Part shown: in pieces, positions 1 to 64,000 of the stretch
Layout of the letters: each line of letters begins with the position of its first letter
How positions within the stretch are numbered: the first letter of the stretch is position 1
Source: Gammaproteobacteria bacterium
GTDB lineage: Bacteria > Pseudomonadota > Gammaproteobacteria > Pseudomonadales > Litorivicinaceae
Length of the DNA stretch: 64,000 nucleotides
Reading direction: 5' to 3'
Assembly (NCBI GenBank): GCA_024640985.1
Contig: JAHEDY010000008.1
Coordinates: forward strand, 35,743 to 99,742
Made by a program: the position numbers and the translations under genes
Notes under the pieces: generated by a model
The model's input: only the letters and a program-made list of their open reading frames with translations
Told to the model about the DNA's origin: nothing
The model's database searches: none

Positions 1-1
1 T

Positions 2-712
2 GTCCCCGCCATGCATGCCATGGTTGCAGCGGGTGCTGATGTGATTGAGTTAGGGATGCCATTCTCCGATCCCTTTGCCGATGGTCCAGTCAACCAGCGG
101 GGTGCTGAGCGCGCCATTGCTGCTGGAATGACGCTGCCTGGAGTGATCAATGCGGTTGCGGAATTCCGTGAGCAGGATGATGAGACGCCTGTTGTGTTGA
201 TGGGTTATTTGAATCCTTTAATCGCCATGGGTGAAACGACCTTCTGTGAGGCCTGTGAAAACGCTGGGGTTGACGGGCTTTTGATCGTCGATATGCCGCC
301 GGAAGAAGAGGGATCTTTGGTTCAGTCGGCGAAACGTCATGGCCTTGATTTGATTTATTTAGCAGCTCCAACCACCACTGATGCGCGTTTAGAGACCATT
401 GGCAACGCAACCTCTGGTTACCTCTATTATGTCTCGTTGAAGGGGATCACTGGTTCCTCAAAACTGGATACTCATGAGGTATCGCAACGCATTGCGCACA
501 TGCGCCAGCACGTGTCTGTGCCGATCTGTGTCGGATTTGGTATTCGGACCGCAGAGGATGCTGCAGCGATCTCAACCACAGCAGATGGAAGTATTGTCGG
601 TACGGTCTTGGTGAGCCAAATTGAAGCCTTAGCCAATCAGCCTGAACAGATTCCGGCTGCGCTTCAAGCGATTTTACAACCCATGCGTCAGGCAATGGAT
701 GCCAAGACCTAA
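2..712 (+). CDS. trpA: Tryptophan synthase alpha chain (5' truncated by window edge)
   Basis: Motifs AGADVIELGMPFSDPFADGP, LIVDMPPEEE, GFGIRTAEDA; frame open to the window start. Confidence 0.96.
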   Translation, partial: VPAMHAMVAAGADVIELGMPFSDPFADGPVNQRGAERAIAAGMTLPGVINAVAEFREQDDETPVVLMGYLNPLIAMGETTFCEACENAGVDGLLIVDMPPEEEGSLVQSAKRHGLDLIYLAAPTTTDARLETIGNATSGYLYYVSLKGITGSSKLDTHEVSQRIAHMRQHVSVPICVGFGIRTAEDAAAISTTADGSIVGTVLVSQIEALANQPEQIPAALQAILQPMRQAMDAKT

Positions 713-727
713 GGATAGGGGAATAGC

Positions 728-1582
728 ATGAGTAATTGGCTCGATAAAATTGTTCCGACGGTTGTCCGCTCCAAAGCAGTTGAGCGAAAAGCCAGTGTGC
801 CTGATGGGCTATGGTCGAAGTGCTCTGCCTGTGAAGCGGTCCTTTATCAACCTGAACTGGAACGGAATTTAAGCGTCTGCCCGAAGTGTGGACATCATGA
901 TCGGCTGGGCGCTCGAGCTCGTTTAAATGCATTTCTCGATGAAGGATCACAAACCGAGCTGTTTCAGGAATTGATTGCTGATGATCGGCTGAAATTCCGT
1001 GATCAAAAGAAATACAAAGATCGCCTGTCACAAGCGCAGAAAGCGACTGGAGAAAATGATGCCTTGGTTGCGATGGAAGGCACATTAAAAGCCAAGCCAA
1101 TCGTGGCCGTCGCGTTCGAATTTGCCTTCATGGGCGGTTCTATGGGAACAGTCGTCGGTGAAAAGTTCGTGAGGGCTGCCGAACTCTGCCTCGAAAAAAA
1201 GACACCCTTGATTTGTTTTTCCGCATCCGGTGGTGCCCGGATGCAAGAGGCGTTGCTATCACTGATGCAGATGGCTCGAACGTCCGCGGTGTTGGAAAAA
1301 ATGCGTGAGCAGGGTCTTCCTTATCTATCGGTCCTCACTGATCCGGTCTTTGGCGGAGTTTCTGCTTCTTTTGCCATGTTGGGTGACTTGAACATTGCTG
1401 AACCCAAAGCGCTTGTTGGCTTCGCCGGCCCTCGGGTGATTGAACAAACAGTCCGTGAAACCTTACCCGAAGGCTTTCAACGAGCGGAGTTTCTGTTGGA
1501 GCATGGCACGGTTGATATGATCGTTTCTCGCCCTGAGATGCGCGATACGATCGCACGTGTGCTGTCTCGCTTGAGCCATTGA
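728..1582 (+). CDS. accD: Acetyl-CoA carboxylase carboxyltransferase subunit beta
   Basis: N-terminal CxxC zinc ribbon ([19 protein letters not shown]) and carboxyltransferase motif [24 protein letters not shown]. Confidence 0.97.
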
Positions 1583-2802
1583 ACACACTGGCCGACTGGG
1601 AGCTTCATCTCGAGACGCTCTCACCCCCATCGCATATTGAATTAGGTCTCGAGCGTGTTGCAGTTGTTTGGTCGCGATTAGAGCAGCGACTGCCAAGGCA
1701 AGTGTTGACTGTGGCTGGAACCAACGGCAAAGGGTCAACAGTCGAAACCGCGGGTCTGATTGCTCAAACTCAGGGCCTTCGCTACGGGCAATACACCTCC
1801 CCGCATATTCATCATATTCATGAACGGATCAAAGTCGCCGGTCAGCCGGTTTCGGATGCAGAATTAGTGGCTGCCTTTGGACGCGTCGAGAGTGCGCGAG
1901 ATTCTGTTTTTTTGACCTACTTTGAGTTTCTCACATTAGCGGCCTTTGTGATCTTTCAGCATCACCAGTTGGATCTCTGGATCTTGGAAATTGGCCTGGG
2001 TGGTCGACTCGATGCGGTGAATGTGATCGATCCTGATGTATCGGTCATCACATCCATCGGCCTCGATCACCAGGCCTATTTAGGAACCACAGAGGAAGCG
2101 ATTGCGCGCGAAAAAGCTGGCGTGATGCGGGCCGGTGTGACGACTTTTTCAGCGGCCATAAATGTGCGACACACACTGGATGATGAGGCAGATCAGCAAG
2201 GTGGATCGATTCGGTGGCTGGATGAGGTCTTGGAGGGATCGATGCTAGTCTTGGCGAAGCAGATCATTGACTTAACCCGAATGCAATTGCCGAAAACGTC
2301 GGTTGCCTTAGCAAGTCTCGCAATGGAAGAACTGGGGTATCACATCTCGAAGGAGTGTCTGGTTAGGTTAGAGCAGGCACAAATGCCGGGACGGATGTCT
2401 CGCTATCCGATTGGTGATCAAACCTGGATCTTGGATGTTGGACACAATCCGTTAGCTTGCGAGTTTGTCACTCAAGTGCTTGCAGATACCGTCGAAACGG
2501 ATCATCGCGTGGTGATTTTTGGGGCTCTATCGGATAAAGACGTGCAGTCAATGTTGCCGATTTTGCAGGCCTACACATCGAGAATTGCCTTAGTTGGCAT
2601 TGATGGCGATCGCGGTCGTTCGGTCGACTCTTTGGTGAATCTTTGGTCGGTGCTTTTTGGACAGACGTGTTGGCGGAGTTTTGCTACACTCAGTGACGCA
2701 TTGGAGGGGCTTTCCTCTGAACTCAAATTGGATGATCAGGTTTTGATCATGGGATCCTTTGTATTGGTGGCAGACGCACTCAAGCATGACCTCTTCAACT
2801 GA
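1579..2802 (+). CDS. folC: Bifunctional folylpolyglutamate synthase/dihydrofolate synthase
   Basis: P-loop [26 protein letters not shown]; overlaps accD stop. Confidence 0.95.
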
Positions 2803-3322
2803 ACAAACCAAGCCAAACCCTTCTCCGCATCGAAGAAAGCATCAGTGGATTGGTGCCGCAACCTTGGTGGCCTTTGCTGCTCTGGTTCTTCCGTGGCTTC
2901 TCACTCCACGATTCGAATCGATTCGTGAACAAGGTCCTCAACTGACTCGCTTGCCAGACCCTCCATCTGTCCCGGCGGAACCTGTGGTTGCTCCAATGAT
3001 CGATCAAGAGGCGCTGAACGCCAGTCGGGATCGTTTGGATGCCCTCATGGGTGCGCCTGTTGGTGACGAGTCGCAGGCAAGTTTCATTTTGCAGGTGGGG
3101 GCATTTAAAAATCGGGAAAACGCGAAAGCGTTGCAAACGAAGCTTGAAGCCTTGGATATTGGGCGGGTGTATTTGCGATCTGAAGAATCGTTGACTCGAG
3201 TGTATGTGGGTCCACTCCTTGACCGATCAAGCGCAGAATCCGCTTCAGGAGCCATTCAGACCAAGTTATCGCTCAAAGCACAGATCAAACAATATGATGT
3301 GCGTGAGCACGGGCAGTCATGA
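2786..3322 (+). CDS. dedD: SPOR-domain cell-division protein (DedD-like)
   Basis: N-terminal TM then C-terminal SPOR-like FILQVGAFKNRENAKALQTKLEAL...RVYVGPLLDR; start set at 2786 rather than the ORF-track 2759; position between folC and cvpA. Confidence 0.85.
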   Translation: MTSSTEQTKPNPSPHRRKHQWIGAATLVAFAALVLPWLLTPRFESIREQGPQLTRLPDPPSVPAEPVVAPMIDQEALNASRDRLDALMGAPVGDESQASFILQVGAFKNRENAKALQTKLEALDIGRVYLRSEESLTRVYVGPLLDRSSAESASGAIQTKLSLKAQIKQYDVREHGQS

Positions 3323-3837
3323 CCGAACAGGTGTCTTCAGGTTTCGGCCTGGCTGCTTTTGATTGGGCGATTATCGTCGTTCTTGCGATTTCAACGCTGA
3401 TGAGTCTACGTCGCGGATTTTTAAAAGAAGCGCTGAGTCTTGGGACATGGATTGCAGCCTTTGTTGTTGCTCGGCAGTTCCATGAACCAATGGATCAGTT
3501 GTTAGATACTCAGATCATCGATCCGTTGATGCGTTCGATTGCGGCCTTCGCAGCTTTATTTATCGGTACCTTATTGGTGGGTGCGGCTTTGGGGTTCCTG
3601 TTGGGCGCCTTAATTAACGCAACCGGCTTATCGTCGACCGATCGAGTGCTTGGTATGGTGTTTGGATTTGCGCGCGGGGCGTTGATCATGACGGTCGTGA
3701 TTGGATTATTAAATCTGACCCCATTCGTGAATGACACTTGGTACACTAATGCGTCGCTCGCGCCGCATTTCGAGACGGTGGCTCAATGGGCTTTGGAACA
3801 ACTGTCAGCCTCTGGCTTTAAATCGCCAATTAGCTGA
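3319..3837 (+). CDS. cvpA: CvpA family protein
   Basis: [38 protein letters not shown]; multi-TM; precedes purF. Confidence 0.92.
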
Positions 3838-3854
3838 CGAGAGGGATTTCGATC

Positions 3855-5372
3855 ATGTGTGGAGTGGTGGGTATTTTCGGCCGTGGTAACGTGAACCAGG
3901 CACTGTTTGATGCACTCACTGTATTGCAGCATCGCGGCCAGGATGCGGCCGGCATGGTGACATCAGCGAATGGCAAGTTTTATCTTCGCAAAGACAATGG
4001 ATTAGTCCGTGACGTATTCAGAATGCGTCATATGCAGTATCTGATCGGTAACATGGGTATTGGCCATGTGCGCTATCCCACCGCAGGTTCCAGTTCATCG
4101 GCTGAAGCCCAACCATTTTATGTGAATAGTCCCTACGGCATCAGTCTTGCGCACAATGGCAATCTGACCAATACCACCGATTTGATGAAAGAGCTGTATG
4201 AAGACGATATGCGTCATATCAACACAGACAGCGACTCAGAGGTCTTATTAAATATCTTCGCTCATGAGCTTGAAGCTCGCGGAAACTATCGTCCGACACC
4301 GGATGATTTCTTTGCCGCAGTCGAGGGCGTTCACCGCCGCTGTCGTGGTGCGTATGGCGTCGTCGCTCTGATCAACGGGCATGGAATTCTAGGCTTCAGA
4401 GACCCCTACGGGATCCGTCCAATCTGTATTGGCCAGCGAAAGACCGAGCAGGGTGTTGAATATATGATTTCGAGCGAATCTGTTGCACTCGACTGCGCGG
4501 GTTTCGTTTTGATTGATGATCTTGCGCCCGGTGAGGCAGTGTTCATCGACCACGATGGGCATTTGCACCGCAAACTCTGCGCCGGCAAGCAAGAAGCACA
4601 CCCCTGTCTGTTTGAATATGTGTATTTGTCTCGACCAGACTCTGTGATTGATGGGGTGTCTGTGTATCAGGCCCGAATCAATATGGGACGCAAACTGGCA
4701 GATAAAATTCTGCGCGAAATGCCAAATCACGATATCGATGTGGTGATTCCGATTCCAGAAACCAGCCGGACCAGTGCTCTTGAAGTGGCTCAGAAGCTCG
4801 GCGTGCTTTTCCGTGAAGGTTTTATTAAAAACCGATATATCGGTCGCACCTTTATTATGCCTGGTCAGACCGAGCGGCAAAAATCCGTTCGACAGAAATT
4901 AAATCCGGTGGTGCAAGAGTTTAAGGGTCGTAATGTGCTGTTGGTGGATGATTCCATTGTGCGTGGTACGACCTGTCATCAGATTGTTGAAATGGCACGA
5001 GATGCCGGAGCGAAGAAAGTATATTTTGCATCAGCGGCACCGGCTGTCGTTTCTCCGAACGTCTACGGCATTGACATGCCTGCTGCCAGTGAGCTGATTG
5101 CTCATGGACGGAGTGCCCAAGAGATCAATCAATTGATTGGTGCCGATGGCCTGATTTATCAGGAGCTTGATGATTTAGTGGACGCTGTTTCCGAACTCAA
5201 CCCAAGTCTCCAGTCCTTTGAAGATTCTGTCTTTTCTGCCTGCTACATTACTAAAGAAGTCGATGATGCCTATCTTGAAGCATTAGCAGCGAAACGGAAT
5301 GACGGAGCCAAACAAGAAGCACTAGGCGATTCTGAGGATGCTTGTCTTGATCTTCGAGCTGATGCTTCATGA
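3855..5372 (+). CDS. purF: Amidophosphoribosyltransferase
   Basis: [10 protein letters not shown]-terminal nucleophile Cys, [14 protein letters not shown] motif [13 protein letters not shown]. Confidence 0.98.
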
Positions 5373-6583
5373 TGGATCGTGACCGACGCTTAAAGGCGAT
5401 GATCGCGGGGTTATCAGAGGATACCCAGGCGATCCGGGTTGGGCTTGATCGAACGGCCGAACGAGAGCACTCAGAGCCGATCTTCACCACCTCGAGCTTT
5501 GTGTTTCCTGATGCGGAGACGATGGCGGATGCCTTTGTCAATAACTCGGGGTTATCCATCTATGCGCGGGTCGACAATCCAACCATTGATGGATTCTGCA
5601 AACGTTTGGCCGTTTTGGAAGGTGCTGACGCGTGCGAAGCAACAGCCACTGGAATGGGGGCGGTATTATCGACGCTGATGGCCCATTGCCAATCGGGTGA
5701 TCGCGTGTTGATGTCGACTGGCGTCTTCGGTGCAACCTTAAATTTGGTGAAGAATTATTTTGTGAAATACGGCATTGAGCTGATCTTAATTTCACCAACG
5801 GATCTGTCGGCATGGGAGCAAGCACTGTCGCAGCCGGCAAAGCTTGCCTATTGCGAGACGCCATCGAATCCAACCATTGAGATTGTCGATATTCAAGCGC
5901 TGTCAGAACTCTGTCGTGCGCATGATTGCTTGTTCGTGGTCGATAATTGTTTCATGACCCCGGTGTTACAAAAGCCTCTGGCGCTCGGCGCAGATCTGGT
6001 GATTCACTCTGCGACGAAGTATCTCGATGGACAGGGGCGTGTGATGGGTGGTGCAGTCCTCGGTCGTGCAGATTTGATCGAACCCGTGACCTCTTTTATC
6101 CGATCTGGTGGTGTGACCATGAGCCCATTTAATGCTTGGGTGTTCTTAAAGGGGCTTGAGACCTTGAGTGTGCGCATGAAAGCACATAGTGAAAATGCAC
6201 TCGAGCTGGCCCAATGGCTTGAGCAACAACCGCAAATTGAACGAGTCAACTATGCAGGCCTGGAATCTCATCCTCAATATGCATTGGCAAACCGGCAAGC
6301 AAAATCAGGCGGTGGGGTCCTGAGCTTTCATTTGCGAGATGGCTCGCGTGAGCACGCTTGGAAATTTTTAAATCACACCTGTTTGATGTCTTTGACTGCC
6401 AATTTAGGCGATGTCAAAACAACCGTTTGTCATCCGGCAACCAGTACACATGGTCGTTTAGATGTCGCTGACCGTCAGTTAATGGGGATTTCTGAAAATA
6501 TGATTCGAATCGCTGTCGGATTGGAATCAGTGGATGATTTAATCAGTGACTGCGAACGCGGTCTGGCCGCGCTCGCAGGCTAG
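5369..6583 (+). CDS. metZ: O-succinylhomoserine sulfhydrylase
   Basis: Cys/Met PLP family: [40 protein letters not shown]; downstream of purF. Confidence 0.92.
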
Positions 6584-6588
6584 GAATC

Positions 6589-7473
6589 TTAGGCGGCTGC
6601 TTTCAAAGCAGCGATGCGTTCCTCCAGCGGAGGGTGTGTCATAAACAGACGCATCATCGGATTGCCACCGGTGCGAATCCCAAAAGCCACCATGGAATCT
6701 GGCAGTTCTGACGGTGTCCCTTGTTCGGCACGCAATCGTTCCAACGCCCCGATCATCGCAGGAGCGCCGGCGAGTTGAGCGCCTGCCTGGTCAGCGCGGA
6801 ATTCGCGTTGCCTTGAGAACCAAAAGACGATGATTGAAGCCAAGACACCCAAGATGATTTCCGCGACAAAGGTGGTGATGTAAAACGCAGGCCCATGACC
6901 GCGTTCTGTTTTAAAGACGGCACGATCAATGGTGTGACCAATGACTCGAGAAAAGAACATCACAAACGTATTAACGACGCCTTGAATCAGAGCCAGCGTA
7001 ATCATATCTCCATTGGCGACATGGCCAATTTCATGGGCCATCACTGCGCGCGCTTCATCACGACTAAATCGACTTAAAAGGCCTGTGCTGACTGCAACCA
7101 AGGCGTTATTTCGATCCCATCCGGTGGCGAACGCGTTACTGGTTTGACTTTGGAATATTCCCACCTCAGGCATGCCGATACCTGCGTCTTTGGCCAACTC
7201 TCCCACAGTGGCGACCAGCCACTGTTCGTCCGCATTTCGAGGACTTTCAATAATCTGTGTGCCGGTCCCCATTTTCGCCATGGTTTTTGAGAGCAGCAAA
7301 CTCACCACACTGCCTGCCATTCCAAAGACAAAACAGAACACTAAAAGGCTCGAGAGGTTTAAATCCACACCATTTGATGCCAGATACCCTTCAAAGCCCA
7401 GAAGGCTCAAAGTGATGCTTGCAACAAGCACGATGGCAAGGTTAGTTAAAAGAAACAATGCGATCCGTAACAT
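6589..7473 (-). CDS. htpX: Membrane zinc metalloprotease HtpX
   Basis: HEIGH motif ([14 protein letters not shown]), 4 [16 protein letters not shown]. Confidence 0.97.
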
Positions 7474-7539
7474 GTAAGCCTCTCCTTAAGGCAATAGGGT
7501 CTGACAAGAAGATATTGGTTTCAGGGCGGAGTTCAAGTT

Positions 7540-7947
7540 GTGAGTGCAGAAAAAAAGATAAAAAAGACCGAACAGGAATGGCAGTCGGAATTATCCGCAG
7601 AATCCTATCGAGTGACACGACAAAAAGGGACGGAAAAACCGTTTGAGAATTCCTACCATGATGAGAAAACAGCAGGGGTCTACCACTGCATCTGCTGTGA
7701 CACGCCCTTATTTGATTCAGACCATAAATTTGACTCGGGATCTGGATGGCCAAGCTTCTTTAAACCGCTGGATGCTGAAGTGATCGGTGAGCACGATGAT
7801 CGTTCAATATTTTTCATGCCGCGGACAGAAGTGACTTGTGAGGTGTGCGATGCGCATCTGGGGCATGTGTTTAGCGATGGACCAACCCCCACTGGGCTTC
7901 GTTATTGCATCAATTCAGCGAGTCTTCGACTCGAGCCAAAGGCTTAA
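7540..7947 (+). CDS. msrB: Peptide-methionine (R)-S-oxide reductase
   Basis: [12 protein letters not shown], CxxC pairs, [26 protein letters not shown] start. Confidence 0.96.
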
Positions 7948-9518
7948 ATCGTTCGAGGCCCAAGCAAGGCAATCAAGCGCCAACCAGGGCCTGCGGCTTG
8001 GATTTCCAGGGGGACATTGAGCGCTTTCAACTCGTGAAGACGGGTGACTGAAATCAGTACCCACTGCCCTTCAACAGGTGGCGTTTCAGGCGTCATCGCC
8101 TGGCGATAAAACGAGAAGCTTGGCATGCGGATCCCCTGTGAAACGACGCTAGCTTCGGCTTCTTTAGCGATCATGGCCGCTTCTTTTAATGGCCGCTGGC
8201 GTGCTTCAGCAATGATCGGGAGGATGATTAAGGCGATACAAGCCAACTGCACACCGCCCATCGCAATCAAACGCTGGCTCAAGCGCCAACCGGGCGCTAG
8301 TAATGCGATCAATGCAAGCAACATGAGGCTTATTGTGGCCAATACCAGTGGCCACCACCAGTGAGCAAGTAGCTGCATGAGGATCACCAATTGTTCTTGA
8401 TCGCGGAGGTGTTTGGGTTCTGGGATCATGGAGTGAAAGAGACCCAATGCCAGGATCAAGCCAGGAACGAAAAGCCCTGGTAGAGCCCAAAAGCGACCAG
8501 CAATGAGTGGCAGAACTCGCGCATACAAGACAAACAAGGGTGCTGTTGAATAAAGAACATAGTGGGGTAACTGGGTTCCTGATAACGAGACCAGCACAAC
8601 GACGAACAGGATCCAGATCAGGGCAAACCGATTGACGGGACAGGTCCAAAATTCACGGACTCTCAACAGGATCGCTAAGACCAGCCCACTGTAAGGCAAA
8701 AGGACCAGCGGCATAACGAATAAATAATAGAGCGGATGACCGCCGTGCCCGTGAAGGTTTCCTGAGAAACGTTCGACGTTATGTCTCAGAATAAAGTTCT
8801 CAAAGAACGCGAGCCCTTGTGCGTCATAGACGCCCACAAGCCACGGAGTCAGGATCGCCCCTAGCAAAAGCCAGGCACGCCATGATCCCATCGCTTGCCA
8901 AAGGAGGCTCCATTGATTGGATAACAGGACCCAAAGTCCAAAAGCCCCTGCTGGAATCAGCACGGCCACCGGCCCCTTGGTCAGTATGCCGAGTCCAAAC
9001 CATAAAAAGATGCGAAGACGAATCGAGTCTGAGGGACTCTTGAGATAGCGAGCGATATCGGTAAACAACAGTGCCAACCAGAGATTCAGAATGGCATCAG
9101 CGGTTGCCGCTCGAGCGATCACGAGGGTTCCGAGGGTCGTTGCAAGCGCAAAGGCGACAAAGACGCCAAGCGCTGGTTTGTTTGTCACTTCAGCGCTGAA
9201 TCGACCGAGGACAAGTGCCCACAAGGCGCCGGCGATCACCGATGGGAGTCGACCAATCATCTCAACCGGAACCCAGGGCGTGGTCCAGCCAAACAGCGTT
9301 AGCGCGGTTGCTTGCAGCCAGTAAGATAGAATCGGTTTGTCGTAGCGAGGCTCGCCGTCCAAAGTAGTGGCTGCCCAATGTCCGCCATCAAGCAATTCTC
9401 GGGTTGCTTCAAGAAAAGCACCTTCATCCAGATCAAATAAAGGCACCCAAGTGCCGATAAAACCAAGAAGTAATAGGCATAGAAATAGTCGCCAGTCGAG
9501 CTTACTCAGAGCGATCAT
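7944..9518 (-). CDS. ArnT-like / PMT-family (GT39/83) membrane glycosyltransferase
   Basis: Polytopic; [17 protein letters not shown]...[16 protein letters not shown] typical of ArnT-like enzymes. Confidence 0.82.
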
Positions 9519-10488
9519 TTGAGCCTTTGGTCCAGCCCATGGCGTCGGTCTGTTTGGTTAATGGTGGTTGCCCACGACGTCTGAGCCGTGTCAGCATTTC
9601 AGCGACTAAGCCTGTGGTGATCAACTGCAGCCCAACAAGGGCCAAAAGCACACCGGTGATCAGTAATGGACGGTTACCAATATCCATTCCGAAGAGTTTA
9701 AGCACCAATAGATAGACCAGTGCAGCCCCGCCAAGACCACCGGTAATCAATCCGGCAACGCCAAAAAAGTGACCGGGCCGTTCCCTGAATCGCAAGAAAA
9801 ACCAAGCCGCTAAAAGATCAAGAATCACTCGAGGAGTCCGTGATATTCCGTATTTCGAGGTGCCTGCAACCCGAGCTCTGTGATTGACTGGGATTTCTGC
9901 AATTCGACTTGGATGCGTCAAGTTCGCAACCCACAGGGGAATAAAGCGGTGCATTTCACCACGCAGATCGAGCCCTTCAAGGACATCTTTGCGGCCCACT
10001 TTTAAACTGCAGCCATAGTCATGTAGCGCAACACCTGAGACCCGGCCAATCAGCCAGTTCGCCATTTGTGATGGTAAGGTTCGATCCAACGAATCTTGGC
10101 GATTTTTCCGCCACCCACAAAGCAGGTCTAGGTGTTCAGTCTCAAGCTTTTCGACCATGCTTGGGATATCGGCTGGATCGTTTTGTAAATCACCATCCAT
10201 AAAGGCAATGACATCACCGCGAGCGGCCTGAAGGCCTGTTTGCATGGCTTGTGTTTGACCGAGATTTCGCTTGTGCGAGATGATCATGATGTGATCACCC
10301 CGATTGGATCGAGATTCCAACAGCAGTTCGCGTGTCCGATCGGTACTCCCATCGTCGACTAATACAAGCTCGAATTCGCCAGGGTAGGTCTCAAGCGCTG
10401 CGTGAAGTTCATCGACCAAGCGCTCAACGTTGTCTTCCTCTTTGTACAGAGGAATAACAACCGACAGGCGGGGAAGGGTGTCAGCCAT
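9502..10488 (-). CDS. Family 2 glycosyltransferase, ArnC/GtrB/DPM1-like with C-terminal TMs
   Basis: SVVIPLYKEEDNVERLVDEL, DDGSTDRTREL, AFMDGDLQNDPADIP, two C-terminal TM segments. Confidence 0.9.
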   Translation of the reverse strand: MADTLPRLSVVIPLYKEEDNVERLVDELHAALETYPGEFELVLVDDGSTDRTRELLLESRSNRGDHIMIISHKRNLGQTQAMQTGLQAARGDVIAFMDGDLQNDPADIPSMVEKLETEHLDLLCGWRKNRQDSLDRTLPSQMANWLIGRVSGVALHDYGCSLKVGRKDVLEGLDLRGEMHRFIPLWVANLTHPSRIAEIPVNHRARVAGTSKYGISRTPRVILDLLAAWFFLRFRERPGHFFGVAGLITGGLGGAALVYLLVLKLFGMDIGNRPLLITGVLLALVGLQLITTGLVAEMLTRLRRRGQPPLTKQTDAMGWTKGSNDRSE

Positions 10489-11407
10489 GGATTGTCCGTT
10501 TCAATAACAATAAAGCGCCAAGTATACCGAAGACAGCAGTCAGACTCAGTACGTAAATGTGAAGTTGGATGGTCATTTCCAGTGCAACGACCGGGGAAAG
10601 CCCCATGAAAGCAGACCCAAGAATGCCTCCGGCTTCGTAACTTCCTGCTCCGGCGAATCCATGAATTGGGAGAATGGAGGAGAGCTCAGCGCCAAGAATG
10701 GTCGTGACGACTTCGGTCATTGGGATACCCGACAGAGTTGCTAAGAGCACCCCCATACCCATAATTTTTGAGAGCCAAGCCAAAACAGTCAAACGCCACA
10801 TTCGATGTAAGCGTTTGCCGTTTTGCGCCTCGTAAATGAGTTGCGCACGCGCTTTGGCGAGGATCTTGGGCAGTTGGATATGCTGTGTCTTAGGGACGAT
10901 AAATCCAAGGATCAAAGGCGTGAGAAAGATCAGTGCAGCCAACAGTGCGAGCATGATAGTTCCGGCTACTGGCAAAAGAATAATACAAAGACTGATTCCG
11001 ATGAGGCTGATGAGGTCTAGCAAGCGAATCCATAAGAGGCCGGTGAGACCGATTGAAAATTCAACGCCACCGAGCCAGCGAGCAAGCATGGGAAGTGCTA
11101 GCTCACCTAACCGCATTGGCGCGAGATTATTGGCGGTATTGTGAATAAAACTCAAGCCGAGTGCTTCGGTGAGGGGCAGTTGATCGAATAAAATCCAGGT
11201 CCGCAATCCGCGGAGTAGCCAGCTAACCGAACCGAGCAAAATAATCACTAAAGTTGTCTGAATGGGTAAGGCCGTCATCGCTGTCACAACGGCGGTTAAG
11301 TCAAGAACCGTCGCTGAAATCCAGATGGTTGCCCCGAACAGAGCCACGGCCATGATCAATTTCCATCGAATCGATTGGAGCCTGTTGTTTTCTTTCAAAG
11401 GGGCCAT
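10481..11407 (-). CDS. Lysylphosphatidylglycerol synthase TM / YbhN (AglD)-type flippase-like membrane protein
   Basis: Multi-TM; NTANNLAPMRLGELALPMLARWL and GAGSYEAGGILGSAFMG motifs. Confidence 0.75.
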   Translation of the reverse strand: MAPLKENNRLQSIRWKLIMAVALFGATIWISATVLDLTAVVTAMTALPIQTTLVIILLGSVSWLLRGLRTWILFDQLPLTEALGLSFIHNTANNLAPMRLGELALPMLARWLGGVEFSIGLTGLLWIRLLDLISLIGISLCIILLPVAGTIMLALLAALIFLTPLILGFIVPKTQHIQLPKILAKARAQLIYEAQNGKRLHRMWRLTVLAWLSKIMGMGVLLATLSGIPMTEVVTTILGAELSSILPIHGFAGAGSYEAGGILGSAFMGLSPVVALEMTIQLHIYVLSLTAVFGILGALLLLKRTIHG

Positions 11408-11502
11408 AGTTAAAGAGCATCGGTTGGTTGGTCGGTGGTGTGAGGATAGTACCTTGTTATCTCGTGGATTGCTGATGGGCCGTTGAAAAATTTGGAGACC
11501 CT

Positions 11503-12060
11503 ATGATTGATTCACTCACTGAATCCTACCGCAATGTGATCGAAACCATTGGTGAAGATCCGAACCGGGAAGGCCTGTTAGAGACGCCCGCGCGAGCAGC
11601 GAAAGCTCTCGAATTTTTAACATCAGGTTACCGCCAGGACCTAGAAACCATCGTTAATGGGGCGGTCTTTGAGTCCGATAATGACGAGATGGTCGTGGTC
11701 CGTGATGTTGAACTGTATTCCATGTGTGAACACCATATGTTGCCCTTTACTGGTCGCTGTCATATCGGGTATCTGCCCAATGGTAAGGTGCTGGGATTGT
11801 CGAAGTTTGCTCGCATCACAGACATGTTCGCGAGACGGTTGCAGATCCAAGAAAATTTAACACGTCAGATTGCCTTGGCTGTGCAGGATGTGACTGGCGC
11901 ACGCGGTGTTGGTGTGGTGATCGAGGCCCGACACTTTTGCATGATGATGCGCGGAGTCCAAAAGCAAAACTCGACCATGGCAACCTCGGTGATGTTAGGC
12001 GATTTTCGAGAGCATCAAGCGACACGTAGCGAGTTTTTGCGCTTAATTGGGAAATCTTGA
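11503..12060 (+). CDS. folE: GTP cyclohydrolase I
   Basis: [50 protein letters not shown]. Confidence 0.98.
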
Positions 12061-12464
12061 TGACGGCCTTCCAACGCGATCAAATCGCTAAAATTCACAT
12101 TCAGGATTTACGACTCAGGACCTACATTGGGATTAATGACGACGAAAAGAAAAATCAGCAGGATGTGGTGATTAATATCCGTATTCATTATCACGCGGAA
12201 AAGGCAGTGAGCTTTAACGTGATCGATGAGGCGTTGAATTACCGCACGATTACCAAGAAAGTCATCAAGCATGTTGAATCCAACCGATTTTTATTGTTGG
12301 AGCGGATGACTGATGAGGTGCTGTCCTTGGTGATGGATCATCCTCAAGTCATGTGGGCTGACGTGACGATTGATAAACCGCATGCCCTGCGGTTTTCTGA
12401 TTCGGTGTCGATCACACTGTCGGCCAGGCGTGAGGGATACGCGGGTGCGCAACACCCGCATTGA
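12057..12464 (+). CDS. folX: Dihydroneopterin triphosphate epimerase / dihydroneopterin aldolase family
   Basis: [33 protein letters not shown]...[11 protein letters not shown]; overlaps folE stop. Confidence 0.85.
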
Positions 12465-12467
12465 TCG

Positions 12468-13022
12468 TTAAAGCGCGTTTTCGATGACTCGCGCAATGCG
12501 GCTTGAGGAGGGTCCGGTAAACGATCCGAAGCTTCCGACTAACTGACCCTCGCGATTTAAGATGTATTTGTGGAAGTTCCATGACGGATAGTCGCCGTCA
12601 GCGGCTTCGGCAAGACCGCGAAAGATTGGATCTGCTTTTCCTTTCTTTGCATGCGTCGTTGCATACATCGGGAATTGCACGCCGTAGGTGAGACGACAAA
12701 ACTCGGCAGCTTCTTCTTCACTTCCGTATTCCTGGTTCCCAAAATCCTTCGAAGGAAAGCCAAGAACCGCGAAACCTTGGTCTTGATATTTCCTGTATAG
12801 GGCTTCAAGTCCGTCAAATTGTGGGGTAAACCCGCATTTAGAGGCCGTATTCACAATTAAAACGACCTGGCCCTGATACACTTCACACAGGCGATCGACT
12901 TGTTCTCCTGCTAATTGCCGGACCGAATGATCCAGCAAGGGTGCGCATGTTGCGTTTGCCTTTAAAGTCGTCATACCGATCACCACTGATAAGCATTGGA
13001 TGCTAAATTTTTTGAGGTTCAT
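12468..13022 (-). CDS. Glutathione peroxidase with N-terminal signal peptide (Cys-type)
   Basis: IVNTASKCGFTPQFDGLEALY, GFPSKDFGNQE, WNFHKYILNREG; hydrophobic N-terminus ending KANA. Confidence 0.9.
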   Translation of the reverse strand: MNLKKFSIQCLSVVIGMTTLKANATCAPLLDHSVRQLAGEQVDRLCEVYQGQVVLIVNTASKCGFTPQFDGLEALYRKYQDQGFAVLGFPSKDFGNQEYGSEEEAAEFCRLTYGVQFPMYATTHAKKGKADPIFRGLAEAADGDYPSWNFHKYILNREGQLVGSFGSFTGPSSSRIARVIENAL

Positions 13023-13055
13023 GGATGTTATCCTCGTTGTTACAGGAGTACATCT

Positions 13056-14627
13056 TTGACTCGTTGTTGTCTCGTCCTTGGAGACCAGTTATCGGACCGC
13101 TTGTCGTCACTGAATTACCTTGAGCCGGAAGATGTTGTGCTTATGGTAGAGGTTTGGTCGGAAGCCTCATATGTCAAGCACCACAAGCAAAAAATAGCGC
13201 TTGTATTCAGTGCGATGCGCCATTTCGCTGATGAATTACAAGCGAATGGTCGTTCCGTCATCTATGTTTCCTTGACTGATCCTGAGAATACCCAGAGTTT
13301 GACCAGCGAAGTCGAACGTCACCAAAGGTCCCATCGTTTTACTGAATGGGTACTTACAGAGCCTGGTGAATGGCGTTTAAAAGAAGCATTCGACGAGCTC
13401 AAAGCGGCGCTTCCCGTACCGCTTCAGATTGTTCATGATGATCGGTTTATCTGCTCGCACGATGAGTTCCAGGCCTTTTTAAAGGGTCGGAAGCAGCCGC
13501 GGATGGAACACTTCTACCGTAAAATCAGGCAGTCAACTGGGATTCTGATGGAGGGAGGAGAGCCTATTGGTGGTCAATGGAATTTTGATCATGACAATCG
13601 CAAGGCATTAGATCAACGTGCCACACCTAATCCCCCACAATGGCCGCTGGACTCGATCACTAAAGTGGTGATTGAACTGGTGAATACCCGCTTTACGGAT
13701 CATTTTGGCGTTCTTGATGGGCCTGACTTTCGGTGGCCGGTCAACCGCGAGCAAGCGCTTCTTATGCTCGACCATTTCATCACCGAGCGCTTGCCTTGCT
13801 TTGGCGATTTTCAAGACGCCATGGTGCTCGGCAAAGACACCCTCTTTCACAGCTTGATTTCAACCAGTCTGAACCTCGGTTTATTAAGTCCGATGGAAGT
13901 CTGTCAGGCTGCTGAAGAGGCCTATCATCAGGGGCATGCGCCGATCAACGCGGTTGAGGGCTTTATTCGCCAGATTATCGGCTGGCGTGAGTATGTTCGA
14001 GGACTGTATTGGGCCTACATGCCGGACTACCAAACTCGAAATTCACTGAACGCCTCCTGGCCGTTGCCAGCTTTTTTTTGGGATGAATCGAAAACCGGGA
14101 TGGTGTGTCTCTCCGAGGCAATTCGAAATACGCGCGAAAATGCCTATGCGCATCATATTCAGCGACTCATGGTGACCGGGAACTTCGCCCTCATCGCCGG
14201 TTGTTCTGTGACTGACGTGTGTGAGTGGTATTTATCGGTGTATGCCGATGCTTATGAGTGGGTGGAGCTGCCAAATACGCTTGGGATGGCGTTATTCGCT
14301 GACGATGGGGTGATGGCGTCGAAGCCCTATTGCGCCAGCGGCAAATATATCGATCGCATGAGTAATTACTGCAAATCTTGCCGGTACCAAGTCAAAGAAA
14401 CGGAGACTGAAAACGCGTGTCCCTTTAACTATTTGTACTGGGATTTCTTGATGACACATCAAGAGCGGTTTCGGTCAAACCCGAGGATGGCGATGATTTT
14501 GAAGAATCTCGATCGGTTTGGTGAGACTAAATTAGCTGCCATTCGATCACGCGCGATGGCATTTCGATCACGGATTGAATCTACTGGATCTGATGTGATT
14601 GCCTCCTCTCAGGAATCATTGCTGTGA
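13056..14627 (+). CDS. Cryptochrome/photolyase family protein, FeS-BCP ((6-4) photolyase-like) class
   Basis: [40 protein letters not shown]-terminal Cys cluster [19 protein letters not shown]...[16 protein letters not shown] start at 13056 behind AGGAG. Confidence 0.9.
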
Positions 14628-14788
14628 AGCGCGACGGAAAAACACTCAGAAAATCCGACCTTCCGAGCAAAATCTGTCCGGTCTGCAGTCGGCCGTTTAC
14701 CTGGCGAAAAAAATGGGAAAGAGATTGGGGTCAAGTGATCTATTGCAGTGATCGTTGCCGTCGGCAGGGGGTGCAGGTTGAAGTCTGA
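14624..14788 (+). CDS. DUF2256 family small zinc-ribbon-like protein (54 aa, not in the supplied ORF track)
   Basis: Hand translation: [78 protein letters not shown] is the DUF2256 signature; GTGA overlap with upstream gene. Confidence 0.92.
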
Positions 14789-16067
14789 AGTGGTGATTTG
14801 GTTAGTCCGTGATACCTGTCGGGTGACAGATAATCCGGCACTCCATCGTGCATTTCAGATCGCGCAAACCCGAGGAGCACAGGTTCTTGCATTGGCGTGT
14901 CTAGAGCCGAGGCGGTGGGCTGATCAGCAATTTGGGTTGTCCCGAGTTGGATCGCATTGGATGCGATTCCGTGCGGAGAGTTTGCGTGCATTAAGACAAG
15001 AGCTCGAGGCATTGGACGGGGGGTTGTGGTTGAGCTCAGAAGAGCCTGTCTATGCAGTCAACCGGATTCAGCAGCAATACTCGGTGATTACCCTTGTCTG
15101 CGATGAACCTGTTGCGACGGAAGAACGATTGGAAGTAGCAAGGCTTGAGGCTGAGGGTTACCAAACGGTCTCAGTTTTTGTGGATGATTTGTTTCGCTTT
15201 GAACAGCTTCCATTTGATTTAGATGAGCTCCCGGCGACTTTTTCGAAATTTCGGAAGGTGGTTGAGAAAAAACCGAGTCTATTACCAGATCGGCCGATCG
15301 ATAGCCCGACAGTGGGTGGATGTATCGCACAAGGCTGGGCTGATCCGGCGGAATGGCAAGAGGCGCTGGAGATCCCGCTAGATCCGAATACCGAGGTTCC
15401 AACACATGGTGGCGGAGAATCAGCCAATCGGCATTGGCAGGCCTATCTGGATGCGGGGGCCTTATCGCATTACAAGCAAACGAGAAATGCATTTCAAGGA
15501 CCGATGCAGTCGAGCCACTTATCAGCATGGCTTGCCCATGGATGTATCTCACCACGACAAATCTGGTGGGATACGCTCCAATATGAGCGGGATGTCGAAG
15601 CCAATGAGTCCACTTACTGGTTGCGATTTGAATTGTTGTGGCGCGAATATTTTCGGTGGTACTCAAGAGCCAGTGATTGGACCCTGTTTCGTCGAACAGG
15701 ACCGAGTGATCAAGTCTTCGGGTTTGACCAGAATGTCCGTCGTTTCGAGCGATGGAAAACAGGTCACACTGATTGCGATATCGTTGATGCTGCGATGCGG
15801 GAGCTCAATCAAACCGGTTGGATGAGTAATCGGGCAAGGCAATTGGTTGCTAGCCATCTCATTTATGAATCGAATTTGGACTGGCGTTTGGGTGCAGCCT
15901 ATTTCGAAAGCCAATTGATCGATTTTGATGTTGCCAGTAATTGGGGGAATTGGGCCTACATCGCAGGTGTCGGGCCTGATCCACGAGGTGGTCGTATTTT
16001 TCATCTCGATGATCAGGCAGACCGCTATGATCCAGATGGGTCCTATCGGAGTCGTTGGCTGTTATGA
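14778..16067 (+). CDS. DASH-type cryptochrome / photolyase
   Basis: [21 protein letters not shown] pocket [48 protein letters not shown]; probable TTG start at 14778. Confidence 0.88.
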
Positions 16068-17605
16068 CCTTACCAGTTGTTGTTTGGTTCAAGCGAGATC
16101 TCCGTATCGTCGATCATGAGCCATTGGACACAGCAGTTCGTGAAGGTCCAGTGATCCCTATCTATGTGGTCGAGCCTGAGTATTGGGCGATGGAATACAC
16201 CTCGGGTCGCCAATGGTCATTTTTGAGGGATTCGATCTTGTCACTGGATCAGGCCTTAACCGCATGCGGACAGCCATTGTGGACTGCAATCGGTCAGGTC
16301 GAAGAGGTGTTTGATCGACTGCATCGTCGGTATCAGTTTCAGACGCTGGTCTCACATCAAGAAACTGGTCCTGATTGGACGTTCCAACGGGATCGTCGAG
16401 TCAAGCAATGGTGCAAAGACCGAGGGATCACTTGGTCTGAATACCGGCAACATGGAGTGGTTCGTGGTCTTCGTGAGCGCCAAGGCTGGGCCAAACAATG
16501 GGGTGAGCTGATGGATCGCCCGCAACGAGCTGCCCCGTCTCGAATTGAAGGCGTTGGTAGCCCTCCGAAAACGGCTACTGAAGTGTTGCAAGCGGTATCG
16601 ATTGCTGATGAATCTCTGATTCTCAGTCAGACCGGTGGTCGCGCTGAGGGTCTAGAACTCCTGGACAGCTTTTTAGACAGGCGTTGTGAAACCTATCGTG
16701 GTGGAATGTCGAGTCCGTTGACCGGAGAGCAAGTCTGTTCACGGATCTCGACACATCTTTCGGTCGGGACTTTGAGTGTTCGCGAGGTTTGGCAGCGTGT
16801 GTGTGAGCGTCGTGATGCGCTCAAACAAGATGGAGGCCGATCCCAGGCTCTCCTTAGCTTGAAATCGTTTCAATCAAGATTGCATTGGCATTGCCATTTT
16901 ATGCAGAAACTCGAGTCAGAGCCTCGGCTCGAGTTTGAAGAGTTACATCGAGGATTTATTGGGTTACGCGACACCCATAGTACCGCGAATTCGGCATCAT
17001 TTGAGCGTTTTCGAACAGGCACCCTCGGCTGGCCATTTGTGGATGCATGCTTGCGATGTCTGTCACAGACGGGTTGGTTGAATTTTAGAATGCGCGCCAT
17101 GCTGGTTTCGATTGCGAGCTACCATTTGTGGATTGATTGGCGTCAAACCGGCGCGTTAATGGCGCAATGGTTTACCGACTTTGAGGCAGGTATTCATTGG
17201 TCACAAGTGCAAATGCAATCAGGAACAACGGGGATCAATGCCAACCGGATGTATTCTCCGATCAAACAATCTGAAGACCAGGATCCACAAGGGATCTTTA
17301 TCAAACGGTGGGTGCCGGAGCTTCGATCTGTGCCCGTTGAATGGATTCATCAACCCTGGCGAATGCCCTTAAGTATGCAGAGAGCGGTGGGATGCGAGAT
17401 GGGTCTGCATTACCCAGAACCCATTGGTGACCCAACCCAGCTTGCGCGAGTGGCGCGGATGCGATTCAAGGCATGGATTGAATCGCATGATTTGAAGCCT
17501 GAGGCTCAACGAGTACTCAAAGCACATGGCAGTCGGCTGAGACAGGCGCGTCCGCGTTATGTTACAAAGGATTCTTCTTCTCAGATGGCTTTGGATTTGG
17601 AATGA
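16064..17605 (+). CDS. FAD-binding cryptochrome/photolyase-family protein (non-canonical subfamily)
   Basis: VVVWFKRDLRIVDHEPL, WPFVDACLRCLSQTGWLNFRMRAMLVSIASYHLWIDWR, MQSGTTGINANRMYSPIKQSEDQDPQGIFIKRWVPEL; ATGA overlap with upstream gene. Confidence 0.88.
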   Translation: MTLPVVVWFKRDLRIVDHEPLDTAVREGPVIPIYVVEPEYWAMEYTSGRQWSFLRDSILSLDQALTACGQPLWTAIGQVEEVFDRLHRRYQFQTLVSHQETGPDWTFQRDRRVKQWCKDRGITWSEYRQHGVVRGLRERQGWAKQWGELMDRPQRAAPSRIEGVGSPPKTATEVLQAVSIADESLILSQTGGRAEGLELLDSFLDRRCETYRGGMSSPLTGEQVCSRISTHLSVGTLSVREVWQRVCERRDALKQDGGRSQALLSLKSFQSRLHWHCHFMQKLESEPRLEFEELHRGFIGLRDTHSTANSASFERFRTGTLGWPFVDACLRCLSQTGWLNFRMRAMLVSIASYHLWIDWRQTGALMAQWFTDFEAGIHWSQVQMQSGTTGINANRMYSPIKQSEDQDPQGIFIKRWVPELRSVPVEWIHQPWRMPLSMQRAVGCEMGLHYPEPIGDPTQLARVARMRFKAWIESHDLKPEAQRVLKAHGSRLRQARPRYVTKDSSSQMALDLE

Positions 17606-18051
17606 CAGACGACGATCAGAACCGGATGGAAACCATGGGTGTCCGATTGGGCTATCTTGGTTTGTTACCTTTTGTTGCCGGCGCGGTTGCTGCACTCCTT
17701 TCCAATGAATTGGCGTCCTTTGCTCTGCAAGCCTTTGTCTTGTACTCACTGGCGATTTTGTCGTTTATGGGCGGGGTTCACTGGGGCTTGGCCTTGATTA
17801 CCGGAACACGCCAGAGTTCCCGGCTGTTGGTCTCTGTGATCCCCGTGATCGCTGCTTGGATTTGCTTGATGACGCTGCCGGCGCATCTGACGCTGGCGGT
17901 CTTGGGCGGTGGGTTTATTGCGCAATGGTTTGTTGACCGACCGATCCTGGCAGAGCTTCCGATTCCGTCTTGGTATCTGGAGATGCGTCCCCGGTTAGCC
18001 TATGTCGTTGCCGGCTGTCATTTATTTATGTTGTTTCGGTTGATGAGCTAG
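17602..18051 (+). CDS. DUF3429 family membrane protein
   Basis: LGYLGLLPFVAGAVAALL...LYSLAILSFMGGVHWGLAL; multi-TM; ATGA overlap with upstream photolyase. Confidence 0.8.
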   Translation: MTDDDQNRMETMGVRLGYLGLLPFVAGAVAALLSNELASFALQAFVLYSLAILSFMGGVHWGLALITGTRQSSRLLVSVIPVIAAWICLMTLPAHLTLAVLGGGFIAQWFVDRPILAELPIPSWYLEMRPRLAYVVAGCHLFMLFRLMS

Positions 18052-18852
18052 TTATTGGGGGAGGCTGTTGATCTCGGGCACGAAAAGTGACGGATCAACG
18101 GACACTCCATTGAGAATGACCCCTAAATGCAAATGCGCGCCTGTCACCCGGCCTGTCGCTCCAACAGTGCCGATCGGTTGGCCTTGTTTGACCACTTGTC
18201 CTTCACGGACATCAATTTGATCCATGTGGTTATACATGGTTTTTAAACCTTCCCCGTGATCGATCACTACTAAGCGTCCGTTAAAAAAGAAATCACCCAC
18301 CAAGGTGATACGACCCCGAGCGGCCGCTTTGATTGGAGTTCCTGTGGGTGCTGCAATATCAGTTCCGGAGTGTGGGCGGCGTGGTTGATCGTTAAAGAAT
18401 CGACGTTTACCGAAGGGACCTGAAATTGGACCTTCGACTGGAAGGATCAGTCGGATGGTATCGAGTTCTCCATCGAATGCATCGAGTGCACCGCGCTGCC
18501 GCTTGGATTCTCCCTTGATGCGATCAAGATCGAGCGTATTCGGCGTGACATGTCGTTGATTTTTTAGATAGATGCGTTGTTCGAGGTATTTCTTCGATCG
18601 GACTTCAAATGGAATTTGCTTCCCCATGTTTTGCAACTGGTGGGTCCCTGGCTCGAGTGATAGCGGTAAACCAACGACCGCTAAATCTTGGCCATTATCT
18701 TTGATGGTCAACACTGGTTTTCCGTCAAATGTCGGGCGAGAGTCTGGTTCGATGGGAATGATGGCGACGCCTCCGGGGACGCGTGAGTCCTCGATTGCCA
18801 TTGCCGACGTTGTGAGCGCAGCGATGAAGACTGCGAGATATCCAAATCTCAT
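18052..18852 (-). CDS. M23 family peptidoglycan metallopeptidase
   Basis: GPFGKRRFFNDQPRRPHSGTDIAAPTGTPIKAAARG...VTGAHLHLGVILNG. Confidence 0.93.
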   Translation of the reverse strand: MRFGYLAVFIAALTTSAMAIEDSRVPGGVAIIPIEPDSRPTFDGKPVLTIKDNGQDLAVVGLPLSLEPGTHQLQNMGKQIPFEVRSKKYLEQRIYLKNQRHVTPNTLDLDRIKGESKRQRGALDAFDGELDTIRLILPVEGPISGPFGKRRFFNDQPRRPHSGTDIAAPTGTPIKAAARGRITLVGDFFFNGRLVVIDHGEGLKTMYNHMDQIDVREGQVVKQGQPIGTVGATGRVTGAHLHLGVILNGVSVDPSLFVPEINSLPQ

Positions 18853-20144
18853 GTTGGGTCCTTCATGATTTGAGTCACTGTGGCGTTGAGCCTGCCATCT
18901 TTGAGGCGAATTTCAACTGGGGACTGCTCGGTCACATCACCGACGGATCCAATCGAGCGATCCACCTGCGTATCACCTTTTAAAACGATTCCGTAACCAC
19001 GGCTTAATGTTGCAAGAGGACTTAAGGTGTCCAGTTGAGCGCTGAGATGAGCTAGGGCGATTTTAGTGTGTTTGATGCGCTGATCCGCGGCTTGTTGCAA
19101 GCGCGACTGGATGGATCGGACGTCATGACGTTTCAAGGCGATGTACTCAGTCGGGGGCACGAGTTTTCGCTCGAGTTGTCGCAGTCGATCCCGGGATTGA
19201 TTGGTGTGTTGCGTGACGCCACTGGAGAGTCTGTGAGTCAACAGTTCCAGTCGTTGCTGTGCCAGTGAGATCAATGTATCTGCACGTGAGACGAGACGAT
19301 CTTGGTATTGATGTAATCGCCGGGTGATGTCGAAGACGTCCGGTGTTGCTAGTTCTGCTGCTTGCGATGGCGTAGCGGCTCGGACGTCAGCGATTAGATC
19401 GGTCAGTCCAGTATCAGTTTCATGTCCGACCGCAGAGATCACGGGAATTTGGCAGTTGGCCAGGGTGCGGCATAGCTGTTCATCATTGAATGCGCTGAGA
19501 TCCTCAGAAGCGCCACCGCCGCGTCCAATGATGAGAACGTCGGCAATGCCTTCTTCAGAGGCTCGTCGTAGGGCTGAAACGAGCTCCTCTGGAGCGGTCT
19601 CTCCTTGAACAGCTGCCGAATAGAACCGAATGTTCGCGATCGGCCAGCGCTTGTCTAGAATGGTCAGCATATCGCGAATCACAGCGCCCTTTGGCGAGGT
19701 GATCAAACCGATGCATCGAGGCATCGTGGGTAGAGACTGTTTACGAGCTAAATCCGTCAAGCCTTCGGCGACCAGTTTGGCTTTCAGCGCGTCGAGTTTT
19801 GCTTTTTGATCACCAACACCTGCTTCGGCCATATTTTTGACGATCAACTGCAGTCGCCCGTTCGGTGGGTAGAAGTTCACCTCACAGCGGACACGAACTT
19901 TGAGTCCATCACGAGCAACGAGTCGGACCAATCGGTTGGCCCCCTTGAACATCACAGCGCTTAAGGAGGCTTCACCATCGGTTAAGGAAAAATACCAGTG
20001 CCCTGACGGATAGGTTTTAAAGTTGCTGATTTCAGCATCCAAAATGACGGCTCGAGGGAAGAATTCAGTTAGCGCTTGGGTCAGTAAGGCGGCCAGCGAA
20101 GAGACTGTTAGCGCATTTTCGGCCTGGCTCACTTGTTCCGACAC
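18849..20144 (-). CDS. xseA: Exodeoxyribonuclease VII large subunit
   Basis: SNFKTYPSGHWYFSLTDGEASLSAVMFKG, IIGRGGGASEDLSAFNDE, SAVGHETDTGLTDLIADVRAATPSQAAE. Confidence 0.97.
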   Translation of the reverse strand: MSEQVSQAENALTVSSLAALLTQALTEFFPRAVILDAEISNFKTYPSGHWYFSLTDGEASLSAVMFKGANRLVRLVARDGLKVRVRCEVNFYPPNGRLQLIVKNMAEAGVGDQKAKLDALKAKLVAEGLTDLARKQSLPTMPRCIGLITSPKGAVIRDMLTILDKRWPIANIRFYSAAVQGETAPEELVSALRRASEEGIADVLIIGRGGGASEDLSAFNDEQLCRTLANCQIPVISAVGHETDTGLTDLIADVRAATPSQAAELATPDVFDITRRLHQYQDRLVSRADTLISLAQQRLELLTHRLSSGVTQHTNQSRDRLRQLERKLVPPTEYIALKRHDVRSIQSRLQQAADQRIKHTKIALAHLSAQLDTLSPLATLSRGYGIVLKGDTQVDRSIGSVGDVTEQSPVEIRLKDGRLNATVTQIMKDPT

Positions 20145-20159
20145 CCCTTAACTCCTTAA

Positions 20160-21665
<1,506 letters not shown>

Positions 21666-21667
21666 TA

Positions 21668-23221
21668 ATGGATATTCATGCTGATCGACTGCTGATTCTG
21701 GATTTTGGATCGCAATACACCCAACTAATCGCACGCCGCGTTCGTGAACATGGTGTCTATTCAGAGATCCTTCCTTGCGACGTTGATCCTGCTCGGATTA
21801 CTGATTTTGCTCCAAAAGGCGTGGTGTTGTCGGGAGGCCCTGAGTCAACAACTGATGGAGCAGGGTGGGCAATCCCCAAAGAGGTGTATGACTTAAACGT
21901 CCCGATTTTGGGCATTTGCTACGGGATGCAAGCGTTGGCTCAAGAGCTGGGTGGTCGTGTGGAATCGAGCCAGTTACGTGAGTTTGGTCACGCGGATCTT
22001 GTGATTGAAGATGATTCCTCGCTACTGGCTGGGTTATCTGAGACCGGTGCGTTATCGGTCTGGATGAGCCATGGCGACCGAGTGGTTGATCTGCCACCAG
22101 GCTTTGAGGTGATTGGTTCCAGTGCTCATGCGCCGATCGCCGCAATGGCCAATGACGAACGAAGAATTTATGGCCTGCAATTCCATCCTGAAGTGACTCA
22201 TTCGGAGGGCGGATCTGAGATGCTCGCCCGGTTTGCGCATGGGATTTGTGGTTGCGGTCGGGAATGGACGCCTGAAAATATCATTGATGACGCGATCAAT
22301 GAGGTCCGCAAACAAGTTGGCGATGGTCAGGTGTTGTTAGGATTATCTGGGGGTGTCGATTCCTCTGTGGTCGCGGCACTTCTTCACAAAGCAATTGGTG
22401 ATCAACTGGTTTGTGTGTTTGTGGACAATGGTTTATTGCGCCTCAATGAAGGTGTGCAAGTGATGGAAACATTTGCTCAGAATCTGGGTGTTAGAGTCAT
22501 TCGAGCGAACGCAGAAGACCGGTTCTTAACAGCTCTGAAAGGGGAAGCTGACCCGGAGCGAAAACGTAAGATTATCGGTCGAACATTTATTGAAGTGTTC
22601 GAAGAAGAGGCAGCTAAGTTGCGTGATGTTCGTTTCCTTGCTCAAGGAACGATTTATCCGGATGTGATCGAATCAGCAGGTGCCGCATCAGGAAAGGCTC
22701 ATGTGATTAAAAGTCACCACAACGTTGGTGGTCTTCCAGAGGATATGCGGATGGAGCTTGTTGAGCCGCTGCGCGAACTCTTTAAGGATGAAGTTCGGAT
22801 TCTCGGTGTCACGCTTGGCCTTCCTCCGTCGATGGTCTATCGCCACCCATTCCCGGGGCCAGGACTCGGCGTACGTATCTTGGGAGAGGTGGATAAGCGT
22901 TCGGCTGATACCTTGCGCAAAGCGGACCACATTTTTATTGAAGAATTGAGAAAAGCTGACCTGTATGACAAGGTCTCACAGGCATTTGTGGTCTTCTTGC
23001 CAGTAAACTCTGTCGGTGTCGTTGGCGATCAGCGCCGTTACGCTCCGGTTGTGGCACTTCGCGCAGTTGAGACGATTGATTTTATGACAGCACGTTGGGC
23101 GCATTTACCCTATGAGTTTATCGAGCGTGTTTCAGGTCGAATCATTAATGAGATAGAAGATGTGAGTCGCGTCGTGTATGACGTCAGTTCCAAGCCGCCT
23201 GCTACTATCGAGTGGGAATAG
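21668..23221 (+). CDS. guaA: GMP synthase (glutamine-hydrolysing)
   Basis: [42 protein letters not shown]-terminal [10 protein letters not shown]. Confidence 0.98.
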
Positions 23222-23269
23222 GCAATATCTGGTGCTGAATTCATTGGAGTACTTGTTACGATTCGAAGT

Positions 23270-23785
23270 TTGACGACAGATGATTTGATTGAGGTAGAAC
23301 AGGTTTTTACCCATGCGTTTTCTGTCGAGGAAGCGTCGGCTATCTACCAAATCATTCGGGCCAGCATATCGAACAATACACCGGATTCACGGCTGTGCTT
23401 GGGGTACGAGAAACAGACAAATATTGTGGGCGCGATTGCGTTCACATCAGTAGTCTTCGAACCAGATGAAGACTTGACCGGATATATTCTTGCGCCTTTA
23501 GCAGTTCATAGTGATTATCAACAACAAGGAATCGGCACCAAGCTCATCGAGTTCGGGTTGGCGCATCTGATTGCCCAAGGGGTCGATGTCTTACTCGTAT
23601 ACGGAGATCCTGAGTATTACGGAAGATTTGGATTCGACGTGGAATTGGGTAGACATTTCAGGCCCCCTTATACGCTTGAATACGAGTTGGGATGGCAAGC
23701 CAAGCAGCTGGGTACATTGGATCTTGGGGATCGGATCTATCCGTTTCGATGCGTTGATGAGCTCTCAGATCCATCGTTTTGGTAG
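23270..23785 (+). CDS. GNAT family N-acetyltransferase
   Basis: YILAPLAVHSDYQQQGIGTKLIEFGLAHL, VYGDPEYYGRFGF; 5' end uncertain (see findings). Confidence 0.85.
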   Translation: MTTDDLIEVEQVFTHAFSVEEASAIYQIIRASISNNTPDSRLCLGYEKQTNIVGAIAFTSVVFEPDEDLTGYILAPLAVHSDYQQQGIGTKLIEFGLAHLIAQGVDVLLVYGDPEYYGRFGFDVELGRHFRPPYTLEYELGWQAKQLGTLDLGDRIYPFRCVDELSDPSFW

Positions 23786-24124
23786 CTTTGTTCTGGTGAT
23801 CAGAATTGGCTCATGATCACGAACTTTTGAGCATCCCACTACCACTCAGGCATGATCAGCCACCCTCGAGTGATCTTGAGTCACGGTAAAAACATCAAAA
23901 AAAGTTGTAGATGCTCTTCGCAATGCGTCATCAGATTGCTATGTAATCCCACGGTTTTACGCCACAGATGCGTTTGATCGCAAAAACGATGAACTCCACT
24001 TAAGATTTTATAACGAAAATCAATTGATTAGATCAAAACGATCTTAGACAAGTCGAGCGAACGCTTTAGGTTGAGGTGTGGATTAGCGGTCTCATGGAGG
24101 AGAAACACAGTAGGAGTTCATACC

Positions 24125-24364
24125 ATGACTATCTCACAGTTTCTCGACCCCACTTGGAATGCTCTATCAAGCGCCCCCGGAGAATTTAAATACACGATGT
24201 CGGTCGTCTTGGCAGGCATGTGGTGTGTTATTTTCGGGATCTACACGGCCGAGCTGACCTTTATCGGGTACAACATTTTGGGGCACATTGCGGTGATTAC
24301 AGGGGTCTTCGTGACGCACCGCGTGTTTCAGACGGCTCGAGAATACACGCCGAACCAAGGCTGA
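24125..24364 (+). CDS. 79-aa small integral membrane protein, unknown function
   Basis: ATG preceded by AGGAG; MTISQFLDPTWNALSSAPGEFKYTMSVVLAGMWCVIFGIYTAELTFIGYNILGHIAVITGVFVTHRVFQTAREYTPNQG; two hydrophobic segments. Confidence 0.65.
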   Translation: MTISQFLDPTWNALSSAPGEFKYTMSVVLAGMWCVIFGIYTAELTFIGYNILGHIAVITGVFVTHRVFQTAREYTPNQG

Positions 24365-24382
24365 CGAATACATGCCGTTTCT

Positions 24383-24404
24383 CGAGAGCCTCAACAGGCT
24401 CTCG
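24383..24404 (+). terminator. Hairpin downstream of the 79-aa ORF (9-bp perfect stem, CAAC loop; no T-tract)
   Basis: cgagagcct-caac-aggctctcg, 18 nt after the stop codon; lacks a U-run, so terminator function is uncertain. Confidence 0.4.
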
Positions 24405-24572
24405 GGGGGCGGTATGAGCGACGAGACCACTCGTCTGATCGGCATGGGTCTCTTGCGGGAATAACAGTTCTTCAGATACTCGCATTTTTTATTCGGGATC
24501 GTAAACGAATCACTGCTGTGATTGTCGTTCTATGATACCGTCGCGACTTGATTGTTAACGGCGATTGTTCTC

Positions 24573-25499
24573 ATGCCCGACCTGATTCTTCATCATTATT
24601 GGCCATCACCCTTTGCGCACAAAATCCGGTTAGCGCTCGGCTTGGTCGACACATCATGGAAGTCTGTCGAGATTCCACGTGTTCCGCCAAAACCATTACT
24701 GATGCCACTTACAGCAGGCTATCGTCGCACGCCCGTCTTACAGAGTGGCGCAGATGTTTATTGCGATACGCAAAATATCGTGAGAGCCATTTCTGAGCTG
24801 ACTGCGACGAGCTTGTTGCTACCGACACGACAGCGTGGGCAAATCTTCGCCTTGACCGACTGGGTGGATGGGACCGTGTTTAATTTAGCCGCTCGAGTGA
24901 TTCTCACATCAGCGCTCGACACAGCGCCGCCTGAATTCATTCAAGACCGCGGTGGATTATATTTTGGACCAAATTGGACACCGGAAGGGTTGAAGGCGCA
25001 ATTGCCGGGCGTGATTCGGCAACTCGCCGCGCATTTGGACTCAATCAATCAAGGCCTGACTGATACTGGAGGCTATTTTACTGAGTCGCTATCTTACGCC
25101 GATATCTCCATTGCTTACGTGGCATGGTTTATCCGAGGGCGTTGGGATGTCGGTCCAGAATTTTTGTCGCAATTCCCAAGAGTTGAACGCATTGAGCGAG
25201 ACGTCCACGAACAAAGCACCGATCGTCATGAGGAAGTATCCGCTGAGTCGGCTTTAATGACGGCTTTGCAGGCAAAGTCCAGCGCCCCGCGGGGGGTACA
25301 AGCGCAGATTGGATCAAGACTGAGTGAAGGGATGCGGGTCTCGATCCGACCTCAAGCCGAAACCTCCGACCCCCCAATTATCGGTCGCTTACGTTATTTG
25401 GATCGAGTCAGGGTGTCGATCGATCATCAAGACCCGCAAGTCGGTGATGTGGTGGTCCATCTGCCGGTTGCCGGTTACCAAATTCAGCCGAGTGACTAG
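24573..25499 (+). CDS. Glutathione S-transferase family protein
   Basis: LILHHYWPSPFAHKIRLALGLVDTSWKSVEIPRVPPKPLLMPLTAGYRRTPVLQ thioredoxin-fold N-terminus. Confidence 0.82.
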   Translation: MPDLILHHYWPSPFAHKIRLALGLVDTSWKSVEIPRVPPKPLLMPLTAGYRRTPVLQSGADVYCDTQNIVRAISELTATSLLLPTRQRGQIFALTDWVDGTVFNLAARVILTSALDTAPPEFIQDRGGLYFGPNWTPEGLKAQLPGVIRQLAAHLDSINQGLTDTGGYFTESLSYADISIAYVAWFIRGRWDVGPEFLSQFPRVERIERDVHEQSTDRHEEVSAESALMTALQAKSSAPRGVQAQIGSRLSEGMRVSIRPQAETSDPPIIGRLRYLDRVRVSIDHQDPQVGDVVVHLPVAGYQIQPSD

Positions 25500-26373
25500 T
25501 CACCCATCGTCCGAAGATAACGTCCGTTGCATTCTGTTTATGGTGATTGCGATGGCAGGGTTTGCTGTCGAAGATGCAGTGATCAAGCAGTTATCCGCCA
25601 CCATGCCGATTTCACAGGTGCTCATGCTCATTGGTGCCGGTGGTTTGGTGGTCTTCGGGACGGTATCGCGCCTGACTCGAGTGAGCCTGGTGACAGCCGA
25701 AGTCCGAAAACCCTGGTTTATGATCCGGACGCTAGCTGAGTTGGCTTCGGCGATTTTTTTCGTGATCGCGATTGTTTACGCGTCACTGTCTGCGTCCTCG
25801 GCGATTTTACAAGCCACACCATTGGCGGTCTCACTCGCAGCCGCTTTATTCTTGAAGCAACATGTCAGTGTTCGTCAATGGGTGCTGATTGGTATGGGGT
25901 TTCTCGGTGTTTTGTGTGTGATCCAGCCGGGTCTTGAGGGGTTTAAACCTGCGGCTTTATCGGCCGTGATCGGTGTGGTCTTTTTGGCCCTTCGCGATGC
26001 GATCACCCGCTCGATCTCAGTAACTGTTCCTGCGCTTTCAGTATCTTTCTGGGCATTTTTCGCATTGTTGATGGCTGGAGTGGTCACGATTCCGTTTTTT
26101 GGCGCCTTTGGGGGGATTACGGTTGAACACATTGGACTGCTAGTGATCTCGACTCTGTGTGGCACCGGGGCTTATTTTTGTGTAGTGATGGCGACTCGTG
26201 GTGGCGATGTAGCAGTGGTTGCTCCCTTTCGCTACACCCGTTTGATCTTTGCGCTCGGTCTGGCTGTGGTGTTTTTTGACGAGGAAGTCAACGCCATGAT
26301 GTTAATCGGGAGCAGCCTGATTATCGGCTCTGGGATTGTCATGCTTGCTTCTGGGGGATCAGTCAGGAAGTAA
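25492..26373 (+). CDS. EamA/DMT family transporter
   Basis: About 10 TM segments, two EamA repeats; GTG start at 25492 overlapping the GST stop. Confidence 0.85.
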   Translation: MTSHPSSEDNVRCILFMVIAMAGFAVEDAVIKQLSATMPISQVLMLIGAGGLVVFGTVSRLTRVSLVTAEVRKPWFMIRTLAELASAIFFVIAIVYASLSASSAILQATPLAVSLAAALFLKQHVSVRQWVLIGMGFLGVLCVIQPGLEGFKPAALSAVIGVVFLALRDAITRSISVTVPALSVSFWAFFALLMAGVVTIPFFGAFGGITVEHIGLLVISTLCGTGAYFCVVMATRGGDVAVVAPFRYTRLIFALGLAVVFFDEEVNAMMLIGSSLIIGSGIVMLASGGSVRK

Positions 26374-27123
26374 GCCGACCAGAGTGCGGACGAGGTCGGC
26401 GTTATCAGACGCAATAGTCCCGTCAGGCAGCCAAATTCCATTTTCAAAACCGATACGAAGATCCATACCTTCTGATGCCGCACGGAGCAGACATGGAATT
26501 TGGCCTTGTCCAAATGCGCAAATCATTTCACGCTCGGGCCTTAGCTCCTTTGGCTGTGCTTCCCTTGCTTCCAAAAAGGGGTCCAGTTGATCAGGAGTGC
26601 TTTCTTGATCTTTTGAATATCGCCCGAGGACATACAGCACCTCAAGCGATGTTGTCTGAATGATGCCTTGATCGACCAATGAGCTTAGCGTCTTGAGGTC
26701 GTCAGTGTCGTATAAAATAAACTGAACGCGGGTTTTGGCGAGCAGTTCTGCGAAAAAAGCCGTCAAAGTTCTCGGTTCCTGTGCGCGCAGGATTTCACGG
26801 ATTGCAACAGAGACCCATGGCGCCTGGATTCGCGCTAATAAATCGATTTGAGCCTCGGCTTCGTAAATGCCTGCCGCTTCGGACGTCACTTGAACCGAAA
26901 GCCCAGGGACGCGGCGATGTAATTGCGTGATTAATGTTTCATAGCGTTCAACGTCCAAGAGGTGGAGTTGGTCGTTCGTGCGAATGTGCGCGTGAATTCC
27001 CCGAGCCCCAGCTTCAAAACAGGCCGCCGCAGTTTCCACCAAGTCCTGGTCAGTGACCGGGACTGCTGGGTGGTCAAGAGTGGTTCGTCGCGCACCATTC
27101 GGCGCAACCATGATGAACGTCAT
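26359..27123 (-). CDS. Beta-keto acid cleavage enzyme (BKACE, DUF849) family
   Basis: GARRTTLDHPAVPVTDQDLVETAAACFEAGARGIHAHIR; DLRIGFENGIWLPDGTIASDNADLVRTLV. Confidence 0.87.
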   Translation of the reverse strand: MTFIMVAPNGARRTTLDHPAVPVTDQDLVETAAACFEAGARGIHAHIRTNDQLHLLDVERYETLITQLHRRVPGLSVQVTSEAAGIYEAEAQIDLLARIQAPWVSVAIREILRAQEPRTLTAFFAELLAKTRVQFILYDTDDLKTLSSLVDQGIIQTTSLEVLYVLGRYSKDQESTPDQLDPFLEAREAQPKELRPEREMICAFGQGQIPCLLRAASEGMDLRIGFENGIWLPDGTIASDNADLVRTLVGLLPD

Positions 27124-28472
27124 GCAGCACGATCTCGACTGGAGCTAACATCGCCAATCGCACGTGTCAGGCGATCGGTAATGATCTGAACATCAGCCGC
27201 CTCAATGATGAAAGGCGGTGCCAGTAAAATATGATCGCCTGATTGCCCATCGATGGTTCCAGACATCGGGTAGCACATCAATCCATGACTCATCGCGACT
27301 TTTTTAATTTGACCCGCAGTTTTCAACGCAGGGTCTAATGGGGCTTTGGTCTCTCGGTCACCAACCAGCTCAATGCCTACAAAAAGCCCGCGTCCACGAA
27401 TATCTCCAACCCATGGATGGGATCCTAGTGAAGCATTCAAAGAGCTCTGAAGGAGCGAGCCCATTGCCTGAACATGCTCCATCATTCCTGGTGCAGTGAG
27501 CTCTTCCATCACAGCTAATCCAGCCGCACAGGCGGTTGGATGCCCCATATAGGTGTGGCCATGCTGAAAGAACCCGGATCCGTCAACGATCGCCTGATAG
27601 ATGAAGTGTTGGCATAGCATCGCACCGATGGGCTGAATTCCTGCTCCAAGGCCTTTAGCGATACACAGCATATCTGGTTTGACTCGATCGTGATCACAGG
27701 CATACAGGTAACCGGTTCGCCCCATGCCGCACATGACTTCATCGAGTATTAACAACACACCATATTGATCGCAAATGTCTCGAATCCGCTTGTAATATCC
27801 ATCAACCGCGGGAACAGCTCCCATGGTGGCGCCCACTACCGGCTCGGCGACAAAGGCAGCGACGCGGCCCTCACCGATGCGTAAAATTTCCTGTTCCAGT
27901 TCATTCGCAACTCGCAAACCGTAGGCTTCAGGTGTTTCTCCCGGATTTGCCCAGCGATAATAATGACAGGGGCTGATGTGACTCATGTGCGTTGGTAGCA
28001 GTGGCTCGAACTGTCGACGACGCCATTGATTACCGCCACTCCCAAGTGCTCCGAGAGTATTGCCGTGGTAGCTCTGGCGGCGGCCAATAATATGGGTGCG
28101 GTCAGGTTCGCCAATTTCGAGGAAATACTGCCGCGCAAGCTTCAGTGCTGCTTCCATAGCTTCGCTTCCACCACTGACGAAATAGACGTGATCGATTCCA
28201 TCTGGAGCTTGATTAACTAACACATCGGCGAGCTGCTCAGCCGGTTCGGAGGTAAAGAAGCCAGTATGCGCAAACGCCATGGTTTGCAACTGCTGACATG
28301 CTCGATCAATGACTTTTTTCGGAGTATGACCAAGACAACTCACCGCAGCTCCTCCACAGGCATCAAGATAGCGATTACCTTCGGAATCGATGAGATAAAT
28401 TCCATCACCGGCAACAGCAATGGGCAGGCTAAGCTTTGGCGCTCGGCCAAAAATTGAGTGAGAAACGGCCAC
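27120..28472 (-). CDS. Class III pyridoxal-phosphate aminotransferase
   Basis: RYLDACGGAAVSCLGH, YFVSGGSEAMEAALKLARQY, LILDEVMCGMGRTGYLYACDH, CIAKGLGAGIQPIGAML. Confidence 0.93.
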   Translation of the reverse strand: MAVSHSIFGRAPKLSLPIAVAGDGIYLIDSEGNRYLDACGGAAVSCLGHTPKKVIDRACQQLQTMAFAHTGFFTSEPAEQLADVLVNQAPDGIDHVYFVSGGSEAMEAALKLARQYFLEIGEPDRTHIIGRRQSYHGNTLGALGSGGNQWRRRQFEPLLPTHMSHISPCHYYRWANPGETPEAYGLRVANELEQEILRIGEGRVAAFVAEPVVGATMGAVPAVDGYYKRIRDICDQYGVLLILDEVMCGMGRTGYLYACDHDRVKPDMLCIAKGLGAGIQPIGAMLCQHFIYQAIVDGSGFFQHGHTYMGHPTACAAGLAVMEELTAPGMMEHVQAMGSLLQSSLNASLGSHPWVGDIRGRGLFVGIELVGDRETKAPLDPALKTAGQIKKVAMSHGLMCYPMSGTIDGQSGDHILLAPPFIIEAADVQIITDRLTRAIGDVSSSRDRAA

Positions 28473-31064
28473 TTATACCTCCTTCGAACGACGTGTTCGT
28501 TGTGACCATCCGACAATGAGCAGCAGGAAAAGTGCAGGTAAATACATCCATTCCTTCGTCAGTCGGTTTGTTTGTTCCATTGCAATTTCAGCGAGTTCTA
28601 CAGGGGTGTCCCCATAAAAATCGAATCGTTGCATTGTCTGAAAATTCTCAGTACCTGGGAAAGGCTCGTCCAAGAGGATTGAAGCCTGTTCTGAGCGAGC
28701 AAGGACTCCTGCCTGATCCAAGGCGCTTGAGAGGGTGTTGGCGGAGTCGGCTTGGATCAGTAACACCAGTTGTGTGAGTTGATCCGGATTGTCGAAATCT
28801 GGACCTTCGATGGTCAGCCTGACCTGGCCGTTCAGATTTGCTTGATCCAAGGTCGTTTCGCTGATGGTTAGAGAACTCCATGGTTCTTGAATCTGATCGA
28901 TCCAATATCCCGGGCGAACCAGTGTGAATGCGATCAATAGAAGGGTTGCTGTTTCCCACCACTTCGACTTCACAATCCAAAAGCCCTGAGTTGCAGCACC
29001 AAATAGCATCATGGCAGTGGCGGCAACGATAAAGATGATGACTCCCTGGAGCACAGTGACGTCGATTAACAGCAGGTCGGTATTGAAGATGAAAATAAAG
29101 GGCAGAATAGCCGTTCGAATATCGTAGGCGAATCCCTGAAGGCCGGTACGGATCGGATCGCCTTGGCTGATGGCTGCTGCTGCAAAGGCAGCCAATCCAA
29201 CAGGGGGTGTGTCATCTGCGAGGATTCCGAAATAAAAAACAAACAAGTGCACAGCGATTAACGGAACAATCAAACCTGATTGCGCACCGACGCTGACGAT
29301 GACCGGCGCCATCAACGATGACACGACAATGTAGTTGGCAGTCGTCGGAAGGCCCATCCCTAAAATCAGACACATCACGGCAACGAGTATGAGCATCAAA
29401 ATCAAGCTACCACCAGAAAGCACTTCGACCAGTTCACCAATGACTTGATGCGCGCCAGTTAACGAGACGGTGCCGATAATGAGACCCGCGGCTGCTGTCG
29501 CCACGCCAATGCTGATCATGTTTTCAGCACCTTGAATCATTCCGGAGATCGCGGCTTTGAGACCGCCAACCCATTGTTCGCCTGTCCATGACTGACCGCG
29601 GAACAGGGCTTTGATTGGGTCTTGCGTCAGAATCACAAACAAGATGGCCATCGTGCCCCAGAATGCGGACAATGCAGGTGAAAGACGCTCAATGAGTACG
29701 CACCAGAGTAACACCACGATCGGGACTAAAAAGTGCAATCCTTGAACTAAAATTTCTCGCGCAGGAATGTCATGGATCGAAGGGTCATCTGCAAGTAGAT
29801 CGCCAAGATCCTTGCTCTTCGCGGCAATTTTCAGGGTGACCAAATAAATGGTCACAAAGAGTAACATCGCAGCCGGAATCGTTGTTTCCGGGGCAATGCT
29901 CTGGGTCCAGCCAAATAGAAGATTGGTCACAATTCCTAAGAGTCCAAATCCCAAGAATCCAGCAATCACACCGCCAAGCTTGTGCGCGAGCGGCAATGCA
30001 CGCGACGAACGTTCCGATCCCTCAAGTCCGAGTTTGACGGCTTCTAAATGGACGATATACATCAGTCCGATATAGGAAACGATGGCGGGTAACACCGCAT
30101 GAGTAATGAGGTCTAAATATGAAATACCAGTGAACTCGGCAATCAAAAACGCGGCTGCACCCATGACCGGTGGAGTGAGCTGTCCGTTTGTCGATGCGGC
30201 GACTTCGATCGCACCCGCTTTTTCAGCGGTAAGGCCGGTCTTTTTCATCAAAGGAATGGTGAAGGTTCCTGTCGAAACGACATTGGCGATTGACGAGCCT
30301 GAGTAGATTCCGGATAGCCCGGAGGCAACGACTGCGGCTTTCGCTGGTCCACCTCGCAGATGCCCCAAAAGGGCGTAGGCCAGGCGGATAAAATAAATTC
30401 CAGCGCCGGCTTTCTCGAGCAGTGCTCCGAAAAGTACGAACAAAAAAATCATTGAGGAGGCAACGCCGAGAGCAACGCCAAAGACTCCTTCGGTTTGCAT
30501 CCAGAAATGCCAGAGGGCTTTGTTTAGCGATGCGCCTTTCCACTGCATGGTGTCAGGCATGAAGCTTTGGTCACCAAAAAACACATAAAACAGAAAGCAT
30601 GAGCAGACGATCAGCAGAGGTAAGCCGAGGCATCGATAAAGAGCCAGCGCGAGGCTGAGCATGCCGATCGCAGAGATCCATAAATCGCTAGCGGTTGGAA
30701 GCCCAGCGCGATCTGAGATTTGGTCTTTAAAAACCAGTAAATAGAGGCATGACATTGCTGCAATAAGGGCAGCTACATAGTCATACCATGGTGTTTGGGC
30801 GCTCGGTGATTGTTTGTTGAGCGGGTAGGCGAGCATCGCGAGCGCGAATGCGAACGCGAGATGAATTTGTCGGACTTCTTGATTGTTAAATACCAAGCTG
30901 AGCCCAGTCCACTCGGTCAAGACGAAGGGAACGACACTTGCCACGTAGAGCTGAAACACGGACCACAAAAAGCAGAGTGTTAGGATCAGCGTACGGGCGC
31001 TCCGATAGGGCGGATGGCGCCGATCATCAGCCACCGGAAAGGGTTGGTTATCGCTTGTATTCAT
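28473..31064 (-). CDS. TRAP transporter permease, fused DctQM type (TAXI class) with C-terminal DUF3394-like region
   Basis: More than 12 TM; GLSGIYSGSSIANVVSTGTFTIPLMKKTGLTAEKAGAIEVAASTNGQLTPPVMGAAAFLIAEF; start placed at 31064. Confidence 0.92.
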   Translation of the reverse strand: MNTSDNQPFPVADDRRHPPYRSARTLILTLCFLWSVFQLYVASVVPFVLTEWTGLSLVFNNQEVRQIHLAFAFALAMLAYPLNKQSPSAQTPWYDYVAALIAAMSCLYLLVFKDQISDRAGLPTASDLWISAIGMLSLALALYRCLGLPLLIVCSCFLFYVFFGDQSFMPDTMQWKGASLNKALWHFWMQTEGVFGVALGVASSMIFLFVLFGALLEKAGAGIYFIRLAYALLGHLRGGPAKAAVVASGLSGIYSGSSIANVVSTGTFTIPLMKKTGLTAEKAGAIEVAASTNGQLTPPVMGAAAFLIAEFTGISYLDLITHAVLPAIVSYIGLMYIVHLEAVKLGLEGSERSSRALPLAHKLGGVIAGFLGFGLLGIVTNLLFGWTQSIAPETTIPAAMLLFVTIYLVTLKIAAKSKDLGDLLADDPSIHDIPAREILVQGLHFLVPIVVLLWCVLIERLSPALSAFWGTMAILFVILTQDPIKALFRGQSWTGEQWVGGLKAAISGMIQGAENMISIGVATAAAGLIIGTVSLTGAHQVIGELVEVLSGGSLILMLILVAVMCLILGMGLPTTANYIVVSSLMAPVIVSVGAQSGLIVPLIAVHLFVFYFGILADDTPPVGLAAFAAAAISQGDPIRTGLQGFAYDIRTAILPFIFIFNTDLLLIDVTVLQGVIIFIVAATAMMLFGAATQGFWIVKSKWWETATLLLIAFTLVRPGYWIDQIQEPWSSLTISETTLDQANLNGQVRLTIEGPDFDNPDQLTQLVLLIQADSANTLSSALDQAGVLARSEQASILLDEPFPGTENFQTMQRFDFYGDTPVELAEIAMEQTNRLTKEWMYLPALFLLLIVGWSQRTRRSKEV

Positions 31065-31087
31065 CGTTTTTCGGTCAGGTGAGAGTT

Positions 31088-31107
31088 GAGGGGGCAATTG
31101 CCCCCTC
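31088..31107. repeat. Perfect 20-bp GC-rich palindrome in the TAXI-TRAP intercistronic gap
   Basis: gagggggcaa|ttgccccctc; can fold as an 8-bp stem with AATT loop. Confidence 0.85.
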
Positions 31108-31121
31108 GATGATGGCCTTAA

Positions 31122-32090
31122 TTATTTCCAGCCACGCTCTTTGTAGTACTTCATCGCACCTGGGTGAATTGGCGCTGAGAGTCCATCGCTAATCATCTGC
31201 TCTTCGTTAAGATTGGCAAATGCTGGGTGGAGCTTTTTAAAGTCTGCGAAGTTGTCAAACACAGCTTTCACCACTGTGTACACGACATCGTCAGAAATTT
31301 TTGCTGAAGTGACAAAGGTTGCACCGACACCAAAGGTCGTTGTTTCGTTTGGATTGTCTTTATACATTCCGCCAGGAACTGTTGCGACACGGTAGAACGA
31401 GTTATCAGCGACAAGCTTGTCGATCGGCGCACCTTTGACAGACACGAGACGGACATCACAGCTATTTGTTGCTTCGGTGATTGCGGCAGCCGGGTGGCCG
31501 ATGGTGTAAATCATTGCGTCGATTTTCCCGTCACACAATGCCTGCGCCATTTCTGAACCTTTCAGTTCGGCAGCAACCGCGAAATCGCTCATCTTCATGC
31601 CAAAGGCATCCATGACCACTTCCATCGTTGCGCGTTGGCCAGACCCTGGGTTACCCACGTTGACTTTCATGCCCTTGAGATCTTCAAACTTCGTGACATT
31701 GTTGAATGACTTGCCGCGAACTAACAGTGTGAAGGGTTCAGGATGGACAGAGAACACAGCGCGAAGGTCTGTGAAGGCGCCTTGGTCCTTAAATTTTGAT
31801 GAGCCGTTGTAGGCATGATACTGCCAGTCTGACTGCGCAACACCGAACTCGAGCTCACCCGCCCGGATCGTATTGATGTTGTAAACGGATCCACCTGTGG
31901 ATTCAGCAGAACAGCGGATGCCGTGCGTCTTACGATCTTTGTTAACAAGACGACAGATAGCACCACCTGTTGGATAGTAGACGCCAGTCACGCCACCTGT
32001 GCCAATTGAGATAAATTGTTGTGCCTGTACAGCTCCTGCTGTGAGACCGAAGGCAGCAACAGATGCGAGGGCGAAGTGTTTAATCTTCAT
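31122..32090 (-). CDS. TAXI family TRAP transporter solute-binding protein
   Basis: Signal peptide [69 protein letters not shown]; start placed at 32090. Confidence 0.94.
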
Positions 32091-32178
32091 AGATGTACTC
32101 CTTGTTTTTGTACTTTTGTGTCCTAGCAAGACATCGCAAACTATCACCGAGTGGAAGAGCCTTCGCAAACTTTGTGGT

Positions 32179-32226
32179 ACGTTTGTTTCGAAATTTAAGG
32201 TTTTTTCCTATTTTCGAAACAAACGT
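32179..32226. promoter_or_regulatory. Perfect 15-bp inverted repeat, candidate RpiR operator in divergent promoter
   Basis: ACGTTTGTTTCGAAA (32179-32193) ... 18 nt ... TTTCGAAACAAACGT (32212-32226); each arm contains the palindrome TTTCGAAA. Confidence 0.75.
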
Positions 32227-32240
32227 GTTGTGAGCGAGTC

Positions 32241-33098
32241 ATGAATATCCACGCCATCAAGGCCAAAATTGAGAGTTGTCCGCCGACGCAGCAGCGAGTT
32301 GGTCGATATCTATTACGCCACGGCGCTGAAATTCCTTTTCTGAGCGTTCGAGCGTTGGCAGCTCGGTCTGGCGTCACCCCCTCGACAGTCATGCGGTTAA
32401 TGAAATCGCTTCGATTCGACGGCTATGGCGATCTGCAAACCGTATTTCGCAGGGAGTACCTCGGTCCATCCGAAGCCATCACAACAGCGAAAGAAAACGA
32501 ACATGAACGATCGTTCCGAGTGGCGTTGGCGAGCGTGTTTGCCCCAGAGAAACGCGAGCAACTCGATCGGATTGCTCGATTGATCTTTGAGTCGCCGTGC
32601 CACGTCGCAGGGTTTCGAAGTGCCTACAGCCTGTCACATTATTTGGCGTATCTGTTGAATATGATTCAGCACAATGTGTTTTTGGTGCCCAATTCCGAGT
32701 CGGCCGCTTATGACCACTTGATGCTTGCGAGACCTGACCATGTGTTGGTGGTGTTTTCAACACATCCTTATGCATCGCAGTCGATCAAGGTCGCGAGATT
32801 AGCGAAAGAGAGTGATTTGAGGATCATTGCGGTCACTGATAGCTCAGAATCTCCCTTGTGTGCGCTTGCTCACGAAGTGGTGGTGATGGATCAAATCTTG
32901 ATGGATTACATTCCCAGCAGAATTTCCTTTTTTGCTCTGATCGAATATTTGGTTGAGAGCGGTTGTAGTCTTCAGGATCGAAAATCCCGACGAGAATTGA
33001 AGCAATTTCGGCACCAAATGGAAAAACTGTCAGGATATTGGTCACCGGAATCTAGTGATCCATTCGTAGATCGTGAGCAAGAAGGATTATCGCCATGA
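32241..33098 (+). CDS. MurR/RpiR family transcriptional regulator (HTH + SIS domain)
   Basis: N-terminal HTH: VRALAARSGVTPSTVMRLMKSLRFDGYGDLQTVFR; SIS-like CHVAGFRSAYSLSHYLAYLL..VLVVFSTHPYASQSIKVARLA. Confidence 0.92.
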   Translation: MNIHAIKAKIESCPPTQQRVGRYLLRHGAEIPFLSVRALAARSGVTPSTVMRLMKSLRFDGYGDLQTVFRREYLGPSEAITTAKENEHERSFRVALASVFAPEKREQLDRIARLIFESPCHVAGFRSAYSLSHYLAYLLNMIQHNVFLVPNSESAAYDHLMLARPDHVLVVFSTHPYASQSIKVARLAKESDLRIIAVTDSSESPLCALAHEVVVMDQILMDYIPSRISFFALIEYLVESGCSLQDRKSRRELKQFRHQMEKLSGYWSPESSDPFVDREQEGLSP

Positions 33099-33424
33099 GT
33101 TACGTCTTTCTTGCCGGTGCGATTCTGTTCGAAGTGATCGGCACCTTGCTACTTCCGGTGACTCAAAATTTTACTCGGGCCATGCCAACGGTGATCATGA
33201 TCACATGTTATGGCGTGGCTTTTTATTGTCTGACATTCGCTATCCGAGATATCCCGATTGCCATTGTGTATGCCATTTGGAGTGGCATCGGAGTCTTTTT
33301 GATTGCTGTCTTCAGTGCCTTTGTTTACAAACAGATGCTCGAGTGGCAGGCGATTGTGGGGCTCGCGTTAATTATTTCAGGTGTTGCCTTGGTAAATGTG
33401 TTCAGCGCATCGCATCCCGGCTAA
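33095..33424 (+). CDS. Small multidrug resistance (SMR) family transporter
   Basis: YVFLAGAILFEVIGTLLLPVTQNF...AIVYAIWSGIGVFLIAVFSAFVYKQ; 4 TM. Confidence 0.9.
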   Translation: MSYVFLAGAILFEVIGTLLLPVTQNFTRAMPTVIMITCYGVAFYCLTFAIRDIPIAIVYAIWSGIGVFLIAVFSAFVYKQMLEWQAIVGLALIISGVALVNVFSASHPG

Positions 33425-34548
33425 ACCAGTTGTTTAAGCGCATCGTCGAGAAGTGACACGGTGCGATCAATATGCATCAGCTTATCAACACCAAAAAGCC
33501 CAAGTCGAAACGTTTGGAATTCGGCGGATTCACCACATTCGAGTGGAACTCCCGCTGCGATTTGCAGGCCAACAGAGGCAAACGCGCTGCCATTTTTGAA
33601 ATCACTGCGCTCGGTATGTGAAACCACTACGGTTGGCGATTGAAATCCGTCGGTAGCCAAACTCTTGAAACCATAACCTTCAGTCAGTTCTCTCACCTGA
33701 CGCCCAAGCTCGATTTGCCGGGTTTTTAACGCATCAAAACCGATGCCGGCCATCTCTTGGTAGGTGTCATAAAATCCCGCAAGGCCATCAGTTGGGAGGG
33801 TGGCATGATAGGCATGTCCGCCCCCAAGATAAGCCCCCATGATGGAGTGCCATTTTTTCAAATCCAAGGCAAAACTGTCTGAGGTAGTCGTCTCAAGCCG
33901 ATCTAGTGCTTGTTGAGATAACATCACCACACCAGCGCATGGGGTTGATGTCCAACCTTTTTGCGGGGCGGTGATGAGCACATCAATGCCCAGCGCGTCC
34001 ATGTTGGCCCAAAGCGCACCTGCGGCGACGCAATCGAGAACAAACAACGCACCCACCTCATGGGCAGCAGCGGTCAGTGCTTGCAAATACTCATCAGGCA
34101 ATAACATTCCCGCTGACGTTTCGACATGCGGTGCGACCACGAGGTTGGGGCGTTCAGCTCGAATCTGAGCGCAAACTTCTTCAACGGGCACTGGAGCAAA
34201 TTGTTGATCGGCTCGATCGCTATCAGGACGGGCCTTTGCGACTTCCGCATGCGATGGAGTCACGCCCTGATCGAAAATCTGTGTCCATCGGTAACTAAAC
34301 CAGCCATTCCTGACCACGAGGACATTTTGATCTTTGGCAAATTGGCGGGCGACCGCTTCCATGGCAAAAGTGCCGCCACCGGGAACAAGAACACAGGCCG
34401 ATGCGTTGTAGACCGATGTTAGCCCATCATGCAGACCGCACATCACGTCCTGAAATGCTCGAGACATGTGGTTCATCGAACGATCAGTGAATACAACTGA
34501 GTATTCAAGAAGACCGTTGGGGTCGATCGATGGGTATATTGTCGACAT
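33421..34548 (-). CDS. Class V aminotransferase (serine/alanine-glyoxylate aminotransferase-like)
   Basis: GGGTFAMEAVARQFA, FVLDCVAAGALWANMDALGIDVLITAPQKGWTSTPCAGVVML (PLP Lys in APQKGW). Confidence 0.87.
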   Translation of the reverse strand: MSTIYPSIDPNGLLEYSVVFTDRSMNHMSRAFQDVMCGLHDGLTSVYNASACVLVPGGGTFAMEAVARQFAKDQNVLVVRNGWFSYRWTQIFDQGVTPSHAEVAKARPDSDRADQQFAPVPVEEVCAQIRAERPNLVVAPHVETSAGMLLPDEYLQALTAAAHEVGALFVLDCVAAGALWANMDALGIDVLITAPQKGWTSTPCAGVVMLSQQALDRLETTTSDSFALDLKKWHSIMGAYLGGGHAYHATLPTDGLAGFYDTYQEMAGIGFDALKTRQIELGRQVRELTEGYGFKSLATDGFQSPTVVVSHTERSDFKNGSAFASVGLQIAAGVPLECGESAEFQTFRLGLFGVDKLMHIDRTVSLLDDALKQLV

Positions 34549-34640
34549 CGTTTGTTATCCTGTGGTTTGCACGAATAGACAGAGGTGCAGGAAACCCCAT
34601 TCGACGGAGATCGTCAACCAATCGGTCATCGAGGAGTGTC

Positions 34641-35132
34641 ATGACAGACAGCACATTTACTGAAGATGATACGCGCTGGATGCGCCAGGCGCTTGAACTC
34701 GCGCGTCATTCAGTCTCACTCAATGAGGTGCCTGTGGGGGCAGTGATCGTGCGTGATCAGCAACTTCTCGGGCAAGGCTGGAACGCGCCAATCAGCGCTT
34801 GTGATGCCACTCATCATGCGGAGATCGCAGCAATCCGTGCTGCTGGCGAATCGGCTCAGAATTACAGGCTTCCAGGATCAACGCTTTATGTGACACTCGA
34901 GCCGTGCACGATGTGTTTTGGTGCCATGATTCATGCTCGAATTGGACGCGTTGTTTATGGCACACGAGAGCCGAGGGCTGGTGTCTTGGTCTCACAATTG
35001 AAGCTTCCCGACGCAACATTTTACAACCATCAAATCACAGTCGAAGGGGGCTTGTTGGCCGATCAATCGGCACAACTCCTCACGCATTTTTTCCAAGCAC
35101 GTCGATCCACGAATCCAGCAGGCTCTGCGTAA
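34641..35132 (+). CDS. tadA: tRNA-specific adenosine deaminase
   Basis: THHAEIAAIRAAG, TLYVTLEPCTMCFGAMIHARIGRVVYG; start at 34641. Confidence 0.95.
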   Translation: MTDSTFTEDDTRWMRQALELARHSVSLNEVPVGAVIVRDQQLLGQGWNAPISACDATHHAEIAAIRAAGESAQNYRLPGSTLYVTLEPCTMCFGAMIHARIGRVVYGTREPRAGVLVSQLKLPDATFYNHQITVEGGLLADQSAQLLTHFFQARRSTNPAGSA

Positions 35133-35218
35133 AAAATTCCAAGGAATCCCCCGGCGTCGAGGCCGGCTCTGCTAAACTCCCGTTTTTGATTTTTCGATCG
35201 TATCAAGGACCGATTGAC

Positions 35219-38200
35219 ATGCTCATTTTGCAGGGAGGCCAAGCCCTCTCGTCGTTTCGTATTCAATCACTGATTTCTCGGGCGAATGCCGCTGGGATTG
35301 CGCTTGAAAACCTGACTTGTACTTATCTTTTCTTTGTGACAGGCGTGGTGCATGACTCTGCAAAGCTGGAACAGCTCCTTGATGCATCACAGCTGTCGGT
35401 GGGTTCAGGTTTGGTCGCATTGCCTCGTTCAGGGACCACATCACCATGGAGTTCAAAGGCGACAGAGATCGCGAAAAACTGTGGATTTGAATCAGTCAAA
35501 CGGGTCGAGCGCGGGATGCACATTGTGGTGGAAGGCCAGGTATCAGCGGCAGACCAGGTATTGTTGAATGGAATCCTTGCCGATCCGATGATGGAAGATG
35601 TACTAGACGGGTTCCCGACGGAGGCATTTTTTACTCCAGGTGAGCCACAGCCGCTTGGTATTGTGACGTTGGGTGCTGATCCAGTTTCCGCGCTCAATGG
35701 GGCCAACGAGGCACATGGGTTGGCGCTGTCTGATGATGAGATTGACTACCTCGCACATGCCTATGACACGTTAGGCCGCGATCCGACCGACGTTGAGTTG
35801 ATGATGTTTGCCCAAGCGAATTCGGAACATTGTCGGCACAAAATCTTTAACGCATCTTGGACCCTAGATGGCAAGGACCAACCCAAGACCTTGTTTCAGT
35901 GGATTCGGAATACGCATGAGATCGCTCCAGATGGTGTGCTCTCAGCCTATGCCGATAATGCGGCTGTCGTTGAAGGTCCAATAGCTGACCGTTTTTTAGT
36001 CAACCCCATCACCCACAGTTATGAAACTGTGGTTGAGCCTGTGCATCTGGTGATGAAGGTTGAAACCCACAATCACCCAACTGCCGTCTCGCCGAATCCG
36101 GGCGCCGCAACAGGGGCTGGTGGAGAGATTCGGGACGAAGGAGCGACCGGTCGAGGTGCCAAGCCGAAAGCTGGATTGAGTGGGTTTAGTGTGAATTATC
36201 TGCGGATTCCTGGTCTCGAAATGCCTTGGGAGAATGATCTCCCAATGCCCAGTCGCTTGGCATCTGCGTTACAAATTATGCTTGAAGGGCCGATTGGTGG
36301 TGCCGCCTTCAACAATGAGTTTGGGCGGCCAAACATCAATGGCTATTTTCGATCCTATGAGGCCTTTGAGAAGACCGATTGTGGGGAGCGTCGCCGAGGG
36401 TATGTCAAACCGATCATGATCGCGGGCGGAATCGGCTCGATCGCTGATGGACAAGTTGATAAAAAACCATTTTCGGAAGGGACACCGCTTGTGGTTCTGG
36501 GCGGTCCAGCGATGTTGATTGGGCTTGGCGGCGGTGCAGCCAGTTCGGCCGGTGAAGGCACATCAGGCAGTGATCTTGATTATGCATCAGTGCAACGGGC
36601 GAACCCTGAAATGGAGCGTCGCTGCCAGGAAGTGATCGACCGATGTTGGTTGCGTGGTTCTGAGAATCCGATTGCTTTTATCCACGACGTTGGTGCCGGC
36701 GGTCTGTCCAACGCACTTCCTGAGTTGGTTAAGGATGGTGGTGTTGGAGCAGATTTTTCGATGGATTGGATCCCCTCAGCTGATCCTTCACTGTCGCCAC
36801 TGGCACTCTGGTGCAACGAAGCACAAGAGCGCTATGTACTTGCCGTAGATCCTTTGAAGCTTCAAGAGTTTGAAGCTATTTGTGAGCGTGAGCGTTGCCC
36901 CTATGCGGTCGTTGGCCATGCGCATGATCGTCCGCACTTGTCGGTGAAGAAAACCGGTGAGTCGAGGCCTCCCGTGGATTTACCGGTCGATGTCTTATTT
37001 GGTAAACCACCGAAAATGCACCGGGAAGCGGCAACCTTGACAGTTCGCGGTCAGCCGGCTGATTTTTCAGCGATTGGGTTTTCGGAGCTTGCACATCGAG
37101 TCTTGAGTCATCCCACAGTGGCCTCGAAAAACTTCCTGATCACGATCGGTGACCGCACAGTGTCCGGCTTGGTGCACCAAGATCAGATGGTCGGTCCATG
37201 GCAGGTACCGGTGGCAGATTGTGCGGTGACGCATTCGGCGATTGGTTCGGTCACAGGTGAAGCCATGGCGATGGGCGAACGGACACCGCTTGCGCTCCTT
37301 GATGCTGGAGCATCAGCGCGAATGGCGGTCGCTGAGACCATCATGAATATGGCCGGCTCAGCGATCGGCGATGTTGCTCAAATCAAGCTTTCAGCAAACT
37401 GGATGTGTGCTGCTGGCACCGAGGGCGAAGATGCTCGGCTGTATGAGGCAGTCCAGGCGATCGGTGGAGAATTTTGTCCAGCACTTGGCGTTTGTATTCC
37501 TGTCGGTAAAGATTCCATGTCGATGAAAACCCGTTGGTCTGACTCAGCGGGTACGCATGAGGTCATCGGCCCAATGTCGCTGATTTGTTCGGGTTTTGCG
37601 CCAGTGACGGATGTGGAGAAAACCACAACACCGCTATTAAAGGGCGAACAGACGTCGCTGATCGTGATCGATTTGGGCGCTCAGCGATTGGCCGGTTCGA
37701 TTGCCTGCGAGGTGACCTCGCAATTCGGTGATGTGGCACCGGATGTTGCCCCAGAAGCCTTGAAAGCCTGTTTTGACCTGATCCAACGCCTGCTTGATGA
37801 TGGCCGCCTGCTGGCTTATCACGATCGTTCTGACGGAGGGTTGTTAGCGACGATTGCGGAAATGTTGTTCGCCTCGAGGCTTGGTCTTCGTGCCCAGACG
37901 CCTCAAGGGATTGATCCGGTGGCCTTTTGGTTCAACGAAGAAATTGGTTGCGTCATTGAAGTTGCAAACACTGACACCGAGGAAGTGATGGCTCTGTGCG
38001 CAGAGCGTGATTTGACGGCCCATGTGCTCGGCGAACCTGATCTATCCGAAGAGCTCATTCTCATCGCGGATGATGTGCTGTTACTGAGTGAGACACGTGT
38101 TTCCTTGGAGCAGTCCTGGACTGCTGTGAGTTTTGCCATGGCAAGACTTCGCGATCATCCCGAGTGTGTGGATCAAGAGTCACAGAATATCGCCCGACAA

Positions 38201-39049
38201 ACCCAAGGACTGGCCAGCGTGTTCATACCGCCGATGGCACAGGTCCCCGAAGTCCGACGAGCGGTCGCTCAACGTCCTCGCGTGGCGATTTTGCGAGAGC
38301 AGGGCGTTAACGGTCATATGGAAATGGCACATGCCTTTGATCACTGTGGATTTGAGGCCGTTGATGTGCATATGTCTGACTTAATGACTGGCCGGCAAAC
38401 ACTCGAGTCATTTGAGGCGCTGGCCGCTTGTGGCGGATTCAGTTATGGAGATGTTCTCGGTGCTGGGGCGGGTTGGGCGCGTTCGATTCTCTTCAACGAT
38501 GCCCTCAGTGACATGTTTGAGGCATTTTTTGCGCGTGAAGACACGGTATCACTCGGGATTTGTAACGGGTGTCAGATGATGGCGCAGTTAGCCCCTCTGA
38601 TCCCCGGGGCGGGTCACTTCAAACCCATGGCGCGAAATCAATCACAACAGTTTGAGGCACGATTCACGCTTGCGACACTGCCAGAAAGCCGTTCGGTGCT
38701 CCTTCGCGATTTGCAAGGAACGCGATTCCCAATCGCTGTTGCCCACGGCGAAGGGCGTTTTCAGCACTCAGAGTCTGAAATTCATGCACTGACGTCATCA
38801 AAGTTAACAAGTCTTGTCTACACAGATGATCAAGGCCATCCCGAAACCCGCTACCCGGGGAACCCCAATGGATCTGCTTGCGGGCTGGCTGGGCTCTGCT
38901 CTGAGGATGGGCGTGTGACCATCATGATGCCGCATCCTGAGCGAGTGGTGTTGCGATCCCAACTCTCGTTCGCCCCGACTGGAACATCCGCAGTGACGCC
39001 CTGGATGGGCTTATTTGATAACGCCTGGCGTTTTGTGACCGGACACTGA
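35219..39049 (+). CDS. purL: Phosphoribosylformylglycinamidine synthase (large, PurLQ fusion)
   Basis: MKVETHNHPTAVSPNPGAATGAGGEIRDEGATGRGAKPKAG; C-terminal amidotransferase SLGICNGCQMM; start at 35219. Confidence 0.98.
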   Translation: MLILQGGQALSSFRIQSLISRANAAGIALENLTCTYLFFVTGVVHDSAKLEQLLDASQLSVGSGLVALPRSGTTSPWSSKATEIAKNCGFESVKRVERGMHIVVEGQVSAADQVLLNGILADPMMEDVLDGFPTEAFFTPGEPQPLGIVTLGADPVSALNGANEAHGLALSDDEIDYLAHAYDTLGRDPTDVELMMFAQANSEHCRHKIFNASWTLDGKDQPKTLFQWIRNTHEIAPDGVLSAYADNAAVVEGPIADRFLVNPITHSYETVVEPVHLVMKVETHNHPTAVSPNPGAATGAGGEIRDEGATGRGAKPKAGLSGFSVNYLRIPGLEMPWENDLPMPSRLASALQIMLEGPIGGAAFNNEFGRPNINGYFRSYEAFEKTDCGERRRGYVKPIMIAGGIGSIADGQVDKKPFSEGTPLVVLGGPAMLIGLGGGAASSAGEGTSGSDLDYASVQRANPEMERRCQEVIDRCWLRGSENPIAFIHDVGAGGLSNALPELVKDGGVGADFSMDWIPSADPSLSPLALWCNEAQERYVLAVDPLKLQEFEAICERERCPYAVVGHAHDRPHLSVKKTGESRPPVDLPVDVLFGKPPKMHREAATLTVRGQPADFSAIGFSELAHRVLSHPTVASKNFLITIGDRTVSGLVHQDQMVGPWQVPVADCAVTHSAIGSVTGEAMAMGERTPLALLDAGASARMAVAETIMNMAGSAIGDVAQIKLSANWMCAAGTEGEDARLYEAVQAIGGEFCPALGVCIPVGKDSMSMKTRWSDSAGTHEVIGPMSLICSGFAPVTDVEKTTTPLLKGEQTSLIVIDLGAQRLAGSIACEVTSQFGDVAPDVAPEALKACFDLIQRLLDDGRLLAYHDRSDGGLLATIAEMLFASRLGLRAQTPQGIDPVAFWFNEEIGCVIEVANTDTEEVMALCAERDLTAHVLGEPDLSEELILIADDVLLLSETRVSLEQSWTAVSFAMARLRDHPECVDQESQNIARQTQGLASVFIPPMAQVPEVRRAVAQRPRVAILREQGVNGHMEMAHAFDHCGFEAVDVHMSDLMTGRQTLESFEALAACGGFSYGDVLGAGAGWARSILFNDALSDMFEAFFAREDTVSLGICNGCQMMAQLAPLIPGAGHFKPMARNQSQQFEARFTLATLPESRSVLLRDLQGTRFPIAVAHGEGRFQHSESEIHALTSSKLTSLVYTDDQGHPETRYPGNPNGSACGLAGLCSEDGRVTIMMPHPERVVLRSQLSFAPTGTSAVTPWMGLFDNAWRFVTGH

Positions 39050-39053
39050 GGTG

Positions 39054-39842
39054 ATGATGGATTGGGTTGGTGTCGATCCACTCCATCAAGTGGTCAGTCG
39101 AGATGAGGCCATGCTGAGATCCCCCTGGTTACACGTCGACTGGCTGCCAACTCCGCCAGAGTCAGGACACTATTTTTGGTGGGATGAGCAGGGATTGGCA
39201 CTGAAGTCGGCGGACTTTGACTCACGTTCGAGTGTTCACATTGATTTTGTCGGTGGGGCACAGGCTCGGCGCGTCAAAGCCGTCACCGGCGAGGCACTCA
39301 CTCGCGCACTCGGGTGTCAGAAAGGTTTGCGCCCTGCCATTGTTGATGCCACAGCCGGACTTGGTGGTGATTTGAGTGTGTTGGCCAATATTGGCTGCCA
39401 AGTGTTGGCTATGGAGCGCCATCCTGTGATCGCAGCATTATTCAATGATGCCTTAAGGCGCGCACAAGAGGCTGAAATTCCTTGGTGTGATCGCGTGACC
39501 TTCCGACACACAGACAGTACCGAGGTGGTCTCGAAAGTGTCGCATGGTGTGATCTATTTGGATCCGATGTTTCCGAAAGAGCGAAAAGCGGCGCCTTCAT
39601 TGTCGATGCAAGTCTTGCATGCGCTCTTGGATGCCGCCGAACCTGCCGACCGATTGTTAGAAGCCGCACTGGATTCTGATGCCGCACGGGTGGTCGTCAA
39701 GCGGCCGCTAAAAGCGGAGTTTCTTGGCGGAAAAGTCCCATCTTCGCAGATTAAAGGTAAGACGGTCCGATTCGATTTGTATCCAAAACGTAAGCTCAAC
39801 GAGACCGATCGTGGTCCTCATGATGAGGTGGCTTTCTCATGA
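39054..39842 (+). CDS. rsmJ: 16S rRNA (guanine1516-N2)-methyltransferase
   Basis: VDATAGLGGDLSVLANIGCQVLAMERHPVIAALFNDALRRA, YLDPMFPKERKAAPS. Confidence 0.92.
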   Translation: MMDWVGVDPLHQVVSRDEAMLRSPWLHVDWLPTPPESGHYFWWDEQGLALKSADFDSRSSVHIDFVGGAQARRVKAVTGEALTRALGCQKGLRPAIVDATAGLGGDLSVLANIGCQVLAMERHPVIAALFNDALRRAQEAEIPWCDRVTFRHTDSTEVVSKVSHGVIYLDPMFPKERKAAPSLSMQVLHALLDAAEPADRLLEAALDSDAARVVVKRPLKAEFLGGKVPSSQIKGKTVRFDLYPKRKLNETDRGPHDEVAFS

Positions 39843-41194
39843 TGGATTGGAATCAATTGCTATCAACAGCACGGATTGATCATCAACGCCAGTGGGTGTC
39901 GGAAGCCTCAGGCGATGAACGGAGTCAGTGGCAACGAGACCATGATCGTCTGATTTTTTCAGGGGCATTTCGTCGATTGGCCGTCAAAACGCAAGTGCAT
40001 CCATTATCGGATAATGACCACGTGCATACGCGGTTATCACATTCCCTTGAGGTGGCCTCTGTCGGTCGATCCTTAGGCGCTCGCCTTGGTCAGTGGATGC
40101 GTCATGAAGGCTTGTTGTCTGAAGCGCATTCAGCGTCTGGATTGGGCGCTCTGGTCCAATCTGCATGCCTCGCTCATGACATCGGAAATCCGCCCTTTGG
40201 TCATGCCGGTGAGCGAGCAATTCGACAATTTTTTGAATCGCATCCTGACTATCTGATCGGCCTTTCGAGCGCGGAGCGCGCTGATCTGACTGGGTTTGAA
40301 GGGAATGCCCAAGGGTTTCGGGTGATCACCTGTCTTGAGCGTCATTGGTTCGATGGCGGAATGCGGTTAACCGCGGCGACACTTGGTACTTTTGTGAAAT
40401 ATCCTTTCGCAGCGGATTCGGCCTTTGGCCAAACCAAGCGGAAGCATGGTGTCAATCAAACAGAATTGCCGTTGATGCGTGAATTAGCCTCCCATTTGGG
40501 GATGATCGAATTGATGCCTGATGTTTGGGCCAGGCATCCGATGGTCTATGCCGTCGAAGCTGCTGATGATATTTGCTACGCGTTGATTGATTTGGAAGAT
40601 GCGGTTGAACTTGGTCATTTAGATTATGAAGAGGTCTCATCGCTTATGAAAGAGCTGGTGGATCGAGGTGCACGTCGGAATTTGTATGAGCAGTTATTGG
40701 ATGATTCTGAAGCGAAGCTCGAACTCCTCCGGTCGGCTGCGATCGATGCCCTGGTGCACGAAGCTGAAGAACGGTTTCAGCTTCACTACGACTCCATCAT
40801 CCAAGGAACCTTTGATGAAGACCTTTTGGATTGGCGGGTGGCATCGGCTGGAGAAGTGATTCAGCGTGCCAAGGCGTTAGCCCGCGAACGGGTGTATGTT
40901 GATTTAACGAAGCAATCCTATGAGGGTCGAAGTGGGCGATTGCTGCGTGGTGTTTTATCGCATTTGATTGAAGGCGCTGAAGCCCTCGCGAGCGCTGGCG
41001 GTGATGGGACCTATATCAGTTCAAAAGCCCGCGATGCAGTTGCTCGGCTTGGCAAATTCAGACCTCGGCCGAACGATTCCAAATACCAACGACTGATGCG
41101 GGTCACGGATTATGTCTCGGCCATGACGGATCGCTATTTGATTCGGTTGGTGGACGATCTGACGCGATTGGGTTATTTCAACAGTGACTTTTGA
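39839..41194 (+). CDS. dgt: Deoxyguanosinetriphosphate triphosphohydrolase-like protein
   Basis: HD-domain: RLAVKTQVHPLSDNDHVHTRLSHSLEVASVGRSLG, CLAHDIGNPPFGHAGERAI. Confidence 0.94.
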   Translation: MMDWNQLLSTARIDHQRQWVSEASGDERSQWQRDHDRLIFSGAFRRLAVKTQVHPLSDNDHVHTRLSHSLEVASVGRSLGARLGQWMRHEGLLSEAHSASGLGALVQSACLAHDIGNPPFGHAGERAIRQFFESHPDYLIGLSSAERADLTGFEGNAQGFRVITCLERHWFDGGMRLTAATLGTFVKYPFAADSAFGQTKRKHGVNQTELPLMRELASHLGMIELMPDVWARHPMVYAVEAADDICYALIDLEDAVELGHLDYEEVSSLMKELVDRGARRNLYEQLLDDSEAKLELLRSAAIDALVHEAEERFQLHYDSIIQGTFDEDLLDWRVASAGEVIQRAKALARERVYVDLTKQSYEGRSGRLLRGVLSHLIEGAEALASAGGDGTYISSKARDAVARLGKFRPRPNDSKYQRLMRVTDYVSAMTDRYLIRLVDDLTRLGYFNSDF

Positions 41195-41814
41195 AGGAAG
41201 CGTCCGACGTACTCTGCGATGAGTGGCTGCGCTTCTTCGGTTGGATGCAGTCCATCGTCTTGAAACAGCGTGCGCTCAAGTGCCACAGGTTCCAGGAAAA
41301 ATGGCAGGTATGGAATCCCCGTTTGCGCTGCGACCGCGTCTTGGGCCTGACGAAATGCTCGAGTAAATGGACCGCCATAATTCCGCGGGAGTTCGATGCC
41401 GGCGTAGAACACCTGAGCCCCTGATGCTTCGACCAGGCTGAACATCGCTTTCAGATTCTCTTGCATGGTTTCCAATGGTAGACCTCTCAATCCATCGTTG
41501 GCGCCCAAAGCAATCAATACAGAACTTGGGTGGTGTCGATCCAACAACCCAGGGAGACGAGAGAGACCACCGGTGGTTGTTTCACCAGAGATTGAAGCGT
41601 TTAAAACTTGTACATCCGCCCCCAATAAATCTTCGGAAGATGCGGCGAGTAGATCGACCCAACTGAGGCCGCGGTCAAGCCCATAGCCTGCGCTTAAACT
41701 GTCCCCGACGACCAGTAGTGTCGGGCCGGCCAGTGCAGGTGTTATCAAACTCAACCAAAGGAATACCACTCGTAATGTCTGCACAACCAGTCCTTGATGT
41801 TCGCAATGTGTCAC
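41173..41814 (-). CDS. tesA: Arylesterase / acyl-CoA thioesterase I (GDSL)
   Basis: LLVVGDSLSAGYGLDRGLSWVDLLA, IALGANDGLRGLPL, DGLHPTEEAQPLIA. Confidence 0.94.
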   Translation of the reverse strand: MTHCEHQGLVVQTLRVVFLWLSLITPALAGPTLLVVGDSLSAGYGLDRGLSWVDLLAASSEDLLGADVQVLNASISGETTTGGLSRLPGLLDRHHPSSVLIALGANDGLRGLPLETMQENLKAMFSLVEASGAQVFYAGIELPRNYGGPFTRAFRQAQDAVAAQTGIPYLPFFLEPVALERTLFQDDGLHPTEEAQPLIAEYVGRFLQKSLLK

Positions 41815-42467
41815 ATGGGTTCAATGACCAAAGCGGTCATCGTTTGTCTGTTTTGGAGTCGTTAGACTTGAGAATCAACCCAGGGGACAGTGTAGCGATT
41901 ATTGGTCCTTCCGGAGCAGGAAAGAGTACTTTGCTGTCGTTGCTCGCGGGTTTAGATATCCCGGAAAGTGGTGACATCCTGTTTCAAGGCGAGGCGTTTA
42001 GTGGCCTCTCTGAAGACCAGCGCGCAGCGGTTCGACGCGGACGAATCGGGTTTGTCTTCCAGAGTTTTCAGCTACTCCAAGGGTTGACGGCGGTTGAAAA
42101 CGTGATGTTACCGTTGGAATTAACCGGCATGCCTGTGGCGCAGGCGAAACAACGCGCGATGAAGTGGCTGGACCGCGTTGGTTTGGGTGCGCGAACGCAT
42201 CATCGACCTCGCATGCTGTCGGGTGGGGAACAGCAGCGGGTTGCCTTGGCTCGGGCTTTTGTGAATGAACCTGCATTATTGTTTGCCGATGAACCCACCG
42301 GTAACTTGGATCGAAGAACCGGAGAATCGGTCTCTGAACTCCTATTTGAATTGAACCAGGAAACCGGCACAACGTTGATTTTGGTGACTCATGACGAGCG
42401 TTTGGCGGGCCGATGTCAGCGAATCTTAAGTCTTGAAGACGGGACGTTGAATGAGGTCGCCGCATGA
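41775..42467 (+). CDS. ABC transporter ATP-binding protein (YbbA/LolD-like)
   Basis: GPSGAGKSTLLSLLAGLD, MLSGGEQQRVALARAFVNEPALLFADEPTGNLD; divergent to tesA. Confidence 0.94.
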   Translation: MSAQPVLDVRNVSHGFNDQSGHRLSVLESLDLRINPGDSVAIIGPSGAGKSTLLSLLAGLDIPESGDILFQGEAFSGLSEDQRAAVRRGRIGFVFQSFQLLQGLTAVENVMLPLELTGMPVAQAKQRAMKWLDRVGLGARTHHRPRMLSGGEQQRVALARAFVNEPALLFADEPTGNLDRRTGESVSELLFELNQETGTTLILVTHDERLAGRCQRILSLEDGTLNEVAA

Positions 42468-44929
42468 TTGCCCTGCGTCTTTTATGGCGTGAGTTTGTCA
42501 GTGGCCAATTGACGCTACTAGCGCTTGCGATTGTCGTGTCGGTGGCTGCCATGACAACCACTGAGGTGCTCACAGATCGCATTGATCGAGCGATGCGAGC
42601 TGATGCTGCGGCGCTTCTTGGTGGCGATTTAAAGCTTCGGGGGCCGCGGCCGATCGATCCGCTGTGGCTTGAAAAAGCGAATGCCCTAGGCGTTGCTGCC
42701 ACTGAGACCATTGAGTTTCCATCGGTCATCGGTAGTGGGTCCAAGTTTGAACTGACCGGCGTGAAAATCATCACCGATGGATATCCTTTAAAAGGTCAGC
42801 TCGAAATCGCCGATCGTCGCGCAGGTGTTGGATATCCGACATCAACCATTCCGACACCTGGCACTGCCTGGGCAGACCCTCAATTGGCATCTAAGCTCGA
42901 TATTGATGTGGGTGATCGGGTTTCCGTTGGTGAAACGGAACTTCAAATCACACAGATTTTGGTGTTTGAGCCGGATCGTGGTGGTTCGTTTGTCTCACTG
43001 ACTCCCAGACTCTTAATGAATCACGCAGATCTTGAGGCATCTCAACTGATTCAGCCCGGCAGTCGAGTTCGACATATCACGTTGTTCGCCGACGGTGACC
43101 TCGAACAATTCAAAGCGTACATCGAGCCGAAGCTCGATATTAGCCAACGGCTTCGAGGCGTTGTCGATGGTCGACCCGAGGTCGGTAATGCGCTGACCCG
43201 AGCGACAACTTATTTATCGCTTGCGGGTTTGTTAACGGTGTTACTGTCCGGTGCGGCGATCGCAATGACTGCCAATCGATGGGCCACTGACCACATCGCA
43301 GACAGTGCGTTATTTCGAACCTTTGGTTTGAGTGGTCGCGAAGCGCTTGGAATCTTCACCACAGAACTGGTTGTTCTTGGTGGTGTGGCGAGTCTATTGG
43401 GAGTTGCGATTGGCTACGGGTTGCAACTGGTGTTGGTGGATACTATTGCTGGGTTATTGACCATCAGTTTGCCAGAGCCCAGTGCGCGGCCTGCGCTCCT
43501 TGGCGTATTAACCGGTTTTGTCACCCTCTTTGGATTTGCAGCACCTGCGTTAATTCTATTGGCCAACGTACCACCAATTCGGGTTTTAAAGCGCGACTAT
43601 CAGGTCTCGGGGATTGGTCAGGCGGGCCGTTATGGGTTTGCCTTAGTCGCGATCGGTCTTCTGGGTTATCTCTACAGTGATGATTGGTTATTAACCGGTT
43701 GGGTTTTGCTGGCGGTTATCATCTTGGTGGCATTGGTGAGCCTGATTGGTCGGTTGGTGATTCGGAGTTTAGGTCCTTTGGAGCGTGTTGGCCCAGCTTG
43801 GCGGTTTGGGATTCAACAGCTGATTCGGGATCCAGGATCCTCCGGTGGTCAATTGATGGCTTTTGCGCTGACGGCACTGGCCATCGCGATGGTTGCTCTG
43901 ATTCGTTTTGATTTGATCTCGACGTGGGAAACTCAAGTTCCGACCGATGCCCCGAATACCTTTGCATTGAATATTACCGATAACGACCAAGTCGCGTTTG
44001 TTGAGGCCGTGACGTCAAGAGGTGGTGACTTAGCACCCCTGTATCCGATTGTTCGCGGACGGTTGGAAACGGTGAACGAGATTCCGTTGATTGAGCATTT
44101 GCAGGGTATTGAACCGCCGGGATCAGTGCGTCGTGAACTCAGTCTGACTGAATCTGGTGTGCTCGGGCGCGACAACCAAGTCGATCGTGGCCGATTTTTT
44201 ACCGACGTTGATGGTCCTGGATTTGTGACCGTGGAATCGAAATTATTTGATGAGCTTGACTTGCAGTTGGGCGACATCATTCATTACACCGTTGGGCCAG
44301 ACCGAATTTCGGCAGAAGTGATTGGGTCTCGTGTGGTGCAGTGGGATTCCATGCTTCCCAATTTCTTCATGATTTTCTCTCCGGGTACACTGGAGCCGTT
44401 TGAATCTACGCGGTTAACCAGTTTGCGGCTTCCCAATCCTTCAGAAGACACTGCCGCAATCAGCGGCGAGTTTCGTCAGGTGACGCTCTTGTCAGTGGAT
44501 GCGATCCTCAATCAGATTCGTGGCATTTTAGATCGGGTATCACAAGCGGTTAGTGTTGTGCTGTATTTCGTGCTCGTCGGTGGCGTCTTGGTTTTAGTTG
44601 CCAGTATCCAAACCTCGTTGCCCGAGCGTCGGAAGGAGTCCGCGATTCTTCGGAGTCTTGGCGGTTCTGACCGCTTGTTATCCCAATCCCAGTGGGCTGA
44701 ATTTTTGACGCTAGGCGTGATCAGTGGACTGCTGGCGGCTGTTGGAACCGAGCTCTTGGGTTGGCTCGTTTACACCAAGATCTTTAATCTTGAGTGGTCA
44801 TCAAAGTGGCTCATATGGGTGCTTGCACCGCTTGCGACAGGTACCATTGTCGGAGTGATCGGGCGCTGGTCGGCGAAACAGGCACGCCAGATGCCACCGG
44901 CTCAGTTATTGAAAATTGCAGATACATAA
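42464..44929 (+). CDS. FtsX-like ABC transporter permease (YbbP-like)
   Basis: Two FtsX-type TM domains; ALRLLWREFVSGQLTLLALAIVVSVAAMTT; coupled to the ATPase gene. Confidence 0.92.
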   Translation: MIALRLLWREFVSGQLTLLALAIVVSVAAMTTTEVLTDRIDRAMRADAAALLGGDLKLRGPRPIDPLWLEKANALGVAATETIEFPSVIGSGSKFELTGVKIITDGYPLKGQLEIADRRAGVGYPTSTIPTPGTAWADPQLASKLDIDVGDRVSVGETELQITQILVFEPDRGGSFVSLTPRLLMNHADLEASQLIQPGSRVRHITLFADGDLEQFKAYIEPKLDISQRLRGVVDGRPEVGNALTRATTYLSLAGLLTVLLSGAAIAMTANRWATDHIADSALFRTFGLSGREALGIFTTELVVLGGVASLLGVAIGYGLQLVLVDTIAGLLTISLPEPSARPALLGVLTGFVTLFGFAAPALILLANVPPIRVLKRDYQVSGIGQAGRYGFALVAIGLLGYLYSDDWLLTGWVLLAVIILVALVSLIGRLVIRSLGPLERVGPAWRFGIQQLIRDPGSSGGQLMAFALTALAIAMVALIRFDLISTWETQVPTDAPNTFALNITDNDQVAFVEAVTSRGGDLAPLYPIVRGRLETVNEIPLIEHLQGIEPPGSVRRELSLTESGVLGRDNQVDRGRFFTDVDGPGFVTVESKLFDELDLQLGDIIHYTVGPDRISAEVIGSRVVQWDSMLPNFFMIFSPGTLEPFESTRLTSLRLPNPSEDTAAISGEFRQVTLLSVDAILNQIRGILDRVSQAVSVVLYFVLVGGVLVLVASIQTSLPERRKESAILRSLGGSDRLLSQSQWAEFLTLGVISGLLAAVGTELLGWLVYTKIFNLEWSSKWLIWVLAPLATGTIVGVIGRWSAKQARQMPPAQLLKIADT

Positions 44930-44943
44930 TAAAGGTTGGTTTT

Positions 44944-45519
44944 GTGAAACGTTATGCTCCACTTCTTGTGGCCTGTTTATTAGCAGGTTTAGTCGCCTTT
45001 CCATTTATCCGGAATCTAACGACCGGTGAGCGAGGGATGCCGGGAGCTCAAATTGGTGGTCATTTTACCTTACAGACAGTGGAAGGGTCCCTAGATACCG
45101 CAACCCTCGGCAGTGATTTGATGCTCATTTATTTCGGTTACACCTACTGCCCGGATGTCTGTCCAACGGAGCTGGCTCGGATGGCAGCCGTTGTTGATGG
45201 ATTAGGTGACGATCGTGAGCGTGTGTCGGGCCTTTTTGTCACTGTGGATCCAGAAAGGGATACGGTATCGGCGGTTGCCGAATATGCGGCGGTATTTAAT
45301 CCGACATTTTTCGGATTATCCGGTGATCGCCAGTCGATTGAGCAGGTGATGCGGCAGTATCAGGTTTACGCTCAACGGGTGGGGGGTGATCCGAAAAGCT
45401 ATACGGTTGATCACTCCTCACGCATCTATTTGATGGATCGTGATGCGAAGTTGATGGCGTTGTTTTCGATGGATACCGAAATCCCGGTGATCATCGATCA
45501 GGTTCAATCATTCCTGTAA
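44944..45519 (+). CDS. SCO1/SenC family copper-binding protein
   Basis: LIYFGYTYCPDVCPTELARMA (CxxxC), LFVTVDPERDT, VDHSSRIYLMD; GTG start at 44944. Confidence 0.93.
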   Translation: MKRYAPLLVACLLAGLVAFPFIRNLTTGERGMPGAQIGGHFTLQTVEGSLDTATLGSDLMLIYFGYTYCPDVCPTELARMAAVVDGLGDDRERVSGLFVTVDPERDTVSAVAEYAAVFNPTFFGLSGDRQSIEQVMRQYQVYAQRVGGDPKSYTVDHSSRIYLMDRDAKLMALFSMDTEIPVIIDQVQSFL

Positions 45520-45619
45520 TTAAGACCTCTCTTTAGTTGAGTCGAGACGATTGTCGTATTGGGTCTTGTCGCGTTAGGCATAACACTTTGCGGATAACTT
45601 TAACCAGTAAGGAGTTTTC

Positions 45620-47563
45620 ATGACTGATTCCAAGGTGTATCCAGTTGATCCTGCAGTTGCAGCGAACGCCTGGGCAGACGAGGCAACCTATGAGACGATG
45701 TATCGTCAATCCATCGAAGATCCAGAAACGTTCTGGGCCGAGCAAGCCAAGCGTCTCGATTGGATTCAGTTCCCCACCAAGATTAAGAACACATCGTTCG
45801 CACCTGGAAATATTGATATTCGTTGGTATGAAGACGGCATTCTGAACGTTTCTGCAAACTGTCTGGACCGTCATCTAGCGACCCGTGGTGACCAAACTGC
45901 GATTATCTGGGAAGGTGATGATCCAAACTCCGATGAGCACATTACCTACCGCGACCTCTATGAACGGGTCTGTCGATTTGCTAACGGATTGCGCGCTCAG
46001 GGTGTGAAAAAGGGTGATGTGGTCACGCTTTACATGCCGATGATTCCTGAAGCCGCGGTTGCGATGCTGGCTTGTACGCGAATTGGTGCGGTGCATTCGA
46101 TTGTCTTTGGTGGATTCTCTCCTGACGCCTTGGGCGTTCGTGTGGAAGAGTCAGGGTCGAAGATCATCATCACAGCGGATGAAGGCCGTCGCGGTGGTCG
46201 CGCTGTTGCGCTGAAGACAAACGTCGACAAAGCGGTCGCTTCTGAAGCCTGTCAGGGCGTTGAGACGGTAATCGTGGTGAAGTGCACCGGTGGCGACGTC
46301 GAGATGGGTCCAAAGGATGTTTGGTACCACGATGTATGCGCGAATCAGCCGACAGAGTGTGAGCCGGAGCCAATGAATGCGGAAGATCCGCTCTTCATTC
46401 TCTACACCTCAGGATCAACGGGTAAGCCAAAGGGTCTGGAGCACACCACCGGCGGGTATTTAGTGTATACCTCACTGACCCATCAATATGTCTTCGACTA
46501 CAAAGATGGTGATATTTATTGGTGTACTGCTGATGTGGGCTGGATCACGGGTCACTCATACATCGTGTATGGACCGCTCGCTAACGGTGCAACAACCGTC
46601 ATGTTCGAAGGTGTTCCAACCTATCCCGATTCGTCACGTTTCGGTCGGGTGATTGAAAAGCACAAAGTCAATCAGTTCTATACAGCACCAACAGCGATTC
46701 GTTCGTTGATGGTGAAGGGCGAAGATGTCTTGGGCGATTCTGATTTGTCTTCATTACGGCTTCTTGGATCCGTTGGTGAGCCGATTAACCCTGAAGCTTG
46801 GGAGTGGTATCACCGTGTGATTGGCAAAGGGAAATGCCCAATCGTTGATACTTGGTGGCAGACGGAAACCGGTGGAATCATGATCGTTCCACTGCCAGGA
46901 GCGACTGCAGCCAAGCCGGGATCAGCAGCGCGCCCATTCTTCGGTGTCCAGCCTGCATTGGTTGATAACGAAGGAAATATCTTGGAAGGCGCTACAGACG
47001 GTAACTTGGTTCTTCTTGATTCCTGGCCATCGTCCGGCCGGAGTTGCTGGGGCGATCACGAGCGGTTCGAGCAAACCTATTTCTCAACGTTTGCGAATCG
47101 ATATTTCACGGGTGATGGCGCCCGTCGTGATGAAGATGGGTACTACTGGATTACCGGGCGTGTTGATGACGTCTTGAATGTGTCGGGCCACCGGATGGGA
47201 ACAGCCGAAATTGAGTCAGCCATGGTCGCGCATGATGCTGTCGCCGAAGCTGCTGTGGTTGGATATCCGCACGACATTAAAGGCGAAGGGATCTATGTGT
47301 ATGTGACGCTTCAAGAAGGCTTGGAGCCGACTGAAGAGTTGCGTTTGGAGCTTCGGAATCACGTTCGCTCTGAAATTGGTCCGATTGCATCACCTGACTT
47401 CATTCAGTGGGCGCCGAGTCTACCGAAGACACGTTCCGGAAAAATCATGCGTCGCATCTTAAGAAAGATCGCTGCCAATGAGTATGGCGCGTTAGGCGAT
47501 ACCTCGACACTGGCAGATCCATCTGTGGTGGATGAACTGATCGATAATCGAATGAATCGTTAA
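45620..47563 (+). CDS. acs: Acetyl-CoA synthetase
   Basis: [58 protein letters not shown]. Confidence 0.98.
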
Positions 47564-47580
47564 TCGATGATGTGATTCAA

Positions 47581-47614
47581 AGCACCCACCGAGCGAGGCT
47601 CTGCGGGTGTTTTT
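47581..47614 (+). terminator. Rho-independent terminator after acs
   Basis: agcaccc-acc-gagc-gag-gctc-tgc-gggtgttttt: nested stems followed by T-run. Confidence 0.75.
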
Positions 47615-47648
47615 GTATAAAAAACGCACAAAAGTGTTGTTATTTTCG

Positions 47649-47666
47649 CAAACTTCAAAAAGTTTG
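47649..47666. repeat. 7-bp inverted repeat CAAACTT-CAAA-AAGTTTG upstream of the response regulator
   Basis: Read directly, about 38 bp upstream of ATG 47704. Confidence 0.5.
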
Positions 47667-47703
47667 TTATCTTTGGACCATCTGTTGGAAAGGGATTTAC
47701 CTT

Positions 47704-48357
47704 ATGCATCACTGCAAAATTGTGATCGCGGATGATCACCCTCTATTTCGCGCCGCACTCAAGCAGGCTGTCTCAAAAGCAGCTAAGCAAGTCGATATTG
47801 TTGAAGTGTCGACCATGGCGGAATTACAGGATGCGGCTTCTGAACACAACGACGCAGATTTGGTGCTTCTCGATCTCACGATGCCTGGAGCCAGTGGATT
47901 CTCAAGTTTGGTCTATCTGAAAGGGCAAAGCCCTGAAATGCCAGTCGTGGTGGTTTCTGGAAATGAAGATCACAACGTGATCCGTCGCTCCATCGAGTAT
48001 GGTGCTCTCGGTTTTATTCCGAAGAGCGTCGCTTTGGAGATCATGGTCGAAGCGGTTCAGGCGGCACTTGAGGGTGATGCCTGGATTCCTGAAGACGTCA
48101 ATCTGGATGCGCCTGTGGTCGATGATCGCGAGGCGAAGATTGCCGAGGGCATTGCCTCTCTGACACCACAGCAGTTCCGGGTTCTGATCATGCTCATGCA
48201 GGGATTGCTGAATAAGCAGATCGCCTATGAATTGGATGTGAGCGAAGCGACAGTTAAAGCTCACGTCACTGCCATTCTTCGGAAGTTGAAAGTGCATTCG
48301 CGAACGCAAGCAGTCATTGCTGCTCGCTCTCTGGATTTGGAATCACTGTCCAGCTGA
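47704..48357 (+). CDS. LuxR-family response regulator (CrbR/ErdR-like)
   Basis: REC: VIADDHPLFRAALKQA, DLVLLDLTMPGASG; HTH: LTPQQFRVLIMLMQGLLNKQIAYELDVSEATVKAHVTAILRKLKVHSRTQAV; downstream of acs. Confidence 0.92.
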   Translation: MHHCKIVIADDHPLFRAALKQAVSKAAKQVDIVEVSTMAELQDAASEHNDADLVLLDLTMPGASGFSSLVYLKGQSPEMPVVVVSGNEDHNVIRRSIEYGALGFIPKSVALEIMVEAVQAALEGDAWIPEDVNLDAPVVDDREAKIAEGIASLTPQQFRVLIMLMQGLLNKQIAYELDVSEATVKAHVTAILRKLKVHSRTQAVIAARSLDLESLSS

Positions 48358-49050
48358 ATCTTGGTGAGGGTTCCACCCTCCCAAATCTCGCCAACGATTC
48401 ACGATTTCACAAAATAACTGTGCTGTTAGGTCTGCGTCATAGCGGGCCGAATGCGCCTCTTCATGATCAAACTTCAACCCTGCAGCATCACAGGCACGAG
48501 CCAGCACTGTTTGGCCAAATGCGAGACCGCCGAGTGTCGCCGTATCAAAGCATGAAAATGGATGAAAAGGCGCGCGCTTGACGCCTGATCGCTTGATGGC
48601 CTGATTGAGAAATCCTAGATCGAAGTGAGCGTTATGTCCCACCAAGACAGCACGATTGCAGCCATGGTGTTTGATAGAATCCCTGACCGGCTTGAACATC
48701 CGAGTCAGTGCGTCTTTTTCGGTTTCCGCCATGCGCAGTGGGTGAAATGGGTCAATTCCTGTAAATTCGAGTGCTGCTGGTTCAAGGTTCGCGCCTTCGA
48801 AAGGTTCAATATGGGCGTGCACCTGATCGTGGATAAAGAGTGTTCCATCCTCATCCATATTGAGTATCACCATGGAGAGTTCGAGTAGCGCGTCGGTTTC
48901 GGCATTAAATCCACCGGTTTCTAAATCCACAACCACAGGAAGAAATCCACGGAAGCGCTCCCCCAAGCGGGTCTTCTTCTTGGGCTTATTGATTTCGCCA
49001 GAATTGTGACTGTCTGAGACGACGTCCGGTTCAATCATGTGAGGCTCCAA
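48343..49050 (-). CDS. rnt: Ribonuclease T
   Basis: [57 protein letters not shown] (DEDDh exonuclease). Confidence 0.96.
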
Positions 49051-50078
49051 GCGATCGATTCACCGCCTCGAATTAGGCGAACCTGGCTCTGACCCAACGG
49101 TCGTGTGAGTGGCACTGGCGTTTCCACCTGGGTCAGCGTAATGGTGTCGGTATTTCTTGGGAGACCATAAAAATCAGCGCCATTGAAACTGGCAAAGGCC
49201 TCGAGTTGGTTCAGTCGATCTTGGGCCTCAAACACTTCTGCGTATAATTCGAGGGCCACAGGCGCGGTGTAGCATCCCGCGCAACCACAGTCTGACTCCT
49301 TGTCGCCAACAGCATGGGGTGCAGAGTCAGTCCCTAAGAAAAATTGAGGGTCTCCAGAGGTCGCCGCGTCAATGAGCGCATCGCGATGCAGACTTCGCTT
49401 GAGAATGGGTAAACAGTAAAGATGGGGTCGGATGCCGCCTGCCAGCATGTCATTCCGCTCGTATAACAGATGATGTGCGGTAATCGTCGCCCCCATATCT
49501 GGATGTGCTTTGACGAATTCGACTGAATCTTTGGTGGTGATGTGTTCAAGCACGACTTTGAGCGTTGGGAGGCGTTGCATGAGTGGTCCGAGTGTCCGCT
49601 CAAGGAATACCGCCTCACGATCAAAAATATCAATCGAACGATCGGTCACTTCACCATGAATGAGCAGTGGTAAACCCGTTTCAGCCATGGTCTCAAGGGT
49701 GGCCATCACGCCATCGAGGCTCGCAACTCCAGCGTCTGAATTCGTTGTGGCTCCTTGCGGATAGAGTTTGACTGCGTAGACCGACGGTGAAGCCACCGCT
49801 TCTTGAATCATGCTTGGGCTTAAATTCGGGGTCAGATAGAGGGTCATCAGTGGGTCAAATGACATGCCTTCAGGGACAGCTGCAAGAATACGCTCACGAT
49901 AATCGAGGGCGGCCTCAACGGTTTCGACCGCAGGCTTTAAGTTGGGCATCACAATGGCGCGATGGAATGTGCGCGCGGTATCTGGGACAGTGGTGGTTAA
50001 TGCGGCACCATCGCGTAAGTGGAGATGCCAGTCATCAGGCCGTGTGAGAGTGAGTTGCACGAAAAGATCCTTATCCAA
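49035..50078 (-). CDS. pyrC: Dihydroorotase (class II)
   Basis: [44 protein letters not shown]. Confidence 0.97.
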
Positions 50079-50153
50079 TCCGCCCTAGGGTAGATGAAAA
50101 TGCAATCGCATTCATCCGTTTCGACGGAAAGCTTCTTTAAGTTTCGCCTGCTC

Positions 50154-50162
50154 TGCTATAAT
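50154..50162 (+). promoter_or_regulatory. Extended -10 promoter element upstream of argG
   Basis: TGCTATAAT (TGnTATAAT) about 38 nt upstream of ATG 50200; no strong -35. Confidence 0.6.
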
Positions 50163-50199
50163 TTCGGGCCTTTATTTTCACGATTGCTAGGATTTTTCG

Positions 50200-51417
50200 A
50201 TGTCAGACATTAACAAGGTCGTTTTGGCGTATTCCGGTGGATTGGATACTAGCGTCATTGTGCGTTGGCTTCAGGAAACCTACCAATGCGAAGTGGTGAC
50301 TTTCACTGCCGATCTTGGGCAAGGCGAAGAAGTGGAACCGGCTCGTGCAAAGGCTGAAGCCTTGGGCGTTCAAGAGATCTACATCGAAGATCTTCGTGAA
50401 GAATTCGTATCGGATTATGTTTTCCCAATGTTTCGCGCGAATACCATCTACGAAGGCGAGTATTTGCTTGGAACCTCGATTGCGCGTCCGTTGATTGCTA
50501 AGCGCCTGGTTGAAATCGCAGAAGAAACAGGTGCTGATGCGATCAGTCATGGAGCGACAGGGAAGGGTAACGATCAAGTGCGTTTTGAATTGGGCGCCTA
50601 TGCGCTGAATCCAGCCGTGCAGGTTATTGCTCCCTGGCGTGAATGGGATCTGACCTCACGGGAAACGCTGCTTGCTTATTGCGAGACACACAAGATTCCG
50701 GTCGAACAAAAACGCGGAAAGAAATCACCCTACTCGATGGATGCCAACTTATTACATATCAGCTACGAAGGCGCTGTCCTTGAAGATCCATGGGCGGAAC
50801 CTGAGGAAGACATGTGGCGCTGGTCTGTCTCTCCCGAAGCAGCACCGGATCGCGCCGAAGAGATCATTCTCGGCTATCAAAACGGTGACCCTGTCAGTAT
50901 CAATGGTCAGACGATGTCTCCAGCCACTTTGCTGGCTGAGCTCAATGCCATTGGTGGTCGCCATGGCATCGGCCGATTGGATATCGTGGAAAACCGCTAT
51001 GTCGGCATGAAGTCGCGTGGATGTTATGAAACCCCCGGTGGAACGATCATGCTGAAAGCGCACCGTGCTCTTGAGTCGATTACCTTAGATCGCGAAGTGG
51101 CGCATTTCAAAGACAGCTTGATCGCGAAATATGCCGACCTCGTTTACAACGGGTATTGGTGGTCGCCTGAGCGTTTAATGATGCAGGCGGCGATTAATGA
51201 ATCCCAAGCAGTCGTCAATGGCGAGGTCCGATTGAAATTGTACAAGGGCTCGGTGGCCGTTACCGGTCGGCGTTCTGATCAATCATTATTTGATGAAGCA
51301 ATCGCCACCTTTGAAGACGATGCGGGTGCGTATGATCAGAAAGATGCCGAGGGGTTTATCAAGTTAAACGCACTGCGTTTGAGGACTGCCGCGAAAAAAG
51401 GTCGTTCCCTGCGCTAG
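50200..51417 (+). CDS. argG: Argininosuccinate synthase
   Basis: [47 protein letters not shown]. Confidence 0.98.
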
Positions 51418-51421
51418 ATTG

Positions 51422-52057
51422 TCAAAGGCTTGATTTGCCTTTGTATTCGCACAAATCGGAAATCAGGCAACTGGCACAATCTGGTTTTCGAGCTTTGCAC
51501 ACATAACGTCCGTGTAAAATCAGCCAGTGGTGTGCGTCTTTCAGAAACGCTTTCGGAATGACGCGGACTAACCGATCCTCGACTGCTCTGACATCTTTTC
51601 CCGGAGCGATGCGAGTGCGATTCGAAACCCGAAAGATATGCGTGTCCACGGCCATCGTCGGTTCGCCAAACGCAGTATTTAACACCACATTCGCGGTTTT
51701 ACGACCAACACCTGGCAACGCTTCTAATGCCTCCCGTGTTGTGGGGATTTCTCCGTCGTGTTTCTCGAGCAAGAGCGCGCAGGTCTTCATCACGTTTTCT
51801 GCTTTGGAATGGTAGAGTCCGATGGTTTTAATGCAGTCTTTCACTCCGTCAATCCCGAGTGCCAGAATTGCATTGGGTGTGTTGGCTTTGGGGTAGAGCT
51901 TTCGGGTCGCCCGATTCACTGACACGTCAGTTGCTTGAGCAGAGAGCAATACGGCAATGAGTAATTCAAAAGGGGTGGTCCACTCGAGTTCCGTGGTGGG
52001 GTTCGGGTTTTGATCCCTGAGTCGTGTGAAGATCGCTGTCCGAATGGCTTGATTCAT
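51422..52057 (-). CDS. nth: Endonuclease III
   Basis: [21 protein letters not shown] (HhH-GPD), FeS Cys [17 protein letters not shown]; start placed at 52057. Confidence 0.97.
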
Positions 52058-52671
52058 GAAATGTCCCCAGTTGTGCGAACACGGCGATTTGTCTGATCCA
52101 CCGATCTCTCGGTTGGCTTCTGTTTGAGCTTGCCCTGAATCCATTGATGGAGTGCAACCAACAACCCAAGTGCGATAAAGGCTCCAGGAGGTAAGGCTGC
52201 AAGAATCAAAGTACTCGACATCCATTCGCGTAACGCACCAAGAGTGACTAAAACGAGGAAAAATCCGAGCCCCTGTGCGAGGCCATCGATGGTACTCATG
52301 AAGACGGTTTCTCGTTTGGCGAGCGCTTCAGCGCGGCCGAGAATCAGACAGTTGGTGACAATCAAAGGCAGAAAAATACCGAGTGATTGATACAGTTGGT
52401 AATCCAGTGCCTGCACCAACAGTTCTGCACAAGTTGTTAAGGCAGCAATAACCAGGACAAAGACGGGTAAGCGAATGGAATCGTCGACTAGCGTGCGTAT
52501 GAGGCTGATTGATGCATTCGACAGAACCAGCACAAATAAGGTCGCAAGACCAAGTCCGATGGCATTCTCAAGCGTGTTGGAAACCGCAAGTAAGGGACAG
52601 AGTCCTAATAGCTGAATCAGTCCCGGATTTCGATCCCATAATCCATCAAGCCAAACGGTGCTGAGTTTCAT
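52054..52671 (-). CDS. rsxE: Electron transport complex subunit RsxE
   Basis: [50 protein letters not shown]. Confidence 0.96.
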
Positions 52672-53264
52672 GGGTTGGCCTCGAGTATGACAGGGTGCTG
52701 AGCCAGGTAAGCAAGCGTCTCGTTCAACGCATCAACTACGGCTCGTGGAGTGATGGTCGCACCGGTGAAACTATCAAACTGGCCTCCGTCGTTTTTCACA
52801 GCCCAGTCTTTAGGTGCCAGATCGTCGTATTTCAGTCCATTGAAGGCTAAGATCCAGTCGCTCTTTCGCGTTTCAATTCGGTCGCCAAGTCCGGGCGTTT
52901 CACGATGTTCGATGGCTCTGATCCCAACGATCCGCTGTTGTTGATCCAACGCCAGTAGCAACTCGATTGGGCCACTGTAACCCTTAAGGGCTGTGATCGG
53001 TAGAACCACCCCTGTCTGTTCGGAATCTGTGACGATCGGTGTGATCGACAACGGATGCTCGAGGGATGCTGGTGCATCATCGGGAAGTTCCCGCTGGACT
53101 GGGCTTGCAATCCGCCCATTGGCGAGCAGAGGTGCTGCTAGGAGATACAGTTGCTCCTGCCGTGCTTGTTCTTTGGCTTCAATGATCAATGGCTTGGTCA
53201 TGACGTAAACAAGCCCAACAAATAGACTCGCAATCAATCCAAAGAGCGTGAGGCGAACCGTCAT
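52668..53264 (-). CDS. rsxG: Electron transport complex subunit RsxG
   Basis: [10 protein letters not shown]..., FMN attachment [17 protein letters not shown]. Confidence 0.95.
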
Positions 53265-54280
53265 GATTGTCCTCCCGGCCCTTTGATACTGGCTTCTCGA
53301 CCCATGATTCGTGGACGGGTGTAGTGGTCAATCATGGGTGCTGCAAAATTCATCATGAGCACTGAAAAAGCAATGGCATCAGGATACTGGCCGTAGGTGC
53401 GGATGGTGTAGGTGAGAACGCCAACGCCAATCGCAAACCAGAGGCGTCCTTTGGGGCTGGTCGCACCAGAGACAGGATCAGTCAGGATAAAGAACGCGGC
53501 AAAGATGCCAGCGCCAGCAATCAAATGGACCCAGACGGGCGTGGCTGTGTCTGGGTCAACGCTGAAAAATGCAGAGATGACCAATAACGTAGCAAGTAAG
53601 CCAACCGGCGTTTGCCAGGAAATCACGCGTTGGTGTATGAGCCATAAACCACCGATGAGATAAGCCAATGCAACCCACTCATAACCATAGATGAAACCCA
53701 GTTGCGCCTTGGCAAACAGGGGGTATTGTTTCGCCTCTAATGCTGTCAGTGCACGAAAATCCGATTGGTAGAGTTCTAATGTGGTGGCGCCGGTGTAGGC
53801 ATCACTGTGGTGGCCGATAAAGGCCATCCAAGCAGCTGCAAAATCCGGCGGGTTGAGTGGGTCGACCCAAAGCGTGGTCATTGCCACTGGCGCAGAGATG
53901 AGCATCAGTGCATAGCCGAGCATTGCAGGATTAACAGGGTTTTGGCCAAGGCCGCCGTAGAGGTGCTTACCCAAAATGACAGCAGATGCAGTCGCAGCGA
54001 TGGTGAGCCACCAAGGGGCGGCTTGCGGCAGCGAAAGTGCGACCAAGACCCCGGTCAGGACCACAGACCAATCAGACAAGCGCGGCTGAATGCTTCGATG
54101 TCGTAATTTCAGGCACAAGGCCTCTGAAAGGAGGGCAGTCACAATGGCGGTGGCGAGATTCAACAAAACCCCAGCACCGAAAACAATGCTCATTGCCACG
54201 ATGCCGGGAAGTAAAGCGATTAGCACAGACCGCATGACCAAACGGGTCTCTCTGGGTGGATAGGCGGGCCGATGCATCAT
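53261..54280 (-). CDS. rsxD: Electron transport complex subunit RsxD
   Basis: GGLGQNPVNPAMLGYA, flavinylation motif SDAYTGATTLEL, 8-10 TM. Confidence 0.95.
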   Translation of the reverse strand: MMHRPAYPPRETRLVMRSVLIALLPGIVAMSIVFGAGVLLNLATAIVTALLSEALCLKLRHRSIQPRLSDWSVVLTGVLVALSLPQAAPWWLTIAATASAVILGKHLYGGLGQNPVNPAMLGYALMLISAPVAMTTLWVDPLNPPDFAAAWMAFIGHHSDAYTGATTLELYQSDFRALTALEAKQYPLFAKAQLGFIYGYEWVALAYLIGGLWLIHQRVISWQTPVGLLATLLVISAFFSVDPDTATPVWVHLIAGAGIFAAFFILTDPVSGATSPKGRLWFAIGVGVLTYTIRTYGQYPDAIAFSVLMMNFAAPMIDHYTRPRIMGREASIKGPGGQS

Positions 54281-55746
54281 GAGATCTCTTCCCGCGCCTT
54301 TCGCGCTTTATTCAGCGCATCTGCACTTTTCGCTTTTCTGGCGGCACGTTTTGCCTCTTGCTCTTTCGCCAGGCGCTCGAGTCGAGTATTCCTTGCTTCG
54401 AATCGTTCACGAGCAATTGATGCCTGTTGATGTTCGCGCGCGTTCTCTTTCATCTCAAAGCGGCCTCGGCGAAACCATTCGGCGAGTGGGATGTTGCTTG
54501 GGCACACTGCATTGCAGGCTGCGCATTCGATACAGTCACCGAGGCCTTCATGGATTGCCCGGCTCAATGCCTCACCCTTCAGTGCAGCAACCATTTGTTG
54601 TGGTTGGAGCCTGACTGGACAAACGGTTGCACAGGCGCCGCAGCGGATACAGGGCGATTCTGGTTGAATTTCAACCTCTCGCGCTAACAGACAATTGGTG
54701 GTCTTTGTGATTCCTGCACTGAAGTCCGTGATTCGATAACCCATCATTGGACCACCGACAATCACCGAGTGTAGAGATTGAGGGTTGGTGTCAGTTGCTT
54801 CAATTAAGTGGCTAATGGGTGTGCCGATGGGTGCGATCACATTTTTTGGGCGGGTCAAGGATTCACCGGTTAAGGTGACAATACGATCGGTGATTGGTTT
54901 GCCGTCGATGGCCCGAGACAGAGCGGCAAGTGTCCCAGGATTGTGAACGATCACGCCCGCCTCAACAGAACGTGATCCGGTGGGAACTTCAATACCGAGG
55001 GTCAACCAAACCAATTGTCTGGCTGATCCTGAGGGGTATTTCGTGTCGAGTAGAACGATATCAAAAAAACAATCCGACCGAGATTCTTTGAGAGCACCTT
55101 CGATGGCTTGTAATGCCTCAGGTTTGTTATCTTCGATGCCAATCACAATCGTCTGGATATCAAGCGTTCGCGACAACAGGCAAGCGCCACGAATCATCGA
55201 ATGCGTATCAATGCGGATGAGTGTGTCGTCAGCGGTGAGGTATGGCTCGCATTCTGCGGCATTAATGATCAAGGTTTGTGTTCTGTTTGACCATTTTTTG
55301 AAGCTCGGGAAGCCGGCACCACCGAGCCCTAGGATACCGGCTTCGATGGCTCGCTCTCGTAAAGCCTTGGCATCAAAAGGCCAATTCATTGGACTCAGAT
55401 AATCCTGAAGATCCGAGGCATTGGGCTCGATTACGATGCAAGCACTCTGTTCTGGTGACGGATGTGTCATGGCGTGGTCTGTCACGTCGAGAACCGTCCC
55501 CGCTCTCGATGCCACATGCACAATGCCACTTTGACAACGGATAATGGGGGTCCCTTTGGCCACGGGATCACCGACGCCAACCAATGCTTTGCCAGGCCCA
55601 CCTCCAGAAAAATGAATGGGGAACAGCAATCGTGTCGGAGTATCAACAAACTCGCAGGGTTCGGCAGTGGATAACTGTTTATGGGTCTCTGGGTGAATGC
55701 CGCCTGTCAGGTGGCGATCACAGCGTCGGATCTGATACTCAGCCAT
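54277..55746 (-). CDS. rsxC: Electron transport complex subunit RsxC
   Basis: [13 protein letters not shown], two 4Fe-4S motifs [17 protein letters not shown] and [22 protein letters not shown]; start placed at 55746. Confidence 0.96.
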
Positions 55747-56332
55747 GCTGCATCTCGATCTGTCCGAAGCGATCCGTTGAAATGACTTTTGGATGGATCG
55801 GAGTCCAGTAGTCTGCGGCTTTTGGGCGTTCGACCATGTCAATGCAATCCACTGGACAGGGATCGATACAAAGATCGCAACCGGTACAATCATCGACGAT
55901 CACGGTATGCATGAGTTTAGCCGCGCCGACAATGGCATCGACTGGGCATGCCTGAATGCACTTGGTGCAGCCAATGCATTCTTCCTCAATGATGAGTGCC
56001 ACTAAATCCTGATCAGCAGCCGCTGTGTCGGCATCGAGGGGGAGCGATTCCACACCTAATAATGAGGCAATCCGATCAACTGTGGTCTGGCCACCGGGTG
56101 GGCAACGGTTGATGGATTCTCCATGTGCAATGGCCTCTGCATAGGGTTTGCACCCAGGATGTCCGCATTGGCCACACTGTGTTTGTGGGAGTAATTCATC
56201 GATCGATTCAACTAGGGGATTTCCGTCAACTTTAAAGGCCTTGGATGCATATTGAAGCAGTGCGCCTCCTGCGAAACCAATCACTGTTAAACCGATGACA
56301 CCGGAGCCTACTGTGACAAGAAGGTCGATCAC
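55739..56332 (-). CDS. rsxB: Electron transport complex subunit RsxB
   Basis: [22 protein letters not shown], 4Fe-4[20 protein letters not shown] and [18 protein letters not shown]. Confidence 0.97.
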
Positions 56333-56910
56333 AGCCGAATCATCCCGCTAAAGCCCATCAAGGCCAGTGCCATAAAGCCTGCAGTGATTAGGGCAATTGA
56401 TGCGCCCTGAAAGGGTTGTGGGATATCTGACAGTTGCAGACGTTCTCGAATCCCTGCAAACACAATGAGAACCAATGAGAAACCAAGCGCGGCACCGATC
56501 CCATAAAATGCACTTTCAGCCAACGTGTGTGCCCGGTTGGTATTGAGCAAGGCAACGCCCAAGACCGCGCAGTTTGTTGTGATCAGTGGTAGGTAGATGC
56601 CGAGCACGCTATGCAATAGTGGTGATGTCTTTTTGATCGCGAGTTCTGTGAACTGAACTGCAACAGCAATCGCTACAATAAACGCCAGTGTCCGGAGCCA
56701 CATGGCATCGAGTGGGATCAGTAGTAATGTCTGGAGGAGGTAAGCGACAACCGACGACAGGGTTAGCACAAATGTCGTTGCCAGAGACATCCCTAAGGCG
56801 CTATCGATTCGATTGGAGACGCCCATAAATGGACAGAGGCCCAAGAATTGGACCAACACGAAGTTGTTGACCAAGGCTGCTGAAACGATGATCAGCAACA
56901 AATCGGTCAA
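56329..56910 (-). CDS. rsxA: Electron transport complex subunit RsxA
   Basis: [44 protein letters not shown] start at 56910 overlapping OsmC stop. Confidence 0.95.
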
Positions 56911-57320
56911 GCGATCTCTCCCGAGAGCTGGGAGGTCACCGCTGCACCAGACACCAGCAATTGATGCACTGGGCATTTATTGGCAATCTCCAAGAGACGT
57001 TGCTTTTGTGTCTCTGTCAGTGCACCGGTGAGTGTGATGATACGTTGAAAATGGTGGCCTTCTGTGGATGGGCTATGTGTGACTTCAGTGTCCACTTCAT
57101 CCAAGGGCAGTTGTTTCAGATCCGCATACATACGAAGCGTCATATTGGTGCACGCACCGAGCGCTGCTGCGATGAGATTAAAGGGTGCAGGGCCAATATT
57201 GGTCCCACCCATCGATTCGGGCTCATCCATCACAAATGCATGACCTTCCGTTTCGACGGCATTGTAAAACTTAGAGGTCCCTGCTTCTCGAACAACTGCT
57301 TTACTGATGTGTCCCATCAA
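56907..57320 (-). CDS. OsmC family protein
   Basis: [48 protein letters not shown]. Confidence 0.93.
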
Positions 57321-57327
57321 TCCCTCA

Positions 57328-59373
57328 CTAGCGAATACGTTGTCCCGCGTTTGCGCCCTGATCAGGTTCTAACAGATAAATCTCCGATCCACCGGGGCCT
57401 GCCGCGAGTACCATCCCTTCGGATAATCCGAACTTCATTTTTCGTGGTGCCAAATTGGCGATCATGACGGTTTGCCGTCCGACCAAATCTTCCGCTCGAT
57501 AGGCTGCTTTGATTCCACTGAATACTTGCCGTTGCTCACCACCGAGATCGAGTATCAGTTTGAGAAGTTTATCGGCACCTTCAACTGCTTCAGCCGACAC
57601 AATGGTTGCCACCCGTAGATCGACTTTAGCAAAGTCATCAATCGTACACTCGGCCTCGATGGGTTCGATACCACTTGGCGTTGACGTTTGTGTTGTGTCT
57701 TTGATCTCTGTCACTTCAGGTTGGATCATGGCTTCGACATCCTTCATTTCAATCCGTGTGATTAAGGGTGTGAATGCCTCGATTTGGTGATCGAGTAGGG
57801 TGTGATTAAGACTCTCGTAGTCGAGACGATCAACCTGCAAAAAGGTCTGAACTTTGTCCGAGAGCATTGGCATCACAGGTTTGAGGTACAACACCAATAA
57901 ACGGAAGGCGTTGATTGCTGTGGTGCAGATGGGTTGCACATCAGGAAGTGTTGCCTCATTTTTTGCAAGCTGCCAGGGAGCCACTTCAGCGATCCAGGCA
58001 TTGACATCATCGGCAAGCGCCATGATCTCGCGAGTCGCCTTAGAGAATTCTCGATTTTCGAAAGCCTCCCGGATATCAGGGCCCTTTGCTCGAATCGCTT
58101 CAACCAGATCAGGATTGGCTAGCTCAGAGGACAGTCGTCCGTCAAATTTCTTGCTAATAAAGCCTGCCGTGCGACTCGCGATATTCACGAGTTTTCCAAC
58201 CAGATCTGAATTGACTTTCTGGACAAAATCTTCGAGTGATAAGTCAATATCCTCAACACGCGCTGAGAGTTTGGTTGCAAAGTAATACCGCAAATATTCT
58301 GGATCCAAATGATCCAGGTAGGTGCGAGCCTTGATAAAGGTTCCGCGAGATTTGGACATCTTGCGACCATCGACGGTGACGAACCCATGCACATTCACTC
58401 CGGTCGGCGTTCGGAAATTGGCTTGATGCAACATGGCTGGCCAAAACAGGCAGTGGAAGTTGACAATATCTTTACCAATGAAATGGTACACCTCAGCGTC
58501 ACTCTCGGGACTCCAGACCGAATCGAAATCGAAGTCATGGGCGTCGCACCATTCTTTGAAAGCACCCATGTAACCAATGGGTGCGTCCAGCCAGACATAG
58601 AAATAGGTGCCAGGGTGATCCGGGACTTCAAACCCGAAATAGGGTGCATCACGCGAGATATCCCAGCTTTTCAGACCTCCATCGATCCATTCCGCGAGTT
58701 TGTTTGCCACTTCCGGTTGTAGTCGGCCCGATCTTGTCCACTCTTTGAGGAAATCCGTGTGTTGGCCAAGCTCAAAGAACAAGTGCTGGGAGTCTTTGAG
58801 GACCGGTGTCTCTCCTGATAAGGTGGATTTCGGATTCTTTAATTCCGATGCCTGGTAGGTTGCTCCACAGGCTTCACAATTATCCCCGTATTGATCATCG
58901 ACCCCGCATTTTGGACAGACACCTTTCACATAGCGATCGGCGAGGAATAACTCTTTTTCTGGGTCAAACAACTGTGAAATGGTGCGAACGGCAATGCCGC
59001 CGGCGTCACGGACTCGGGAGTAAATGAGTTCGGAGTAATATCGATTGGCATCCGTATGGGTCGATGAATAGTGATCAAAACCGATATGGAATCCGCTAAA
59101 ATCTGCCTCGTGTTCCGCTTTGACGTCAGCGATTAATTCCTCGGGTGTTATCCCGAGCGTTTGTGCGCGGAGCATGATCGCTGTACCGTGCGCATCGTCA
59201 GCGCAAACATAGACGCAAAGGTTCCCTGATTGCTTTTGGTAGCGAACCCAGATGTCAGTTTGGATATACTCAAGCATGTGGCCTAAATGAATTGATCCGT
59301 TGGCATAGGGCAGGGCGCTGGTAACTAATATGGTGCGTCTGTCTGTCGGCACAGAGTAAATTCCTTGTTGCAA
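57328..59373 (-). CDS. metG: Methionyl-tRNA synthetase
   Basis: [24 protein letters not shown], zinc Cys [29 protein letters not shown]-terminal tRNA-binding domain. Confidence 0.98.
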
Positions 59374-59439
59374 TGCAAGTGAATCCCCAAGTATACCGGT
59401 ACTGACTGTATTTTTGGCCGCCTGTTAACGAAAACGGAG

Positions 59440-60546
59440 ATGAATTTGTCGACTTCCATCCATGACCGCGTCATAGCCATTCTTTCTGAACACGATGACC
59501 CTTACCGTGAGAGTAATTTGGGTCACAGTGGGGTATTGACCCGCTGCGAGCTGAAAGAGGGTGAGCTTGATATCGAGCTCACGTTTAAGTATCCGCTTGC
59601 CGGAATGACACGGTCGCTGGTGAAGCAGTTGAAGCCCAAATTGGAGGGGATCAAAGAGGTTCGAGAGGCCTTTATTCGTGTTCGGCACGAAGTTCCTGTG
59701 GTTGCCGCGCGTGAAGGCACTGAGTCGATTCCTGGGGTTCGCCAGGTCATTTGTGTGGCCTCTGGTAAGGGTGGAGTAGGTAAATCAACAACCGCTGTTA
59801 ATCTGACGTTAGCGCTTCAGGCAGAGGGTGCGCGCGTTGGCCTGTTGGATGCGGATATCTATGGTCCATCGCAGGCATTGATGTTGGGCGTTCAAGGCCA
59901 GAGGCCAGAAACTCCTGATGGAAAGTCGTTCAATCCGGTCATTGCCCATGGTATTCCGGTGATGTCGATGGCGTTTTTATTGACCGAACGGTCGCCGACG
60001 ATCTGGCGGGGGCCGATGGTCAGTGGTGCGTTCACGCAAATGCTCCGGCAAACGAACTGGGGCAACCTCGATTATTTGGTCATCGACTTACCGCCAGGGA
60101 CGGGTGATATTCAGCTCACTCTGAGCCAGCAAGTTCCCGTCAATGGTGCTGTTGTGGTCACCACTCCTCAAGACATTGCGCTGCTTGATGCTCGCCGAGG
60201 AATCGAGATGTTTCGGCGCGTTGAAGTGCCTGTTCTTGGCGTGATTGAGAATATGTCTCTGCACCGCTGCTCGAAATGTGGTCACACCGAACATTTATTT
60301 GGGGAAGGCGGTGGCGATCGAATTGCGGCAGAATATGACACTGAACTGTTGGGTGCGCTGCCATTGGATCTGAGTATCCGAGAGCAGACCGACATCGGTA
60401 AGCCATCCGTGATCAGTGACCCTAACGGGTCGATTGCTCAGTCTTACCGAGATATCGCACGTCGAACGGCTGCGCGTTTGGCGCTTTTTGCCGAACGCAG
60501 TGGCTCGAGCAACCTCATTACCAAAACCCAAGGGACTGACGAGTAA
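59440..60546 (+). CDS. apbC: Iron-sulfur cluster carrier protein ApbC/Mrp
   Basis: ASGKGGVGKSTTAVNLTLALQ, CSKCGHTEHLFGEGGG; divergent from metG. Confidence 0.95.
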   Translation: MNLSTSIHDRVIAILSEHDDPYRESNLGHSGVLTRCELKEGELDIELTFKYPLAGMTRSLVKQLKPKLEGIKEVREAFIRVRHEVPVVAAREGTESIPGVRQVICVASGKGGVGKSTTAVNLTLALQAEGARVGLLDADIYGPSQALMLGVQGQRPETPDGKSFNPVIAHGIPVMSMAFLLTERSPTIWRGPMVSGAFTQMLRQTNWGNLDYLVIDLPPGTGDIQLTLSQQVPVNGAVVVTTPQDIALLDARRGIEMFRRVEVPVLGVIENMSLHRCSKCGHTEHLFGEGGGDRIAAEYDTELLGALPLDLSIREQTDIGKPSVISDPNGSIAQSYRDIARRTAARLALFAERSGSSNLITKTQGTDE

Positions 60547-60549
60547 TCC

Positions 60550-61116
60550 ATGACTATTAAATCCGACCGCTGGATTCAGCAAATGGCTGAAACCCAATCG
60601 ATGATTTCGCCATTTGAAGCCGGGCAAATTCGTGACCGAGATGGTGAGAAATTGATTTCTTATGGAACATCAAGTTATGGCTATGATGTCCGGTGCGCTG
60701 ATGAATTTAAGGTGTTCACCAATATTCACTCAGCCATTGTTGATCCGAAGAACTTCGACGAGAAAAGCTTTGTTGATATCAAATCAGATGTTTGCATCAT
60801 TCCACCGAACTCGTTTGCACTTGCGCGAACGGTTGAGTATTTCAAAATACCGGAAGATGTTTTAACGATTTGCTTAGGCAAATCCACTTACGCCCGTTGT
60901 GGAATTATTGTGAATGTCACGCCTCTCGAGCCGGAATGGGAGGGACATGTCACACTTGAGTTTTCCAACACGACGAACCTGCCGGCAAAAATCTACGCCA
61001 ATGAAGGCGTCGCGCAAATGCTCTTTTTCCAGTCCGATGAGCGATGTCTGACCACTTACCGTGACCGTGGTGGTAAGTATCAAGGTCAAACTGGAGTGAC
61101 GCTTCCCAAAGCCTAA
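60550..61116 (+). CDS. dcd: dCTP deaminase
   Basis: [58 protein letters not shown]. Confidence 0.98.
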
Positions 61117-61124
61117 GGATAGGA

Positions 61125-61994
61125 ATGAAGAATACCGCTCGTTATTTGCTACGGATTACCTGTCCGGGACGGACTGGTCTCGTTGCGGCCATTACTGGTT
61201 TTTTGGCTGATCAGGAATGTTTTATTACAGAACTGTCTCAGTTTGATGATATTCAGACCGGGCGTTTTTTCTGTCGAGCCGAGTTTTTTAAGCCGGATTC
61301 TGGATCGAGTCCTGAGCAGCTTTCGGAGATGTTTTCAGAGATTGGCGCACGCTTCGAAATGACGTGGAAGTTTATTGATCCATCGATCCCGCATCGAACG
61401 CTGATATTAGTCTCGAAGTTTGATCATTGTTTAAATGATCTGCTGTATCGCAAGCAGACCGGCGAACTCAACATTGCCGTCACAACCGTCGCTTCCAACC
61501 ATCCCGACTTGGAACCTTTGGCACGGTTTCATCAGGCACCTTTTGAAGTGTTGCCAACGGGTCAATCCAAACTGGCAACGAAGGCCGCTCAGGAAGATCG
61601 GATTCGCGATTTGATCGACGCACACGATGTTGATTTGGTTGTTCTTGCGCGATATATGCAAGTGTTATCGGATGAACTCTGTCAGGAGTTGGCGGGTCGC
61701 TGTATCAATATTCATCACTCATTCTTGCCAAGTTTTAAAGGCGCACGTCCGTATCATCAAGCCTTTGAGCGAGGCGTGAAGGCTATCGGTGCGACAGCAC
61801 ATTATGTGACAGCAGATTTGGATGAGGGTCCGATCATCGATCAAGAGGTGGCTCGGGTGGATCACACCTTTGGTCCGGATCAATTATTAGCAACAGGCCG
61901 AAATATGGAAAACTACGCGCTCTCCCGTGCCGTGAAAGCGCACAGTGAACATCGTGTGTTCTTAAATGGTCATAAGACGGTGGTATTAAAATGA
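61125..61994 (+). CDS. purU: Formyltetrahydrofolate deformylase
   Basis: ACT domain then [57 protein letters not shown]. Confidence 0.97.
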
Positions 61995-62857
61995 CGGCTC
62001 TTCGAATTGACGGTAAAGCCTTCGCCGAACAGGTTCGCCAGGAAGTCGCCGAGGGGGTGAGTGCGCTGAAAGCGTCCCATGGCGTGACTCCTGGGTTGGC
62101 TGTGGTTCTCATCGGGGAAGATCCCGCAAGCCAGGTTTATGTGAGAAACAAGGTAAAACAAACAGAAGCCTGTGGCATGAACTCATTCCACCATGTGTTG
62201 GACGCATCAACTTCTCGGGAGTCGCTGATGGCTTTGATCAAGTCACTGAATGATGATCCAGAGGTGCACGGCATTTTGGTTCAGTTACCACTGCCGGATC
62301 ATCTTGACTCGAAAGATGTGATTGAGGCGATTGCTCCGGCGAAAGATGTTGATGGCTTCCATACCAGTAACGTGGGTGAGTTATGGACAAGTGGCGAGCC
62401 TTTTGTTCCATGTACGCCGCTTGGTTGTCTGAAGCTTCTGAAATCCGTTGAGCCAAATATTGCGGGTAAGAATGCGGTCGTGATTGGTCGCTCGAACATC
62501 GTAGGTCGTCCGATGGCTGCTCTTCTCTTGAATGAATCAGCTACTGTCACTATTGCGCACTCAAAGACCAAGGATTTGCCAAGCGTATGCCGTCAGGCGG
62601 ATATTTTGGTTGCGGCAGTTGGTCGTCCGCAGATGGTCAAGGCGGACTGGATCAAGCCTGGTGCTATCGTTTTGGATGTTGGGATTAACCGCATCGAAAC
62701 CGACGATGGGAAAGGCCGACTTGTTGGTGATGTCGATTTTGATGATGCGTCCACTGTGGCTGGAGCAATCACCCCCGTACCCGGTGGCCCTGGTCCGATG
62801 ACAATTGCCTGTCTTTTAGCCAATACACTGGAAGCAGCAAAGCGTTCAGTTTCTTAA
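61991..62857 (+). CDS. folD: Bifunctional methylenetetrahydrofolate dehydrogenase/cyclohydrolase
   Basis: [60 protein letters not shown]. Confidence 0.98.
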
Positions 62858-62862
62858 GTAAT

Positions 62863-62886
62863 TGACTTGGACTCAAGTCCAAGTCA
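62863..62886 (+). terminator. Strong hairpin 6 nt after the folD stop (10-bp stem, TCAA loop; weak T-tract)
   Basis: tgacttggac-tcaa-gtccaagtca followed by gctcttctcttcg. Confidence 0.5.
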
Positions 62887-62971
62887 GCTCTTCTCTTCGA
62901 AATTTCTACTAACTTCTCATCAATCAGCCAGCTTGAATTTGATCGGTGAGAGGTGACACTTCTCGGGAATA

Positions 62972-63247
62972 GTGAGTTTTAAATCGAAGCGTCTAGCTCG
63001 GTTTTATAGGTCGGGATTCGTTCGCGTTCTTAGGTTTGCAAACTAAGCTCGTGTGGAAAGTGTGTTTTCCCGTTTAGATGATGCCTACTCGCTCGAGCAA
63101 TTTATGAGGCCTCAAGATCGTCTGCATCGTTTGCGCGGAAACTTGAACGGTTTTTGGTCTGTTCGAATCTCAGCAAACTATCGAATTATTTTTCGATGGG
63201 TTGATGGCGAAGGCGCCCACGATCTGGATTTGTTGGATTGTCACTAG
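62972..63247 (+). pseudogene. HigB/RelE-type toxin with in-frame TAA at 63044-63046
   Basis: Frame reads VSFKSKRLARFYRSGFVRVLRFAN*ARVESVFSRLDDAYSLEQFMRPQDRLHRLRGNLNGFWSVRISANYRIIFRWVDGEGAHDLDLLDCH*; both halves match HigB in one frame. Confidence 0.75.
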
Positions 63248-63259
63248 GAGATTTGATTG

Positions 63260-63655
63260 ATGCGTATGTTTAATCCTCCTCCTCCCGGCCGTCAGGTTCG
63301 GGAGGATATCGAAGTACTCGGTTGGACCATCACAGAAGCGGCCGGGTATCTCGGTTGTTCGCGTAAGCAGTTATCTGACATTGCGAACCTTAGATCGGGA
63401 ATATCCCCCGAGATGGCGATCCGGCTCAGTGCAATTATCGGTGGTTCGCCAAGTCTCTGGTGCAGAATGCAATTGAGCTATGACTTATGGCAAGTTGAAG
63501 GTCGTACCGACGAGATCCTATCAACGGTTAATCAGCCGCCCAAGGAAAAGTATTGGATCCATGATGAAGAGGGCGGATACTTTGATCCGCCCGATCTTAA
63601 ATTGATGTTGAAAAACGCATCCGGCCCAATGAAGAGTAAAAAGTCAGTGGGGTAG
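63260..63655 (+). CDS. higA: HigA-family addiction module antitoxin (XRE HTH)
   Basis: MFNPPPPGRQVREDIEVLGWTITEAAGYLGCSRKQLSDIANLRSGISPEMAIRLSAIIGGSPSLWCRMQLSYDLW. Confidence 0.92.
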   Translation: MRMFNPPPPGRQVREDIEVLGWTITEAAGYLGCSRKQLSDIANLRSGISPEMAIRLSAIIGGSPSLWCRMQLSYDLWQVEGRTDEILSTVNQPPKEKYWIHDEEGGYFDPPDLKLMLKNASGPMKSKKSVG

Positions 63656-64000
63656 TGCTGCTGGTGCCTTTGCTTGCAAATACATGCGATACAAGGCACT
63701 TGCCACGATGAACGCGACAGCCCAATAGGCTGAGCTTGAAAATGCAGCTGGTGCATACATCAGTTCACGGCTCATGAACTCAGCCATGGTTGGCTCAAAA
63801 TTCCCTGACCACAGATAGAAGCTTCCACTCGAAATCAGTTCGCAGACAAAGGTTCCAACCATCGCGAATCCAAAGAACACCGCAAAACCGGAAAGATGCC
63901 CATTCAGGTATGGCTTCACTAACCGACCAGCCATCCACATTGAGAAGTAAGCTGGGATGAGCATTGCGTAAGCTACCGAAAAGCATGTGCCTGGTACGCC
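63644..64000 (-). CDS. Multi-TM membrane protein, truncated by window edge (possibly a BtuN-like/vitamin transport-associated protein; tentative)
   Basis: Frame open to position 64000; KPYLNGHLSGFAVFFGFAMVGTFVCELISSGSFYLWSGNFEPTMAEF. Confidence 0.6.
   Translation of the reverse strand, partial: GVPGTCFSVAYAMLIPAYFSMWMAGRLVKPYLNGHLSGFAVFFGFAMVGTFVCELISSGSFYLWSGNFEPTMAEFMSRELMYAPAAFSSSAYWAVAFIVASALYRMYLQAKAPAALPH

Follow-up and report, generated by a model that had tools for sequence, protein, structure and literature searches.

What is the function of a perfect 15-bp inverted repeat in the short gap between two divergent genes, one for an RpiR-family regulator and the other for the solute-binding protein of a TAXI-type TRAP transporter? 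The repeat lies in a 64-kb stretch of DNA (hereafter the window), part of a 1.63-Mb genome assembly; Litoricola sp., LSUCC0096 and HIMB30 are the recorded names of its near relatives, and NCBI now uses Litorivicinus for the genus. The gap is 150 bp long, extending from the ATG of the TAXI gene, which ends at 32090 (minus strand), to the ATG of rpiR at 32241 (plus strand). Comparison with related genomes makes it quite likely, in our judgment, that the repeat is a two-site operator of the divergently encoded RpiR regulator, serving both autoregulation and control of the TAXI operon.

The regulator gene, rpiR (32241–33098, plus strand, 285 aa), encodes both domains that define the MurR/RpiR transcriptional regulators, an N-terminal HTH_6 domain (PF01418, 35.3 bits against a cut-off of 28.3) and a C-terminal SIS domain (PF01380, 64.2 bits against a cut-off of 25). 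Its best scores against the named NCBIfam equivalogs (HexR, AlsR and PRK11337) were 31–35 bits, below cut-offs of 296–400. Among PDB sequences only 4ivn, which we take to be NanR of Vibrio vulnificus, was matched. On the minus strand, the gene for the TAXI-family TRAP solute-binding protein (31122–32090; TIGR02122 and NMT1_3) is followed in order by those for a fused TRAP permease (28473–31076; TRAP_fused, DctM and DUF3394), a class-III aminotransferase of the PRK07483 type (27120–28472; above the NCBIfam cut-off) and a member of the BKACE (beta-keto acid cleavage enzyme) family (26359–27123; PF05853, above cut-off). The content of the operon, which encodes an aminotransferase as well as a beta-keto acid cleavage enzyme, does not suggest a phosphosugar as the SIS ligand, and the sugar-phosphate effector proposed in a sequence-only reading of the locus finds no local support.

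The two arms of the repeat, ACGTTTGTTTCGAAA (32179–32193) and TTTCGAAACAAACGT (32212–32226), both read on the plus strand, are exact reverse complements (15 of 15 pairs) separated by 18 nt, as had been claimed. The second arm ends 14 nt before the rpiR ATG, and the TAXI ATG ends 88 nt short of the first arm, so that the distances of 15 and 89 bp given earlier were correct within 1 nt. When loops of up to 60 were considered, this was the sole perfect inverted repeat of at least 13 bp in the window and thus the longest. None of 60 windows simulated by a first-order Markov model contained a repeat of at least 15 bp, and none of 20,000 simulated 150-bp intergenic regions reached 15 bp, which bears out the view that the repeat is unlikely to be of chance origin. 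Each arm in the source strain includes TTTCGAAA, a perfect 8-bp palindrome. This octamer occurs five times in the window where 2.2 occurrences are expected, a count reached in 8 of 100 shuffles, and is therefore not clearly enriched; the pair TTTCGAAA-N8-28-TTTCGAAA, on the other hand, occurs only once in the genome.

The orthologous gaps of five other species of the genus (L042 to L046) could be aligned with the window without indels across the repeat. Symmetry was then scored at all centres over the six species, the scores being averaged over four species clusters. The highest dyad scores of the variable region fell at 32222.5 and 32182.5 (with a 2-bp gap), and only a wholly invariant block around 32170 scored higher. 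The conserved unit is a 14-bp palindrome with the consensus RRNACR-NN-YGTNYY, present in two copies at each locus, and its core ACR is found in all 24 half-sites of the six species; the best copies are GGTACATTTGTACC and GGAACAATTGTTCC. In the window, site 1 is GGTACGTTTGTTTC (32176–32189, centre 32182.5) and site 2 is GAAACAAACGTGTT (32216–32229, centre 32222.5), both of them imperfect palindromes. The corresponding pairs are GGTACGTTTGTATC and GGAACAAACGTGTT in L042, GGTACATTTGTATC and GGAACAATTGTTCC in L043, GGTACAGTTGTGTC and GGCACATTTGTTTC in L044, GGTACATTTGTGTC and GGAACATTTGTTCC in L045, and GGTACGATCGTGTC and GGAACGTTTGTTCC in L046. The two dyad centres are 40 bp apart in every one of the six species, and the 26-bp spacer between the sites (32190–32215), which contains halves of the TTTCGAAA octamers, is constant in length while 19 of its 26 columns vary. 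Site 2 is perfect or nearly so in relatives (GGAACAATTGTTCC and GGAACATTTGTTCC). In the source strain it is a degenerate palindrome with three of six half-site pairs, and this counts against the operator reading. A candidate third palindrome within the rpiR coding sequence, TGAACGATCGTTCC (32504–32517), was kept only in the near-identical L042 and probably arose by chance.

How, then, is the perfect repeat to be understood? The match between its arms falls from 15 of 15 in the source strain through 13 in the nearest relative and 12, 10 and 9 in others to 8 in the farthest. The perfect repeat is accordingly not kept in orthologous loci, and the pair of sites is. Because each site is itself palindromic, two tandem copies also form one large inverted repeat, and the 15-bp repeat is most plausibly a by-product of tandem sites whose copies happen to match fully in the source strain. 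The notion of a palindromic RpiR operator with two sites is upheld by this phylogenetic footprinting; the unit, however, appears not to be TTTCGAAA, and the centres are separated by 40 rather than 26 bp. In having two conserved 14-bp palindromes upstream of its own gene, the regulator appears to share the palindromic operator placement of the MurR/RpiR family. We regard the operator as new, ordinary in kind and well supported; the earlier reading needed correction in the recognition unit, in the spacing and in what the perfect repeat means.

A probable promoter of the TAXI gene was located on the minus strand at 32140–32168, with conserved −35 (TTGCGA, 32168–32163) and −10 (GATAGT, 32145–32140) hexamers 17 bp apart. 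Each hexamer is conserved in every species with sequence at its position (five species for the −10), and all 17 columns between them vary; in a consensus promoter scan this promoter fell below threshold. Site 1 would accordingly be placed at about −50 of the TAXI promoter, adjoining its −35. For rpiR, the promoter is probably within the spacer, where the sequence offers TATTTT (32209–32214, plus strand) as a possible but weak −10. The same consensus scan found no rpiR promoter, which also counts against the operator reading. The segment 32163–32180, TCGCAAACTTTGTGGTAC, is identical in all six aligned species and has a dyad of its own, GCAAAcTTTGT, centred at 32170. Its conservation seems to exceed what the TAXI −35 would call for and may perhaps mark the site of a second factor.

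In the mechanism that we propose, each palindrome would bind one RpiR dimer by its helix-turn-helix, and the pair, about four helical turns apart, would be occupied cooperatively by two dimers or by one bridging tetramer. The start codon of rpiR is 11 bp beyond site 2, which would overlap the start of rpiR transcription; with site 1 overlapping the −35 region of the same gene, rpiR would repress itself. Since site 1 adjoins the TAXI −35, the same complex would also control the TAXI-TRAP/aminotransferase/BKACE operon. Repression would most likely be relieved, or turned to activation, once the SIS domain bound its ligand, for which the compound taken up or an intermediate of catabolism is the probable candidate. 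A more specific version, which we consider rather doubtful, is a switch of fixed geometry in which a single RpiR tetramer bridges both palindromes, shuts its own promoter between them and contacts RNA polymerase from site 1, activating the TAXI operon when the SIS domain has bound a beta-amino or beta-keto acid type of ligand instead of a sugar phosphate.

The specificity of the paired sites was examined in 22 genomes of the genus. Six genomes have the pattern RRNACRNNYGTNYY-N26-RRNACRNNYGTNYY, each a single time and at the rpiR/TAXI locus, with no second copy elsewhere in the 22 genomes and no occurrence of its reversed control. The pattern was derived from these six loci and its matches there are circular by construction, so what is informative is that it is absent elsewhere, together with the result from three further relatives. 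Orthologues of TAXI and rpiR co-occur, side by side, in the same genus genomes, and the paired sites are absent from those that lack both genes. In the three further relatives, the regulators of which are roughly 35–54% identical, each gap has one strict copy of the palindrome (GATACATATGTTTC, GGTACATTTGTACC and GGTACATTTGTACC) at 85–96 bp from the TAXI start, which is the place of site 1; shuffled versions of these gaps hold a strict copy in 0.02–0.16% of cases. Site 2 was not recognisable in the same three gaps. Searches with single sites, mismatches allowed, for other members of the regulon gave as many matches as the reversed control.

Several other observations were made among the relatives. 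In the genome G012 (L014, 659–1647) no TAXI, permease or aminotransferase gene is present and rpiR is mostly missing; what is left of it, a tail of about 49 codons between BKACE and an SMR gene, is a probable deletion scar. In one metagenome-assembled genome (L048, around 5600) the rpiR orthologue is in two frames, by a frameshift or an assembly error, and its operator-like palindrome GGTACATTTGTACC is intact. In other families of the order, distant RpiR regulators have as neighbours BKACE and TRAP permease genes (L073), these and the aminotransferase (L074), or just the aminotransferase (L085), which suggests a catabolic cluster of wider occurrence; no similar dyad was seen upstream of these three clusters.

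Could the palindromes bind a regulator other than the adjacent RpiR, such as LexA or another global factor? Some LexA boxes resemble GWAC-N4-GTWC, and the invariant block with its dyad at 32170 indicates that other factors may bind nearby. However, the lexA promoter of this genome has no GWAC-N4-GTDC within 400 bp upstream and carries instead a CTG-N10-CAG element, CTGATAATTTATTCAG; identity with an SOS box, which calls for the same motif in the lexA promoter, was rejected for this reason. The restriction of the site pair to the rpiR locus, and its absence from genomes of the genus that have neither rpiR nor TAXI, likewise make another regulator improbable. Somewhat less probable still is the arrangement first put forward, with TTTCGAAA as the recognition unit, dimers 26 bp apart and the whole 15-bp repeat as the operator. 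It draws on the octamer being a perfect palindrome in both arms and forming a pair unique in the genome, and five of the six species share the TCGAA that adjoins site 1, but dyad symmetry across species is low at the octamer centres (32189.5 and 32215.5), the arms match at only 8–10 of 15 positions in most relatives, and the three further relatives have no TTTCGAAA unit and yet carry the 14-bp palindrome. That the repeat acts as an RNA hairpin, in a leader or by attenuation, is very unlikely. Although the window strand folds well at −23.3 kcal/mol (z −4.6), and L044 also folds well (z −4.6), the z-scores of −0.7 (L046), −0.9 (L045) and −1.8 (L042) indicate that folding is not maintained in these other relatives, and arm pairing decays; no T-run terminator was found at the repeat, and the TAXI transcript probably starts downstream of it and the rpiR transcript within it. 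A functionless chance repeat, to which only the strain-specificity of the perfect match lends anything, is the least credible of all in view of the simulations and of palindromes and a 40-bp spacing conserved in six species.

With the proposed two-site operator, a so far uncharacterised RpiR regulator tied to a TAXI-TRAP/aminotransferase/BKACE operon of marine bacteria gains concrete candidate sites and a concrete spacing; otherwise the locus looks like an ordinary autoregulated catabolic operon. TAXI transporters are described as widespread and poorly understood (PMC11574862), and for that reason the ligand of the regulator would also indicate the substrate of the transporter. Among the papers searched for RpiR regulators tied to TAXI transporters, none combined all the terms.

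The closest parallels in layout are SiaR of Haemophilus influenzae, which binds in the region that separates the divergent nan and siaPT (TRAP) operons, represses, and activates with its ligand and CRP (PMC2946308), and NanR of V. vulnificus. As in those systems, a SIS-domain regulator of RpiR type is associated with the short stretch that separates two divergent operons, and a TRAP transporter is encoded in one of the two. Those systems, however, have a DctP-type sialic-acid TRAP transporter, a sugar-phosphate effector and a partner site for CRP, whereas the present locus has a TAXI-type transporter with an aminotransferase and BKACE, two palindromes and no identified CRP site. RccR/HexR of Pseudomonas bind 15-bp pseudo-palindromic sites, two in the aceE promoter and one upstream of the regulator's own gene (PMC5489143). 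The palindromes described here are of similar size, likewise come as a pair and lie near the gene of the regulator, but RccR/HexR use TGTAGT/ACTACA half-sites, aceE copies 68 bp apart (40 bp here), KDPG as effector and a multi-gene regulon.

SpNanR of Streptococcus pneumoniae, also an RpiR regulator, recognises near-palindromic sites and is in a dimer-tetramer equilibrium; according to a published proposal its tetramer bridges a palindrome and a further half-site some 150 angstroms away, beside the site of the RNA polymerase alpha-CTD (PMC12713135). Its sites are of the TGAAA-N4-TTTCA type, with one full site and a half-site, and differ from the two full RRNAC-N4-GTNYY palindromes found here. 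Alignment on the dyads shows G-W-A at positions −6 to −4 to be common to the operators of SpNanR and RccR; at this locus every half-site has A at −4, and G is preferred at −6, a resemblance and not a test. The span of two sites 40 bp apart is approximately similar to that of SpNanR, and the constant spacing would be compatible with an SpNanR-like tetramer on the two sites.
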